A DNA stretch of 52,832 nt from Candidatus Colivicinus equi (GTDB lineage: Bacteria; Bacillota_I; Bacilli_A; Erysipelotrichales; Erysipelotrichaceae), in assembly GCA_018064825.1 (NCBI GenBank), contig JAGHUL010000007.1, positions 1 to 52,832 on the forward strand, given 5' to 3'. Shown here piece after piece: positions 1 through 52,832 of the stretch. Every line of letters begins with the position of its first letter. Position 1 is the first letter of the stretch. The notes beneath the pieces are model-generated. The model worked only from the letters and a program-made list of their open reading frames with translations, did no database searches and had not been told where the DNA came from. The translations under genes and the position numbers were made by a program.

Positions 1-606
1 ATTGTTACAAGCAGTAGCTTTATCTGACTTGTATGGTTGTATGAAGACATAAGCATCATACTCACCTTCTGACAAAGGTTTAGTTAAGGTTATAGATTGA
101 ATATGATTACCTGGAGATACGAGATTAGATTGATATAGTAATTCATCATTATCTTCTAGATATAATCCAAAAGACATATAGTAACAGTCTTCTATAGCTG
201 TTTCTTTAGAGTGCTCATGTAAACATTCTTCATTAGTACATTTATAGTTATCATCTAATTGATAATCACAATCAGGACACTTATACCAAAGATTAGATTC
301 AGGATTGAATAAGTCTATACCCATATTGATATCTACAGTGTCCTTAGGAATAGTAAATGAACCCCATCCTGGCATAACTATGTTTTGAGAATGATCTATA
401 TACTCCTGTTCCTTATATGCTCCTTGAGATTCATCCATAGGTAGTTCTTCTTTTGGAACATCTTCTTTCTTAGAACAACACCTCAATAGTAAAAGAATGA
501 TAATGATAGTAATAATAACTAATACTAAAGTTATTAATAATCTCTTATTATCTTTCTTATTATCTTCTTGTAATTGTTTTAGTTTATCTTCTACTTTATT
601 GGACAT
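1..606 (-). CDS. Membrane-anchored Cys-rich surface protein (3' end missing)
   Basis: An open frame runs from an ATG at 606 to the window edge with no stop, giving 202 residues of a longer protein. A GAGGGG ribosome binding site lies 7 bases upstream. About 24 charged, lysine-rich residues precede one hydrophobic segment (roughly residues 25-42) ending in Arg-Cys-Cys, so the protein is probably a single-pass membrane protein with its C-terminal part outside. The outer part has a zinc-ribbon-like CPDC...CTNEEC pair (about residues 102-120), then a beta-rich region containing LLYQSNLVSPG and an ITLTKPLSEGEYDAYV segment. I recognise this type of module from small membrane proteins of gut Firmicutes, but no function is assigned to it. 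It is separated from the next gene by a terminator. Confidence 0.8.
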   Translation of the reverse strand, partial: MSNKVEDKLKQLQEDNKKDNKRLLITLVLVIITIIIILLLLRCCSKKEDVPKEELPMDESQGAYKEQEYIDHSQNIVMPGWGSFTIPKDTVDINMGIDLFNPESNLWYKCPDCDYQLDDNYKCTNEECLHEHSKETAIEDCYYMSFGLYLEDNDELLYQSNLVSPGNHIQSITLTKPLSEGEYDAYVFIQPYKSDKATACNN

Positions 607-801
607 TTATACCCCTCAATTAGACACAAAAAATATTTAAAGAAAATCGTTAAAAAACGACGTTTATCTTTCTACTTATATATTTTATGGGATAGGTTAT
701 ATGATTATTATGATTTGGCGGATAATCCACTAGGTATTGTTGTAATTACGTTTTTCATATTTGTTAACAACTTTAGATAATAATCTTTCTCATTAGATTA
801 A
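607..801. other. AT-rich intergenic leader with no convincing gene
   Basis: This stretch lies between the start of the truncated membrane protein and the terminator of the next gene. It contains a 10-bp palindrome TTGTTAACAA and a small TCGTT/AACGA stem just before the ribosome binding site of the truncated gene. A 16-codon ATG frame at 708-758 (minus) has no ribosome binding site. I see no stable RNA. Confidence 0.4.
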
Positions 802-826
802 TAAAAAAGAAGTTATTGCTAACTTC
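802..826 (-). terminator. Rho-independent terminator of the GG-leader peptide gene
   Basis: Read on the minus strand, GAAGTTA-GCAA-TAACTTC forms a 7-bp stem with a 4-base loop, followed by a run of six or seven T. It lies about 30 bases after the stop of the peptide gene at 857-1153. Confidence 0.8.
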
Positions 827-856
827 CTTACACATATGTTTTCTAATTGTTTAATA

Positions 857-1153
857 CTATTTTTCTTCAAATTCTTTGTTGATATTTTTAACTTCTGCTA
901 ATCGAAATATGTCTGTGAATATTGGACCAGTAAATCTTCCTAAAACATTTCTTACTCTTGTTGTAAATCTATCTTTAGGATTTAATTTTATTTTGCGATC
1001 AACTTCGTTAAATTCATTCATTGATTGACTGTCTGTTATTATGATGACGCCATTTGACCCTCTTGTTGCATATTCTTCTTTTCCTATTACAACGCCACCA
1101 TTAATATCGTTCAATTCTTCATCTAATAATTCTGTACATTTCTTATTTTCCAT
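857..1153 (-). CDS. Double-glycine leader peptide (bacteriocin-type signal), 98 aa
   Basis: The N-terminus reads ELLDEELNDINGG, matching the double-glycine leader recognised by C39-peptidase ABC exporters (the L-x-x-E-L-x-x-I-x-G-G pattern). Cleavage after Gly20 would release a core of 78 residues that is polar and charged, without cysteines, unlike classical pediocins. The start has an AGGTGAT ribosome binding site. The gene is a single transcription unit with its own promoter element and a terminator; no exporter, immunity gene or sensor kinase lies next to it. The role is unknown: secreted bacteriocin-like peptide, signal peptide or small surface protein are all possible. Its promoter resembles that of the second GG-leader gene at 19173. 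Confidence 0.75.
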   Translation of the reverse strand: MENKKCTELLDEELNDINGGVVIGKEEYATRGSNGVIIITDSQSMNEFNEVDRKIKLNPKDRFTTRVRNVLGRFTGPIFTDIFRLAEVKNINKEFEEK

Positions 1154-1167
1154 AACTTATCACCTAC

Positions 1168-1204
1168 TTACACAATTGTATACGCGCTTTTTATAGAAAG
1201 GCTA
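1168..1204 (-). promoter_or_regulatory. Conserved promoter element of GG-leader genes, copy 1
   Basis: On the minus strand, TAGCCTTT-N2-ATAAAA-N2-C-N-CGTATA is followed by a TACAAT minus-10. It aligns without gaps to the element at 19107-19143, with 29 of 37 positions identical by my count. TAGCCT takes the place of a normal minus-35, with an 18-base spacer to TACAAT, which suggests an activator-dependent promoter. Confidence 0.6.
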
Positions 1205-1223
1205 CTATTTTTTCTTATTTTTT

Positions 1224-1257
1224 AAAAAGGGCTTAGAATTTACTATTCCAAACCCCT
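1224..1257 (-). terminator. Terminator of the DUF362/ferredoxin gene
   Basis: Minus-strand AGGGGTTTGGAA pairs with TTCTAAGCCCTT through about 12 base pairs including G-U pairs, and is followed by a T-rich tract. It lies just past the stop at 1270. Confidence 0.7.
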
Positions 1258-1269
1258 AATAATTGTTTT

Positions 1270-2400
1270 TTACTTAATTGTTACTAGTTCGTAGTTTCTT
1301 GTTCCTAGACCAATCTTTTCACCATGTTCTAGTTGGCTTTGCCATTCAGATTCAGGTGTTGTGTTTTTGAAGTGATCGTGATGATCCACAAATCCTTCTT
1401 CATGCATATGATCTGCTAGAAGCGAATTGCTAGTTGGTGTAGCTTTTAAGCATAAGTCTGCACATGCTTGATCTAGTGCTACTGGGTCATATGATGCAAG
1501 CATACCAATATTTGGTAAGATTGGTGCATCATTCTCACTATGGCAATCACAGAATGGTGATACATCTACTATTAATGAGATATGGAAATTATCTCTTCCT
1601 TGTACTACTGCTTTTGTATATTCTGCCATTCTTGCATCTAATACTGCAATCGCATTATTCTCTAAGAAATCGATGGCATCAAAATTACATTCACCTATAC
1701 ATCTGCCACATCCTAGACAATTATTTTCATCTACCATCATCTTCTTAGTTTCTTCATTAAATTTTAAGCCATTGTTTGCACACATTCTTTGGCACTTTCT
1801 GCAACCATGACATTTATCTACATCAATAGAAGGTTTTCCATTAGTATGCATATGTGCCTTACCAGCTCTAGATCCACATCCCATACCAATGTTCTTAATT
1901 GTTCCACCAAATCCTGCTTCTTCATGTCCCTTAAAGTGTGTCAATGAAATAAAGATATCTGCATCCATCATTGCACGCCCTATCTTTGCTTTCTTAACAT
2001 ATTCACCATCTACTTCTACTTCTATATCATCAGTACCTTTTAATCCATCACCAATGATAATTGGGCAATTAACTGTTAATGGTGTAAAGCCATTCTCCCA
2101 TGCACAATATAAATGCTCAAGTGCATCTTTTCTAGAACCAACATATAAAGTATTGCAGTCTGTTAAGAATGGTTTACCACCAAGATCTTTAATAAGATCA
2201 ACAATTGCTCTAACATAATTAGGACGTAAGTAACTAACGTTACCAAGTTCACCAAAATGCATCTTAATTGCAACATACTTATTATTAAAATCAATATTCT
2301 CTATACCTGCAGCCTTTACTAATCTAACTAGTTTCTTAGGCATGCTTTCACCACCATATATAGTTCTAAAATCTGTAAAGTAAACTTTTGATTGTTCCAT
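1270..2400 (-). CDS. DUF362 domain protein with two 4Fe-4S ferredoxin motifs
   Basis: The 376-residue protein has an N-terminal DUF362 region (about 1-185; note KMHFGELGN and the GHEEAGFGGTIKNIGMGCGS segment). A di-cluster ferredoxin module follows, with CHGCRKCQRMC at about 198-208 and CLGCGRCIGEC at about 228-238; each is a full C-x2-C-x2-C-x3-C motif. The C-terminal third continues the DUF362 fold. Proteins of this family are cytoplasmic iron-sulfur proteins of anaerobes with an uncertain redox role. The gene stands alone between the PTS operon terminator and its own terminator. The start is an ATG with upstream GAAGG. Family assignment is firm; function is not known. Confidence 0.88.
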   Translation of the reverse strand: MEQSKVYFTDFRTIYGGESMPKKLVRLVKAAGIENIDFNNKYVAIKMHFGELGNVSYLRPNYVRAIVDLIKDLGGKPFLTDCNTLYVGSRKDALEHLYCAWENGFTPLTVNCPIIIGDGLKGTDDIEVEVDGEYVKKAKIGRAMMDADIFISLTHFKGHEEAGFGGTIKNIGMGCGSRAGKAHMHTNGKPSIDVDKCHGCRKCQRMCANNGLKFNEETKKMMVDENNCLGCGRCIGECNFDAIDFLENNAIAVLDARMAEYTKAVVQGRDNFHISLIVDVSPFCDCHSENDAPILPNIGMLASYDPVALDQACADLCLKATPTSNSLLADHMHEEGFVDHHDHFKNTTPESEWQSQLEHGEKIGLGTRNYELVTIK

Positions 2401-2455
2401 AATTAAACCTTCTTTCGTTAACTTAATTGTATATTATTCGATTCAATATATAAAA

Positions 2456-2486
2456 AACTTTTTGTAGTAATATGCCACAAAAAGTT
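2456..2486 (-). terminator. Terminator of the PTS/BtpA operon
   Basis: Minus-strand AACTTTTTGT and ACAAAAAGTT form a perfect 10-bp stem around an 11-base loop, followed by TTTTTTAT. It is about 30 bases beyond the last gene of the operon. Confidence 0.85.
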
Positions 2487-2516
2487 ATAAGGGAGTATAT
2501 TATCCTAGAAAATTCA

Positions 2517-3131
2517 TCATTCCTCTAATAAAGCTTTTAATTCTTTAGATAATATATCGATGTTTGCTTTATCATTTTTATTCTCATATACTTGCAATAA
2601 AAGTGATTTATAATAAATAATCTTATTCTTATCTAATTGACTATCGCACTGTTTTATTCTTTCTAATAACAAATCTAAATATTTATCATCCTTTTTAATT
2701 TGAATACTATAAATAATATCGTATTCAGAATCACCCTTTGAGTTTGTCAATTTATTTAGTTTGTTAAGATAATATAAACATTTTTCTTCATCTTTTTCTG
2801 ACACAAAGAAAGAGAAAGCTTTATTGTAGAACTCTATCCTTTGTTTTTTATTTTTCATTACACTTTTGTCAATGTAATCAATTTGATTAATAACTCGATT
2901 TCTATCTTTCTGTAAAAAATATATATTAAGTTTTATATATTCTCTATTGTAAGGAAGTAATACCATTCTTGTACTAAACTGACTTAAAAGGATCAACACT
3001 TCATCATATTGTTTTTTATAAAGCAATTCGCTTATTTGCTTTAATCGATATTCTTGAACCTTTTTTCTAACAATAAAAGGTATCAATAAAATAACAATTC
3101 CAACAAGAGTAATGATTCCTTTGTATTGCAT
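2517..3131 (-). CDS. Membrane-anchored TPR-like protein, 204 aa
   Basis: One N-terminal hydrophobic segment (about residues 6-22) is followed by basic residues, and the rest is predicted to be alpha-helical with repeated amphipathic helices (for example KKQYDEVLILLSQF and KCLYYLNKLNKL), suggestive of tetratricopeptide-like packing. No catalytic motif is visible. It starts three bases after the BtpA-like gene stop, so it is probably the last, translationally coupled gene of the PTS operon, and it is followed by the operon terminator. The product is not recognised beyond this. Confidence 0.65.
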   Translation of the reverse strand: MQYKGIITLVGIVILLIPFIVRKKVQEYRLKQISELLYKKQYDEVLILLSQFSTRMVLLPYNREYIKLNIYFLQKDRNRVINQIDYIDKSVMKNKKQRIEFYNKAFSFFVSEKDEEKCLYYLNKLNKLTNSKGDSEYDIIYSIQIKKDDKYLDLLLERIKQCDSQLDKNKIIYYKSLLLQVYENKNDKANIDILSKELKALLEE

Positions 3132-3134
3132 AAC

Positions 3135-3917
3135 TTATTTCGCTTTACTTACTATTAATTTTACAGCCTGTTCATCTATGCATTGATGCACATCGTTGTT
3201 TTTCTTAATAGAACTACCTACTATTACACCATCTGCATATTCCAAGAAATCTTTAATGTTGTCATTGTTGATTCCACTTCCAACTAAAATTGGGAAATCC
3301 TTGACTGACTTTCTTAGTTCAATTAACTCTTCAATCTTTGGATTACATCCCGTTTCTTTGCCGGTGATAATAATAGCGCTTGCTCCAGATTCAATAGCTT
3401 GTTTTGCGGCATCTTCTAATTTCATGTCTGTTGCGCCATATGTATGTTTAACATTAACATCCGCAAAAATAATACACTCTGATGGATATTTGTTCTTTAA
3501 TCTCATGAATTTAGGAGCCGATGGTTTACTTAAACCATGTATTCCATATCTGGATTCCACAAAAGTTTCGGCTCTCAAAAAACTAGCATTACTTGCGTAT
3601 GCCAGAGACCATTCTTTTTCAACATCATTGAATTGAATATTAATTCCTACCGGGATCTTAACTAAAGCTTTTATTTTATTAACTATCGATAACATTACAG
3701 AGTAAGCATAAATGCTTATAGTTTCTTCATATGGTGTATCTTCGAAATTTTCAACAATTAAAGCATCTGCTCCGCCATTCTCTAACGCTTTAGCATCCAA
3801 TAAAGCTCTTTGTTCAATCTTACTAATGTCATTATCAAATCCTGGACTATCTGGCAAAGGCAATAAATGAACCATTCCTATAATTGTTTTTTTATTAAAT
3901 ATGTCGTTATATGTCAT
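3135..3917 (-). CDS. BtpA/SgcQ family TIM-barrel protein
   Basis: The 260-residue sequence begins with IIGMVHLLPLPDSPGF, the hallmark start of the BtpA family (PF03437), and ends with a phosphate-binding-type barrel segment ILVGSGINNDNI...DGVIVGSSIKK. BtpA was named for a photosystem I factor, but in non-photosynthetic bacteria its relatives such as E. coli SgcQ sit in PTS operons and are probable sugar-phosphate enzymes. Here it follows PTS IIB-IIC-IID and a serine hydrolase under a DeoR regulator, closely matching the sgc arrangement. I infer action on the phosphorylated sugar delivered by the PTS. The start ATG has GGTG six bases upstream. Confidence 0.88.
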   Translation of the reverse strand: MTYNDIFNKKTIIGMVHLLPLPDSPGFDNDISKIEQRALLDAKALENGGADALIVENFEDTPYEETISIYAYSVMLSIVNKIKALVKIPVGINIQFNDVEKEWSLAYASNASFLRAETFVESRYGIHGLSKPSAPKFMRLKNKYPSECIIFADVNVKHTYGATDMKLEDAAKQAIESGASAIIITGKETGCNPKIEELIELRKSVKDFPILVGSGINNDNIKDFLEYADGVIVGSSIKKNNDVHQCIDEQAVKLIVSKAK

Positions 3918-3928
3918 ATGGTCACCAA

Positions 3929-5395
3929 TTAATATTTGCCATGAATGATAGCTCGTTCATATTTTGTACAACAAACATCTGAAATCCATTCAAATGCTGC
4001 ATACTTATAATCATAATGAAGTCTAATTAAGAAATGTGTGGCTTCGTTTTCAACAAGTGTAGTTAATAACAAAGTACCCTCGTCTTCCCATTTATAATGT
4101 CCATATACATTTGGCTTGTGATAATTGATAAGCTCACATTTTGGTAAAGATAATTCATCATAATATGGTGGGAATAAATCAACAATATTGTCTTCGCCTT
4201 TTACTAAATCGTTGTGTTTATAGAAACATTCAAAATGTTTGCCATTTCTCACAGCTTCAAATTTTACTAAATCATCTTCAAAAGATAATTTAAACGATTC
4301 AACATTATAAGGATTTTTAGATGTCACAACTTCCTTACCATTCATTTGTTCCTTCATATAAGACACAAAATCACTATTAGATAATTTAATTTTTCTAGAA
4401 GCTACAAATTCATCTAATAAACATTGTTCATCCTTTAATTCAACTTCACCTTTTAAGGCAGGTAAAACAGTTCTATTAAATGTATCTAACATTGGTTGAG
4501 AGCTACTACCTTTAGCATTGATAGCCATTACAAAATCATATTCTGGCATCATTAAGCACATTTGTCCCCATAATCCAGACATTCTAATTCCGCCATTAAC
4601 ACAATGCCAGCATTGGAATCCGTAACCTTGTCTGCTTTCGTGTTTGCTTTCAGCAAATACAGATGAATTATCAATTTGTTTAGCTAATTGTAGTTTGCAC
4701 CATTCTTCAGATAAAATTCTCTTGCCGTTATGAACACCACCGTGAATTAACATATTACCAACTTTAGCTAAATTTTTAGTAGAAATAAATAAACCTAATC
4801 CTCCAATAGTAATATTTTGTTTGTTATCAAAAAAGTAAGCTTCAGTAATACCCATTGGTTCAAATAACGATTCTCTCAAACCATCTGAAACAGATTTACC
4901 AGTTATCTTCTTATAAACTGCTGACAATAAGAATGTTGCCAATGAATCATAATGGAAAACTTCACCAGGATTGTTTGTTATAGGATTATTAAGCATTGCG
5001 CTTATCCAATCTCTTTCATCGTCAATCGCAGGAGTTGTTAGTTGTCCAATAGACATTGTTAAAACATTCTTGATTGTTACTTCATTTATTTTTTTATTAT
5101 TATGATCGATTTCAACTTCAGGGAAGAAACTAACCAACTTATCTTCTAATTTAATTAAACCTTTATCGTATAAAGTACCGATTGAAATACCAATAAATGT
5201 TTTAGTTACAGAGTTTACTACATGTGCTTGTGATGTGCTATATGGATTATAGCTAGCATCTAAAATAACTCTATTATTTTTTATCATAACGATGCCATGA
5301 GGTTCGATTATTTTTTCAAGCTGTGCTAAAAAATCAATAACACTTGCTGGATTTAAACCTTCCGCATAGCACGTGCTTCTTTCAAGTTCAGACAT
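3929..5395 (-). CDS. Beta-lactamase-fold serine hydrolase (class C type)
   Basis: The SxxK motif is SVTK, within HVVNSVTKTFIGIS at about residues 61-74 (numbered from this start), and the second motif YDS is in VFHYDSLATFLLSAVYKK, as in class C beta-lactamases, DD-peptidases and esterases (PF00144). There is no secretion signal, so it is probably a cytoplasmic esterase or amidase rather than an antibiotic-resistance enzyme. An ATG four codons upstream (5407) is also open, but the ATG at 5395 has GGAG six bases before it, so I prefer it. The last 150 residues form an extra beta-rich domain. Its position between PTS IID and the BtpA gene suggests it de-esterifies or deacylates a modified sugar; this is inference. 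Confidence 0.82.
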   Translation of the reverse strand: MSELERSTCYAEGLNPASVIDFLAQLEKIIEPHGIVMIKNNRVILDASYNPYSTSQAHVVNSVTKTFIGISIGTLYDKGLIKLEDKLVSFFPEVEIDHNNKKINEVTIKNVLTMSIGQLTTPAIDDERDWISAMLNNPITNNPGEVFHYDSLATFLLSAVYKKITGKSVSDGLRESLFEPMGITEAYFFDNKQNITIGGLGLFISTKNLAKVGNMLIHGGVHNGKRILSEEWCKLQLAKQIDNSSVFAESKHESRQGYGFQCWHCVNGGIRMSGLWGQMCLMMPEYDFVMAINAKGSSSQPMLDTFNRTVLPALKGEVELKDEQCLLDEFVASRKIKLSNSDFVSYMKEQMNGKEVVTSKNPYNVESFKLSFEDDLVKFEAVRNGKHFECFYKHNDLVKGEDNIVDLFPPYYDELSLPKCELINYHKPNVYGHYKWEDEGTLLLTTLVENEATHFLIRLHYDYKYAAFEWISDVCCTKYERAIIHGKY

Positions 5396-5418
5396 ATCAT
5401 TCTCCATTTTCTAAAATT

Positions 5419-5445
5419 AACTGAGCTACGTTATGTAGCTCAGTT
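5419..5445 (-). promoter_or_regulatory. Intra-operon stem-loop between PTS IID and the hydrolase gene
   Basis: AACTGAGCTAC and GTAGCTCAGTT form a perfect 11-bp stem with a 5-base loop. On the minus strand it is followed only by a weak T tract, so it could be a leaky terminator or an mRNA processing or stabilising element that lowers expression of the genes after the PTS subunits. Confidence 0.6.
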
Positions 5446-5455
5446 AATAACATAA

Positions 5456-6271
5456 TTAAGCAAAAATACCTAATAAATAACCAACGGCACCACCAACCAT
5501 AGTTAATACCATTAATAGAACAGGTTTTACCTTCTTCTTAGTTAATAGCCAATAACAGAATAATGTGTATGCCAATGGCAATAAACGTGGAACAAGACCG
5601 TTTAAAGTGTCTTGTAAACTAATGACAGTTTCACCAGCTGTAAATGAAATTGCTAAATTAATAGTAACGAACGCAGCTGAGAAACCACCCATGATAATAC
5701 AACCTAAAATAGACGCGTATTCTCTAACTTTATCAATCAAGCCATTAGCTTCGATGCTTGCAACAAATTCAGTACCTTTTTCATAGCCTTTATAGATACC
5801 AACCCAGTTGATAACTTGACCAATAGTAGCCATGATAACAAAGAATAGAATTGCGCCTAATGGACTTGTGTAGTTGCTAGCAACAATTAAGCTAACGCCG
5901 ATGCCAGCAAAGATTGGTCTTAATGTACCGTGATACAAAGTATCACCGATACCAGCTAAAGGACCCATCATAGCTGCCTTAACAGCTGATACAGATTCTT
6001 CAGGAATATCGCCTTCATTAGCGATACGCTCTTCCATAGCCGCAGTAATACCAATAACTGTCTTTGCACATTGTGCTTCAGTTAAGAATATTTCTTGGTG
6101 ACGAGCATAAGCTTTAAATTGATCATCTTCGTTAGGATATAACTTTTCAATGATTGGAACTAATGAAAGAGTAAATCCCATTGACTCAAATTTTTCAGAG
6201 TTACAACCCAAAGTAAACCATTGGCTTTCCCAGAATAATTTGTTTATATCTTTTTTATCTAATTTTGCCAT
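5456..6271 (-). CDS. PTS mannose/fructose/sorbose family IID component
   Basis: The 271-residue protein carries the typical IID start (LFWESQWFTLGCNSEKFESMGF), the AAMMGPLAGIGDTLYHGTLRP signature and C-terminal membrane helices ending in GGAVGYLLGIF. With IIC it forms the membrane channel of mannose-class PTS transporters, and IIB phosphorylates the incoming sugar. It follows IIC after a 10-base gap. The substrate cannot be read from sequence. The order IIB-IIC-IID is complete but no IIA gene lies in the cluster, so IIA must come from elsewhere in the genome. Confidence 0.93.
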   Translation of the reverse strand: MAKLDKKDINKLFWESQWFTLGCNSEKFESMGFTLSLVPIIEKLYPNEDDQFKAYARHQEIFLTEAQCAKTVIGITAAMEERIANEGDIPEESVSAVKAAMMGPLAGIGDTLYHGTLRPIFAGIGVSLIVASNYTSPLGAILFFVIMATIGQVINWVGIYKGYEKGTEFVASIEANGLIDKVREYASILGCIIMGGFSAAFVTINLAISFTAGETVISLQDTLNGLVPRLLPLAYTLFCYWLLTKKKVKPVLLMVLTMVGGAVGYLLGIFA

Positions 6272-6281
6272 GTTTTACCTC

Positions 6282-7025
6282 CTATTTAGCTACTCTTTCT
6301 TTGTAGTGATAAATGATGCCAACTACAACGACGCCAATTATAGTAATGCCAAGATTTCCGATTCCTAAATAAGCCGAGAAAATAAAGCCTAGGAAGAAGA
6401 ATGGCCAATAAGTTGGGAAATCTAATGACTTTAATAATAAAGCCAAACCGACAGCACCAACCATGCAGCCACCACAGTTAATAGCAGATAGTACTGTTGG
6501 TGGAATCTTTTCAAGTAATACGATACATGCATCAGCACCAAAGTAAACAGCTACAAATGTAGGAACTACGAATAAGACAATGTGGAATAATACTACTGTT
6601 ACGAAACGACCCCAGAAGTACATACCTTTTTTATCTTTGTTTTCTACTGCTTTTTCGAATCTACTTAGTGCAAAAGTGTTCAAGAATGAGTATCTAATTG
6701 AAACTAATGAAGCACCAATGACACCAATTGGGATTGCAGAAGCGATACCTACTGAAACATTTCCGGTAACGCACGCTAGAGCTGTAGCAATACCAGCTGC
6801 TAGAATTTCATTTGGTGGAATAGCAGAGCCAACCCAAACTGTTGCTAAGAACATAAGTTCAACAGTTGCGCCAACTTCTAATCCGATTTGCAAGTTGCCT
6901 AATGCTAGTCCCATTAATGGTCCAAGAACGATTGGTCTGTAAGTCCAGATGTGAATCCATTCGTAATCTAACCAAACTAGGAACATCACGATTGAAGCAA
7001 TGATTGCTTGTGTTAAAACTGACAT
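6282..7025 (-). CDS. PTS mannose/fructose/sorbose family IIC component
   Basis: The 247-residue, very hydrophobic protein has the IIC family pattern: PIVLGPLMGLALGNLQIGLEVG near residues 31-50, then GSAIPPNEILAAGIATALAC, and several membrane helices. It is the integral membrane sugar-translocating subunit that works with IID. It lies 13 bases after IIB and 10 before IID, and so is transcribed with them from the promoter in front of the DeoR gene. Confidence 0.93.
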   Translation of the reverse strand: MSVLTQAIIASIVMFLVWLDYEWIHIWTYRPIVLGPLMGLALGNLQIGLEVGATVELMFLATVWVGSAIPPNEILAAGIATALACVTGNVSVGIASAIPIGVIGASLVSIRYSFLNTFALSRFEKAVENKDKKGMYFWGRFVTVVLFHIVLFVVPTFVAVYFGADACIVLLEKIPPTVLSAINCGGCMVGAVGLALLLKSLDFPTYWPFFFLGFIFSAYLGIGNLGITIIGVVVVGIIYHYKERVAK

Positions 7026-7038
7026 AAAAGCCCCTTTC

Positions 7039-7527
7039 TTAATATTTCTTATCTAAAAGTTCAATCGCATCCATAGGATTATCTTCTGGTATTAGTTTGA
7101 TGTATACCTTGATACCTCTACCAGCGATTGCTCTTAAACAAGCGACGTCATTTTCAGTAACATGTATATTTTTAAGCAAAGTCTTTCTTGGTGTATCAGA
7201 CTTTGTCAATGATATATTGCCTAAATTTATCTCAGAAACATTAAGACCCAGTTCTACAAGTTTTAACATGTTTTCAGGATTTCTACATATTAGGAACACA
7301 GAATTGTCATCGTGTTCATTACAAAACTTAACTGCATCTTCTAAACCAAGTAAATGCAACTCAATAGTTTTTGGAGCAGCTAAACGAAGCAGCATTTGTT
7401 GCATGCTATCCTTCATTACAATGTCATCCGCAACGACTAAATACTTAGCTTGAGATTCTTTTATCCAAGCAAATGCAACTTGTCCATGAATTAAACGATC
7501 ATCAATTCTTACCAATTTAAGTCCCAT
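7039..7527 (-). CDS. PTS mannose/fructose/sorbose family IIB component
   Basis: The 162-residue cytoplasmic protein starts with LVRIDDRLIHGQVAFAW, in which His14 is the phosphorylated histidine of the IIB Man/Sor family. Its length is normal for a free-standing IIB. It accepts phosphate from a IIA protein (not encoded nearby) and passes it to the sugar translocated by IIC-IID. It begins 11 bases after the DeoR gene stop. Confidence 0.93.
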   Translation of the reverse strand: MGLKLVRIDDRLIHGQVAFAWIKESQAKYLVVADDIVMKDSMQQMLLRLAAPKTIELHLLGLEDAVKFCNEHDDNSVFLICRNPENMLKLVELGLNVSEINLGNISLTKSDTPRKTLLKNIHVTENDVACLRAIAGRGIKVYIKLIPEDNPMDAIELLDKKY

Positions 7528-7538
7528 ATGTTTTCTCC

Positions 7539-8297
7539 TTATTCTGTAATAACTTTTACTCCTAGCATTTCAATTTGATTTTTTAATTCAGTCGGAATTT
7601 TATCTGTAATCAAATAATCAAATTCTTTTAGCTCTGCAATTTTAACCAATACTTTTTGGTTTAATTTGCTTGAATCTACCAACAAGTATTTTTCATCAGC
7701 AGACTTAAGCATTGCTCTTTTTATATCAACTTCTCGTTTATCTCTATTAGAGATACCAAACTCTAAATCTAAAGCATCACAACTTATGAACAATTTTTGA
7801 ACATGTATTTGTTTATAAGTTTCTACAGACTCAGGGCTTGTCATCGTATATACACCAGGGATTAAAGAACCTCCTGTAACGATAAGCTTTACATTTTTCT
7901 TGGTGCTGATTTCCAAAGCTACTTGCAAGTCGTTTGTGAAAACCGTTAGTTCGTTTTGGGTAATCTTTCTTGCGAGTTCTAACGTTGTAGAACCTGAATC
8001 AATAATTATCGCATCACCATCATTAATAAATCTTGCGGTTAAATTAGCGATTTTCTTTTTTTCACTACGGTGTTTTTGAAACTTTATATTTGAAGGTATA
8101 ACATCATCTATTTTGTAAGAATTAACCATTACACCACCGTGTGTTTTAACCAACAAATCATTATTTTGCAGTTTCTTTACATCTGATCTTATTGTCACCA
8201 CAGATGTATCTAAGATTTTACTTAACTCTTTTACCGATATTTTTTTATTCTCGTTTAACAAGTCTAAAATCTTTTTTTGTCTTTCTTCTTGATACAT
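7539..8297 (-). CDS. DeoR family transcriptional regulator
   Basis: The 252-residue protein has an N-terminal winged helix-turn-helix (YQEERQKKILDLLNENKKISVKELSKIL, then VVTIRSDVKKL as recognition helix) and a C-terminal DeoR sensor domain with IIDSGSTTLELARKI and VFTNDLQVALEIS. Such regulators bind a phosphorylated sugar intermediate. It is the first gene of the PTS operon, preceded by a strong promoter with an overlapping cre-like site, so it probably controls its own operon together with carbon catabolite control. An AAGG ribosome binding site precedes the start ATG. Confidence 0.92.
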   Translation of the reverse strand: MYQEERQKKILDLLNENKKISVKELSKILDTSVVTIRSDVKKLQNNDLLVKTHGGVMVNSYKIDDVIPSNIKFQKHRSEKKKIANLTARFINDGDAIIIDSGSTTLELARKITQNELTVFTNDLQVALEISTKKNVKLIVTGGSLIPGVYTMTSPESVETYKQIHVQKLFISCDALDLEFGISNRDKREVDIKRAMLKSADEKYLLVDSSKLNQKVLVKIAELKEFDYLITDKIPTELKNQIEMLGVKVITE

Positions 8298-8347
8298 ACT
8301 TACCTTTCTAGGCTTTCGTATGCTTTCCTTTTCTTATTTATATTTAA

Positions 8348-8376
8348 ATTCTAGCAATGAAAGCGCTTATTGTCAA
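8348..8376 (-). promoter_or_regulatory. Promoter of the deoR-PTS operon (TTGACA-17-TAGAAT)
   Basis: The minus strand reads TTGACA at 8376-8371, a 17-base spacer and TAGAAT at 8353-8348, about 50 bases upstream of the DeoR start. This is a near-consensus sigma-A promoter. Confidence 0.85.
8358..8371 (-). promoter_or_regulatory. cre-like (CcpA) site overlapping the PTS operon promoter
   Basis: AATAAGCGCTTTCA matches the cre consensus TGWAANCGNTNWCA at every position except the first two. It fills the spacer between minus-35 and minus-10, a placement expected to repress transcription when preferred sugars are present. CcpA itself is not in the window. Confidence 0.65.
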
Positions 8377-8401
8377 TTAAAAATCTTTCTTTTTCTTTCT
8401 T

Positions 8402-9127
8402 TTATTTACCAATTCTTATGAATTCTGAGACTTTTTTCTTCAAAGCTTCTGGATCATCCATAAGTTTCATTAAAGTGGAGCCAACAAAGAACCCATCTGC
8501 ACCTGCTCTTTTAATAATTTCAACATCTTCAAAATTCTTAATACCTACTCCCGCATAGATATCGTTTTTAACTCCGTTGTCTCTTAAGTATTTGATTATT
8601 ACATCCGGAGTCTCAAAACCGGGCTTAACCTTTTGCCATTCAGGCGGAAATGCTTGCATATAGATAAAACCTTTAGCATTTATACAGTTCTGTAATTCCG
8701 CATCATCAACATCATAATGAAATGGTGCAATAAACATTAGTCCTTTCTCACTCATTTCCTCTTGGAAATCCATGTGGCTACTTATATTAGGACATATTAT
8801 CGAACCTATTCTTTCCTTCTTACAGAATTGCGCAATCTTATCTTTCCCGATTTTAAGCATTACTTCTACAAACAAAAGAAGATTGATTTCTAATTCTGGG
8901 AATAGACGCCTAACTTGACTAATTCCTTCTAAATAATCATCATAATTATCGTTTTTGCTTAAAGCATAGCGCATATAATTAGTAATCATTTCACTTTCGC
9001 CAATAGGATTTTGTAAAGGAAAGCTCGCTTCAATGGCAGTACAACCAGTTTCACAATAAGAGCTAATAATATCAATGCTTTCCTTAATACTTGGATAACC
9101 AAAAGGTATATAACCAATAAATTTCAC
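8402..9127 (-). CDS. TrpA-like TIM-barrel aldolase, divergent active site
   Basis: The 241-residue protein follows the tryptophan synthase alpha pattern: YIPFGYPSIKESIDI at the start, AIEASFPLQNP (strand 2) and a C-terminal phosphate-binding part GVGIKNFEDVEIIKRAGADGFFVGS. By alignment, catalytic Glu49 of TrpA is kept (Glu33 here), but the catalytic Asp60 position is Glu44 and the usual ADGP motif is PIGES. There is no trpB or other trp gene nearby, so I infer a sugar-phosphate or indole-unrelated aldolase role tied to the PTS operon downstream. The start codon is GTG with GGAGG six to nine bases before it. Length is slightly below the 260-270 usual for TrpA. Confidence 0.8.
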   Translation of the reverse strand: MKFIGYIPFGYPSIKESIDIISSYCETGCTAIEASFPLQNPIGESEMITNYMRYALSKNDNYDDYLEGISQVRRLFPELEINLLLFVEVMLKIGKDKIAQFCKKERIGSIICPNISSHMDFQEEMSEKGLMFIAPFHYDVDDAELQNCINAKGFIYMQAFPPEWQKVKPGFETPDVIIKYLRDNGVKNDIYAGVGIKNFEDVEIIKRAGADGFFVGSTLMKLMDDPEALKKKVSEFIRIGK

Positions 9128-9167
9128 TTTTCTTCCTCCTTTTCTTTTCTTTTTATTGCTTTCTTTT

Positions 9168-9173
9168 ATTATA
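9168..9173 (-). promoter_or_regulatory. Possible minus-10 of the TrpA-like gene
   Basis: A perfect TATAAT on the minus strand lies about 40 bases upstream of the GTG start. The nearest minus-35-like hexamer (TTGTAA) is 20 bases away, so the promoter is only tentative. Confidence 0.35.
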
Positions 9174-9231
9174 TTTTATTATTTCTATTTTTTTTACAAA
9201 TCATAAACACTTTCAGCCGATAACATATAAA

Positions 9232-9254
9232 AACCCTGCAGCACATGCAGGGTT
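9232..9254 (-). terminator. Terminator of the DUF1508 gene
   Basis: Minus-strand AACCCTGCA and TGCAGGGTT form a perfect 9-bp GC-containing stem with a 5-base loop, followed by TTTTTATAT. It lies about 27 bases past the stop at 9281. Confidence 0.88.
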
Positions 9255-9280
9255 AACAAATATACAAATAAACTAAATAC

Positions 9281-9646
9281 TTAGATCTCTTCTACTCTAG
9301 AACCAGCATTCTTAACAACAGATTTAACACCGTTTAAGCATGCCTTCAATGTAGTGTAACCTTCAGAAGCACAAATGTTTTGACCATTCTTTGCTTTTAA
9401 TCTGAATCTAAATTCACCCTTCTTATCTGCATAAACTTCAAATTTAGGAGTCTTAGCTTTAGCGTAACCTTCCTTAGTTTGATCTTCTACATTAGCGATA
9501 GGTGCATTCTTTGCTACAGATGCAACACCATGTAGACATGATTTCTTGCTTGCATAAACTTCAGATGTACAAACTACTTCTCCATTAGATGCTTGTAGGG
9601 CAAAGTTATACCCAGTTTTAGTTGCTTTTACAACGTATTTAGACAT
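9281..9646 (-). CDS. DUF1508 (YegP-like) protein with two tandem domains
   Basis: The 121-residue protein contains two copies of the small DUF1508 fold. The first runs from about residue 3 (KYVVKATKTGYNFALQASNGEVVCTSE) and the second from about 66 (KFEVYADKKGEFRFRLKAKNGQNICASE), each with the typical N-G-x-[VN]-[VI]-[CS]-x-S-E turn. Such proteins are small, soluble and of unknown role, often stress- or host-associated. An upstream ATG (9688) is in frame but would place the GAAAGGAAAT ribosome binding site inside the gene, so I start at 9646. A minus-10 and a 13-bp inverted repeat lie upstream. Confidence 0.87.
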   Translation of the reverse strand: MSKYVVKATKTGYNFALQASNGEVVCTSEVYASKKSCLHGVASVAKNAPIANVEDQTKEGYAKAKTPKFEVYADKKGEFRFRLKAKNGQNICASEGYTTLKACLNGVKSVVKNAGSRVEEI

Positions 9647-9712
9647 ATTATTTCCTTTCAGCCTTTTAGGCACTATTTGTAATTTCATTTTATCTTATTT
9701 TTCTTATTTTAG

Positions 9713-9745
9713 GAAATTCATTTCCTATTTTTGGAAATGAATTTC
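9713..9745. promoter_or_regulatory. 13-bp inverted repeat just after the minus-10 of the DUF1508 gene
   Basis: GAAATTCATTTCC (9713-9725) and GGAAATGAATTTC (9733-9745) are perfect inverted repeats separated by 7 bases. On the minus strand a TATAAT (9756-9751) lies immediately upstream, so the repeat falls at or just after the transcription start. It is either a repressor operator or a 5' stem-loop in the mRNA. Confidence 0.6.
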
Positions 9746-9770
9746 TTTATATTATAGCTGATAGTTAATG

Positions 9771-9865
9771 GTCTATAAAATCAGTTCGACAATAGAACAT
9801 TAATAATGATTATTTTATTTATTATATCTTTTGGTGATGCTATAATATTAATGATTCATAATGAG
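9771..9865 (-). pseudogene. Decayed third copy of the 40-aa hydrophobic peptide gene
   Basis: The minus strand shows ATTATGAATCA and, further on, GTCGAACTGATTTTATA, which align with the middle and end of the intact copy at 9922-10044 (ATTATGAATCA and GTTGAATTGATTTTATA). The region between contains stops and insertions, and the ribosome binding site and first codons are absent. It sits directly after the 9866-9895 hairpin, where a further repeat unit would be expected. Confidence 0.55.
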
Positions 9866-9895
9866 AGAAAAGGTGTTCGTCAAAACACCTTTTCT
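9866..9895. terminator. Bidirectional 12-bp hairpin, array copy 1
   Basis: AGAAAAGGTGTT and AACACCTTTTCT pair perfectly over 12 bp around loop CGTCAA. T-rich sequence follows on both strands. It lies about 27 bases after the stop of the intact peptide gene at 9922-10044. The same stem recurs at 10171-10200 and 10491-10523. Confidence 0.75.
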
Positions 9896-9921
9896 TTATA
9901 TTGTGGCTAGTAATCAAATGG

Positions 9922-10044
9922 TTATAAAATCAATTCAACAATGAGCTTTATTACAAGAAACAGTATCTCAATAATAAAGATTATTAGTCTTTTTTGATTC
10001 ATAATGACATTTGTACTAGCCACATATAAGAAGAAATTATTCAT
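9922..10044 (-). CDS. Small hydrophobic peptide, 40 aa, putative type I toxin-like (copy B)
   Basis: An ATG at 10044 with AGGAGG nine bases upstream opens a 41-codon frame (40 residues plus TAA). The first ten residues are MNNFFLYVAS and the end is IIEILFLVIKLIVELIL, a strongly hydrophobic helix from about residue 20 with single Glu and Lys residues. This matches the size and character of membrane-acting type I toxins, but I find no named family. It is about 75% identical at protein level to the copy at 10228-10350. The codons for YVAST near the 5' end are complementary to bases just before the terminator (9897-9911), a long-range pairing reminiscent of hok and fst mRNAs. An internal Met15 could be an alternative start but lacks a ribosome binding site. 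Confidence 0.65.
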   Translation of the reverse strand: MNNFFLYVASTNVIMNQKRLIIFIIEILFLVIKLIVELIL

Positions 10045-10170
10045 GACTAATTTCCTCCTATATATTTATTCAATTGAAAATAGTAGAATGCTAAAAAATA
10101 TTGAAAATATCTCAGTTTTTCATTTACTATTTATTGTTTTGTGATAGGATATAGTTGTTTTCATACCATA

Positions 10171-10200
10171 AGAAAAGGTGTTCGTCAAAACACCTTTTCT
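10171..10200. terminator. Bidirectional 12-bp hairpin, array copy 2
   Basis: Identical in stem and loop to the 9866-9895 hairpin. On the plus strand it continues into TTTTTCTTG. It separates the two intact peptide units, 28 bases after the stop of the copy at 10228-10350, and could end minus-strand peptide mRNAs as well as any plus-strand antisense RNA. Confidence 0.75.
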
Positions 10201-10227
10201 TTTTCTTGTGGTTGGCATTTCAATCGG

Positions 10228-10350
10228 TTATAGAAGTAATTCCACAATTAGTTTTATTATTAGAAATAAAATTTCAATAATAAATACTAATAGTTTCTTG
10301 ACATCCATATTACAGGTTGTGCTAGCCACATATAAGAAGAAATTATTCAT
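10228..10350 (-). CDS. Small hydrophobic peptide, 40 aa, putative type I toxin-like (copy A)
   Basis: The ATG at 10350 has AGGAGG nine bases upstream and the frame ends at TAA, giving 40 residues. It begins MNNFFLYVAS, identical to copy B, diverges at residues 12-19 (around NMDVKK), and ends IIEILFLIIKLIVELLL. About 60 bases upstream of the start are shared with copy B, including CTATTTTCAA and AATAAATATATAGGAGG, so the whole unit, not only the frame, is duplicated. Conservation of the peptide across a diverged duplication argues that it is translated. No antisense promoter can be named with confidence. Confidence 0.65.
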   Translation of the reverse strand: MNNFFLYVASTTCNMDVKKLLVFIIEILFLIIKLIVELLL

Positions 10351-10490
10351 GACTAATTTCCTCCTATATATTTATTCCGTTGAAAATAGACAAATGCTGA
10401 AAAAATATGAAATTTTTTTCAAATATGTAGGATTTGGAAATAGTTTACTAATTAGTATTTTGTGCTAATATTAGGTTGTAACATCCATAG

Positions 10491-10523
10491 AAGAAAAGGT
10501 GTTCTGCTAAAACACCTTTTCTT
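10491..10523. terminator. Bidirectional hairpin, array copy 3, terminator of the lipoprotein gene
   Basis: AAGAAAAGGTGTT and AACACCTTTTCTT pair over 13 bp with a 7-base loop. It lies 21 bases after the stop of the 440-residue lipoprotein gene. It is flanked by TGTGGCTAGT (plus 10529-10538), the same element that follows the hairpin at 9866-9895, so it looks like the end of another repeat unit now serving the lipoprotein gene. Confidence 0.75.
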
Positions 10524-10544
10524 TATACTGTGGCTAGTATCTAG

Positions 10545-11867
10545 TTAATTATTATTTTCTATTTTTTCAAATGGTGGTTCTGGTCTTTCTCCCATCTCTT
10601 TAGGAGGTTGCCCAGGGAATTCAGGGTTGAAGTCGTTTCCTGGCATCATTGGAGCTTGTTCACTAGTTCTAGCATTTCCTCCTGAATAAACCTTGGCGTC
10701 TTCTAAAACATTAGTGCCATTATTTGAATCAAGAATATGATCAGACACTGATGGAGAAGTTCCTGCAACGATACCACCATTAATATTTATATAACCATTA
10801 GAATCGATAGCATCTCCTTCTCTTCCTTGTCCCGCAAAGATTGTTAGGTGACCATCATTCATTGTAAAGATAGATACGTCATCTTCATTGACGTTGATTC
10901 CATCATCTTGTGTGTAGATATTTATATAACCAGAACTGATTGTTAAGTGTAATTCGGTATCTAGTCCTTCATAGGTTGTACTTATGATATTTAAGATACC
11001 TGTTCCTTTAGTTTCTGATTCTATCAACATTGATACAGTACTATAGAAACTTCCATCATATTTATAACGTTTCTTTTGTTCAGTATTAGAATCATCTTTA
11101 TATTTAGCTTTTAATAGTCGATATACATTTGCACCCACAAAGTTGTTTTCACTTCCATCTACTAAGATTATTTTTATTCCTGCATTAGTTAAATCGACTG
11201 TCGAAGGATGAGTTGTTTCTTCTTCCCAATTGTTGTCTACTTCATAGGCATTGTAGACAATGAAACTTGGTGCTACATCACAATTCACATCAACACCATT
11301 AAATATTAATGTTACTTTTTGGTCTTCATTAGTGAAACTGTCTTCACCCAAATCAATAGCTATTTGACCATTGAAGTTTCCTTCTAAGATGTATTCACCT
11401 GCTTCATTAATATGTAAAACAGGATTGTCATACGCTTCTTCTTCACTATGCATCATTTCAGTAGGAATATCTTCACCAAAGTATGGCAATAGTCCAAAGA
11501 TGTAGTTTTCATATCCTTCAGCTGTATAATATGTAGCCCACTCTTTCTCACCATCATAATCAACCAATGAAAATTCTTCTTCATCAATGCTTGGGTAATA
11601 GATTATATCGTGACTTATATAGATACTATCTTTTGGTTTATCACCTTCATATATTTCATCTATATTGTCTTTAGATAATGAAAAAGTATAATCATATTCT
11701 TTGATTTCTTTTTCATCTATTGTTCCTTTATGATCATCTAATACTATTACTTTCGCATTTGGATATCTATTATAGATATCATTTCCATCACTAACTAAAA
11801 CATCAGTATTGTTGTTGCAACCTGACATAATAAATAAAACAATTAATATCAATAATATTTTCTTCAT
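10545..11867 (-). CDS. Lipoprotein with Cthe_2159-type carbohydrate-binding domain
   Basis: The 440-residue protein starts with a lipoprotein signal (KKILLILIVLFIMSGC; lipobox Cys16), so it is anchored outside the membrane. The middle (about 150-390) has the beta-helix pattern of the Cthe_2159 carbohydrate-binding family (PF14262): EAGEYILEGNFNGQIAIDL, VTLIFNGVDV, GTGILNIISTTYEG, DDGINVNEDD and GDAIDSNGYININGG. The C-terminus is rich in Pro, Glu and Met. Family members bind pectin-like polysaccharides, so a role in surface glycan binding or calcium-dependent adhesion is plausible. The start has GAGGTAG upstream. Its terminator is one of the hairpins shared with the small peptide array. Confidence 0.85.
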   Translation of the reverse strand: MKKILLILIVLFIMSGCNNNTDVLVSDGNDIYNRYPNAKVIVLDDHKGTIDEKEIKEYDYTFSLSKDNIDEIYEGDKPKDSIYISHDIIYYPSIDEEEFSLVDYDGEKEWATYYTAEGYENYIFGLLPYFGEDIPTEMMHSEEEAYDNPVLHINEAGEYILEGNFNGQIAIDLGEDSFTNEDQKVTLIFNGVDVNCDVAPSFIVYNAYEVDNNWEEETTHPSTVDLTNAGIKIILVDGSENNFVGANVYRLLKAKYKDDSNTEQKKRYKYDGSFYSTVSMLIESETKGTGILNIISTTYEGLDTELHLTISSGYINIYTQDDGINVNEDDVSIFTMNDGHLTIFAGQGREGDAIDSNGYININGGIVAGTSPSVSDHILDSNNGTNVLEDAKVYSGGNARTSEQAPMMPGNDFNPEFPGQPPKEMGERPEPPFEKIENNN

Positions 11868-11919
11868 AATGACTACCTCGATTAAATACTATCGGTATTT
11901 TCTGAAGTATATGTGAAAT

Positions 11920-12798
11920 CTATATTAAATCTTTGTAATAAGGAATAGACTTAGCAGCACCTAATCCTTGTACAGTAATAGAACTAGCTTTTGTAGCTAG
12001 AGCCAATGCTTTATCTACATCATGTTCATTCATGTATGATGCTAAGAAATAACCTGTAAAAGTATCACCTGCTGCTGTAGTGTCTACAACATCAACTTTA
12101 AGTGCATCTTTATGAATAACTTTATCACCATAAATATAATAAGAGCCTTGTTCACCAACAGTTAAAACAACTTCTTTATTATGGTACCTATCTTGTAGCG
12201 CTTTAATAATGTCATCTATATTATCAGAAGCTATTTCTGTAATACCTTTTGCTTCTACTTCATTGACTATAAAGATATCAATATATTCTAATGGATAAGT
12301 TAAGATGGCACTAGTAATAGGTGCACAATTAAAGGCAATCTTCATACCTGCTTCATGAGCTTTTGTAATTAGATAATCCACTGAAGATATTTCATTTTGA
12401 ATAAGTAATAGATCACCTTTTTCAAAATGTGATAAGACATCGTCTATTTGTTTATGATCAACCTTTTGGTTACCACCACCATAACAAATAATACGATTTT
12501 GTCCTTCATGAACTTCAATAATCGCATGACCAGTAGTTATACTTTCATCTTTATATAAGTAATCAGTATGAACATTATATTCATTTAGATAATCAAAGAA
12601 ACTTTGACCATCTTTTCCTACTCTTCCTGCATGGTATACTTCTAATCCTGCTTTAGCTAAAGCGATTGATTGATTCAAACCTTTACCACCAAAATTCTCA
12701 TGGTAATCATTCGCAATAATTGTTTCCTTTGGAAGAACAAAATGATCAGTGTTATAAACGTAATCAAAATTTAAAGAACCAAAACTTAATACTTTCAT
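11920..12798 (-). CDS. PfkB family sugar kinase, ribokinase-like
   Basis: The 292-residue protein has the ribokinase/PfkB N-terminal signature NFGGKGLNQSIALAKAGLEVYHAGRVGKDG and the C-terminal ATP/anion-hole motif DTTAAGDTFTGYF with the catalytic Asp of AAGD. The length is normal for ribokinase. It phosphorylates ribose or a related sugar in the cytoplasm using ATP; ribokinase is the closest pattern but the exact substrate is not proven. One base separates it from the upstream VOC-like gene, so the two are co-transcribed. Confidence 0.88.
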   Translation of the reverse strand: MKVLSFGSLNFDYVYNTDHFVLPKETIIANDYHENFGGKGLNQSIALAKAGLEVYHAGRVGKDGQSFFDYLNEYNVHTDYLYKDESITTGHAIIEVHEGQNRIICYGGGNQKVDHKQIDDVLSHFEKGDLLLIQNEISSVDYLITKAHEAGMKIAFNCAPITSAILTYPLEYIDIFIVNEVEAKGITEIASDNIDDIIKALQDRYHNKEVVLTVGEQGSYYIYGDKVIHKDALKVDVVDTTAAGDTFTGYFLASYMNEHDVDKALALATKASSITVQGLGAAKSIPYYKDLI

Positions 12799-12799
12799 A

Positions 12800-13162
12800 C
12801 TATCTTTTCCTATGTTCCATTAAAAATATAGATAAACCATCAGAATCCTTCAATAATGCACTAGTTGAATAATTATTAGTCTTAGGACCAGTATCAACCA
12901 CAAATCCATCTTCCGCAAATTCTTTAATCGCATCCTCAACACTATCCACATTAATACGAAGCACTTGTTTTTCTTTATCAACATTTGCTTTAACAACATC
13001 TAATTTAGTGCCTGTTGTATGTTTTAATACATATACAATACTGCCATCAAATAAGACATCTTTTTGGGTATGAATGATTCTAAAACCTTTGTGTGTTAAT
13101 AAATTTAAAATTTTGTCTACATCATTAGTGACTATTGCGGGATATTGTGATTTTATTTTCAT
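12800..13162 (-). CDS. Small VOC/glyoxalase-fold protein, 120 aa
   Basis: The size and a repeated beta-alpha-beta pattern (AIVTNDVDKILNLLTHKGFRIIHT at the start, VLRINVDSVEDAIKEFAEDGFVVDTG and DGLSIFLMEH at the end) suggest the vicinal-oxygen-chelate (glyoxalase/bleomycin-resistance) fold. The metal ligands are not clearly all present, so catalysis is uncertain. AAGGAG lies just before the ATG. It is coupled to the kinase gene downstream and divergent from the transporter gene at 13194. Confidence 0.65.
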   Translation of the reverse strand: MKIKSQYPAIVTNDVDKILNLLTHKGFRIIHTQKDVLFDGSIVYVLKHTTGTKLDVVKANVDKEKQVLRINVDSVEDAIKEFAEDGFVVDTGPKTNNYSTSALLKDSDGLSIFLMEHRKR

Positions 13163-13181
13163 GGGAACTCCTTTACTATAG

Positions 13182-13187
13182 TATAAT
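13182..13187 (+). promoter_or_regulatory. Minus-10 six bases from the CDF gene start (leaderless arrangement)
   Basis: A perfect TATAAT is followed by TATCTC and then the ATG at 13194, with no ribosome binding site between. Transcription would begin at or next to the start codon. Confidence 0.65.
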
Positions 13188-13193
13188 TATCTC

Positions 13194-14102
13194 ATGAAAG
13201 AAAACGAAAATACTACTGCACAAACATATCGTGAACAAGCAAAAGTCACAATAATTGCTTTCCTTGTGGAACTACCAAACTTAATTGCAATTGCGATTTC
13301 CGCATTGATGTCTAGCACGCTTATTGTTTGGATAGACTTCCTAGATTCCTTCTGTAATCTAACTAGAGATGGCATCATCTCTTATATCTCTATTAAGTTA
13401 CAAGCCAATCTAAAATACAAATACAATTATGGTATTGCGAAGGTTGAAGCTTTGTCTTCAATGTGCTGTGACTTCATTATGATTGTCGGTGTATGTTGTG
13501 TATTCCTATGTTCAATATATCAACTATTCAATCCTGAACAACCTAGTTCAACACTTATATATGTACTTATTATTAAGATAATCAATATCATCTTTGACTC
13601 TGTTGTATTATCTAAACAAGCAAAAGTTAGAAAGATTGAGAATAACTCTGTTACACAAGCTAACTATGAAGGTTGTTTAAAGAATTTATACTTTGATGCA
13701 TCTGTCTTAATTACTACATTACTATGTTACTTATTAAGAGATAATCCTATCAGTAGTTATATATCACCTATCGTATGTATCGTAATCGCAACAGTATTAA
13801 TCTATAAAGCAATCAAAAGAGTATCAGTTAATATCTTTGAACTTACTGATAGAACATTATCAGAAGACAATCAATTCAAGATTATCAAAATCTTAAATAG
13901 GCATTTTGATCAATATGAAAAACTAATCTCAATAGATTCTCATAAATTAGGTAATAAGATTCACATTGACTTAGCATTAGATTTTAAGGATGATGAACAA
14001 TATCGCAATATAGCTAAGTTATCTAGTGAACTATCAGAAGAATTAAAAGATGAAATTGAAGATTGCGAAATTGCGATTGTCTTAGGACAAGAAAAGCAAT
14101 GA
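13194..14102 (+). CDS. Cation diffusion facilitator-like membrane protein
   Basis: The 302-residue protein has the CDF layout: six membrane segments in the first two thirds (for example around IAIAISALMSSTLIVWIDFL, FIMIVGVCCVFLCSIYQLF and IIKIINIIFDSVVLSK) and a cytoplasmic C-terminal domain of about 95 residues. The TM2 region keeps DFLDSFCNLTRD. In TM5 the usual H-x3-D metal site appears as NLYFD, so one ligand seems replaced. Substrate specificity is therefore uncertain and may not be zinc. The gene appears to be leaderless and overlaps the following small membrane protein gene by ATGA. Confidence 0.8.
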   Translation: MKENENTTAQTYREQAKVTIIAFLVELPNLIAIAISALMSSTLIVWIDFLDSFCNLTRDGIISYISIKLQANLKYKYNYGIAKVEALSSMCCDFIMIVGVCCVFLCSIYQLFNPEQPSSTLIYVLIIKIINIIFDSVVLSKQAKVRKIENNSVTQANYEGCLKNLYFDASVLITTLLCYLLRDNPISSYISPIVCIVIATVLIYKAIKRVSVNIFELTDRTLSEDNQFKIIKILNRHFDQYEKLISIDSHKLGNKIHIDLALDFKDDEQYRNIAKLSSELSEELKDEIEDCEIAIVLGQEKQ

Positions 14103-14479
14103 GAAAATATTATATTCCCTTTGTATTAGCTTCAATAATAATACTAGTCTTATCATTAGTCGGTATCTTTAAAAAGGATGCCGACTATCAAGAAACAACT
14201 GGCATTATCAAACATATTGAAGAAGAGTATGATCCTGCTCAAGAAGATTATGAATACAAAGTATATATCGATTACCTAGTAAAGAATAAGAAATATGTAG
14301 ATGTATTATATCCTAGCTACAATTCATCTATGAAAGTAAATGATGAAGTAATCGTCTATTATGATCCTGATGACCCTAAGCTTATTCAGGCTGAGGGATA
14401 TGAAAAAGTGCCCTATATAACATTGGGCGCTTCAATAATCGCATTAGTAGTTACTATTAGAGGAATGATTAAGAACTAA
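14099..14479 (+). CDS. DUF3592-type small membrane protein, 126 aa
   Basis: Two hydrophobic segments, near residues 6-23 (IPFVLASIIILVLSLVGIF) and at the C-terminus (ITLGASIIALVVTIRG), flank a soluble region with TTGIIKHIEEEYDP...YKVYIDYLVKNKKY and VNDEVIVYYDPDDPKLIQ, the pattern of DUF3592 proteins. The frame can be extended upstream to 14063, but the ATG at 14099 overlaps the CDF gene stop as ATGA, the typical coupled start, so I use it. Function unknown; probably co-expressed with the transporter. Confidence 0.72.
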   Translation: MRKYYIPFVLASIIILVLSLVGIFKKDADYQETTGIIKHIEEEYDPAQEDYEYKVYIDYLVKNKKYVDVLYPSYNSSMKVNDEVIVYYDPDDPKLIQAEGYEKVPYITLGASIIALVVTIRGMIKN

Positions 14480-14492
14480 TCATTCCTTTTTT
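14461..14492 (+). terminator. Terminator of the CDF/DUF3592 operon
   Basis: AGGAATGATTA and TAATCATTCCT form a perfect 11-bp stem with loop AGAAC, followed by TTTTTTG. It overlaps the end of the DUF3592 coding region and the stop of the convergent permease gene. Confidence 0.88.
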
Positions 14493-15865
14493 GTTAGGTA
14501 AGAAATAAATATTCCCGAAGAAATCAAGATAATAGGTGAAACAATATTCATCGTAAATTCAAAGCTATCGCTAGAACGCATGCCCATAATGCAAGATGCT
14601 ACGGTTATTAAAAAGCACCACGCTGCTACAAACATTCCTAAAGTTTTGTTTTTCATAAAGACAAAACCATCACTAGAGTATTTAGAAGTATTCTTCAAAA
14701 AGAAGTAAGCTATAAATACCCATAAGTATCTAAGAGGCATACAAATCGAATTTAATTTAATTAACCAATTTACTAATTGATTAATATTATCAATACCAAA
14801 CATAGGTAAAACTATAAAGATAGAAACTACAATACATATTAGTGATAAACCACCTATATATGCACCATCCTTATTTTGCTTACATAAAAATTTAGGTAAG
14901 TATTCTTTATCACTACCTTCTAATAACATCTTTAATGGGGCATCAATAGATATAATGATTGCGGCAGCATTTGCGAGCATTACTGATAAAGCATATATTC
15001 TTACTAATACATCACCAATATGATAATATTCTCCAAGTTTCACAAAAGCATAATAAGCGCCATTCATAAGTAAGTCTTGAGGAATATTATTTGAATCAAA
15101 TAATAAGCCAAGAGCTCTTGATCCAAATATTGCTGTTATACCAACCATCAAAGCTAAAAGAATCATCGCTTTTGGAAAACCCTTATTTGGATTTTTCATC
15201 TTATTGATATAAGGTGATATCTTTTCTGAACCACCTACCGCAAAGATGAGTACGGATAAGTTCATCAACAAATCTAAAGAATAACCATCCGAATAGTTTA
15301 AGCAAGATGCTTCATAATAAGTAGCATTAGGCGCTACCACTGGTGAAAAGCTAGCCATTATGACAAATAGTATTGATAAAACAAAAGCAGACATTCCCGC
15401 AATACTAGATAGTTTACCTAAGATAGATACACCCTTAGTTGATAAATAAATCGCAAGAAGGAAAATAAGTAAACTAATTATTTGAAGTAAAACAATATTA
15501 ATATCATTGACAATAGATTTGCCAAATAATGTCCAACTTGTTGACACAATAAGATTAGATATTCTTTGTGGAATATAAGTAAGATGTACAACAAAATACA
15601 TCCAACCTGCATAAAAAGCCATTCTTGGATTTAATAATTTTTTTACCCAAGCTGATACACCTGCATCTTCTTTTGAAAAAGTTGAGCCAAGTTCACCAAC
15701 CATTAAAGCATAAGGCACAAAATAAAAAACTAAGACCAATATCCATAATGGGACTACTCTAACACCACCAAATTTCCCAAAACCATTGATGATATTGCCA
15801 AAACTCCATACTGTCGTAAAGGCCATCAAAGCAACTGAATAATAGTTTAGTTTCTTTTCATTCAT
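14480..15865 (-). CDS. APC family amino acid permease
   Basis: The 461-residue protein has about twelve hydrophobic segments and the APC-superfamily N-terminal pattern (ALMAFTTVWSFGNIINGFGKFGG, then GELGSTFSKEDAGVSAWVKK). It most resembles glutamate/GABA-antiporter-like transporters, but the substrate cannot be fixed by sequence. The start codon overlaps the stop of the dehydrogenase gene by one base, making it the last gene of a tightly coupled five-gene operon. It converges on the CDF operon. Confidence 0.85.
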   Translation of the reverse strand: MNEKKLNYYSVALMAFTTVWSFGNIINGFGKFGGVRVVPLWILVLVFYFVPYALMVGELGSTFSKEDAGVSAWVKKLLNPRMAFYAGWMYFVVHLTYIPQRISNLIVSTSWTLFGKSIVNDINIVLLQIISLLIFLLAIYLSTKGVSILGKLSSIAGMSAFVLSILFVIMASFSPVVAPNATYYEASCLNYSDGYSLDLLMNLSVLIFAVGGSEKISPYINKMKNPNKGFPKAMILLALMVGITAIFGSRALGLLFDSNNIPQDLLMNGAYYAFVKLGEYYHIGDVLVRIYALSVMLANAAAIIISIDAPLKMLLEGSDKEYLPKFLCKQNKDGAYIGGLSLICIVVSIFIVLPMFGIDNINQLVNWLIKLNSICMPLRYLWVFIAYFFLKNTSKYSSDGFVFMKNKTLGMFVAAWCFLITVASCIMGMRSSDSFEFTMNIVSPIILISSGIFISYLTKKE

Positions 15866-16875
15866 TAATAGTTATTCCAATCAAAAATTACGCAATTAAC
15901 TTTATCCTTGTTGTACATCAAATCATAATATGCTTGTTGACAATCTTTAGGATCAATAACTTCACTAATTAATTTAGATATATCAATATCTTTATTCTTA
16001 ATTAGATCACACACTGTAGCAAAATTATTAAGCAAACTATTATTAGAACCAGGTGCACAATCTACTGGTGTCGTCTTATTAAAACCACCAATAACTTTTA
16101 GATTCTTCATATGAATATTTGAGAAGATAGGCATAACATCTGTTTCGTGTGAAACTCGTGGTGAACCTAATAACAATACTTGCCCATAAGCTTTAGTATT
16201 ATCTATAGCACTAATTATTGATTCAGATATTCCTGTTACATCAACAGCGATATCTAATCCCTTATTGTCTAATAACTTAGCTAATTCTTCTTTTTGATTT
16301 GTGGAAGAAATAGTGTATTCAACACCCATTTGTTTAGCTAGTTCACAACGTTTTTCTACTAAGTCTAAACCAATTACTTTACATCCAAGTTTTTTATACA
16401 TTAATGCTGTAAGAATACCAATATTACCTAAACCAAATACAGCTACAGTATTACCTAATTTAACATCAGTAAGATTTACACCTTGGATAGCTACTAACAA
16501 TAAGTTGATAGCTGTCGCATCCATTTCGTTTACTCCTTCAGGTAACTTGATGATTAATGGTCCCTGAGGGTTATTACCTGAACTGTATCTAACTAAGGAA
16601 GCATGTGGTGCGTTGACAAATACTTTGTCACCAACTTCTGCATTAATATCTTTGCCTTTTTCTAGTATCGTGCCAACCATACAATAACCAGGTCTAACAG
16701 GATATTTAAAACCCTTCTTTAAAGCAAAAGCACGTGATAATTCGGTTCCTGCAGAAATCATTGAATAATTAGCTTTTATGATTGCTTCATTATCTTTTAA
16801 ATCACTTGTATCAATCTCTTCTTCATAGATTGACGATTCATTGATACCCGTAAGATTCACATAATAACTTTTCAT
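15865..16875 (-). CDS. Medium-chain dehydrogenase/reductase (alcohol dehydrogenase-like)
   Basis: The 336-residue protein has an N-terminal GroES-like domain (ISAGTELSRAFALKKG, RPGYCMVGTILEKG) and a Rossmann domain with VAVFGLGNIGILTALMYKKLG as nucleotide-binding motif. The catalytic zinc cysteine and the four-cysteine structural zinc lobe of classical alcohol dehydrogenases are not seen, so this is a zinc-independent or atypical MDR enzyme. It overlaps the HAD gene by four bases (ATGA) and the permease gene by one. The substrate may be a sugar or polyol derived from nucleoside breakdown by the upstream phosphorylase; this is inference. Confidence 0.82.
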   Translation of the reverse strand: MKSYYVNLTGINESSIYEEEIDTSDLKDNEAIIKANYSMISAGTELSRAFALKKGFKYPVRPGYCMVGTILEKGKDINAEVGDKVFVNAPHASLVRYSSGNNPQGPLIIKLPEGVNEMDATAINLLLVAIQGVNLTDVKLGNTVAVFGLGNIGILTALMYKKLGCKVIGLDLVEKRCELAKQMGVEYTISSTNQKEELAKLLDNKGLDIAVDVTGISESIISAIDNTKAYGQVLLLGSPRVSHETDVMPIFSNIHMKNLKVIGGFNKTTPVDCAPGSNNSLLNNFATVCDLIKNKDIDISKLISEVIDPKDCQQAYYDLMYNKDKVNCVIFDWNNY

Positions 16876-17858
16876 TTGACGAAAACCTCCTTAAAATCAT
16901 CTTTTATTGAGAAAGTATAGAAACCATAATCATGCCACTTATCACAAATATCTTTAGCTGTTAATGGATTACCATGTTCTCTAACATCGTCATCGTTCAC
17001 AAGCATGAAAGCAGCTGTTTCATATTTATCATTACCTAATGTATACATATTCATACTAATATCGCCATCACTATTACCAAATGACAATACTGGTCGTTTA
17101 CCTATCTCTTTAGCAAGTTGTGATACTTTATCAGCATTTATGTTAGAAGTAATTACTTCACTAGTTCTAATAACTTTGTCTTCTAGTGTATAAGTGTATT
17201 CATAACTTTCCTCGTTTTCTGCTTTTACTTTAATATCTGCACCGATAATATGGTTATCTTCAACATTGCAATGATCCGTGACCATCGCTCTAATTGCATA
17301 TCTATCAGTACCACTACAAATGTAGACAGTAAAATTATTCTTATTTAAATAATCAATTATTTCTAACATTGGTGTATACCAAAGATCGCAATATTTTAAA
17401 TTCGTATAATCTTCTGCATCTACATTATTAATATAATCTTTAATATACTTATCAAACTCCTCAATACTCATACCTACAAATGCATCCGAAAATGTTTTTG
17501 TGAATTCATCTTCATCACCTTCTGACTTTGTAGTCATAATTTGTCTAGCAACCTGCATTTGTGCGTCAGTTGGCGAGTATGTTGGATCTTTTAAGATACG
17601 GTAAATATATACACAAGTCTCAAAATAATATGGAGCTGTTTGTGAATATAAAGTACCATCCATATCAAATACTGCTATACGATCTTCTTGAGGAATATAA
17701 TGTTCAGACTTATCATCAGTAACATCTTTTACATAATCAACTAGAAATGATAATGAATCATTATCATTCCAACTTGAAAAATCAGAATTGTTTGAACATC
17801 CTGAGCTTGTTAACAACAATAATAAACTAAGTGATAAAGATAATAGTTTCTTAAGCAT
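16872..17858 (-). CDS. HAD superfamily phosphatase lipoprotein
   Basis: A lipoprotein signal (LLSLSLSLLLLLTSSGC) precedes a haloacid dehalogenase fold with motif I FDMDGTLYS, a conserved SGTDR (motif II region) and SFGNSDGDISM (motif IV region), so it is a phosphatase anchored on the outer face of the membrane. It overlaps RidA upstream (by one base) and the MDR gene downstream. An external phosphatase beside a nucleoside phosphorylase suggests it removes phosphate from nucleotides or other phosphate esters before uptake; this is inference. Length is 328 residues. Confidence 0.87.
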   Translation of the reverse strand: MLKKLLSLSLSLLLLLTSSGCSNNSDFSSWNDNDSLSFLVDYVKDVTDDKSEHYIPQEDRIAVFDMDGTLYSQTAPYYFETCVYIYRILKDPTYSPTDAQMQVARQIMTTKSEGDEDEFTKTFSDAFVGMSIEEFDKYIKDYINNVDAEDYTNLKYCDLWYTPMLEIIDYLNKNNFTVYICSGTDRYAIRAMVTDHCNVEDNHIIGADIKVKAENEESYEYTYTLEDKVIRTSEVITSNINADKVSQLAKEIGKRPVLSFGNSDGDISMNMYTLGNDKYETAAFMLVNDDDVREHGNPLTAKDICDKWHDYGFYTFSIKDDFKEVFVK

Positions 17859-18244
17859 TAATGTTTAATACCAATCGCATCTATTTTAATTAAAGCATCC
17901 TTAGGAAGCCTTGCGACCTCAACTACTGTTCTAGTTGGCTCATGACCTTCAGTGAAGTATTCGCCATATAGAGTGTTAAAAGTTGAGAAATCATTCATAT
18001 CTTTTAAAAATACAGTAATCTTCAACAAATCATCCATAGTACTACCAGCTTCATTTAAGATAGCTTTAATATTATCTAAAGATCTTTTTGCTTGAACAAC
18101 AATATCACCTTTTACAATTTCGTTTGTTTGAGGATCTAGAGGAATCTGACCTGAAACAAATATCATGCCATTATATATACAACCCTGGCAATATGGTCCT
18201 AATGCCTTAGGAGCATTTTCTGTTTTAATTATTTCTTTATTCAT
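17858..18244 (-). CDS. ridA: RidA/YjgF family enamine-imine deaminase
   Basis: The 128-residue protein has the full RidA pattern: [26 protein letters not shown] at the start and [23 protein letters not shown] at the end, with the conserved catalytic Arg of the PTRTVVEVA segment. RidA hydrolyses reactive enamines and imines such as 2-aminoacrylate. It overlaps the phosphorylase gene by 8 bases, and its stop overlaps the HAD gene start (TAATG). Confidence 0.93.
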
Positions 18245-19025
18245 GTTTATTTCTTTTATCCTCCTCGATTAGTTCCTTAAATGCTTCTATCGCTACTCTA
18301 ATTGCAGTGTCGGTATCATGAACTTGTGGATTATCTAATCCAGCTTTAGCTCTTTCTTGGTTAGCTACAACTAAGAAACATGAACCACATCTTACTCTCA
18401 AATATTGAGCCACAATAAATAGTGCTGCTGATTCCATTTCGCTTGCCTTACAATCTAACTTGATCCAAGCGTCCCATTTTCTTAATAGCTCATCATGGTT
18501 TGGCAAAGTCTCAGGACGATGTTGTCCATAGAAAGAATCTTTGCATTGAACAACACCTACATGGTGAGGAATGCCCATTCTTTCACAAGCTCTCTCTAGA
18601 GCAGCAGCAACCTTAACATTTGGTACAGCTGGAAATTCAATAGGAGCATATTCTTTTGATGTACCTTCAGCTCTAATTGCACCACTTGCGACAACAATGT
18701 CACCTGATTTAACATCTAGTTGCATACCACCACAAGTGCCTACTCTAATAAATGTTTTAGCACCACATGCGACTAATTCTTCTAAAGCTATAGAAGCACT
18801 TGGGCCACCAACGCCTGTTGATGTGCATGATACTTTCACACCATTTAAATAACCTGTATATGTAACAAATTCTCTTGATTCGCCAACTTTCTTGGCATCA
18901 TCAAAATATGCAGCAATCTTTTGTACCCTGCCAGGATCTCCAGGAATAATTACATATTCTCCTATATCCTCAGGACCTACACCAATATGATATTGTTTGC
19001 CACTTCCTTGTGAATAGTCAATCAT
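18237..19025 (-). CDS. udp: Uridine phosphorylase-type nucleoside phosphorylase
   Basis: The 262-residue protein matches the NP-I family, uridine phosphorylase branch: [15 protein letters not shown] near the N-terminus, [27 protein letters not shown], and the later [17 protein letters not shown] segment that binds ribose and phosphate. It cleaves uridine (or another nucleoside) with phosphate into base and ribose 1-phosphate. As the first gene of the overlapping udp-ridA-HAD-MDR-permease operon it suggests nucleoside salvage. It is divergent from the GG-peptide gene at 19173. Confidence 0.88.
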
Positions 19026-19084
19026 AAGAAATCCTCCAGTATCTACCTATATTATAGAAAAATATAAAAAATTATACATATTTA

Positions 19085-19106
19085 CAGCTATTTTGCAGCT
19101 ATTTTG
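19085..19106 (+). repeat. Two tandem 11-bp repeats upstream of a GG-leader promoter
   Basis: CAGCTATTTTG occurs twice head to tail, directly before the TAGCC of the shared promoter element. Tandem repeats one helical turn apart on one face of DNA are typical of activator binding sites. They are not present in front of copy 1 at 1168-1204. Confidence 0.55.
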
Positions 19107-19143
19107 TAGCCTTTTGATAAAACCCACGTATATATTTATGTAA
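19107..19143 (+). promoter_or_regulatory. Conserved promoter element of GG-leader genes, copy 2
   Basis: TAGCCTTT-N2-ATAAAA-N2-C-N-CGTATA, followed by TATATT and TATGTAAA, aligns ungapped to the element at 1168-1204. A conventional TTGATA minus-35 with 17-base spacing to TATGTA (19114-19142) is an alternative reading. Confidence 0.6.
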
Positions 19144-19172
19144 AACTATATTTATTTGAAAGGACACGTATT

Positions 19173-19427
19173 ATGGCAATCAAATTACTAACTGATGAAG
19201 AATTAAACAAGATTACAGGAGGAACAGGCAATTCCAGCGTAGATAATAAGGCTCTTGGAAAGTGCTTACTAAATAATGGCGCTTCACAAATTCCTATTTT
19301 AGCTCCAGCAGTAATAGCTATTATTTCTAAAGATTGGTCAAAATTTTCAAGTGAAATGAAACGCATTGAGATTAAAGCACTTCCTATCGTACAAAATTGT
19401 TACACAGAAGTTAAAAATAATGACTAA
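19173..19427 (+). CDS. Double-glycine leader bacteriocin-like peptide, 84 aa
   Basis: The N-terminus LLTDEELNKITGG is a textbook double-glycine leader. Removal after Gly17 leaves a 67-residue core with a hydrophobic stretch (ASQIPILAPAVIAIIS) and exactly two cysteines (about residues 31 and 76), able to form one disulfide. This fits class II bacteriocins. AAAGGA lies upstream of the ATG. The following thioredoxin-like gene overlaps it by 8 bases. No C39 exporter or recognisable immunity gene lies next to it; immunity and export would have to be encoded elsewhere. Confidence 0.8.
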   Translation: MAIKLLTDEELNKITGGTGNSSVDNKALGKCLLNNGASQIPILAPAVIAIISKDWSKFSSEMKRIEIKALPIVQNCYTEVKNND

Positions 19428-19743
19428 TATTTATAAAATTAATGATACGGACTTAGAAGAATTTTTAGCATATCGTAGCACAATAAAAGTTATTCTATAT
19501 TACAAGCAAGAATGTGAATTTTGTAAAGCACAGATTGTGGATTTAAATAATCTTGCGAATACGTATCACGAAGGTATTGAATATGCCCTATGTGATATCG
19601 CAAGAAAAACAAAATTTTGTCTGAAAAATAATATAACTAGTATACCTACAATTCAAATATATGAAAATAACAAACTAGTTAAACAATTTGAAGCATATCA
19701 ACCATATAGCGAATTAGAAAGAGCGATTAGTTTAAGTTACTAA
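19420..19743 (+). CDS. Thioredoxin-fold protein, PedC-like bacteriocin accessory
   Basis: The 107-residue protein has a thioredoxin fold: VILYYKQECEFCKAQIVDL carries the active CEFC at residues 32-35, and ITSIPTIQIY carries the cis-Pro (residue 76). Small thioredoxin-like proteins of the PedC/BrcD type act as bacteriocin accessory proteins that form the peptide's disulfide. The gene overlaps the two-cysteine GG-leader peptide gene by 8 bases, which fits that role. The ATG at 19420 was chosen because the longer frame upstream lies within the peptide gene. No signal peptide is visible. Confidence 0.82.
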   Translation: MTNIYKINDTDLEEFLAYRSTIKVILYYKQECEFCKAQIVDLNNLANTYHEGIEYALCDIARKTKFCLKNNITSIPTIQIYENNKLVKQFEAYQPYSELERAISLSY

Positions 19744-19752
19744 TCGCTCTTT
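19718..19752. terminator. Long hairpin at the end of the thioredoxin gene
   Basis: AAAGAGCGATTAGT and ACTAATCGCTCTTT form a perfect 14-bp stem with a 7-base loop. It spans the last codons of the thioredoxin-like gene and lies just past the stop of the convergent toxin gene, so it may act in both directions even though the T tracts are short. Confidence 0.75.
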
Positions 19753-19757
19753 AATTG

Positions 19758-20063
19758 CTATCTAACAAGCCAAGAATAGTCACTTCTTGTATCAATTACG
19801 TAATCTACAAATATCGAGTCTTCCTTAATATGGTAAATAATAAGATATCTTTTTGATACAACATACTTTCTATATTTTCCATATGGAATAAATTCACATT
19901 CAAATAATTGATACATCTTTGGATCTTCTGCAATCTTTTTTATTGCTGATTTAAATTCCTTATTTAATTTTCTTGCAGATTCTTTAGAAACGTTTGCGAG
20001 AAAAAGCAAATGGTTTTTGATTAACTGGTTTGCTTTGTTGGAAATAACAATCTTATATTTCAT
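19758..20063 (-). CDS. RelE/ParE superfamily toxin
   Basis: The 101-residue basic protein shows the RelE/ParE plasmid-stabilisation pattern: KIVISNKANQLIKNHLLFL (first strand and helix), FKSAIKKIAEDPKMY, then KYRKYVVSKRYLIIYHIKEDSIFVDYVIDTR with the conserved Arg/Tyr strand. Such proteins cleave ribosome-bound mRNA or poison gyrase. It starts three bases after the antitoxin gene, the normal antitoxin-toxin order. Confidence 0.88.
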   Translation of the reverse strand: MKYKIVISNKANQLIKNHLLFLANVSKESARKLNKEFKSAIKKIAEDPKMYQLFECEFIPYGKYRKYVVSKRYLIIYHIKEDSIFVDYVIDTRSDYSWLVR

Positions 20064-20066
20064 AGA

Positions 20067-20333
20067 TTATATTTCCTCAATAATATTATCCCATTCAGAA
20101 AAAGCTTCTTCCACTGAAATATCTTTAACACCATGAATTCTTTCTTCTTCAATTGAAAGCAATTCCTCTTTAAGTTTTAACATTTTTTCTCTTCGATGAA
20201 ATGCTTCTATGTCCATAATAACTAGGTCACCTTCACCATTTTTAGTTAAATATATTGGTTCTTTTGTTTTCTTTGCTTCGTTAGATATCAAATTGTAATC
20301 TTGTCTTATTTTTGCGGATGGATAAATTGTCAT
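20067..20333 (-). CDS. Phd/YefM-type antitoxin
   Basis: The 88-residue protein has the Phd/YefM N-terminal DNA-binding pattern (IYPSAKIRQDYNLISNEAKKTKEPIYLTKNGEGDLVIMDIEAF) and an acidic C-terminal tail (SIEEERIHGVKDISVEEAFSEWDNIIEEI) that would wrap the toxin. With the downstream RelE/ParE toxin it forms a type II toxin-antitoxin operon, usually self-repressed. A GGAGGTAC ribosome binding site lies upstream of the ATG. Confidence 0.88.
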   Translation of the reverse strand: MTIYPSAKIRQDYNLISNEAKKTKEPIYLTKNGEGDLVIMDIEAFHRREKMLKLKEELLSIEEERIHGVKDISVEEAFSEWDNIIEEI

Positions 20334-20409
20334 TATTTAGTACCTCCATAGTCATATTTTATTATAATTATATCAATATTTTACTATATCAATTATGAGA
20401 AAACAATTG

Positions 20410-20433
20410 AAAGGCTAGTTTTCACTAGCCTTT
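20410..20433 (-). terminator. Terminator of the flavodiiron gene
   Basis: AAAGGCTAG and CTAGCCTTT form a 9-bp stem with a 6-base loop, about 7 bases beyond the stop codon at 20440. The T tract is short. Confidence 0.65.
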
Positions 20434-20439
20434 ATACTG

Positions 20440-22230
20440 TTATTGAATTTTTTCAAAATCACTTGCGCCATGTTTACATAATGGACAAATGAAGTCTTCT
20501 GGAAGTTCATCACCCTCATATATATAACCACATACTTTGCATACATATCCCTTCTTACCTTCAGTCTCAGGTTTAGGTTTTACATTTGCTTGATAGTAGT
20601 TATATGTCATCGTTTCAATATCTGATACAACTCTAGCTTCACTCACTGAACAGATAAACATACCATGTGTATCTAAATCTAAATATTGTTCAACCTTTAA
20701 TGACATAAAAGCATTGATATATTTAGGCAAGAAAGCTAAGCCATTATCAGAATGAAGTGGTTTAAAGCCATCGAACTTATCTGCATTTCTTCCTGATTGG
20801 AAACCAAATCTTTGGAAGATTGAGAATGGTGCTTCTATTGATAGACAGTTAACATTCATAATACCAGTTTGTTTAATTACATGATGAGAGTAATTTTGTT
20901 TATTGATACATACCGCAACTCTATTTGGTGAATCAGTTACTTGGGTTACAGAATTAACAATCAAACCATTATCCTTTTTACCATCATTAGATGTTACTAC
21001 ATATAATCCATAACCAATCTTGAATAATGCTTTATAGTCATTCTTATTTGCAGTAATAGGATTTTGTGCAATATATTCTTTAGACAACTCTAGTGAAAGA
21101 TTATTTAATTGTTCTTTGCTTTCTTCATTTAATGCCGACATGATTCTAACATTGTTATTAATAAAGCGTAAGTTCTTACATCCTTCTAACATTGTTTTCA
21201 TAGTCTTGGTTGCGGAAGGTGCCCATGAACCATTTTCAATGAAAGCAACAGTTTTATTTTGGAATGCTCTTTCTGTCAACTTGTTGATAAATGTTTTCAT
21301 GAATGGATAAATATCCGCATTATATGTTGTTGTAGCTAAAACTAGTTTGTCATATTTGAAGCTATCAGCTACAGCTTTAGCCATATCAACTCTAGCTAAA
21401 TCATATACCACAACATTTGGACAACCATTTGCTTTTAGTTTATCAGCTAATATATCTACTGCTTGTTTAGTATGACCATATACTGAAGTATAAGCAATTA
21501 CGATGCCATTATCTTCAGCACGATATGATGACCAAATATCATATAGGTTTAAGTAGTATCCAAGATTCTCTTTTAATACTGGACCATGTAATGGCGCAAT
21601 GATACTAATATCTAAACCTGAAGCTTTCTTTAATAAAGCTTGAACTTGAGCGCCATATTTTCCAACAATGCCAATATAATATCTTCTTGCTTCATCAACC
21701 CAATCTTCTTCAATATCTAGTGCTCCAAATTTTCCAAAGCCATCAGCAGAGAACAGCACCTTATCATAGCTATCATAAGTAACCATTACTTCTGGCCAAT
21801 GCACCATAGGTGCTGCAACAAACATTAATTCATGTTTGCCTAGCTTTAAACTATCACCTTCGCTGATCACTATTCTTCGGTCTTCATAATCAGTACCGAA
21901 ATAGTTCTTCATCATAACAAATGCTTTATCACTTGAAACAATAGTAGCTTCTTTATAGTTATCCATAAATTTAGCTATGTTTGCGGAATGATCTGGTTCC
22001 ATATGTTGAACAACTAAATAATCAGGTTTCCTATCACCTAATACAGATGCGATATTATCTAGCCATTCATGAGTAAAGCTTTTGTCAACTGTATCCATGA
22101 TTGCAATTTTGTCATCAACAATTGCATATGAATTATATGCCATACCATTAGGAACAACGTATTGTCCTTCAAACAAATCAACTTGGTGATCATTTACACC
22201 AATGTATTTAATATCCTTTGTAATTTCCAT
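20440..22230 (-). CDS. Flavodiiron protein with flavin reductase and rubredoxin domains
   Basis: Four modules are visible in 596 residues. A metallo-beta-lactamase-like diiron domain (1-250) has HMEPDHSANI and the later LHGPV ligand segment. A flavodoxin domain (about 251-395) has IAYTSVYGHTKQAVD. A flavin-reductase-like domain (about 400-545) contains YGLYVVTSNDG. A C-terminal rubredoxin has YVCKVCGYIYEGD and DFICPLCKHGASDFE, the two CxxC pairs. Such proteins reduce oxygen to water or NO to N2O, protecting anaerobes; the fused reductase and rubredoxin would supply electrons internally. It is a single-gene unit ended by a terminator. Confidence 0.92.
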   Translation of the reverse strand: MEITKDIKYIGVNDHQVDLFEGQYVVPNGMAYNSYAIVDDKIAIMDTVDKSFTHEWLDNIASVLGDRKPDYLVVQHMEPDHSANIAKFMDNYKEATIVSSDKAFVMMKNYFGTDYEDRRIVISEGDSLKLGKHELMFVAAPMVHWPEVMVTYDSYDKVLFSADGFGKFGALDIEEDWVDEARRYYIGIVGKYGAQVQALLKKASGLDISIIAPLHGPVLKENLGYYLNLYDIWSSYRAEDNGIVIAYTSVYGHTKQAVDILADKLKANGCPNVVVYDLARVDMAKAVADSFKYDKLVLATTTYNADIYPFMKTFINKLTERAFQNKTVAFIENGSWAPSATKTMKTMLEGCKNLRFINNNVRIMSALNEESKEQLNNLSLELSKEYIAQNPITANKNDYKALFKIGYGLYVVTSNDGKKDNGLIVNSVTQVTDSPNRVAVCINKQNYSHHVIKQTGIMNVNCLSIEAPFSIFQRFGFQSGRNADKFDGFKPLHSDNGLAFLPKYINAFMSLKVEQYLDLDTHGMFICSVSEARVVSDIETMTYNYYQANVKPKPETEGKKGYVCKVCGYIYEGDELPEDFICPLCKHGASDFEKIQ

Positions 22231-22308
22231 TTATTTTTTCCTTTCTTTCCCCCTCCTTTATTGTCACAAAATAATTAATATTTTTCTATATATATGCTCA
22301 AACAAAAA

Positions 22309-22332
22309 AGAGTTCTAGATTACTAGAACTCT
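22309..22332 (-). terminator. Terminator of the FucO-like dehydrogenase gene
   Basis: AGAGTTCTAG and CTAGAACTCT form a perfect 10-bp stem with a 4-base loop, followed on the minus strand by TTTTTTG. Confidence 0.88.
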
Positions 22333-22344
22333 AATTCTTATATA

Positions 22345-23496
22345 CTACTTCATTAATGACCAGTATAATTTTTCAATTTGTTTAATGCTTACATCTCTTG
22401 GATTTCCTGGACGGCATGCATCAGCGTATGCAGATTTAGCAAGTTCAGGAATATCTTCAGGTTTAACGATTCCTTTTAATGTTTGAGGAATACCTACAGA
22501 TTTAGATAATTTTCTTACTGCATCAATAGCAGCTTTTCTATATTCTGCAGGTTTCATCTTTTCTGTACCCTTTACACCAAGTGCAGCAGCGATATCTTTA
22601 TACTTAGTTCCTGTCTTAGGTGCATTGAATTCCATTACAGTTGGAAGTAAGATAGCACAAGCCATACCATGTGGAGTGTTATAGTAAGCAGATAATGTAT
22701 GAGCCATTGAGTGGTCAACACCAAGACCTACATTAGAGAATCCCATACCAGCAACATATTGACCTAGAGCCATACCTTCTTCACCAGCTAGTTTTCCATC
22801 ACAAGAAGCTTTTAATGATTTACCAATAATTTCGATAGCTTTGATATGGAACATATCAGATAGTTCCCAAGCACCCTTAGTGATGTATCCTTCAATCGCA
22901 TGAGTTAATGCATCCATACCAGTAGAAGCCTTTAATGCTTTAGGCATTGAAGACATCATATCTGAATCTACGAAAGCACAAACTGGAATATCATGTACAT
23001 CAACACAAACAAATTTTCTTCTTCTTTCAACATCTGTAATTACATAGTTGATTGTAACTTCAGCAGCAGTACCGGCAGTTGTAGGAACAGCTAAGATTGG
23101 AACACATGGTTTCTTAGTTGGTGCAACACCTTCAAGAGATCTTACATCTTTAAACTCTGGATTCTTAATGATGATACCAATTGCCTTAGCAGTATCCATA
23201 CTAGATCCACCACCAATAGCGATGATGCCATCTGCTTTAGCAGCCTTAAATGCCTTTACACCAGCTTTAACATTTTCAATTGTTGGATTTGCTTGAATAT
23301 CACTAAATACTTCATAAGCAATCTTGTTTTTGTCTAGTAATTTTGTAACCTTTGTTGAAACACCAAATTTGATTAAATCTGGAGTAACTGTAACAAGCAT
23401 TTTCTTAAAGCCACGAGCTTTTATTTCATTAGGGATTTCATTAATGGCTCCCTTACCATGATAAGAAGTTTCATTTAAAACAAAACGATTAGGCAT
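22345..23496 (-). CDS. Iron-containing alcohol dehydrogenase, FucO (lactaldehyde reductase)-like
   Basis: The 383-residue protein resembles E. coli FucO throughout: NRFVLNETSYHGKGAI, AIGGGSSMDTAKAIGIIIKNPEF, VPTTAGTAAEVTINYVITD, HAIEGYITKGAWELSD and GMGFSNVGLGVDHSMAH with the metal-binding His residues, then NTPHGMACAILLP. It reduces lactaldehyde or other short aldehydes with NADH, regenerating NAD in fermentation. An in-frame ATG at 23514 would put the AAGGGAGG ribosome binding site inside the gene, so I start at 23496. A Rex-like operator overlaps the promoter, consistent with NADH control. Confidence 0.88.
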   Translation of the reverse strand: MPNRFVLNETSYHGKGAINEIPNEIKARGFKKMLVTVTPDLIKFGVSTKVTKLLDKNKIAYEVFSDIQANPTIENVKAGVKAFKAAKADGIIAIGGGSSMDTAKAIGIIIKNPEFKDVRSLEGVAPTKKPCVPILAVPTTAGTAAEVTINYVITDVERRRKFVCVDVHDIPVCAFVDSDMMSSMPKALKASTGMDALTHAIEGYITKGAWELSDMFHIKAIEIIGKSLKASCDGKLAGEEGMALGQYVAGMGFSNVGLGVDHSMAHTLSAYYNTPHGMACAILLPTVMEFNAPKTGTKYKDIAAALGVKGTEKMKPAEYRKAAIDAVRKLSKSVGIPQTLKGIVKPEDIPELAKSAYADACRPGNPRDVSIKQIEKLYWSLMK

Positions 23497-23518
23497 AATT
23501 AAGCCTCCCTTCAAGGTT

Positions 23519-23548
23519 ATTATATATTATTTGTGAAATATTTAACAA
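23519..23548 (-). promoter_or_regulatory. Promoter of the FucO-like gene (TTGTTA-18-TATAAT)
   Basis: The minus strand has TTGTTA at 23548-23543, 18 bases, then TATAAT at 23524-23519, 23 bases upstream of the start codon. Confidence 0.75.
23531..23548. promoter_or_regulatory. Rex-like operator
   Basis: The plus strand TTGTGAAATATTTAACAA differs from the Rex consensus TTGTGAA-N4-TTCACAA at one position. It covers the minus-35 and part of the spacer of the alcohol dehydrogenase promoter, so Rex bound at low NADH/NAD would block transcription. Rex is not encoded in the window. Confidence 0.65.
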
Positions 23549-23708
23549 TATATTAATATCTATAATTTATTACCGGTGTCGAATCAAGAAATAGATTATT
23601 TGGTTCTTCTGAGGTTATCGCTAATCTTTGCATATTCACATAAATACCATATTTTGTGTATATAAAATAGCCAATTTTAAGGCAATAATTCTACCAGATG
23701 CTTATGAT
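23549..23708. other. Intergenic stretch without recognisable features
   Basis: No frame with a ribosome binding site, no clear hairpin terminator and no repeat were found between the Rex-like box and the end of the membrane protein gene at 23709. Confidence 0.4.
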
Positions 23709-24191
23709 TTAAAGTATTTTTTGATTTAGATGCTTCTCTATATGTTCTTTCCATTCACTATCTAATTTATCAAAGTATAGTATTTCATTCTGAACTAAAT
23801 CTAAATTGTTTATTTCATCTTGAGTTAACTTACGTGATGAAAAATAAACCTTTTCTACTGTCTTTATTGGTGTTATCGATTTTCCAATTCCTATTTCTTT
23901 AACATCCTTGTAGTTAATGAATAACTTAACTTTTCCAAATCTCTTTATACCAATACCCACATCATTCACAAATATCCTAGTTATTAAACTTCTGACCGCG
24001 ATATAGAAACTTGCCCAAATACTAAGTGAGAAACAGAAAACCATTAATGTGAGTAGATACTCCATTAGATTTTGAGAACCGACAAGATTAACTATTAAAC
24101 TCCAAAGGAAGAATAATGACAACAAAAACATACATATTACATGTATAAGTTGTAAATAAAAATCTTTTCCTTGCTTTGTATATCTTTCCAT
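23709..24191 (-). CDS. Hypothetical membrane protein, 160 aa
   Basis: Two adjacent hydrophobic segments (about residues 14-36 and 43-68) are followed by a soluble beta-rich half with VNDVGIGIKRFGKVKLFINYKDVKEIGIG, which resembles the membrane-proximal PH-like domains of bacterial DUF proteins. No enzyme motif is seen. It starts one base after the stop of the metallophosphoesterase gene, so the two form an operon. Function unknown. Confidence 0.62.
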   Translation of the reverse strand: MERYTKQGKDFYLQLIHVICMFLLSLFFLWSLIVNLVGSQNLMEYLLTLMVFCFSLSIWASFYIAVRSLITRIFVNDVGIGIKRFGKVKLFINYKDVKEIGIGKSITPIKTVEKVYFSSRKLTQDEINNLDLVQNEILYFDKLDSEWKEHIEKHLNQKIL

Positions 24192-24192
24192 A

Positions 24193-25317
24193 TTAATTAA
24201 TAATAATTTCTACCACTTCACTTTGAGATGGCCATTTAGAATGATAACCCCATTGTGATAAGCCACAACTAGTAACAGCTGTCATATGGTTAAATGTTTT
24301 TACTCCATACCTCATATCAAAAAATGGAGCCATAACCGCAATAAAAGGATATTGATAGCCATGTGTATGTCCACATAATACTAAATCTGTTTCTTCTTGA
24401 ATGTATTTAAATTTAATAGGTTTATGTTGCAAAACTATAGTGTATGCATCATCTATGTTATCTTTAGTTTTGATTTGTTCAACCGTTTGGTCTAATTTAT
24501 CACATAAGCCAATAATCGCAACATTCTTATTAATTAAAGATGATTCATTATGTAGATAAATAACACCTGCATCTAATAAATATTGTTTTGAATCATAACG
24601 ACATTGATCATCATGATTACCGTCTACGGCATAGATGCCACATTTAGTATTAGTTTTTAATAGGCTTTGTTTAAAATATTCTAAGTCCTTAATAGATGTT
24701 GAGCTATCTACAATATCACCACATATAAATAAATAATCCGCATCCATATCGTTTACAATCTCAACCATATCATCGATATTTTTATTGTTTGCACCAGCGC
24801 CTATATGTAGATCGGAAACCATAGCTATTTTTAGATAATCTACTTTATTAGATTCAATATGATATGTTTTTTTAATAATGTCATCCGCATTCTTAAATCC
24901 TGGAATTAAATATAGAACTGATAATACGGCAACAATACTCCAAAATACTGTTGGGGAAAGTAATTTATCTCTTAATGCTTTGTTTCTGTTATGACGCGTC
25001 GCATAGAAAATAAAATTTCTATATAAAGTTAAACAGAAAGAAAATATATTAAATGAAAAATAAACAGTTTCAACTTTAATAATTACTTCTTTAATAACAG
25101 GATCATTAATCTTATATAAGAACCATAACAAGATTATTACACTGCTTATTCCTATTAAATGAAATATAAAAAATAATAGTTTAAATAATCTATTTTTAAA
25201 CCATTCTTTAGGTGTATTAATAATTGTAAATACTGATAAAAAAGTTATTTCAGCAATCAATACATACCACACATGTCTATTATATTTGTTTATTTCGTAA
25301 TGTATCAATTGCTTCAC
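24193..25317 (-). CDS. Membrane-bound calcineurin-like metallophosphoesterase
   Basis: About four hydrophobic segments fill the first 145 residues. A calcineurin-like phosphoesterase domain follows, with the ordered metal motifs MVSDLHIGAG (DxH), FICGDIVD (GDxxD), VDGNHDD (GNHD), VLQHKP and LCGHTHGYQYP (GHxH). The arrangement matches YkuE/YaeI-like phosphoesterases that act on membrane lipids such as UDP-diacylglucosamine or glycerophospholipids, but the substrate is not determined. The start is GTG at 25317; it is divergent from the NlpC-like gene. Confidence 0.87.
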   Translation of the reverse strand: MKQLIHYEINKYNRHVWYVLIAEITFLSVFTIINTPKEWFKNRLFKLLFFIFHLIGISSVIILLWFLYKINDPVIKEVIIKVETVYFSFNIFSFCLTLYRNFIFYATRHNRNKALRDKLLSPTVFWSIVAVLSVLYLIPGFKNADDIIKKTYHIESNKVDYLKIAMVSDLHIGAGANNKNIDDMVEIVNDMDADYLFICGDIVDSSTSIKDLEYFKQSLLKTNTKCGIYAVDGNHDDQCRYDSKQYLLDAGVIYLHNESSLINKNVAIIGLCDKLDQTVEQIKTKDNIDDAYTIVLQHKPIKFKYIQEETDLVLCGHTHGYQYPFIAVMAPFFDMRYGVKTFNHMTAVTSCGLSQWGYHSKWPSQSEVVEIIIN

Positions 25318-25366
25318 TTGAGATTAGTAATAATACACAAAGTTGTGTATAATTTTATAGACATTT

Positions 25367-25936
25367 ATGAAAGAAATATATATAGTATTAACGCGCTCAA
25401 AAACTTTATTGTCAAACACTATATATTTATTATCGTCATTCGATTATACACATGCATCAATATCTTTTGATTCTAATATTGATGAAATGTATTCGATTGG
25501 TAGAAAATATACTTTTTCACCTTATCCTGCATATATGAAAAAAGAATATTTAGATAAAGGATTCTTCCATTACCACAAATCAGCTAATATAGGCTTATAT
25601 TCTGTTCAAGTATCTGATTCTTCACTCATTAAAATGAAAAATTATGTTGAAGAATTATTCAAGAATAATACAAAACTAAAATTTTCTTTATTAGGTATTT
25701 TTTATTGTAGGCTTGGAATAGCAGTTAAAAGAAAGAATAAGATGTTCTGTTCTGAATTTGTATGTAGTGTATTAAAACAAGCTGACGAAGAATTAATAGA
25801 TAAGTCTCCTGAAATGTGTTCACCTATGGATTTATTAAACACAAAGGGAATTAAACAATTATATACTGGAAAAATATCTGATTTAGTAGAAATCAAAAAA
25901 CACCATCAATTAATAGATATATATAATACTAAATAA
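25367..25936 (+). CDS. NlpC/P60-like (permuted papain-fold) protein, 189 aa
   Basis: The sequence DYTHASISFDSN carries the histidine and MFCSEFVCSVLKQADEEL carries the probable nucleophilic cysteine, in the H-then-C order of permuted NlpC/P60 (YiiX/LRAT-like) proteins. Family members hydrolyse amide or thioester bonds, often in lipids or peptidoglycan. No signal peptide is visible, so it is probably cytoplasmic or membrane-associated. TATAAT lies 13 bases before the ATG and no ribosome binding site is apparent, implying a very short 5' leader. It converges on the ABC-GNAT gene. Confidence 0.72.
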   Translation: MKEIYIVLTRSKTLLSNTIYLLSSFDYTHASISFDSNIDEMYSIGRKYTFSPYPAYMKKEYLDKGFFHYHKSANIGLYSVQVSDSSLIKMKNYVEELFKNNTKLKFSLLGIFYCRLGIAVKRKNKMFCSEFVCSVLKQADEELIDKSPEMCSPMDLLNTKGIKQLYTGKISDLVEIKKHHQLIDIYNTK

Positions 25937-25957
25937 TCAAGCCTATAGCTGCGATGT

Positions 25958-28285
25958 TTAAATGCTTCTAGCCATTGTAGTTGTGTTATCGGTTTGTTTT
26001 TGAATTTCAAATCCTTGATCGCTCCAGAATTTCAAAGCATCTTTAGATTCGCTATTACATTCCAAAGATAGTTTGGTTATTCCTTGAGCTTTTAAGGCAG
26101 CACGGATATCTGCAAATAATTGTGAGCCAATGCCTTGACGATGTAGGGTCTCATCAACCATGAACCAGCCAATGAATGCATCATTAGTATTTGGATAAGA
26201 AGTAATTAAATCTAATATTGCAATTAAATTATCTTTATCATAGAAACCTACGAAATATTTTTGTGAATCGTTAGTACCTTCTGGTAATTCACTAATTACT
26301 TCAGTTAAACGTTTCTTAGAAGGTTTTTCTTTAAGCGTACGATAATATTTATTATTACTACGACATAAGTTATAAACATCTGAGATATCACCTTCATCTA
26401 TCTTCTTTGTCTTAAATTCAGAAGATAGAGCTTCAATGTTTATCATATCGCTTTGTTTATTTTCGTAATCAATAGCTGTTCTAAATTGCGTTTCATATAA
26501 CTCATGATATGTGCCCTTTTTAGCTAATAAGTCTTCATGAGTTCCTTGTTCGATAATGACACCATCTTTTACAACAAGTATTTGGTCAGCCTTTAAGATT
26601 GTTGATAAACGATGGGCAATTACTAAAGAAGTACGATTCTTCATCATCACTTCTAAAGCGTCTTGAATAGAACTTTCAGATATTGAATCTAGAGCTGAAG
26701 TTGCTTCATCTAGGATTAAGATTTCTGGATCTTTTAAAATAACTCTAGCGATAGAGATACGTTGTTTCTCACCGCCTGATAATTTAAGTCCTCTATTTCC
26801 AACATAGGTGTTGTATCCATCAGGTAGAGACATAATTAAATCATCAATATTTGCGATTTGACATGCTTGTCTAATATCTAATAATGTCGCATCGTCTTTC
26901 GCATATTTTAAATTATCCAGAATTGTTCCATTAAACATGTATGTTTCTTGCGAAACAATACCAACGTGCTGACGTAAATATTCTAGATCATAATCTTTTA
27001 CATCAATATCACCAATGCTTACACTTCCCTTATCAACGTCATATAGTCTTGGAATAAAATTAACGACTGTCGATTTACCTGAACCACTTGGCCCAACAAT
27101 CGCATACATCTTACCACCAGGAACGGTAAAGTTGACATCGGTTAATATTGGTTTTTCTTTATCATAGCTAAATGCGACATGGTCATATTTGATATCTTTA
27201 TTCTTAAGATCTTCTTTCTTTCCATTTGCTGGAGAAACAATATCATTCTTACGATCAAAGTAATCGAAGATACGATTAAACAATGCTAAAGATCTTGTGA
27301 AATCAACACCAATATTTAATAGTGATTCAATAGGTCTATATAGTCTATTAATTAAGGCTACTGTTGCAGTAATTGTACCAACACTTAAACTGGTGTCCCA
27401 GTTCTTGATTATCAATAAGCCACCCGCAAAATATATTAGTAAAGGTCCAATTTGGCTAAACATACCCATGATGACTCTAAACCAACTATTGCTTCTTTGT
27501 TCGACTAGAGATAATTTAGATACTTCTTCATTTACTTTGACAAACTTGTCATATTCTTTTTCTTCCCTTGCGAATAACTTAACTAATAATGATCCACTCG
27601 CTGATAATGTCTCCGTAATAAGCTGATTCATTTCATCTTTTTTAGCTTGTGACTTAGATAATAATTCGTATCTTGTCTTACCTGCAGACTTAGTAGGAAT
27701 AATTAGTAAAGGTATAACAACAATTCCTACTAGAGCTAATTTAGGACTCATTGTGAATAAAGCAACTAATGTTGTAACAACTGTTGCAATATTAGAAACA
27801 ATTGATGATAAAGTACCAGATATTATTGAACTTACACCAGATATATCTGTATCCATTCTAGTGATGATGTCACCTTGTTTCTCACTCGTAAAGAATGATT
27901 GGGGCATATATAATAAATGCTTATACATTTCATTCTTCATATCAAAAATGATACGTTGAGAAATCCAGGCATTGATATAGTTTTCTATTACACCTATTAT
28001 TTGACTGACAGCTAATGAAACAAACGCCGCAATAAGTAACTGTATAAGTAAAGTTAAGTTCTTATCAACTAATGCTTCATCTACAATCTTTCCTGTAATG
28101 ATAGAAGGAAGTAAGCCAACAACAGCTGATAATAAAATGATTACGAATACTAAAACAAACTGTAAAGCATAAGGTTTCAAATAAGAAAGAATCCTAAGCA
28201 ATAATTCTTTTGTAACCTTAGGCATGTTTTGTTTTTCTTCATCTGTTAGAAAGCCTCTAGGGCCCATTGAACGCATTCCTGGCAT
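25958..28285 (-). CDS. ABC exporter fused to a C-terminal GNAT acetyltransferase
   Basis: The first roughly 610 residues are a half-size exporter: six membrane helices, then an ATPase with Walker A GPSGSGKST, signature LSGGEKQRISIARV, Walker B EILILDEATSALD and the switch His of VIAHRLST. After a short linker, residues from Met614 (base 26446) form a complete GNAT domain: KIDEGDISDVYNLCRSNNKYYR, YFVGFYDKDNLIAILDLI and the acetyl-CoA loop LHRQGIGSQLF. No stop or ribosome binding site separates the parts. I start at 28285 (MPGMRSMGPRGF, typical for this exporter group); the longer frame from 28354 overlaps the divergent gene. It lacks a C39 peptidase domain. Substrate unknown, multidrug-type likely. 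Confidence 0.87.
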   Translation of the reverse strand: MPGMRSMGPRGFLTDEEKQNMPKVTKELLLRILSYLKPYALQFVLVFVIILLSAVVGLLPSIITGKIVDEALVDKNLTLLIQLLIAAFVSLAVSQIIGVIENYINAWISQRIIFDMKNEMYKHLLYMPQSFFTSEKQGDIITRMDTDISGVSSIISGTLSSIVSNIATVVTTLVALFTMSPKLALVGIVVIPLLIIPTKSAGKTRYELLSKSQAKKDEMNQLITETLSASGSLLVKLFAREEKEYDKFVKVNEEVSKLSLVEQRSNSWFRVIMGMFSQIGPLLIYFAGGLLIIKNWDTSLSVGTITATVALINRLYRPIESLLNIGVDFTRSLALFNRIFDYFDRKNDIVSPANGKKEDLKNKDIKYDHVAFSYDKEKPILTDVNFTVPGGKMYAIVGPSGSGKSTVVNFIPRLYDVDKGSVSIGDIDVKDYDLEYLRQHVGIVSQETYMFNGTILDNLKYAKDDATLLDIRQACQIANIDDLIMSLPDGYNTYVGNRGLKLSGGEKQRISIARVILKDPEILILDEATSALDSISESSIQDALEVMMKNRTSLVIAHRLSTILKADQILVVKDGVIIEQGTHEDLLAKKGTYHELYETQFRTAIDYENKQSDMINIEALSSEFKTKKIDEGDISDVYNLCRSNNKYYRTLKEKPSKKRLTEVISELPEGTNDSQKYFVGFYDKDNLIAILDLITSYPNTNDAFIGWFMVDETLHRQGIGSQLFADIRAALKAQGITKLSLECNSESKDALKFWSDQGFEIQKQTDNTTTMARSI

Positions 28286-28341
28286 ATAACTACTATATAC
28301 CACTATTTTAACGTAAAATATTAATAGAAAAGGTAATAGAT

Positions 28342-30198
28342 ATGATAATAACACAAGAAAGCAAAATTAAAGATGTATTAAACTCTCCTGCAGGACACGA
28401 CATCATCGCAAGAGTACTTTACTCTGTCGGTTTAGACGAAAACTTATTAAAGGGTTTTATTGGTAATTTAAAACTTAAACATCTAAGTAAATTGTCTTTT
28501 GGCAAGCTTGATGATAATTTTATTGATTCATTATTAAATATATTGAATTCACAAGCTAATGTAGAAGACGATGATTGTGAAATTAAAAAAGTTTGGTGGA
28601 AACAAGCAACCTTCTACGAAATATATCCACGCTCATTTAAAGATAGTAACAATGATGGAATTGGTGATATCAGAGGTATCATATCTAAATTAGATTATCT
28701 TAAAGATCTTGGCGTTGATGCTTTATGGATATGTCCATTCTATGATTCACCTAATGCGGATAATGGTTATGATGTCAGAGACTATCGCAAAATCATGAAA
28801 GAGTTTGGCACATTGCAAGATGTTGAAGAATTAATAGCTGAGGCACATTCACGTGAGATTAAGATAATCGTTGACTTAGTAATGAACCATACATCTGATG
28901 AACATGAATGGTATCAAAAAGCATTACAAGGTGACCCAAAATATAGCAATTATTACATCTTTAAAGATAAACCAAATAACTGGACATCTTGTTTTTCTGG
29001 ACCAGCTTGGAAATATGTTAAAGAAAAAGATAAATATGCTTTACATCTATTTGCGGAAAAACAAATTGATCTTAACTGGGAAAATCCTGATGTAAGACAA
29101 GAGATGTATGATGTTGCGAACTTTTGGTTAGAAAAAGGTGCTGATGGATTTAGACTTGATGTCGTATCTTTCATATCTAAAGATAATTATGAAGATGGTA
29201 ATGAAAAATTAGGTAAGTTAATTGGTTTTACGGGAATCGAGCATTATTTCCACGGACCAAAATTAGATGAATACTTACGTGAATTAAATGATAAGACTTT
29301 GAATAAACATCACGCCTATACCGTTGGTGAATGTCCTGGTAATGGCTTAAAGATGTCTAGGTTAATAACAGGTGATGATCGTAATGAATTATCGCAGTTA
29401 TTCTCATTTGATCATATTGATAACCCTGGTAAAGTTAGATTCTTAGATGACAACTTTGATTTAAGAAAAATGATACCAGAATTAGTGAGATGGCAAACAC
29501 AATATTCAAATCACTGTTGGCCAACAATCTTCTTCGACAACCACGACAATCCAAGAATGATATCAAAGATTTCTAAAGGAGAAAAATATCGTGAGGTTGT
29601 AGGAAAACTATTAGCGCTATTACAATTCAGTCTTAAAGGAACTCCTTATATGTATCAAGGATGTGAAATTGGTATGGATAATACTGAATTTTTAGACATG
29701 TCAGAAATAAGAGACATCGAATCATTACAATATTATGAACAAGCCTTGAAACAAGGAAAAACAAAGCAAGAAGCTTTCAAGATAATCATGACCGGTACAA
29801 GAGATCATGCCCGCACTCCGGTTGCTTGGGATGATAGTGAGTATGGCGGCTTTTCTAGTGTCGAACCTTGGATTAAAGCAAATCCAAGTTATAAACATAT
29901 CAATGTAAAAGCCCAAGAAAAAGATGAACACTCAATATTAAATTTCACTAAGAATATTAATAAATATCGTAAAGCTCATCAAAGTTTAATCTACGGAACT
30001 TTTAAACAAGTTAAGACCAGTAAAGACTATTTTGTTTATACAAGAAAATTAGATGAAGAATATCTAATAGTCATGAACTTAACTGATAAAAATAAAAAAT
30101 ATCCAGTCAATACAAAAGGAACATTACTATTTAACAATTATCCTGAAATAAAAAATGAACTCCGTCCTTACGAAGCTCATCTATACAAAATAAATTAA
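28342..30198 (+). CDS. GH13 alpha-glucosidase/oligo-1,6-glucosidase with N-terminal helical domain
   Basis: Residues from about 85 form a GH13 enzyme: WWKQATFYEIYPRSFKDSNNDGIGDIRGI, VDLVMNHTSDEH, DGFRLDVVSFI (nucleophile Asp), HAYTVGECPGNG (acid/base Glu) and FFDNHDNPRM (third Asp), as in oligo-1,6-glucosidases and trehalose-6-phosphate hydrolases. It acts in the cytoplasm on short alpha-glucosides; no signal peptide is present. The first 80 residues (IKDVLNSPAGHDIIARVLYSVGLDENLL) are an extra helical module of the type appended to glycosidases in gut Firmicutes. AAAAGG precedes the ATG. It overlaps the convergent cysteine synthase gene by four bases. Confidence 0.9.
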   Translation: MIITQESKIKDVLNSPAGHDIIARVLYSVGLDENLLKGFIGNLKLKHLSKLSFGKLDDNFIDSLLNILNSQANVEDDDCEIKKVWWKQATFYEIYPRSFKDSNNDGIGDIRGIISKLDYLKDLGVDALWICPFYDSPNADNGYDVRDYRKIMKEFGTLQDVEELIAEAHSREIKIIVDLVMNHTSDEHEWYQKALQGDPKYSNYYIFKDKPNNWTSCFSGPAWKYVKEKDKYALHLFAEKQIDLNWENPDVRQEMYDVANFWLEKGADGFRLDVVSFISKDNYEDGNEKLGKLIGFTGIEHYFHGPKLDEYLRELNDKTLNKHHAYTVGECPGNGLKMSRLITGDDRNELSQLFSFDHIDNPGKVRFLDDNFDLRKMIPELVRWQTQYSNHCWPTIFFDNHDNPRMISKISKGEKYREVVGKLLALLQFSLKGTPYMYQGCEIGMDNTEFLDMSEIRDIESLQYYEQALKQGKTKQEAFKIIMTGTRDHARTPVAWDDSEYGGFSSVEPWIKANPSYKHINVKAQEKDEHSILNFTKNINKYRKAHQSLIYGTFKQVKTSKDYFVYTRKLDEEYLIVMNLTDKNKKYPVNTKGTLLFNNYPEIKNELRPYEAHLYKIN

Positions 30199-31115
30199 TC
30201 AAATAATGGCGTTGAATAATATCTTTCGCCTGTGTCTGGTAAGACAGTTACCACGACTTTTCCTTTGCCTAATTTCTTTGCGAGTTTTAAGGCAACAGAA
30301 ACATTAGTACCACTAGAGATACCGGCAATGATACCTTCTTTTAATGCGAGTTCTTTTGCGACCTTAATCGCTTCTTCATCACTTACTAAAACAATCTCAT
30401 CAATAAGACTTTGATCAAGAATTGGTGGGATAACACCATCACCAATACCCATCTGTAAATGCGAACTTATTTTCTTGCCTGATAATATGGCAGCTTTTTC
30501 TGGTTCTATCGCTACAACATATGTATTAGGATTATTTTCTTTTAAGACTGATGCAATACCCGTAATTGTACCGCCTGTGCCAAAGCCTGAACAAAAGCCA
30601 TCTACTTTACCTAAATCATGAATGATCTCTACACCAACTTGTTTTTGGGCTATTACATTAGCAGGATTAGAAAATTGGCTTGGGACAAAAACGTTTTCAT
30701 CTTCTCTTTGTGTATTTTCTACAATTTGATAACACTTCTTGATACATGCCCCAATATCATTCTCATCGTGTACTAATCTTATCTTTGCGCCATATTGTTT
30801 AATAAGACGCATTCTCTCCTCAGAAACTGAATCAGGCATGACAATTATTACTTTATATCCTTTAACAGCACCAACCATCGCTAAAGCGATACCTTGATTG
30901 CCGCTAGTAGTTTCTACTATACACATGCCCTTTTTTAACTTGCCTGTTCTTTCGGCATCTTCAATCATTCCTAAAGCAGCACGAGTTTTTATTGATCCAC
31001 CAATATTCACGCCTTCATATTTAACATAAACATCAGCCATATCATCGCTGACCATTTTATTCAATTTAATTAACGGCGTACTACCATTAGCTTTTAATAT
31101 ATCTTCATAAACCAT
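30195..31115 (-). CDS. Cysteine synthase family PLP enzyme
   Basis: The 306-residue protein has the beta-family PLP signatures: GSTPLIKLNK at the start, the lysine site NIGGSIKTRAALGMIEDAE, TTSGNQGIALA (asparagine loop) and FGTGGTITGIASVLKE (phosphate loop). Compared with classical CysK, KDR is KTR and SGNTG is SGNQG, so substrate use may differ (O-acetylserine or a relative). A GTG at 31133 is in frame, but the ATG at 31115 gives the usual N-terminus VYEDILKANGSTPL and lies 4 bases after the MBL gene stop, so it is translationally coupled. Confidence 0.87.
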   Translation of the reverse strand: MVYEDILKANGSTPLIKLNKMVSDDMADVYVKYEGVNIGGSIKTRAALGMIEDAERTGKLKKGMCIVETTSGNQGIALAMVGAVKGYKVIIVMPDSVSEERMRLIKQYGAKIRLVHDENDIGACIKKCYQIVENTQREDENVFVPSQFSNPANVIAQKQVGVEIIHDLGKVDGFCSGFGTGGTITGIASVLKENNPNTYVVAIEPEKAAILSGKKISSHLQMGIGDGVIPPILDQSLIDEIVLVSDEEAIKVAKELALKEGIIAGISSGTNVSVALKLAKKLGKGKVVVTVLPDTGERYYSTPLFD

Positions 31116-31119
31116 ACTT

Positions 31120-31698
31120 CTATATTTTAGCACTTATGTAAGGATTGCTTTTTTCTCTTCTAGAATAGATTGATTCTAAATAATCAATTACTTCATCTTT
31201 AGTTTTGTATTCTTCCATATTATGAGAAGAAACAAAATACTTTGCCTTTAACTTCTTAAATGTATCTATCTCTTGTTTCAATAATTGCGCATTATATACA
31301 TATTCGCCGTTCTTATTAGTTGGAGCTAGTGCATCACCAATAAAAGCATATTCATCATATTCTAATCCAATTGAACCTTTGGCGTGACAACTAGGAATTT
31401 TGAATAGATGAAGATTATCTAAATAGATATCTGCTGATACAATCTGACCAGTTTTTGTATATCTATAAGTATTATCACCAACATATAATTTAGAATAATT
31501 AAGCTTATTCAAATTAGCTATATGATCTAAATGAAAATGAGAAATGATGATAATCTTTTCTTTATTTATCTCGTTTAGTTTTGTAACAATTTCTTCTTTA
31601 TTTCCTGCTTCAAAAACATATAGATAATTATCTGTATCTATTAAAGCAACATCGCATGAAAGTGGATTTTCACCACCTTTAAGTACTTCATACTTCAT
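31120..31698 (-). CDS. Metallo-beta-lactamase fold hydrolase, 192 aa
   Basis: The motif ISHFHLDHIANL is the HxHxDH metal site, with later CHAKGSIGL (third His) and AFIGDAL (Asp ligand) and SSHN. The short length points to a glyoxalase-II-like or uncharacterised hydrolase. The ATG at 31698 is preceded by TATGAT and six bases, with no ribosome binding site, a leaderless arrangement. Its stop lies 4 bases before the cysteine synthase start, suggesting a thiol-related job; this is inference. Confidence 0.82.
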   Translation of the reverse strand: MKYEVLKGGENPLSCDVALIDTDNYLYVFEAGNKEEIVTKLNEINKEKIIIISHFHLDHIANLNKLNYSKLYVGDNTYRYTKTGQIVSADIYLDNLHLFKIPSCHAKGSIGLEYDEYAFIGDALAPTNKNGEYVYNAQLLKQEIDTFKKLKAKYFVSSHNMEEYKTKDEVIDYLESIYSRREKSNPYISAKI

Positions 31699-31765
31699 AA
31701 GTTCATCATAACAAAAATACTTTCACATACAAGGAGAAATATCACGCTTATATAAGATATAAGTA

Positions 31766-33289
31766 CTATTTGATGAGTGCTATTTTTTGATTTCTGCTAT
31801 TAAGTTTATCAGGGTAAAGGTAAGACACTTCCCCCTCATCAATCATTTTATTTACAACCGCTCTTAAGGTATCTGTTAACTTCCTATAGCCTAAAGCAGA
31901 AGCAATCTCGTTTGTTGACATATCACCATTTTCAGTCAAAAGTTTTCTAACAAGTAAACGAAGTTCACCGCGATTTCTACGAGTCGAGTTTTCAGCTACT
32001 TGTTTATCATTTATCTTTTTAGATGATTTTAAGAAAAGCGGGTGAATTGGCAAAACAGTCAAGAAATAACTGCGATTTTCGTCTGTTTCAAAAACAGGAA
32101 TATCAGAGCCATTGTTCTTCATGGAAGAAAGTATTAATGGAACTCCGGTGTTGCGACCTTCAACAATTTCCAGTTCTTTTAAGAAGTCGCCAATCCTACG
32201 ATTCCTATATCTCTTGGAAACAAGTATTCTTTCTTCCAACTGAGCATCTGTAATAGAACGGTCAGGACCGGGAAGACTTAAGATTTCCATCTTTTCAGGG
32301 GTTATCGTAACTGTAATAGGTTCATGAATCTGATAAGATTTGTGGTAAACTGCATTGCTAAGCGCTTCTTCTACAGCGGGGAAAGGCCAATTAAACGCTC
32401 GAATAGCAAGTTCACTATCAGGAACTTTGGTTACGTATTCCTTAATGATGTAGTTTTTGATATAAGCAAGAGCGTCACGAAGTTGTCGATCCAATGGGCC
32501 TGTGAAGATTTTTTCTGTCATACCAATCCCGGTAGGATCAGGTTTATCCACGACTTCAATTTGAGCAAATGAAAAGAATCGTTCAGGATGCTCATTAAAA
32601 AACATCAAACCAACATTTATAGGCTTTCTATATTCAGAAGGTCCTCTTACAAGTTGCATATCTGTCGCTACAGCTTCTACAGAGCGGTTCAACACCGAGT
32701 CGTATAGATCACTTCCAACTGTATGCAGATAATCTGCTAATAAGGCTGACTTCATATCTGAAACTTCAGCATGATAATTAATACGATCATCAAAAGGAAT
32801 ATCACGAGACATATAGATGAGCTCTTGTTCTTCTCTAATGTTTGCTTTCAATGTTCGAGCACCCTTGCGAATATAATATGATTTTATGCTTTTTTCAGCA
32901 CCTTTTTGAGTATTTATTTTTTCAGGACATTTATATGGACGATCTTCGCCACCAGGAATCCAAAGAACAAGGATTTCTTTTTTATCAATTGTATATGGTT
33001 CAATTACAGGAATACATCTTGGCTCAATGAAATTACATTTATTCAAAAGATCCAACTGAATACTGTCAATAGAATCTGGATTAAGCCCTTTTATTGGCAA
33101 TCGTGGTCTTCCGTTATCTTCTTCGATGCCAATTAAGATATATCCTCCACCCATGTTGTCAAAATCATTTGCAAAAGCAGTGATTGAATGGATAATTGGC
33201 TCGGGATTCCAGTCAGATTTGTATTCAATTCTAGTTCTTTCAACTTTTCTTTGTTCTATAAGATCTTCTATATTAATTGGTAAAGCCAT
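31766..33289 (-). CDS. AlbA_2 (Schlafen-like) and ATP-binding helicase-related regulator
   Basis: The 507-residue protein begins with an AlbA_2 DNA-binding domain (RIEYKSDWNPEPIIHSITAFANDFDNMGGGYILIGI), common in RecG-like putative transcriptional regulators. Residues of about 300-390 match the HATPase_c_4 module (FPFPAVEEALSNAVYHKSY-like region and GRNTGVPLILSSM), and the C-terminus has a winged helix (NGDMSTNEIASALGYRKLTDTLRAVVNKMIDEGEV). ATP-dependent regulation of its own promoter is plausible: a large palindrome overlaps it. GGAGG precedes the ATG. These proteins appear near mobile or defence genes, but no such neighbours are seen here. Confidence 0.85.
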   Translation of the reverse strand: MALPINIEDLIEQRKVERTRIEYKSDWNPEPIIHSITAFANDFDNMGGGYILIGIEEDNGRPRLPIKGLNPDSIDSIQLDLLNKCNFIEPRCIPVIEPYTIDKKEILVLWIPGGEDRPYKCPEKINTQKGAEKSIKSYYIRKGARTLKANIREEQELIYMSRDIPFDDRINYHAEVSDMKSALLADYLHTVGSDLYDSVLNRSVEAVATDMQLVRGPSEYRKPINVGLMFFNEHPERFFSFAQIEVVDKPDPTGIGMTEKIFTGPLDRQLRDALAYIKNYIIKEYVTKVPDSELAIRAFNWPFPAVEEALSNAVYHKSYQIHEPITVTITPEKMEILSLPGPDRSITDAQLEERILVSKRYRNRRIGDFLKELEIVEGRNTGVPLILSSMKNNGSDIPVFETDENRSYFLTVLPIHPLFLKSSKKINDKQVAENSTRRNRGELRLLVRKLLTENGDMSTNEIASALGYRKLTDTLRAVVNKMIDEGEVSYLYPDKLNSRNQKIALIK

Positions 33290-33316
33290 TTAGAAACCTC
33301 CTATCATGAGAACTTG

Positions 33317-33371
33317 CCTTTTAACTTTCCCTTTAACTTACCCTTATATTATATCAAAGGGTAAGTTAAAG
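33317..33371. promoter_or_regulatory. Three-half-site operator over the AlbA_2 gene promoter
   Basis: CTTTAACTTACCCTT (33331-33345) and AAGGGTAAGTTAAAG (33357-33371) are perfect 15-bp inverted repeats around an 11-base centre that holds the minus-10. A third half-site, CCTTTTAACTTTCCC (33317-33331), abuts on the gene side. The layout is typical of an autorepressor that bridges the promoter. Confidence 0.75.
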
Positions 33372-33376
33372 AACAA
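33348..33376 (-). promoter_or_regulatory. Promoter of the AlbA_2 gene (TTGTTC-17-TATAAT)
   Basis: The minus strand reads TTGTTC at 33376-33371, 17 bases and TATAAT at 33353-33348. The spacer is largely one arm of the palindrome. Confidence 0.8.
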
Positions 33377-33433
33377 CCAAGTGGCAATAGCTTTTCTAGT
33401 ACTTTCATTATATTGAACAACGTTTTTATATTG

Positions 33434-33447
33434 TGAAAACGTTTACT
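33434..33447 (+). promoter_or_regulatory. cre-like (CcpA) site upstream of the AMP-ligase fusion gene
   Basis: TGAAAACGTTTACT matches the cre consensus TGWAANCGNTNWCA at every position but the last. Its centre is about 55 bases upstream of the inferred transcription start, a distance at which CcpA activates (as at ackA) rather than represses. Confidence 0.6.
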
Positions 33448-33460
33448 ATTCCTTCAAGTG

Positions 33461-33489
33461 TTAACATAGCCTTTTATCTTCGTTATAAT
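33461..33489 (+). promoter_or_regulatory. Promoter of the AMP-ligase fusion gene (TTAACA-17-TATAAT)
   Basis: TTAACA at 33461-33466, a 17-base spacer and TATAAT at 33484-33489 are followed by only six bases (TTAGTC) before the ATG at 33496, indicating a leaderless mRNA. Confidence 0.8.
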
Positions 33490-33495
33490 TTAGTC

Positions 33496-36087
33496 ATGAA
33501 CAATAAAATTAAATACACAAACTTAGACATGCTTAAGATGTATGCTGAAGCTATCGAAAGAGGCCAAAACAGAAGTTTTGCTTTGTATCAAAGAATTGAT
33601 GGTCGCGTTGAAGAATATACTTACAATGAAGTTCAATTAGAAGCCAGTTACTTAATTCAAAAGTTAGAAAAAGCTGGTTTAAAGAAAGGTGACAGAATTG
33701 CGGTTGTATCTTCTTTACGTCCATGGTGGTTTGCTTTGACTTATGCTTGTTTAATGAATGGTTATATTATGACTTGTATTGATCCAGGTGTTCCTGCAAT
33801 GCAAGTACAAAAGATGATGTTGGATGCTGAAGTAAGAGCTGTCTTCACAACATTAAAAGTAATTCACTTGCCAAAAGAATTAGAAGAACATATTCCAGTA
33901 TTCTCAATTGAATCTGGTTTTCCATATATGAGCAAGTGCCAAGAAATTGACTACTTGTTGGGTGAAACAAAAAGACTTCCTGAAGATACATTCTTTATTC
34001 TTTTCTCATCTGGTACAACAGGTGAAAATAGAAAAGCAGTTTTATTAAAACATTCATCAATCACAACTGCTATTGAATATGGTATGTCAAAAGATTCTGG
34101 TGTATATAGACACAAGCCTGCTTACGTGCCAAACAAAGTCGATTTGATGTTGTTCCCACCATATCATATTGCCGGACTATTAATGGCAACTTATGATTTC
34201 TATAACAATTCTAAAATAATAATGTTAGAAAGACTTACACCAAACGCTTTGATGTCTGCTTTCGCTAATTTAAAACCAGATTGTATTTCTACAGTACCAT
34301 CAATGTTGACATCACTATACAAGAAAATATTGGCTGGTTATTCTAATCGTCCATTATTTAAATTGGCTGTAAATAATTTATTAGGTCTAAGTGGTGTCTT
34401 AAGAAGAACATTTGGATTAAAAGCAGGAAGGTTCCTATTAAAGCCAATAAATAAAAAAGCCTTTGGTGGCAATATGAAGAGTTTCATGATTGGCGCTTCA
34501 CCATTTGATGAAACAGCAAATAAATTCTTCTTAGATATGGGCATCGATGTAATGATGGCCTATGGTTTAACTGAACTTGGTGCTCCGCTTGCGACAACTG
34601 GTCAAGGATATTATCCAGGTACTACAGGTAGAGTAGTAAGACATACAAAAGAAATGGATATTAGGATTGTAAACAAAGATGAATCCGGCAAAGGTGAAGT
34701 TGAAGTTAAATCGCCATATCGTATGATTGGCTATATCAACTATAGAGATAATGAAGGTTGTTATACCAATGATGGATACTTTAAGACAGGTGACTTAGGC
34801 TATTTCGATAGAAAGAAATGTTTAATTATTTGTGGCCGTATTAAAGAGAGTATCGTTTTAAGAAATGGCGAAAAATTATTACCAGAAGAAATCGAAAGTA
34901 AATATCAAGATTTAGATAGTGTTAAAGACTTAGTAGCATTCAAAGTGCCAGGAGAAGGCGGCTGCGACGATTTCTCTATTGCGGTCATCAACGATAAGGT
35001 TAAAGGCATACCAGATGAACCAGTTAAATTAAGAGTCTTTGAACGTGCCGCAAAACTTCCACAGATGTATCGACCAAAAGATGTCTACGTAGTCAAAGAA
35101 TTCCCATATTCTTCATCACATAAAGTTCAACGTTTCCGTTTGACTGATATGGTATTAAATGGACAAGATGCGCCTATAACTGATGCATTAATGATTCCGG
35201 TAGATGAAGACGAAACAACTTCTGCATTAAGAAAAATCTTAGTTGAAGTTGGTGGCAGCCAATGGAAGAATGAAAAATTGACTCAAGGATTATTGTTAAA
35301 CCTTGATTCACTAGCTACTGTTAATCTGTATGTTGCAATACAAGATAAGTGGCAAATAGATTTATTCCAAACAAGCAATCAACCAGAAACATTTGGTGAA
35401 CTATTAGATGTTGTAAAGAATTTTGATGTAATAGAGAAAAATAATAAAAAGAGTATCGACTTATCTCAATATCCACTACCAACAACTAAAGCAAATAAAG
35501 TTGCTTGTAAGCAACTAGAGAAATTAGTAAAGCTTATGTGGAGAGTCAAAGCAACAGGCGTTGAAAACTTCCCAACTGATACTAATTTCATTATTTGTTC
35601 TAATCACCAAACTGATATTGACCCAGCCTTCATCGCAAGTGTCTTACCAGAAGAGATAATTGATAACACATGCTTTGTAGGCAAAGCAGAATTAGTACAA
35701 GATAAGTTCTTTAAACAGTTAGTTATCTCACACAATTTCATTCCAGTAGATAGAACAGGTAATTCAATTCAAACGCTAGATCGTTGCCAAGAATTATTAT
35801 TACAAGGAATGAATATCTTGATCTTCCCAGAAGGAACAAGTGCTCAAAATCACCAACAATTATTCCCACTAAAAGAAGGTTATGCAAGATTAGCTATTCA
35901 TACAAATAGACCAATTGTACCAATACATATAACTGGTGTTGCCCATACTGATAAAGAGATGAAGAACTTCCAACTTCCATCATTAAAAGGAAAGATTCAT
36001 ATCACAGTTGGAAAACCAATCTATCCAGAAAACAGAACAGCTCAAGAACTTAATCAAATCTTAGCTAAAACTATTCAAGAGTTATAA
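33496..36087 (+). CDS. AMP-dependent acyl ligase, acyl carrier and PlsC-type acyltransferase fusion
   Basis: Three activities are joined in 863 residues. An AMP-binding ligase (about 1-555) has FILFSSGTTGENRKAVLL, MAYGLTELG and GYFKTGDLGYFD. A carrier-protein-like segment (about 565-645) has LNLDSLATVNLYVAI, where DSL supplies the phosphopantetheine serine. An acyltransferase (about 690-863) has ICSNHQTDIDP (HX4D) and LIFPEGTSAQNH. This order is the reverse of E. coli Aas and includes an internal carrier, so the protein could activate a free fatty acid, hold it as a thioester and transfer it to a lysophospholipid or other acceptor. A GTG at 33433 is in frame, but the promoter overlaps it, so I start at 33496. 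Confidence 0.87.
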   Translation: MNNKIKYTNLDMLKMYAEAIERGQNRSFALYQRIDGRVEEYTYNEVQLEASYLIQKLEKAGLKKGDRIAVVSSLRPWWFALTYACLMNGYIMTCIDPGVPAMQVQKMMLDAEVRAVFTTLKVIHLPKELEEHIPVFSIESGFPYMSKCQEIDYLLGETKRLPEDTFFILFSSGTTGENRKAVLLKHSSITTAIEYGMSKDSGVYRHKPAYVPNKVDLMLFPPYHIAGLLMATYDFYNNSKIIMLERLTPNALMSAFANLKPDCISTVPSMLTSLYKKILAGYSNRPLFKLAVNNLLGLSGVLRRTFGLKAGRFLLKPINKKAFGGNMKSFMIGASPFDETANKFFLDMGIDVMMAYGLTELGAPLATTGQGYYPGTTGRVVRHTKEMDIRIVNKDESGKGEVEVKSPYRMIGYINYRDNEGCYTNDGYFKTGDLGYFDRKKCLIICGRIKESIVLRNGEKLLPEEIESKYQDLDSVKDLVAFKVPGEGGCDDFSIAVINDKVKGIPDEPVKLRVFERAAKLPQMYRPKDVYVVKEFPYSSSHKVQRFRLTDMVLNGQDAPITDALMIPVDEDETTSALRKILVEVGGSQWKNEKLTQGLLLNLDSLATVNLYVAIQDKWQIDLFQTSNQPETFGELLDVVKNFDVIEKNNKKSIDLSQYPLPTTKANKVACKQLEKLVKLMWRVKATGVENFPTDTNFIICSNHQTDIDPAFIASVLPEEIIDNTCFVGKAELVQDKFFKQLVISHNFIPVDRTGNSIQTLDRCQELLLQGMNILIFPEGTSAQNHQQLFPLKEGYARLAIHTNRPIVPIHITGVAHTDKEMKNFQLPSLKGKIHITVGKPIYPENRTAQELNQILAKTIQEL

Positions 36088-36088
36088 T

Positions 36089-36712
36089 ATGGCAAGAGTA
36101 AATTGGCGTCCCGCAAACTTATTGAATCCTCTACCAGTAGTATTAATAAGTACTACTGATGAAAATGGTAATTCTAATGTTATGACAGCCGCATGGACAG
36201 GAACAATCTGTTCAGATCCTGTCATGGTATCAGTATCCATAAGAAAAAGTAGATACACTCATTCAATAATCGAAAAAACAAAAGAGTTCGTTATCAATTT
36301 ACCAAATGAACAGCTTGCATTATATACCGATTATGTAGGCATCTATTCAGGCATAAAAGTAAATAAGTTAAACCTACCAGGCAAGTATAAAGTCACGCCT
36401 GTAGAAAGCAATAAGGTTAAAGCAATAACAATAGATGAATGCCCTATTGCCCTAGAATGTAAAGTAAAACAAATTCTAGAGTTAGGTTCACATGATATGT
36501 TTATTGCCGAAGTTGTATCCACTTCAATTAATGAAGACTACATCGATAAAGATAATAAACTAAATATTAAAAAGGCTAATCTATTAAGTTATTGCCATGG
36601 CGAATACTACACGCTAGGAAAAAGAGTTGGTAAATTTGGTTTCTCTTCTAAAAAGAAACAAAGAAACAAAAGAACTGATTCAATTAATAAGACAAGAAAC
36701 AATCGTAAATGA
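36089..36712 (+). CDS. Flavin reductase family protein (FMN-binding split barrel)
   Basis: The 207-residue protein matches flavin-reductase-like flavoproteins: NPLPVVLISTTDENGNSNVMTAAWTG, VMVSVSIRKSRYTHSIIEKTKEFVIN and the later IALECKVKQILELGSHDMFIAEVV. It binds FMN and may reduce it or carry electrons. It begins one base after the stop of the acyl ligase fusion, so the two are co-expressed. The C-terminal 25 residues are a lysine/arginine-rich tail that could contact RNA or membrane. Confidence 0.85.
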   Translation: MARVNWRPANLLNPLPVVLISTTDENGNSNVMTAAWTGTICSDPVMVSVSIRKSRYTHSIIEKTKEFVINLPNEQLALYTDYVGIYSGIKVNKLNLPGKYKVTPVESNKVKAITIDECPIALECKVKQILELGSHDMFIAEVVSTSINEDYIDKDNKLNIKKANLLSYCHGEYYTLGKRVGKFGFSSKKKQRNKRTDSINKTRNNRK

Positions 36713-36724
36713 TTGTTTCTTTTA
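36694..36724 (+). terminator. Terminator of the acyl ligase/flavin reductase operon
   Basis: AAGAAACAATC and GATTGTTTCTT form a perfect 11-bp stem with a 6-base loop, followed by a TTTATTTAT tail. The hairpin overlaps the last codons of the flavin reductase gene. Confidence 0.8.
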
Positions 36725-36738
36725 TTTATACCCATATT

Positions 36739-36781
36739 AAAAGATGGCTAGAAATCGCTTTTACGATAACTAACCATCTTT
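36739..36781 (-). terminator. Terminator of the giant prepilin gene
   Basis: Minus-strand AAAGATGGTTAG pairs with CTAGCCATCTTTT, with an inner ATCG/CGAT stem in the loop. It ends in TTTT and lies 16 bases after the stop at 36797. Confidence 0.8.
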
Positions 36782-36796
36782 AATTAATTTAAGCTA

Positions 36797-39700
36797 CTAT
36801 TCTTCGTTGTCTTGATATGGAATAGCATATCTTTCGACTAAGTGGTAGAAGTCTTCTTCACTCATCAATCCTTTACCAATTGATACATTTACGTACTTAG
36901 TTGGATACTTGTTGAATGTGTCTTCTGTTACAAACTCAGCAACATTCGAGTAATCAAACAATCCATATGTTTCAATATCAGCTTTCATTTTTTCTTCGTT
37001 ATACTTCAAATCATCATCGTATTCGAAGATATTGAACATACCTGTAATACCACCTGGCATTGATAGCATATCATCCATAAAGAAGTTCAAATGATAATCT
37101 GATGGGAATGAGTAACATCCGCTATATTTAGTAGTAACATATGCATTATCTAATGTGACAGCATTTCCGTTTACGTCATAGAAACGATCACCAATATAAT
37201 TCATATAGTCATCTTCGTGAATGTATACATACTTCATTAAATCAAGATCAAAGAATCCGTGTTCATAAATTACTTTCGAAGTCTTTCCATTAGACCATTC
37301 TAAGTTGACAATGTTGTATACTTTCCAACCATCATCTTCTATGAAGTTCACTTTAGCTTCATCTAGTTTACCAGTTTCATGATTGAATGCTAACAATACA
37401 TCATCTTCAGTAATATCTTTAGCAAGTTTAACGGTTCTATCAGCTAGCAAGACTTCAGTATCATCGGTGATGCAACCTCCGCCGCCTCCGCCGCCAGAAT
37501 CTTTCTTTTTAACGGTAACTGTGAATTTAGTTGAACCTGCGTTATAATTGCTAGTTCCAGAAGCGGAAACATTAACCTTGAAAGAGTGTTCACTATCATC
37601 TTGCTTTGAACAAGTGACTTTAACATAATCGCCGTTTATTGAAACTGATATATAGTCATTGCTATCTACCGAGCAATTTAATGTACTTCCTTTCGCTTTG
37701 CCCGAAACATACGAACTTCCACCATTAGTATCCACAGAAATATCAGAAACAGATATATTTTGATCTCCTTTAACCATTTCCCAAGATACTGACTTAGCTG
37801 ATGTAGTTCCATCAGACCATTGAGTACTAGTTGGGTCATCTAAAGTAAATTTTTCAATATGAGTACCAACTTCAGAATAACTTGTTCTAGATGGCGTATA
37901 ATACGTTGTATCATAATTATCAAATACATCATCAGCAGCGTATTGACTACTTCCGTCATATTTAATTGTACGTGCTGCTACTGGAATTTCGATTTTTCTA
38001 ACTGATATGCTCCAAGGAATTACCTTGTTTGTTGTTGATCCATCAGACCACACAGATGTACTTGTGTTATCCAATTTATATTCCGCATTATAGTTTCCAG
38101 CTTTTGAAGCAGATGACTTACGTCCATTACTTGTTATTTCAGTAATATAAGTAGTGTCCACATTGTTGAATGGCCTTTTAGTTGATCTGTCATAGACATA
38201 TGAAGATTGCGCAGGCTCTGGTATTGATACAATGTTTTTAATGCTCCAAGAGATTGTAATATCGCTTGAATTACCAGTTGACCATTCATATACGTTTTGA
38301 TTATTAATCTTAAATGTCGTTACATAATCTCCTCTGTCAGTAGCAGTTGCTCCTGAAAAGCTATTTCCTGAGCCTACTTTTTGAGTAGTAATAGTGACGT
38401 TACTATTGTTTTTATAACTTGGAGAATACTCTAACGTATTTCCTCTACTATTGTAGCTATACAAAAGTTTCGAAACATTTGGATATTCCAATTGAGCTTT
38501 TGTAATTTCCCATTCGATTGTAATCTTGTTTGCTGTTCCATCTGACCAAGTACAACTATCTTTATCTTTAATCTCGAATGTTGCAGAATAATTGCCTTTA
38601 TTTGTACCCGAAATATTAGAAGTTGTTAATAAACTAGTCTTTCCATCCATATATGTCTTGAATGGGGTAATTTGACTTCCTGTTGCAGGAATCTTAGTTT
38701 CACTTAAACTTGGTTTAGCAATCTTTATGCTATTAATCTTCCAATTAACAGTAATGTCAGATTCCGAACCGTCTGGCCATGTGCAATTACCACCTTTTAG
38801 TTTAAATGTTGCAGTGTAATTTCCGGCCTTAGTTGCTTTTACATTCGTTGCTTCAACCTTTGTTGAATCATAGCCACTGAAAGGAGATATTTCATTACCT
38901 GTGAAATCATACGTTGTTTTTGAATAAGTTGGCTCATTAGTAACAGCTTTCTTTATCTTCCAAGTAATTGTCTTATCAGCAGTAGTTCCATCAGCCCATG
39001 TGCAACTGTTTGGATCTTTTAATTGGAATACGGTTGTATAGTCGCCATAAGAATTTCCTGTTCCAGTTCCTTCTTTGATAGTTACCATATTCTTGTTATA
39101 TACAAATGATGGTGTAATAGTACTTCCAGTATAAGTATATTCTTTTACAGCTAGTGATGGATCACTGCTTACTTTTCCTTTGCCTATTGTCCAAGTGACC
39201 TTAGCAGGATCTGTAGTGCCATCAGCCCATTGATAGTTATTCTTTAATGTGAATGTAGCTGTATGTTCTCCAGCAGCAATTGCCTTTTCTCCAGTTACAG
39301 TCCAGCAATCAGAATAACTACTATAATTAAATGTTGCAGTCTTTTCTGTTCCATCATATGTCAAAGTATTTGTTTGCTCTGTTGGTTTAGTAATACTTGC
39401 TCTAGTAATAGACCAATTGAATACTAATGTTTGAATGTTTGTCTTCTTCCAAACAACATTTCCACCCATTGAGTCTTTTATTCTTACTGTTGTTGTATAA
39501 TTGCCAACATCAGCAGCTTTATTTAATGGTGTAGAAGAACCTTTCTTAGTTACAGTCATTTCCATGTATGTAGAATCGAAACCTGTTAGAACCTTATCTT
39601 TTCTATCAGTTCCATCCCATACAATTGATTCTTTACATGAAGGAGCGTCTAGTTCTCTAGGAACGATTTCCCAGCTAACAATTGCTCGTCCATCTGAATC

Positions 39701-41521
39701 TATCTTTGTACCATCTTCCCACTTGAAGTAATCTGAAGCATCTTTTCCTGAGAATAGATCTCTTACAAAATAACTTAAACTATCTAACCAGTCTCTAGTG
39801 ATGACAAGTTCAAACTTAGCACCATAATCACTGCCAACGTTTACACCGACGGTAGAACCATCACCAGAGATAATTTTAGACATTTGAGTATCATAATCAA
39901 AGTTCTTACCAGCATCACCGCTTGATAAACCAGCGCCTGGTCCTGTAAATCCACCAGTATATTCGTATTTCTTAGCAACACCAGCTTTTAGTCTAGGTTG
40001 CTTAATTGTCTTTTCATAAATTCTCCATTTAACTTCTCTACGAGCATTTACATCGCCATCTTCCCAAATGTATGTTTTAGGATCAATAATTTCAAAGAAA
40101 GTTGAGAATAATCCAGGAACATTTGTATTACTTCCAGGAGTTTCTACAATCTTAATGATTCCATCAGAAGCGCCTTCTTCATAAGCAGCTAAACCATAAA
40201 AACCTGAACTAGTATTTGTTGGATTGAAGTTACCAAATGTTGGATTCAATGTCTCAAAATAGTCAAATTCTAGACGAACTGTTTGATAAGGAACCTTTAC
40301 TGGAATCTTATTGATTCGCCAATAAATACGCTTTGGTTCTGTTGAGAAGTTATCTGCCCAACAACATTCATTTGGATTAACTAATTCAAATGTTGCGATA
40401 TATGGAGGATCACCAACAGAAGTATTAGGAACTTCTTGAGGAGTGATTGTTAGTTTGACAAATCCATCATCACTTACACCATCATTATTTGAATCTTTGA
40501 AGTTTATCCATGTAGGAGTTTGTTTTACTCCTGGTTTGTATATCAATCTACCACTTTGAGCAGGAGCAGGAACCGGAGTTCTTCCAACTGGAGTTACTAC
40601 TACCAATATGCTCTTGCCGACAGTGTTGCCATTAGCGTCTGTTGCTTGAATTCTTACTGTAGTTCTTCCTACACCAACTGGAGAAACAACGCCATCTTGT
40701 GTAACAGAAGCAATAGCGGTATCACCAGAAATCCATTTATAACTTTCAGCACCAGATACACTGAATGTAACTTTCTTAGATTCTCCACCTTTAGTTAGAT
40801 ATATTTCAAATTGATCGATTGTGATAGAAATTGAAGAACCAATATTTCCACCTTCTTCACCTGATCCGCTAGCACCATCAGTAGTGGTGTAATCTAAAGT
40901 AACGATATTGACAATAACATCAAAGCCGATATCTTCAGTTAAATTGTTAAGGTCTTCTATCTGCTCAGCTTCGCTTTCGCCAGCTTCACGTAAAATATGA
41001 TTAGTATTAAAAGTTGATGTAAAAGGCAAACTAGCTAATTCGACCTTTTTGCCTTGGTTATATAAAACATTATCTATAGGGAATAAAGATCCTGTGTTAC
41101 TTGTATATGTATATTCGCCACCATATTTAGTGTTGCTATGGTAAAAGATATCATTTCCTTTTACAGCAAATTTACCAGGTAAACTTGCTATCTCTGGGAA
41201 AGTTCTTCTCATGCATCTATCAAAGCTATTAACAAACTCTTCACCTGAAGGAACAGTGGTGATATTTAATCTTCCATCTTCGTATGTTAAAACCGTTGTT
41301 CCACCTTCGTAATCAAGTGGAATTTTTCCATCTTTGTTTGAAACAATTTTAGAAATTAATATTTCTCTTGCTTGCATTGCCTCTGTAACAGTACTATTAA
41401 TGGTTTCTTTTCTAATGTAAGATTTGTAACCAATAATAGAAACAGTTGATAATATCGCAAGAATTGCGATAACAACCATTAATTCTACTAGAGTAAACGC
41501 TTTTTTAATCTTTTTTCCCAT
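36797..41521 (-). CDS. Giant prepilin-like surface protein with Ig-like repeats and C-terminal Hint domain
   Basis: The 1574-residue protein starts with a class III (prepilin) signal, KKIKKA-FTLVELMVVIAILAI; the residue before the cut is Ala8, not the usual Gly. A pilin-like region follows to about 225, then a Big_2-like domain (230-311; SGDTAIASVTQDGVVSPVGVG). Eleven related modules of about 75-100 residues (380-1250) each contain W-x-DG...W-x-I. Gly1343-1349 then lead into Cys1350 and a Hint domain (1350-1574; CITDDTEVLLADRTVKLAKDI, YEHGFFDLD, YHLNFFMDDMLSMPGG). Hint domains cleave at a Gly-Cys or X-Cys bond. AAAGAGG precedes the ATG, and the promoter contains a 20-bp element shared with the operon head at 49852. 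Confidence 0.88.
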   Translation of the reverse strand: MGKKIKKAFTLVELMVVIAILAILSTVSIIGYKSYIRKETINSTVTEAMQAREILISKIVSNKDGKIPLDYEGGTTVLTYEDGRLNITTVPSGEEFVNSFDRCMRRTFPEIASLPGKFAVKGNDIFYHSNTKYGGEYTYTSNTGSLFPIDNVLYNQGKKVELASLPFTSTFNTNHILREAGESEAEQIEDLNNLTEDIGFDVIVNIVTLDYTTTDGASGSGEEGGNIGSSISITIDQFEIYLTKGGESKKVTFSVSGAESYKWISGDTAIASVTQDGVVSPVGVGRTTVRIQATDANGNTVGKSILVVVTPVGRTPVPAPAQSGRLIYKPGVKQTPTWINFKDSNNDGVSDDGFVKLTITPQEVPNTSVGDPPYIATFELVNPNECCWADNFSTEPKRIYWRINKIPVKVPYQTVRLEFDYFETLNPTFGNFNPTNTSSGFYGLAAYEEGASDGIIKIVETPGSNTNVPGLFSTFFEIIDPKTYIWEDGDVNARREVKWRIYEKTIKQPRLKAGVAKKYEYTGGFTGPGAGLSSGDAGKNFDYDTQMSKIISGDGSTVGVNVGSDYGAKFELVITRDWLDSLSYFVRDLFSGKDASDYFKWEDGTKIDSDGRAIVSWEIVPRELDAPSCKESIVWDGTDRKDKVLTGFDSTYMEMTVTKKGSSTPLNKAADVGNYTTTVRIKDSMGGNVVWKKTNIQTLVFNWSITRASITKPTEQTNTLTYDGTEKTATFNYSSYSDCWTVTGEKAIAAGEHTATFTLKNNYQWADGTTDPAKVTWTIGKGKVSSDPSLAVKEYTYTGSTITPSFVYNKNMVTIKEGTGTGNSYGDYTTVFQLKDPNSCTWADGTTADKTITWKIKKAVTNEPTYSKTTYDFTGNEISPFSGYDSTKVEATNVKATKAGNYTATFKLKGGNCTWPDGSESDITVNWKINSIKIAKPSLSETKIPATGSQITPFKTYMDGKTSLLTTSNISGTNKGNYSATFEIKDKDSCTWSDGTANKITIEWEITKAQLEYPNVSKLLYSYNSRGNTLEYSPSYKNNSNVTITTQKVGSGNSFSGATATDRGDYVTTFKINNQNVYEWSTGNSSDITISWSIKNIVSIPEPAQSSYVYDRSTKRPFNNVDTTYITEITSNGRKSSASKAGNYNAEYKLDNTSTSVWSDGSTTNKVIPWSISVRKIEIPVAARTIKYDGSSQYAADDVFDNYDTTYYTPSRTSYSEVGTHIEKFTLDDPTSTQWSDGTTSAKSVSWEMVKGDQNISVSDISVDTNGGSSYVSGKAKGSTLNCSVDSNDYISVSINGDYVKVTCSKQDDSEHSFKVNVSASGTSNYNAGSTKFTVTVKKKDSGGGGGGGCITDDTEVLLADRTVKLAKDITEDDVLLAFNHETGKLDEAKVNFIEDDGWKVYNIVNLEWSNGKTSKVIYEHGFFDLDLMKYVYIHEDDYMNYIGDRFYDVNGNAVTLDNAYVTTKYSGCYSFPSDYHLNFFMDDMLSMPGGITGMFNIFEYDDDLKYNEEKMKADIETYGLFDYSNVAEFVTEDTFNKYPTKYVNVSIGKGLMSEEDFYHLVERYAIPYQDNEE
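37472..37495 (-). other. Codons of the Gly7-Cys junction (predicted Hint cleavage site)
   Basis: Seven glycine codons are followed directly by the codon for Cys1350, the first residue of the Hint domain. In Hedgehog and bacterial Hint proteins this bond undergoes an N-to-S acyl shift, giving a thioester that an outside nucleophile can attack. Cleavage here would remove 225 residues and leave a glycine-ended surface protein. Confidence 0.6.
37772..40549 (-). repeat. Ig-like repeat array in the giant prepilin (about 11 units)
   Basis: Units of about 75-100 residues end with a W-[ASEP]-DG-[TS]-x(4-7)-W-x-I signature. Clear occurrences lie near residues 388, 486, 601, 765, 842, 915, 992, 1080, 1158 and 1235, and a degenerate one near 690. 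Units also share a central K-x-GNYT-x-TF segment. They resemble the MBG/YDG-type beta-sandwich repeats of bacterial adhesins. Confidence 0.8.
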
Positions 41522-41545
41522 AGTAAAAACCTCTTTTTTATTACC

Positions 41546-41565
41546 CTTTATTATAACTTATTTAT
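41546..41565 (-). promoter_or_regulatory. 20-bp promoter element shared with the pilus operon head, copy 1
   Basis: The minus-strand 20-mer contains GTTATAATAAAG with a perfect TATAAT. It recurs exactly at 49860-49879 upstream of the 522-residue prepilin gene. Here it lies 28 bases from the giant prepilin start and has no obvious minus-35. Confidence 0.7.
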
Positions 41566-41607
41566 TGTGTTTATATAAAGAAAACAACATTTAGTTTTGG
41601 ATATATG

Positions 41608-42093
41608 TTATTTATTTTCGTTATAATCTTTTATCGACATTGGAAGCTCACCGCTATTCCATATAGCTTGGCCTTTTCCGTCTTTTGTTGTGTATATGAT
41701 AGCTTTACCAACAAGATTAAAACTTCCATCTAATTTATTTACTTCATCAAATTCTTCTTTTATTTTTTTAGTAAAAGTCTCTCCACCATCGGCAGTTTCT
41801 AAAGTGCCTGAAAAAACCACTTTTCCTTTAGATAGATCATATCCAAAAGTTAAACCATCACAATTAACTGTTAAGTCCTTCTTACCATCGGTAGATAATA
41901 ATCTTGACAATATGATTTGCTGCGCCTGCTTACATTCAGAAAGCGCATTTGAATTGCTGGCCTTCTTAATAAATGAAGTATAACCGATACCCGATACAAC
42001 CATTAATAAGGCTAATATTGCAGCTACAACTAGCATCTCGCCAAATGTAAATCTATATTTATATCCTTGTTTTTTTGTTCTATTAGTTTTCAC
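41608..42093 (-). CDS. Prepilin-like protein with non-canonical cleavage site, 161 aa
   Basis: The N-terminus has the pilin helix (FTFGEMLVVAAILALLMVVSGIGYTSFIKKA) with Glu at +5, but the residue before Phe is Arg, not Gly, so processing by prepilin peptidase is doubtful. The rest (SNALSECKQAQQIILSRLL, LTFGYDLSKGKVVFSG, GSFNLVGKAIIYTTKDGKGQAIW) parallels the canonical pilin at 42218, a tandem paralogue. The start is GTG, six bases after a TATAAT, with no ribosome binding site, again leaderless. It may be a minor or initiating subunit. Confidence 0.8.
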   Translation of the reverse strand: MKTNRTKKQGYKYRFTFGEMLVVAAILALLMVVSGIGYTSFIKKASNSNALSECKQAQQIILSRLLSTDGKKDLTVNCDGLTFGYDLSKGKVVFSGTLETADGGETFTKKIKEEFDEVNKLDGSFNLVGKAIIYTTKDGKGQAIWNSGELPMSIKDYNENK

Positions 42094-42099
42094 TCTTTA

Positions 42100-42105
42100 A
42101 TTATA
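42100..42105 (-). promoter_or_regulatory. Minus-10 six bases from the GTG start of the non-canonical pilin
   Basis: A perfect TATAAT on the minus strand, then TAAAGA, then the GTG at 42093. It lies after the upstream pilin gene's terminator, so this gene has its own promoter. Confidence 0.65.
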
Positions 42106-42124
42106 CTATTTGAAGGCAAATAAA

Positions 42125-42152
42125 AAGCAATTAGATTGGTACCTAATTGCTT
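42125..42152 (-). terminator. Terminator of the canonical pilin gene
   Basis: Minus-strand AAGCAATTAG and CTAATTGCTT form a perfect 10-bp stem with an 8-base loop, then a T tract TTTTTATTT. It separates the two tandem pilin genes. Confidence 0.85.
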
Positions 42153-42217
42153 AATTAATACATCGATAATAAATAAAGATTTCTAAGCTATTTTTGTTCC
42201 TTAGCTTACGCTTCTTT

Positions 42218-42766
42218 TTAACCTTCTACAGATTCCTCTGGCTCGCTAGGAGCTTCAGGTGCTGACCAACCAGAAGGGGCTCCAGCAATAGGAGTATTTG
42301 TAGAAGCCCAAGTTGCATAACCCTTTTTATTTTGAGTTACATACACAATTTCGCCATCCTTAGCTTTTTTTGAAACCAGGAATGAACCAGTAAGATTTGC
42401 GGCATCCGTGAATTTAGCTTTAAAATTTGTGGTAATATCATCGACTGTTGCGCTAGAAGCATCAATACTAATTTTCCCACTTTTCATATCATATCCAAAT
42501 TTAACACCGTCTATAGTAACTGTGCCATCAGATGTTTCTCCAGATGAGCCATTTTTGCTATCTCCGAATGAAATTAATTCTGATAATACTATTTCTTCAG
42601 CTTGTTTACATTCTGTTAAAGCGTTTGAATCGTTTGCTTTGCCAATAAATGAAGTATAACCAACAACTGATACTGTTGCTAATACTGCTAGGATTGCGAT
42701 AACAACTAATAGTTCAACTAATGTGAAACCTTTTTGTTCACGTTTTTCAGAAATTTTCTTTATCAT
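42218..42766 (-). CDS. Type IV pilin, major-type, canonical class III signal
   Basis: The 182-residue protein has the classic prepilin site KREQKG-FTLVELLVVIAILAVLATVSVVGYTSF with Gly before the cut and Glu at +5. The globular part contains ALTECKQAEEIVLSELISFG, VKFGYDMKSGKISIDAS and a Pro/Glu-rich tail. An in-frame GTG at 42778 would include the GGAGG ribosome binding site, so the ATG at 42766 is preferred. It has its own terminator and about 130 bases of upstream intergenic sequence, suiting a strongly expressed subunit. It is probably the main structural pilin. Confidence 0.88.
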   Translation of the reverse strand: MIKKISEKREQKGFTLVELLVVIAILAVLATVSVVGYTSFIGKANDSNALTECKQAEEIVLSELISFGDSKNGSSGETSDGTVTIDGVKFGYDMKSGKISIDASSATVDDITTNFKAKFTDAANLTGSFLVSKKAKDGEIVYVTQNKKGYATWASTNTPIAGAPSGWSAPEAPSEPEESVEG

Positions 42767-42778
42767 AATATCCTCCAC

Positions 42779-42909
42779 TTTTATTAACTGTTAACATATT
42801 AACACATCATTTAGAATATAACATTAGTTTATCCTATTATTTGACATTTTTCTATGCAAAAACAGTTTTCTTTGTAAATATTTTCATCTTATCAATAAAT
42901 AAACAGCGT
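42779..42909. other. Intergenic region between PilB and the major-type pilin gene
   Basis: AT-rich sequence with a GTTATAT-type minus-10 candidate on the minus strand and a GTTAAC-containing stretch (TGTTAATATGTTAACAG). It probably holds a separate pilin promoter; no clear minus-35 or terminator is seen. Confidence 0.4.
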
Positions 42910-44580
42910 TTACCTTTCGTTTACCTTGATTTCTTCAATTAAACTTTCGTATTCTTCTATAGACGTTAATCCATTCAAAACTTTCTCTCTCGTGTTATCA
43001 ATAACGGATGGAATATATTCTTTTACTGAATCATGCAACATTTCAGATGTATAGTTTTTAGACATAATAATGTCTCTAACTCTATCGTCGATAGGCAATA
43101 TTTCGAATACGCCTTCACGTCCAGAATAACCGGTGTTCGAACAAATTGGGCATCCAACTGGTTCATATATCTTCTTTGGTTCGTGTATTTGTAACATTTC
43201 CATTTCACCAGGTGTAGTCATATGTTCTCTCTTACACTTTGGACATAGTTTTCTAACAAGTCTTTGAGATATAGAGCATAGTAATGAATCAGATACCATA
43301 TATGGAGGGATTCCCATATCGATTAATCTAGATACAACACCAGCTGCAGAATTAGTATGTAGAGTAGAGAATACTAAGTGACCTGTAATAGCTGCTCTAG
43401 TAGCAATTTGTGCAGTCTCTTCATCACGAATTTCACCAATCATAATAATATTTGGGTCTTGTCTTAAGATTGATCTTAAAACATTAGAGAATGTCAAATT
43501 AGCTTTATTATTTACTTGAACTTGGTTGATGCCATCAATTTGGTTTTCAACTGGGTCTTCGACTGTAACGATGTTTGTATCAGGCTTATTTAAATGTCTC
43601 AAGAAAGCATATAACGACGTAGATTTACCTGAACCTGTAGGTCCTGTCAACATTATTATTCCATGAGGTCTAGAAATAATATTGGTTATTAACTCTCTTT
43701 GCTCATCTGATAGACCTAATAATGACATATCGCTTGAGTGTAGTGACTTATGGAAAATACGAATAACGAGTTTTTCTCCATGGATTGTAGGCATTGTAGA
43801 TACACGGAAATCATATTGTACTCCATCAATTTCTTTAACAATCTTACCATCTTGTGGAAGTCTTCTTTCCGCAATATTGATGTCTGATAAAATCTTAAAT
43901 CTTGCAACTAATGGTTGGAAGATATGTGGTTTTAATTTATTGATAACAACTAGTTTGCCATCTATTCTATATCTAACAATTATTTCTTCTTCAAAAGGTT
44001 CAATATGTATATCTGATGCTTTCCTACTTACAGCATCGTTAATGATAGAATCACACAACGTAATTATTGGAGCACTTGAATCATCATTAACATCACCACC
44101 AACAGTAATATCGGTATTCTCGTCAGCGTAACTAGTTAAGACATCAGTTTGTTTAATCTTGTTTGTCAAATAGTTAATCAAGGTTAACATATTTGATGGT
44201 GTTACAAGAATGTATTTGAATTCTTTGCTAGTATATTGCTTTAATTCGTTGATTGCTTCAATGCACATTGGATTGCATATCGCAAAATATATCTCATCAT
44301 TATATTCGTATAATGGACAATATTTGTTTATGACAATGTGTTCTTTAGGGAATTTAGAAATCAAATCAAAACTAATTTCTGATAATTGAACTTCTCTTTT
44401 TTGTAAGCCTAAGAAAACAGAAAGATGGCCAAACAAAGCGTCTTCTCTCATTATGTTGCTTGTGATATATCTAAAAGCTTCTTCTTTCCCGTTAGCTACT
44501 GCCTCATTAATCTTGGCAATATTTTCATCAGTAATTACATTTTCTTGTTTTAAATAGGTTAAAAATAAATCATTAAACAT
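42910..44580 (-). CDS. pilB: Type IV pilus assembly ATPase PilB/GspE
   Basis: The 556-residue protein has the N1/GspII-like N-terminus, Walker A GPTGSGKSTSLYAF near 317-330, the Asp box DPNIIMIGEIRDEETAQIA, a His box GHLVFSTLHTNSA and the tetracysteine zinc module CPKCKREHM and CPICSNTG. It is the cytoplasmic hexameric motor that extrudes pilins from the membrane with PilC. A strong GGGGGATG ribosome binding site lies before the ATG. There is no PilT retraction ATPase in the locus. Confidence 0.95.
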   Translation of the reverse strand: MFNDLFLTYLKQENVITDENIAKINEAVANGKEEAFRYITSNIMREDALFGHLSVFLGLQKREVQLSEISFDLISKFPKEHIVINKYCPLYEYNDEIYFAICNPMCIEAINELKQYTSKEFKYILVTPSNMLTLINYLTNKIKQTDVLTSYADENTDITVGGDVNDDSSAPIITLCDSIINDAVSRKASDIHIEPFEEEIIVRYRIDGKLVVINKLKPHIFQPLVARFKILSDINIAERRLPQDGKIVKEIDGVQYDFRVSTMPTIHGEKLVIRIFHKSLHSSDMSLLGLSDEQRELITNIISRPHGIIMLTGPTGSGKSTSLYAFLRHLNKPDTNIVTVEDPVENQIDGINQVQVNNKANLTFSNVLRSILRQDPNIIMIGEIRDEETAQIATRAAITGHLVFSTLHTNSAAGVVSRLIDMGIPPYMVSDSLLCSISQRLVRKLCPKCKREHMTTPGEMEMLQIHEPKKIYEPVGCPICSNTGYSGREGVFEILPIDDRVRDIIMSKNYTSEMLHDSVKEYIPSVIDNTREKVLNGLTSIEEYESLIEEIKVNER

Positions 44581-44594
44581 TGCTCATCCCCCTA

Positions 44595-45800
44595 TTAAAT
44601 TTGATCCATTAATTCAATCATTGGAATATAGATAGATAACAATACTACCGCAACTACAGCACCTAATAAGATGATTGTAATTGGTTCTAGTAAAGAAATG
44701 GCTTTATTAATATTTGTATCAACTTGATCATCAAAGAAAACAGTCGTTGAATCCAATACTTCTTCTAAGTTTCCACTCTTCTCACCAACAGATACCATTT
44801 GAACTAACAATGGGTTAAAAACTTTTGCGTTTTGCAATGAAGTGGCAATAGTTTTGCCTCTTTTGATTTCTTCGATAGCAACTTTAAAATGATCAATATA
44901 AATTGAGTTTTGTAATATGTTAATTAAATTGTTGATAGCATCTGTTATGTTCATACCAGATTTCAATAGGATAGAGAAAGCTCTAGAGAATCTAGCTGTA
45001 ATAACTGCTCTATTGATTTTACCAACAATTGGCAAATGTAATGCGAACCAGTCTTTAACTCTTCTTCCTGGAGGAGTATGGAAGAATATTAATAGTACAG
45101 CAACAGTTGAAGCAATTACAATTAGTATCATCTTCATATTGTTTCTAATAAATGCTCCTGTAGCGAATACAATTTTAGATATTGTAGGAATTTCGCCATC
45201 AAATTCCGCAAACATCGATTCAAATTGAGGAAGAATGAAATATGTCATAAATAAGATAACAGCTAAAATTAAAACAACAAGTACTGTTGGATAAGCAAGA
45301 GAAGATCTTGCCTTTAATTTTAACTTTTCATCATTCTCATAATAATCAGCCATTGAAGAGAATACATTATCTAATGTTCCTGATAATTCACCAATTTCAA
45401 CCATGTTGCAGAAGAATTCTGGGAATACATCGCTATGTGATCTAAATGCTGTTGATAATAGATTTCCTGAAACAACCTCGTTATATACGTCATCTAAAAT
45501 TTTCTTCAATCCACTTGAATAGTTTTGAAGTCTTAGAGCATTAAGTGTATCATCAATAGAAATACCTGAATTAAGCATTACAGAAAATTGCCTAAAGAAG
45601 ACAACTATTTCTGATCTCTTTACTGACAATGATAAAGTAAAGAAAGAATTATATTTCTTTACTGGAGCTTCTTTGTAGCTCTCTAAGAAAAGGTTTTGTT
45701 CACTAAGTTTAATCTTTAGTTCAACCTCGTTTTCGACTTGCATGTCGACTTTTCTTTTTTTGCCTCTTTCGTCATAGACGATACACCTGTAATTTGTCAT
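44595..45800 (-). CDS. pilC: Type IV pilus inner-membrane platform protein PilC/GspF
   Basis: Two copies of the T2SSF domain are visible in 401 residues: VVFFRQFSVMLNSGISIDDTLNAL with FPEFFCNMVEIGELSGTLD in the first, and ARFSRAFSILLKSGMNITDAINNL with LLVQMVSVGEKSGNLEEVLD in the second. Three membrane segments are present, near 170, 220 and 375-395. It is the membrane scaffold turned by PilB. It starts 15 bases upstream of the PilB gene. Confidence 0.95.
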   Translation of the reverse strand: MTNYRCIVYDERGKKRKVDMQVENEVELKIKLSEQNLFLESYKEAPVKKYNSFFTLSLSVKRSEIVVFFRQFSVMLNSGISIDDTLNALRLQNYSSGLKKILDDVYNEVVSGNLLSTAFRSHSDVFPEFFCNMVEIGELSGTLDNVFSSMADYYENDEKLKLKARSSLAYPTVLVVLILAVILFMTYFILPQFESMFAEFDGEIPTISKIVFATGAFIRNNMKMILIVIASTVAVLLIFFHTPPGRRVKDWFALHLPIVGKINRAVITARFSRAFSILLKSGMNITDAINNLINILQNSIYIDHFKVAIEEIKRGKTIATSLQNAKVFNPLLVQMVSVGEKSGNLEEVLDSTTVFFDDQVDTNINKAISLLEPITIILLGAVVAVVLLSIYIPMIELMDQI

Positions 45801-45804
45801 ACTT

Positions 45805-46575
45805 CTACCTCAATAACAATCTAATAAAAATGTCCCCAAATATGAATATCATATAAAATCCAATGCAAAGATAAGGACAAAACGCTATCTCATCTTCTCT
45901 TTGGTTTTTACCAAACTTAATCTTTAATAGAGAAATGATTGAACCGGCCAGTGAAGCAATCAAGATTGCTAATATAAGTTCAAACGGTTCAAACACTAAC
46001 CCCATTATTCCTACCAAATAAATATCACCAGAACCAAGCGACTCTTTATTTAACACCTTGTTCATAATAACCTTTAATAACAAGAAGAAAATTACAGCCA
46101 ATAAAATACTGAAGATATAAGGAGTGATAGGATATTTCAAAAAACAAACTCTATATATTAATAGCAGTACACAGCATCCAAATAACGCCCATAAGCAAAC
46201 ATTAAGTACAGTGTGTGTTTTGTAATCGTATCCTGCAATTAATAACATTACCAAACTTACAAGACTAACCAACAGGCATTCAATCGTCAAACCAAATTTA
46301 AGATAAATAAGTAATAACGATATGCCGCCAATTAACTCATAAAAGAAATTAAAAGAACCAATATTCTCATGACACTTAGAACATCTTCCTTTTAGAAACA
46401 AGTAACTAAACACCGGGATATTTTCATACCAGTTAAGTTCATGCCCACAGTGATCACACCTTGAAGAAGGTTTCACAATACTAAGATTTCTAGGAACACG
46501 GTCTATAATTACGCCAAAGAAACTCGCAAATATAGAACCTAAAGCAAAAACATAAATACCAAATAAGACCTTCAT
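45805..46575 (-). CDS. pilD: Prepilin peptidase (PilD/GspO)
   Basis: The 256-residue membrane protein has the N-terminal zinc/methylase module (RCDHCGHELNWYENIPVFSYLFLKGRC...C) and the two catalytic aspartates in AGYDYKTHTVLN and LGSGDIYLVGIMGL (GxGD). It cleaves class III signals and N-methylates pilins. All prepilins in this locus are its likely substrates, although two have unusual -1 residues. It starts right after the 63-residue protein and precedes PilC. Confidence 0.95.
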   Translation of the reverse strand: MKVLFGIYVFALGSIFASFFGVIIDRVPRNLSIVKPSSRCDHCGHELNWYENIPVFSYLFLKGRCSKCHENIGSFNFFYELIGGISLLLIYLKFGLTIECLLVSLVSLVMLLIAGYDYKTHTVLNVCLWALFGCCVLLLIYRVCFLKYPITPYIFSILLAVIFFLLLKVIMNKVLNKESLGSGDIYLVGIMGLVFEPFELILAILIASLAGSIISLLKIKFGKNQREDEIAFCPYLCIGFYMIFIFGDIFIRLLLR

Positions 46576-46767
46576 TTATTCACCAGTATCTAAATCTACT
46601 GGAGCAGTCTTCACTACTCTATATAACTCTTTCTTTCTTGAAAATACCGCAAGATTATAGTTTCCAATAACAATGAAAGTAGTCGAAATTATAATAGCAA
46701 TAGCTGTACAAACTATAAATACAACGATTAATGATGTACCTTTTTGACTTTTTAATTTCTTATTCAT
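46576..46767 (-). CDS. Short prepilin-like membrane protein, 63 aa
   Basis: KSQKG is followed by TSLIVVFIVCTAIAIIISTTFIVIGNY, a hydrophobic helix with a Gly in the pre-cleavage position but no Glu at +5, as in PilX-like minor pilins. A short basic tail with an acidic end follows. The ATG at 46767 has GGAGGAG nine bases upstream; the alternative ATG at 46776 is too close. It overlaps the end of the DPT-repeat prepilin gene by 8 bases. A minor pilin or assembly factor is likely. Confidence 0.68.
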   Translation of the reverse strand: MNKKLKSQKGTSLIVVFIVCTAIAIIISTTFIVIGNYNLAVFSRKKELYRVVKTAPVDLDTGE

Positions 46768-47524
46768 TTGTAACATCTCCTCCTTCCTCAGGAATAGGGT
46801 CTGTTGGATCTGGCTCCTCAGGTTCTACTGGATCAGTAGGGTCAGTTGGTTCGGTTGGATCGGTTGGATCTGTAGGATCTGTTGGATCGGTTGGATCAGT
46901 AGGGTCAGTTGGATCAGTAGGGTCAGTTGGATCGGTTGGATCTTTTCCTTCTCCACCTTCATCATCCTTTTCGTCCTCATCATCATCTATTTCAACTAAT
47001 ATTGCTCTAATACCATAGTTATTTTCTTGAACGGCATCATAATAACTAATGTCACCAGCTTCAGATGAAGAAAGGCTTTTCCCAAAATCCAAATTCTTTA
47101 TTACGTATCTTGCGTCCTTGAAATCAAATGTTCCATCTTCCAATTCAATATAAGACGCATCTTTGACACAAAGGATAGATAAAATCAAATTATCATCTTC
47201 GTCATAGCGATATCTAAGTTCATATGCATGATCACTAGCTGTTGAATTTACCAATGTGTAATACTTATCATATTTTTGTATATTTTCGGAACTATATTTT
47301 CCACCAAAGTATTCTTGTGCCCAATAATCTTTGCCATAGTAATCATAGAATTTATCAATATCATAGGCTATAGATTCAAGATTAATATATTCTTCAGTTC
47401 TAGTTCCTAAAGAAGAGAAAGATTTATACGCTGAAAAAGAAGCAGTCATGATAATCATAAAGACCGTCATCGCTATGACTGTTTCTACTAACATTTCGCC
47501 TTTTTTTACTTTCTTGATATTCAT
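46760..47524 (-). CDS. Prepilin-like protein with a Pro-Thr-Asp repeat tail
   Basis: The class III signal KKVKKG-EMLVETVIAMTVFMIIM has Gly before the cut and Glu at +5. About 165 residues of pilin-like globular sequence follow, then an acidic stretch (EIDDDEDEKDDEGG) and nine uninterrupted Asp-Pro-Thr triplets with further variants (EPT, DPV, EPEEP). The tail is rigid and negatively charged, like cell-wall-spanning or spacer segments of surface proteins. It overlaps the PilM-like gene by one base. Confidence 0.8.
   Translation of the reverse strand: MNIKKVKKGEMLVETVIAMTVFMIIMTASFSAYKSFSSLGTRTEEYINLESIAYDIDKFYDYYGKDYWAQEYFGGKYSSENIQKYDKYYTLVNSTASDHAYELRYRYDEDDNLILSILCVKDASYIELEDGTFDFKDARYVIKNLDFGKSLSSSEAGDISYYDAVQENNYGIRAILVEIDDDEDEKDDEGGEGKDPTDPTDPTDPTDPTDPTDPTDPTDPTDPTEPTDPTDPVEPEEPDPTDPIPEEGGDVTNE
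46838..46942 (-). repeat. 9-bp tandem repeat coding Asp-Pro-Thr
   Basis: GATCC[ATC]AC[ATC] units (GAC CCT ACT variants included) repeat head to tail, with synonymous third-base differences between units. The array is in frame with the prepilin tail, so changes in copy number would lengthen or shorten the tail without a frameshift. Confidence 0.85.
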
Positions 47525-48273
47525 TATTCTCCTATAATAAATGGCCTTACTGTAATGTCGATACCATCGAGACCTGCTATCTCTTTGTTTGCAATTACAG
47601 TTTTTATGTCAACCTTCTCAATTTCAAACACATGTCTGTCAATGACTGAAGAAATATTCATACGTATATTTTCAATTGTATTCTCAAATGAAGAATAAGC
47701 ACTTAATACACCATTGATAGAAAGCACTAGTGACATAACACCTTTTTCTTCATAAAAATAAGCATAAGTGTTTGTTTCGCATTTTGAAGCATTAAATAAA
47801 TAATTGTAGTAATAATCAAAATCAATCTTATTAAAACCTAATGATTCTACTAATTTATTGAAAAATTCAATGTAACGTTTTTCTAACATAAAGTCATAAT
47901 ATACTCTAGCATTGCCTGAAACACATTCAGTTGTTTTAACATCATATGAATCATGGTTAGGTACTTTATTAGCTAACTCTGTCTCGTACAATTTTCTAGC
48001 TTTCTTATCATTAATATTTGGAACTTGAGTAGTAACTTTAAAAGATTGAGAGCAATTTAGAAGGAATAAAGCACTATTTCTATTTGCTTCTTTAGACTTT
48101 AAAAACTCATCAACTTTGTTGTATACATCACTATAATTTGGAAGCCCATTTACTAGTGAAGATGCTTCGAATTCAATAGCACCTTTGTTTATTAATCTAT
48201 CTTCAGAAAATACCTTTACTAAAAGATATGGTTTACCTACATTGTTAAATTGAAATATTACATCACGCTCCAT
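47524..48273 (-). CDS. Putative PilM-like pilus assembly protein
   Basis: The 249-residue soluble protein lies between prepilin genes. Its middle, QVPNINDKKARKLYETELANKVPNHDSY, then YYDFMLEKRYIEFFNKLVESLGFNKI, follows the PilM-like pattern (Q-x-P, a helix over E-L, P, then an I-E-x-x-x-x-L-x-x-L-G-F helix). Canonical nucleotide-binding motifs of PilM are not clear, so this is a divergent or inactive relative. No PilN or PilO is seen. Membership in the pilus operon is firm; the family call is tentative. Confidence 0.6.
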   Translation of the reverse strand: MERDVIFQFNNVGKPYLLVKVFSEDRLINKGAIEFEASSLVNGLPNYSDVYNKVDEFLKSKEANRNSALFLLNCSQSFKVTTQVPNINDKKARKLYETELANKVPNHDSYDVKTTECVSGNARVYYDFMLEKRYIEFFNKLVESLGFNKIDFDYYYNYLFNASKCETNTYAYFYEEKGVMSLVLSINGVLSAYSSFENTIENIRMNISSVIDRHVFEIEKVDIKTVIANKEIAGLDGIDITVRPFIIGE

Positions 48274-48283
48274 AATGGTCTCC

Positions 48284-49840
48284 TTATTCGTAATTATAAA
48301 TCTCTGGGAAATACTTATAATATATGCCTACAACAAACTCAGTTGTTTGAACTGGTAAATTCTCTGTATCTGATTTTTCTGGTTTTTTATGATAATTAAT
48401 TTTACATTTAACGGTATATACTTCTTTACTTACATAAGTATACTTAAGCTCTTCATCAATATGATTTTCTATCAAACTTTCGCATTCTGTTAAATCTTCT
48501 GAGAATCTTGCTTTGTATTTATCAACATCACCTGATTCAGGAAAATCAGTTACTATTAATTGATAATCATCACTGACTTTATCGCCATTAAGATACCAGC
48601 CTTCAAAAGCATATGAGAAATGTGTTCCCTTTCCTAGATCTTCATAATCCTCAGGATTAAGAATGTCATCTCCTTCTTTAGGGTCTTTTCTCTTAGGCCT
48701 TACAACTTCAATATAATCATCTTCGTCAATCTCTTCTTCATCGTCTTCATCCATCTTGCCATCTTCATCTAGATCTTGACCAACGAATACGCATTCTTTT
48801 GCTTCAAGGATTGCATAATTATTAACACGATCAACAGTACTTACAAAGGCAACGCCATGATCTGGGGCAGCTGATACTGCCTTAATACCATATGTAGGCA
48901 TTGTTTTAGCATCGCTTACTAATGAGAAGTTAGATTCTTTAAATTCATCGGTATTACCAAATTCCTCAATTCCTTGTTCCTCAGCACATCTAGGACAAAT
49001 ATCTGGAGCGACATCAGCATGTGCCTCATATCCACATTCATCACATTTCCATAGTTTTTGAAGAATAAAAGTATCTGTATCAATAGATAAAGATATATCT
49101 AATACATCATAAGGTAGATTCTTGAATATTAATGTGCCTGGTGTTTCTTCGCCAGTATTATCATTAACTGTTATGTCAGCTGCATCTCTAAAGATTCTAA
49201 GTTCACCAGTATCAGGATCATAAGTAAATAAGTTATCAAATAAATCTTTTCTTTTATAACTATCTGAATAATATAAGTTTGCACCAATTATTTGTTGTTC
49301 TGGCGCAAGGTTCTCTATACCTCTTTCGTCTTTTTCTTCGACAATATCATGTAGCAATATTTCGTTACCTTCACTATCAACTAAGAAGAAAGGTAATCCT
49401 TCACGATATTCTGGCATTGGGAAAGCAACTAATGTTTGCTCATTTATTGTTTTAACTGGCTCGCCATCATCGTCGACTACTAATATTTTACCTAGATTCT
49501 TTATCCAATCCTGGTCGCCAATATATGTAGGTCTAACTGAACTAATTAAATAGAATTTTCCATCATATAAATATAGAGCGTAGTCATTCTGTTCGACTTT
49601 ATCAGTATCTGCAGATAGATAATATAGTCCTGTTCTTCTAGAGACGATATTATCACCATTATTAGTGATATAGTCTCTAATTGACATGATATTTAGTTCT
49701 TTCTTTGAATCTTTAACCGTATTAGTATTAACGGTTCTAAACATATAAAAAGAAGTACCTAAACCAATAAGCAACATTGTTGCAATACACATTGCGACTA
49801 AAGTCTCAATTAAAGATAATCCTCTTTTACTCTTTTCCAT
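48284..49840 (-). CDS. Large prepilin-like protein with zinc ribbon and acidic loop, first gene of the pilus operon
   Basis: The signal KSKRG-LSLIETLVAMCIATMLLIGL has Gly before the cut and Glu at +5. The 518-residue protein has an unusual inserted zinc-ribbon (KCDECGYEAHADVAPDICPRC, about 265-285), an acidic EF-hand-like run (DLDEDGKMDEDDEEEIDEDD) and near the C-terminus an InlB/B-repeat-like FSYAFEGWYLNGDKVSDDYQ. It could sit at a pilus tip and bind metal. A GTG four codons upstream (49852) is an alternative start; no ribosome binding site precedes either. Confidence 0.78.
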   Translation of the reverse strand: MEKSKRGLSLIETLVAMCIATMLLIGLGTSFYMFRTVNTNTVKDSKKELNIMSIRDYITNNGDNIVSRRTGLYYLSADTDKVEQNDYALYLYDGKFYLISSVRPTYIGDQDWIKNLGKILVVDDDGEPVKTINEQTLVAFPMPEYREGLPFFLVDSEGNEILLHDIVEEKDERGIENLAPEQQIIGANLYYSDSYKRKDLFDNLFTYDPDTGELRIFRDAADITVNDNTGEETPGTLIFKNLPYDVLDISLSIDTDTFILQKLWKCDECGYEAHADVAPDICPRCAEEQGIEEFGNTDEFKESNFSLVSDAKTMPTYGIKAVSAAPDHGVAFVSTVDRVNNYAILEAKECVFVGQDLDEDGKMDEDDEEEIDEDDYIEVVRPKRKDPKEGDDILNPEDYEDLGKGTHFSYAFEGWYLNGDKVSDDYQLIVTDFPESGDVDKYKARFSEDLTECESLIENHIDEELKYTYVSKEVYTVKCKINYHKKPEKSDTENLPVQTTEFVVGIYYKYFPEIYNYE

Positions 49841-49859
49841 AACAAAAAACACTATTTGA

Positions 49860-49879
49860 CTTTATTATAACTTATTTAT
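49860..49879 (-). promoter_or_regulatory. 20-bp promoter element of the pilus operon, copy 2
   Basis: An exact duplicate of the element at 41546-41565, with a TATAAT 24 bases before the ATG at 49840. Confidence 0.7.
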
Positions 49880-49891
49880 ATATATGTGACG

Positions 49892-50239
49892 TTATTTTTT
49901 AATTACTAAAGCAGTTATAATAAGTTCTTCATCATTTTCATTTCTAATGGAATGAAAATGACCATCTTCACATATTAAGACATCTTGAGGATAAGCTTCA
50001 AATTCTTTGCCATCATCGTTATATGTAGCCTTACCACTATTTACCATAATAATTTCAGTTTCATCAACATGATTGTGATAACCAATGCCGCAACCTTTTC
50101 TTAATGTGATATTCGCATACATCTTAGCATGATCAAAAGTTTGCTCGCTTGATGCAATGGTATTAATGATTGCAACACCTGTCCCTTGTCTTAATGATTC
50201 AACTTCTTTAACTGCTCGTTCTTGTCTTCTTATTATCAT
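49892..50239 (-). CDS. Small cupin-domain protein, 115 aa
   Basis: The cupin beta-barrel motifs are present: GIGYHNHVDETEIIMVNSG (motif 1 with G, two His and Glu metal ligands) and GHFHSIRNENDEELIITALV (motif 2). Such proteins bind a metal and a small sugar or organic ligand. The longer frame upstream (to 50359) overlaps the divergent SIS gene and is unlikely. The ATG at 50239 is preceded by TATAAT and GATGTC only, so the mRNA appears leaderless. It is divergent from the SIS-domain gene. Confidence 0.85.
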   Translation of the reverse strand: MIIRRQERAVKEVESLRQGTGVAIINTIASSEQTFDHAKMYANITLRKGCGIGYHNHVDETEIIMVNSGKATYNDDGKEFEAYPQDVLICEDGHFHSIRNENDEELIITALVIKK

Positions 50240-50242
50240 GAC

Positions 50243-50248
50243 ATCATT
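50243..50248 (-). promoter_or_regulatory. Minus-10 of the cupin gene, leaderless arrangement
   Basis: On the minus strand, TATAAT is followed by a six-base spacer and the start codon at 50239; positions are approximate to a few bases. No ribosome binding site lies between. Confidence 0.55.
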
Positions 50249-50279
50249 ATATAATTTATTTAACAATAGGAGGTAACTC

Positions 50280-51011
50280 ATGTTACTAGATACATACAAT
50301 GAAGCAGTTGATAATCTAATCAAGAAAGTAAGAACTACGCAAAGGGAAAACATCATCAAAGCTGGTGAAATGATTGCGGAAACAGTGGCAAATGGCGGTA
50401 ATGTTTATTTGTCACAAATCTGTCATCAAATTGAAATGGACTTAATCAATAGAGGTGGTGGTCCAACTTTCTATAGACACTTCGCATGGAAGATGGACGT
50501 TGAAAAGAATGGTCGTAAAAGAGATAGATCTGAAGTAGATGATACTACTTGGGGCATGGCAGAATATGCTTTGAAACTATCAGATATGAAACCAGGTGAC
50601 TTATTAATGGTATCTTCAGTATCAGGTAGAACCAAGAACGTTGTCGATTTAGCTTATGAAGCAAAAAAGATGGGTATCAAAGTAATCGCTTTTACTTCAA
50701 TGGAATATACAATGTCTGTAGATCCAGTTCACCCATCAGGTAAGAGATTATATGAAATGGTTGATATCGCAATGGATAACTGTGCGCCTTCTGCTGAAGC
50801 AATGGTAGATGCTCCTGGTATCGAAGCTAAGTTTGCCGCAGCAAGTGGCATTGCATGCGATATCTTATTGTGGTCTATGACTGCTGTAGCAGTTGAAAAA
50901 CTACAAGAAAAAGGAATCACGCCAGGAATCTTAAAGAGCGCAAACTTCCCAGGTGGCAGTGATTACAACAACGAAAAACTATACCCTCAATACGATAAGT
51001 ACGGTTGGTAG
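50280..51011 (+). CDS. SIS (sugar isomerase) domain protein, 243 aa
   Basis: The first 60 residues are a helical cap, then a SIS fold: NGGNVYLSQICHQIEMDL, LLMVSSVSGRTKNVVDLAYEAKKMGIKVIAFTS (the serine-rich phosphosugar loop VSSVSGRTKN) and a C-terminal helix. SIS proteins isomerise or bind phosphosugars, or act as their regulators. AGGAGGT lies before the ATG. It is a single-gene unit, divergent from the cupin, which might bind a related sugar; this is inference. Confidence 0.82.
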   Translation: MLLDTYNEAVDNLIKKVRTTQRENIIKAGEMIAETVANGGNVYLSQICHQIEMDLINRGGGPTFYRHFAWKMDVEKNGRKRDRSEVDDTTWGMAEYALKLSDMKPGDLLMVSSVSGRTKNVVDLAYEAKKMGIKVIAFTSMEYTMSVDPVHPSGKRLYEMVDIAMDNCAPSAEAMVDAPGIEAKFAAASGIACDILLWSMTAVAVEKLQEKGITPGILKSANFPGGSDYNNEKLYPQYDKYGW

Positions 51012-51034
51012 AAATTAATCATTTATCGCAAACG

Positions 51035-51066
51035 AAAGGCCAAGCAATGCTTGACCTCTTTTTTTA
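51035..51066. terminator. Terminator shared by the SIS and PPi-PFK genes
   Basis: AAAGGCCAAGC and GCTTGACCTCTTT pair with one mismatch around AAT, then a run of T on the plus strand; AAA-rich sequence on the other side gives T for the convergent gene as well. Confidence 0.75.
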
Positions 51067-52728
51067 TTCACCCTTTTCTAGAGCAAGTGTTCTAGTAGTT
51101 AAATCACAAACTTCACTTGGTCCATAGTATTGAATAGCACCAGGATAAGTGAAACATGTTTCTTTAGCCCAAGTTTCTCTATTTGCTTCGAAGAACTTGA
51201 ATGGTTTTCCATCTAGTTCAACAAGTGCTTTCTTGATAACCGGCTTATCTTCGCCATGTCTTCTTTCGATGTTCATCATCTTAGTGATTGGCATGCCACC
51301 AGCAACCCATTCTTCAGCAGGTTTAGATAGATTAGATACTTTTGATAAATATCCATTGTAACCATATTGGATCAACATGAAGGCGTTATAACCTAATGAA
51401 TAACAATAGTCTGCGTCAAAGTTAGATGGGAATGCACATCTTCCTTCATAACCGAAGAAATGATGTAATGCAGAGAACTTACCATTATAAGTTCCAGCTT
51501 TCTTTCTTTGTGCTAGTTTATCTTTAACTAGAGCGGAGAATAATTTCTCTGATTCAATTAGTGAAACTTGAACGTTTCCATGAGGATCTCTTTCTAAGAA
51601 TAATTGTTGTTGAATAGTTTGAGGAAGAATCGCGAATACATCCATAGATTCTTTAGTTAAACCTTTTTCGATGAATGCATATTTTTCAGCCCAAGTACCT
51701 AAATTATTGAATGCAGTAGCTTTTTCACCAGCTAGTAATTCATTGATTTCAGAAATTAATGTCTTGAATTCAGGAACAAATTCAACTACACCTTCTGGAA
51801 TAATTGCTACACCGAAGTTCATACCATTATTTGCACGTTCATTAACTGAATCTGCAATATAATCAGCGATTTGTGATAATGACATCTTCTTAGCTTCTAC
51901 TTCTTCAGAAACTAAACAGATATTAGGTTGAGTTTCTAGAGCACATTCCAAAGCAACGTGTGATGCAGAACGACCCATAACTTTTACAAAGTGCCAATAT
52001 TTCTTTGCAGAGTTTGCATCTCTTTCGATATTACCGATTAACTCACTATAAGTCTTAGTAGCAGTATCGAAACCAAATGAACATTCAATATCTTCATTCT
52101 TTAAGTCGCCATCGATTGTCTTTGGACAACCAATTACTTGTACGTCAACATTGTTTGCTGCAAAATATTCTGCTAGCACTGCTGCATTAGTATTAGAATC
52201 ATCACCACCGATAATTACGATAGCTGTGATACCGTGTTTCTTACAAACTTCAGCTGCTACTTTGAATTGATCTTCAGTTTCTAATTTTGTTCTACCTGAA
52301 CCGATGATATCGAAACCGCCAGTGTTTCTGTATTCGTTGATGAATTCATCATCAAATACAACATAATTATCTTCAATTAATCCAGCAGGGCCATTCTTAA
52401 AACCGATTAAAGTATTCTCTTTATCAGTAGCTTTTAATGCATCATATAAACCACATACAACGTTGTGTCCACCAGGAGCTTGGCCACCAGATAAGATAAC
52501 ACCAACAACTTGTTTCTTTGCTACTGAAGTATTAGTGCCCTTTTCAAATGTGATTTCTTTCTTTCCGTATGTATTAGGGAATAAAGCTTTGATCTTTTCT
52601 TGATCTCTTACAGATTCTGTAGCTAAACCTTCCTTAACGCAAATTTCATTAATGCCATGTCTTAACATTCCAGGAAGTTTTGGAACATAAGCATATCTAG
52701 CTTTTTGTAATGGTGATAATGTTTTCAT
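51064..52728 (-). CDS. pfp: Pyrophosphate-dependent 6-phosphofructokinase
   Basis: The 554-residue protein has the PFK fold with [17 protein letters not shown] (phosphate loop), GRTKLET and [17 protein letters not shown]. The Asp-Asp of GGDDSNT, where ATP-dependent enzymes have GGDGS, marks the pyrophosphate-dependent class, and the length fits the long-clade enzymes such as plant PFP beta. It phosphorylates fructose 6-phosphate with PPi in glycolysis, saving ATP. AAAGGAG precedes the ATG, with a TATAAT about 27 bases further upstream. Confidence 0.95.
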
Positions 52729-52754
52729 GTAATTCTCCTTTATTAACCTTTGTT

Positions 52755-52760
52755 ATTATA
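52755..52760 (-). promoter_or_regulatory. Minus-10 of the PPi-PFK gene
   Basis: A perfect TATAAT on the minus strand, 27 bases before the start codon. No good minus-35 is visible 16-18 bases further upstream. Confidence 0.55.
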
Positions 52761-52765
52761 TCATC

Positions 52766-52832
52766 AATTAATCATCAGAAACGCTAATAGACAAGTTCTA
52801 GAAATATAACCGTCAATCTCAAATAATCTTCG
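52766..52832. other. Window edge, upstream of the PPi-PFK promoter
   Basis: No open frame with start and ribosome binding site is visible in the final 67 bases. Confidence 0.35.

Follow-up and report, generated by a model that had tools for sequence, protein, structure and literature searches.

Hedgehog autoprocessing involves transfer to a lipid, and Asp46 of Hedgehog activates the sterol nucleophile. The BIL2 domain of Tetrahymena sits in a ubiquitin-like polyprotein. In the Hint superfamily, Thr B:7 and Asp F:4 are common but not obligatory. The thioester-domain adhesins of Gram-positive bacteria have an internal thioester in another fold and do not depend on a Hint-type acyl shift. Modular type IV pilins have been described with architectures that include S74 and M26 peptidase modules, and the most extreme case quoted has 860 residues and 12 repeats (Raynaud et al. 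2021, PMC8179133). In the literature searched, no publication connects native prepilins with Hint or intein domains.

The window, that is, the whole analysed stretch of 52,832 nucleotides (contig JAGHUL010000007.1 of Candidatus Colivicinus equi), contains a gene in which a known pilin design is joined to this known fold, in a Hint subfamily unnamed by the searched libraries. The unit of the Hint domain and a C-terminal helical extension, 225 residues long in the giant pilin, is called HintX below. The features of the gene and its operon are the following.

36797..41521, minus strand: giant prepilin-HintX gene, 1574 aa (ORF call and translation)
41048..41521, minus strand: type IV prepilin signal and pilin domain, residues 1-158 (Pfam N_methyl, E 6.4e-7; BLAST to the adjoining pilins)
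40586..40840, minus strand: BIG_2-like module, about residues 228-312 (by eye; no Pfam match)
37763..40564, minus strand: eleven copies of a ~78-aa W-x-DG repeat, some divergent, about residues 320-1253 (repeat HMM)
37496..37762, minus strand: last beta-type module ahead of the linker, about residues 1254-1342 (by eye; no family match)
37475..37495, minus strand: linker of seven glycines, residues 1343-1349 (sequence)
37046..37474, minus strand: Hint domain, residues 1350-1492 (PDB profile match; AF2 model; structure superposition)
37472-37474 and 37259-37261, minus strand: codons of Cys1350 and His1421, respectively, inside the Hint domain
36800..37045, minus strand: conserved C-terminal helical extension, residues 1493-1574 (alignment; AF2)
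41608..42093, minus strand: pilin, 161 aa (BLAST to the giant pilin)
42218..42778, minus strand: pilin, 186 aa, probably the major pilin (Pfam N_methyl, E 7.9e-10)
42910..44580, minus strand: PilB-type assembly ATPase (T2SSE, E 1.4e-132)
44595..45800, minus strand: PilC-type platform protein (T2SSF, E 7.1e-57)
45805..46575, minus strand: PilD-type prepilin peptidase (A24_N_bact, E 1.6e-28; Peptidase_A24, E 2.4e-8)
46760..47524, minus strand: probable minor pilin, 254 aa (N-terminal sequence; weak ComGE and N_methyl matches)
47524..48273, minus strand: possible PilM-like protein, 249 aa (position and sequence; no family match)
48284..49852, minus strand: probable minor prepilin, 522 aa (PRK10557, prepilin peptidase-dependent protein, E 1.1e-4, below its cut-off)

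The class III prepilin signal proposed in the earlier note is borne out. It reads MGKKIKKA followed by FTLVELMVVIAILAIL, with Ala at position -1 where Gly is expected. N_methyl, matched at residues 5-27, is the sole Pfam family called on the giant pilin. Residues 3-158 are homologous to both adjoining pilins (E 7.6e-21 for 42218-42778 and 1.1e-17 for 41608-42093). The long middle part had been read as eleven Ig-like modules. The number holds for the ~78-aa repeat, as an HMM built from the clear copies has eleven matches with i-Evalues from 2e-34 to 0.2, and two further modules flank the array. However, the Ig assignment is called by no family library searched.

Homologues of PilB, PilC and PilD and several pilins are encoded upstream in the same direction, and thus the giant gene is the last one of a type IV pilus operon. 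The neighbouring gene at 36089-36712 is convergent, and no downstream gene has the same direction. The sequence features of modular type IV pilins are present: the class III signal and pilin domain, the extra non-pilin module, and the pilB, pilC and pilD homologues in the operon. The protein is best explained as a minor pilin, large and modular, in a type IV pilus of the Gram-positive type. By analogy with known modular pilins only, it probably sits at or near the filament tip.

Three further observations concern this region. The 522-aa minor prepilin contains a rubredoxin-like zinc ribbon at residues 266-294 (NF045720 and RUBY_RBDX, both below cut-off), and the 254-aa minor pilin ends in a tail of TDP repeats. 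The ORF at 33433-36087 fuses an acyl-CoA-ligase-like part with a 1-acylglycerol-3-phosphate acyltransferase-like part.

The best matches of PilB inside the genus have 36-39% identity, which makes this pilus operon an unusual one there. The 35 other genomes of the genus yielded no orthologue of the giant pilin (E 1e-6), so the gene looks like an accessory one. PilT was not found beside pilB, nor clearly elsewhere in the window genome; the one further T2SSE match above cut-off is a 328-aa ORF on another contig. Several members of the genus have two adjoining T2SSE genes, the second one lying beside pilB. Misbinning of the contig was considered, as the contamination of the assembly is 5.43%, and rejected: the PFP gene is 84-97% identical to those of genus and family members.

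As a single sequence, the Hint domain of the giant pilin has no match in Pfam, even at E 10, nor in NCBIfam or PHROGs. However, PF01079 (Hint) is matched by 15 of its 19 relatives in alignment A2 (E up to 1, the best being 4.7e-7). The profile of these 19 sequences finds Tetrahymena BIL2 in PDB with E 1.8e-9, and the C. thermocellum BIL and Drosophila Hedgehog both at about 2e-3. The AlphaFold (AF2) model of HintX has mean pLDDT 94.7 and pTM 0.90. When its residues 1-143 are superposed on Hint structures (VIA), Z is 19.0 for 6y75, 18.0 for 1at0 and 6tyy, 17.5 for the C. thermocellum BIL 2lwy, which we take to be a type A domain, and 14-19 over 50 Hint entries. Thus the modelled residues 1350-1492 are confirmed as a Hint fold, the match being well beyond chance. 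The start of the domain at Cys1350, directly after seven glycines, therefore stands as first described, whereas its extent does not: the fold reaches residue 1492, and the last ~82 residues form a helical extension.

Residues 1493-1574 are kept in the full-length members of the alignment. The extension is one conserved family in all carriers, with no variable tip. Modelled alone (AF2), it has pLDDT 84.2 and no PDB match at E under 1. None of the family libraries searched contains a model for the Hint-plus-extension unit. The Hint protein A0A3G5A239 of Gaeavirus (BFVD) can be aligned to almost all of the HintX model, over 218 columns (TM 0.74), which suggests that the combination of Hint and helical extension may occur also in giant viruses.

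The conservation of candidate catalytic residues was considered in an alignment of 44 full-length HintX members. Overall identity is low, and the median end branch is 0.67 changes per column long. Cys1 (Cys1350) is invariant, and the block B histidine (B:10, residue 72 of the domain, His1421) is kept in 43 members, so both residues named in the earlier note occupy catalytic Hint positions. In the ungapped profile alignment to Hedgehog 1at0 (residues 1-69), Cys1 falls on the Hedgehog cysteine. It is the only conserved cysteine of HintX and thus is not kept for a disulfide bond. Other Hint residues are missing. At position 69 (Thr B:7), threonine occurs in one member of 44, and the giant pilin has Ile1418. 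The conserved His/Asp pair, named earlier as a point at which the assignment could fail, is present as to the histidine, whereas Asp F:4 is replaced by Ser1471, as read from the block F alignment; this position, 122 of HintX, is occupied by Ser in 24 members, Thr in 6, Gly in 3 and Cys in 3. Because of these two losses, catalysis could be slow or lost. The His-Asn of block G is also missing: positions 138-143 read SMPGGI, and there is no conserved Asn there. This implies that neither splicing nor cleavage behind the domain takes place. Thus HintX retains the core of what the first step needs, without what splicing requires, and is predicted to be reactive.

An acidic residue at the site of Hedgehog D46 was considered as a hallmark of the whole family and rejected, as it is kept in 18 of the 44 members. 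The same profile alignment places Glu46 of the giant pilin and Asp or Glu of its nearest relatives at this site, and thus it is a lead for this branch only.

The glycine end had been considered as a feature of the junction. This does not extend to the family, as the residue at -1 is Gly in 14 members of 44 and Ser in 11. Together Gly or Ser occupy position -1 in 25/44 (57%) and position -2 in 20/44 (45%), compared with about 7-34% at positions -3 to -20. This enrichment suits a predicted exposed scissile bond. A junction of small residues is preferred, whereas a glycine run is not required and is not conserved. A GGGG-Cys junction was seen in two contigs of a viral collection (IMG/VR; loci L027 and L028), where HintX ends an 822-aa protein with no signal peptide.

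HintX relatives were found in three loci of two other genomes of the same genus, in 19 loci of named genomes, in 18 of 392 genomes sampled across the phylum (E 1e-8, the window genome counted) and in 25 of 395 genomes of the class (E 1e-15). In IMG/VR, the single-sequence query found no relative, and the alignment query found 25 loci, most of them matching the N-terminal Hint part only. Phage records yielded no match; plasmid records yielded two partial ones, which are Streptomyces polymorphic-toxin HINT proteins. In most carriers HintX is C-terminal, and it is joined to many unlike N-terminal parts. Among the N-termini of the 45 other readable carriers, a simple classifier assigned 31 to signal/TM, 8 to lipobox and 2 to prepilin, and 4 had none of these. 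With the giant pilin counted, prepilins make 3 of 46. Near-duplicates occur in the list, and the N-termini of L009 and L085 resemble plain signal or TM segments, so the lipobox set represents at least five distinct proteins. HintX caps dozens of proteins, mostly from Bacillota, that are predicted to be secreted proteins, lipoproteins or pilins. Most carriers are predicted to be bound to the cell through the N-terminus, with HintX at the far end.

Some carriers depart from the common pattern. On a contig titled Bacteroidales (L020), two distinct HintX lipobox proteins, of 474 and 480 aa, are encoded at a short distance from each other. At L019 5662-6660 and L021 3-1034, HintX is found on proteins of 331-340 aa that have no evident signal peptide and have a KxELEII-xx-NEDVxxTS-like motif in common at the N-terminus.

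A search for other prepilin-Hint fusions, proposed in the earlier note, was made and produced two more genes, in 'Mageeibacillus sp. UBA1243' (L007, 1487 aa) and 'uncultured Ruminococcus sp. RUG12790' (L008, 1959 aa). Both genomes have PilB homologues. The loci are orthologous and lie upstream of an apparent tgt gene. From the upstream flank to about codon 690, the DNA of the two loci is 80.8% identical, and the middles hardly align, whereas the HintX regions have one difference in 663 nt. In both loci, a block of 99.3% identity opens at position 5998, 3 nt ahead of the Cys codon, and continues to 180 nt past the stop. The edge of the module thus coincides with the predicted scissile bond, whether by recombination or by exchange of the middle. 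A second large prepilin (658 aa) is encoded at L007 196-2172, directly upstream of the prepilin-HintX gene.

In the tree of 44 rows, the giant pilin groups with the non-pilin carriers L006 and L005 (98/71 and 86/70), and L007 groups with the non-pilin L010 (97/94). A tree in which the giant pilin and L007 are constrained together is disfavoured (AU p 0.019, in a 16-row set picked after the first tree). As follows from both, prepilins probably took up HintX on at least two separate occasions; the support is moderate.

The likeliest chemistry, judged from the sequence, is the one proposed initially, cleavage of the X-Cys bond through an N-S acyl shift. The shift at Gly1349-Cys1350 most likely removes or exchanges the HintX tail. 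After export and prepilin processing, the stalk would display HintX at its distal end. Cys1350, aided by His1421, would convert the Gly1349-Cys1350 peptide bond into a thioester, which could be resolved by water, a small thiol or an amine. The products would be a released HintX and a pilin whose last residue is Gly1349, its carboxyl end being free or modified. By analogy only with the post-Hint region of Hedgehog, the extension probably has a role in nucleophile selection or in timing; it could instead be a binding or structural domain. Whatever its purpose, active Cys1350-dependent processing of the giant pilin is rather likely. As to purpose, release of a cap, or transfer to an outside nucleophile, suits the geometry of the carriers better than C-terminal anchoring.

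One possibility is that HintX is a folding or trafficking cap at the C-terminus, like S74 peptidase modules, and is shed after the stalk has emerged. The terminal position in nearly all carriers agrees with this, and S74-type peptidase modules are reported from modular pilins (PMC8179133). However, the clients are mutually unrelated, which makes client-specific help in folding unlikely, and we regard this explanation as possible but somewhat doubtful.

HintX could also act as a covalent harpoon, handing the glycine end of the pilin to a nucleophile on a neighbouring cell, a host surface or the matrix. Such a role would fit its distal place on proteins already anchored by the N-terminus, lipobox proteins and pilins included, the conserved extension standing where Hedgehog has its adduct-recognition region, and the acid at the D46 position in the giant pilin and its nearest relatives. 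Covalent thioester adhesins of the Gram-positive surface are known (PMC4450167). However, most members lack the acid, and the fold search with the extension, which gave no PDB match at all, detects no relation to the Hedgehog region. This reading is unlikely. Still more should be doubted its wider form, in which the C-terminal glycine is passed to an extracellular nucleophile at the pilus tip, so that type IV pili would attach covalently without a sortase, and a wide range of HintX surface proteins of Bacillota would do the same.

Alternatively, HintX may be a catalytically dead binding module with the fold retained. The losses of Thr B:7 and Asp F:4 are consistent with this. However, after loss of the chemistry, an invariant Cys1 and a nearly invariant His72 would not be expected in sequences that have diverged so far, and the explanation is improbable.

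The earlier note suggested that the glycine end anchors the giant pilin to its own cell wall or lipid without a sortase. The Hedgehog transfer to lipid is a precedent, and the window genome has no PF04203 sortase in a search that was positive in three named genomes as a control; this is compatible with the suggestion rather than an argument for it. However, pilins are already held in the filament by the N-terminal helix, and the lipobox proteins capped by HintX are presumably lipid-anchored at the N-terminus, so C-terminal anchoring would be redundant for both. Moreover, the L007 and L008 genomes have PF04203 sortases along with prepilin-HintX genes, which argues against a general replacement of sortase. 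We consider this suggestion very improbable. Finally, although bacteria commonly have Hint peptidases just ahead of a toxin domain (PMC3482391), it is barely conceivable that the last 82 residues are the toxin of a polymorphic toxin with a pre-toxin Hint, as the extension is conserved in all carriers instead of being a variable tip, and no gene of the same direction follows.

Cys1350-dependent processing thus remains the preferred explanation. The module boundary, the invariant cysteine and the repeated fusion to prepilins make this a real, testable case, in which activity and purpose are predicted. If HintX is active, type IV pili gain self-processing and possibly covalent transfer, and one processing module is shared by dozens of large surface proteins from uncultured Bacillota that are not otherwise related.

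The giant pilin shares with the modular type IV pilins (PMC8179133; S. sanguinis PilB and PilC) the class III signal, the short pilin domain, the C-terminal module and the monoderm pilus operon. It differs in its size of 1574 aa, with about 13 modules added ahead of the tail, and in ending with Hint, a term absent from the main text of PMC8179133. With the type B bacterial intein-like domains (PMC4031507), HintX has in common the Hint fold, Cys1, the block B histidine and the absence of the block G His-Asn; unlike them, it has the conserved 82-residue helical extension, forms the extreme C-terminus of its host and has lost Thr B:7. The variable toxin and adjoining immunity gene of polymorphic toxins with pre-toxin Hint contrast with the conserved extension and the convergent neighbour here.

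The C-terminal autoprocessing domain of Hedgehog (1at0, 6tyy) has the same fold (Z 18.0), with Cys1 and His72 at the same positions and an extra region after Hint, and in both the first splicing step alone is possible. However, HintX is only 11-13% identical to it and has lost Thr69, the C-terminal regions have no detected relation, a pilin stands in place of the signalling domain, and the Hedge domain is absent, as Pfam finds N_methyl only. The best structural and profile match is BIL2 of Tetrahymena BUBL (6y75, 6tmm; Z 19.0, E 1.8e-9), which has 14% identity and, according to the entry title, ends in Asn143. The Gaeavirus protein A0A3G5A239 is 19% identical and belongs to a giant virus; judging by its 218 aligned columns, both the Hint domain and the extension of HintX seem to be covered. 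The Pfam scan of the giant pilin, which was not a dedicated TED search, gave no TED match. With the thioester-domain adhesins of Gram-positive bacteria (PMC4450167), HintX may have in common a thioester chemistry located distally on a surface protein.
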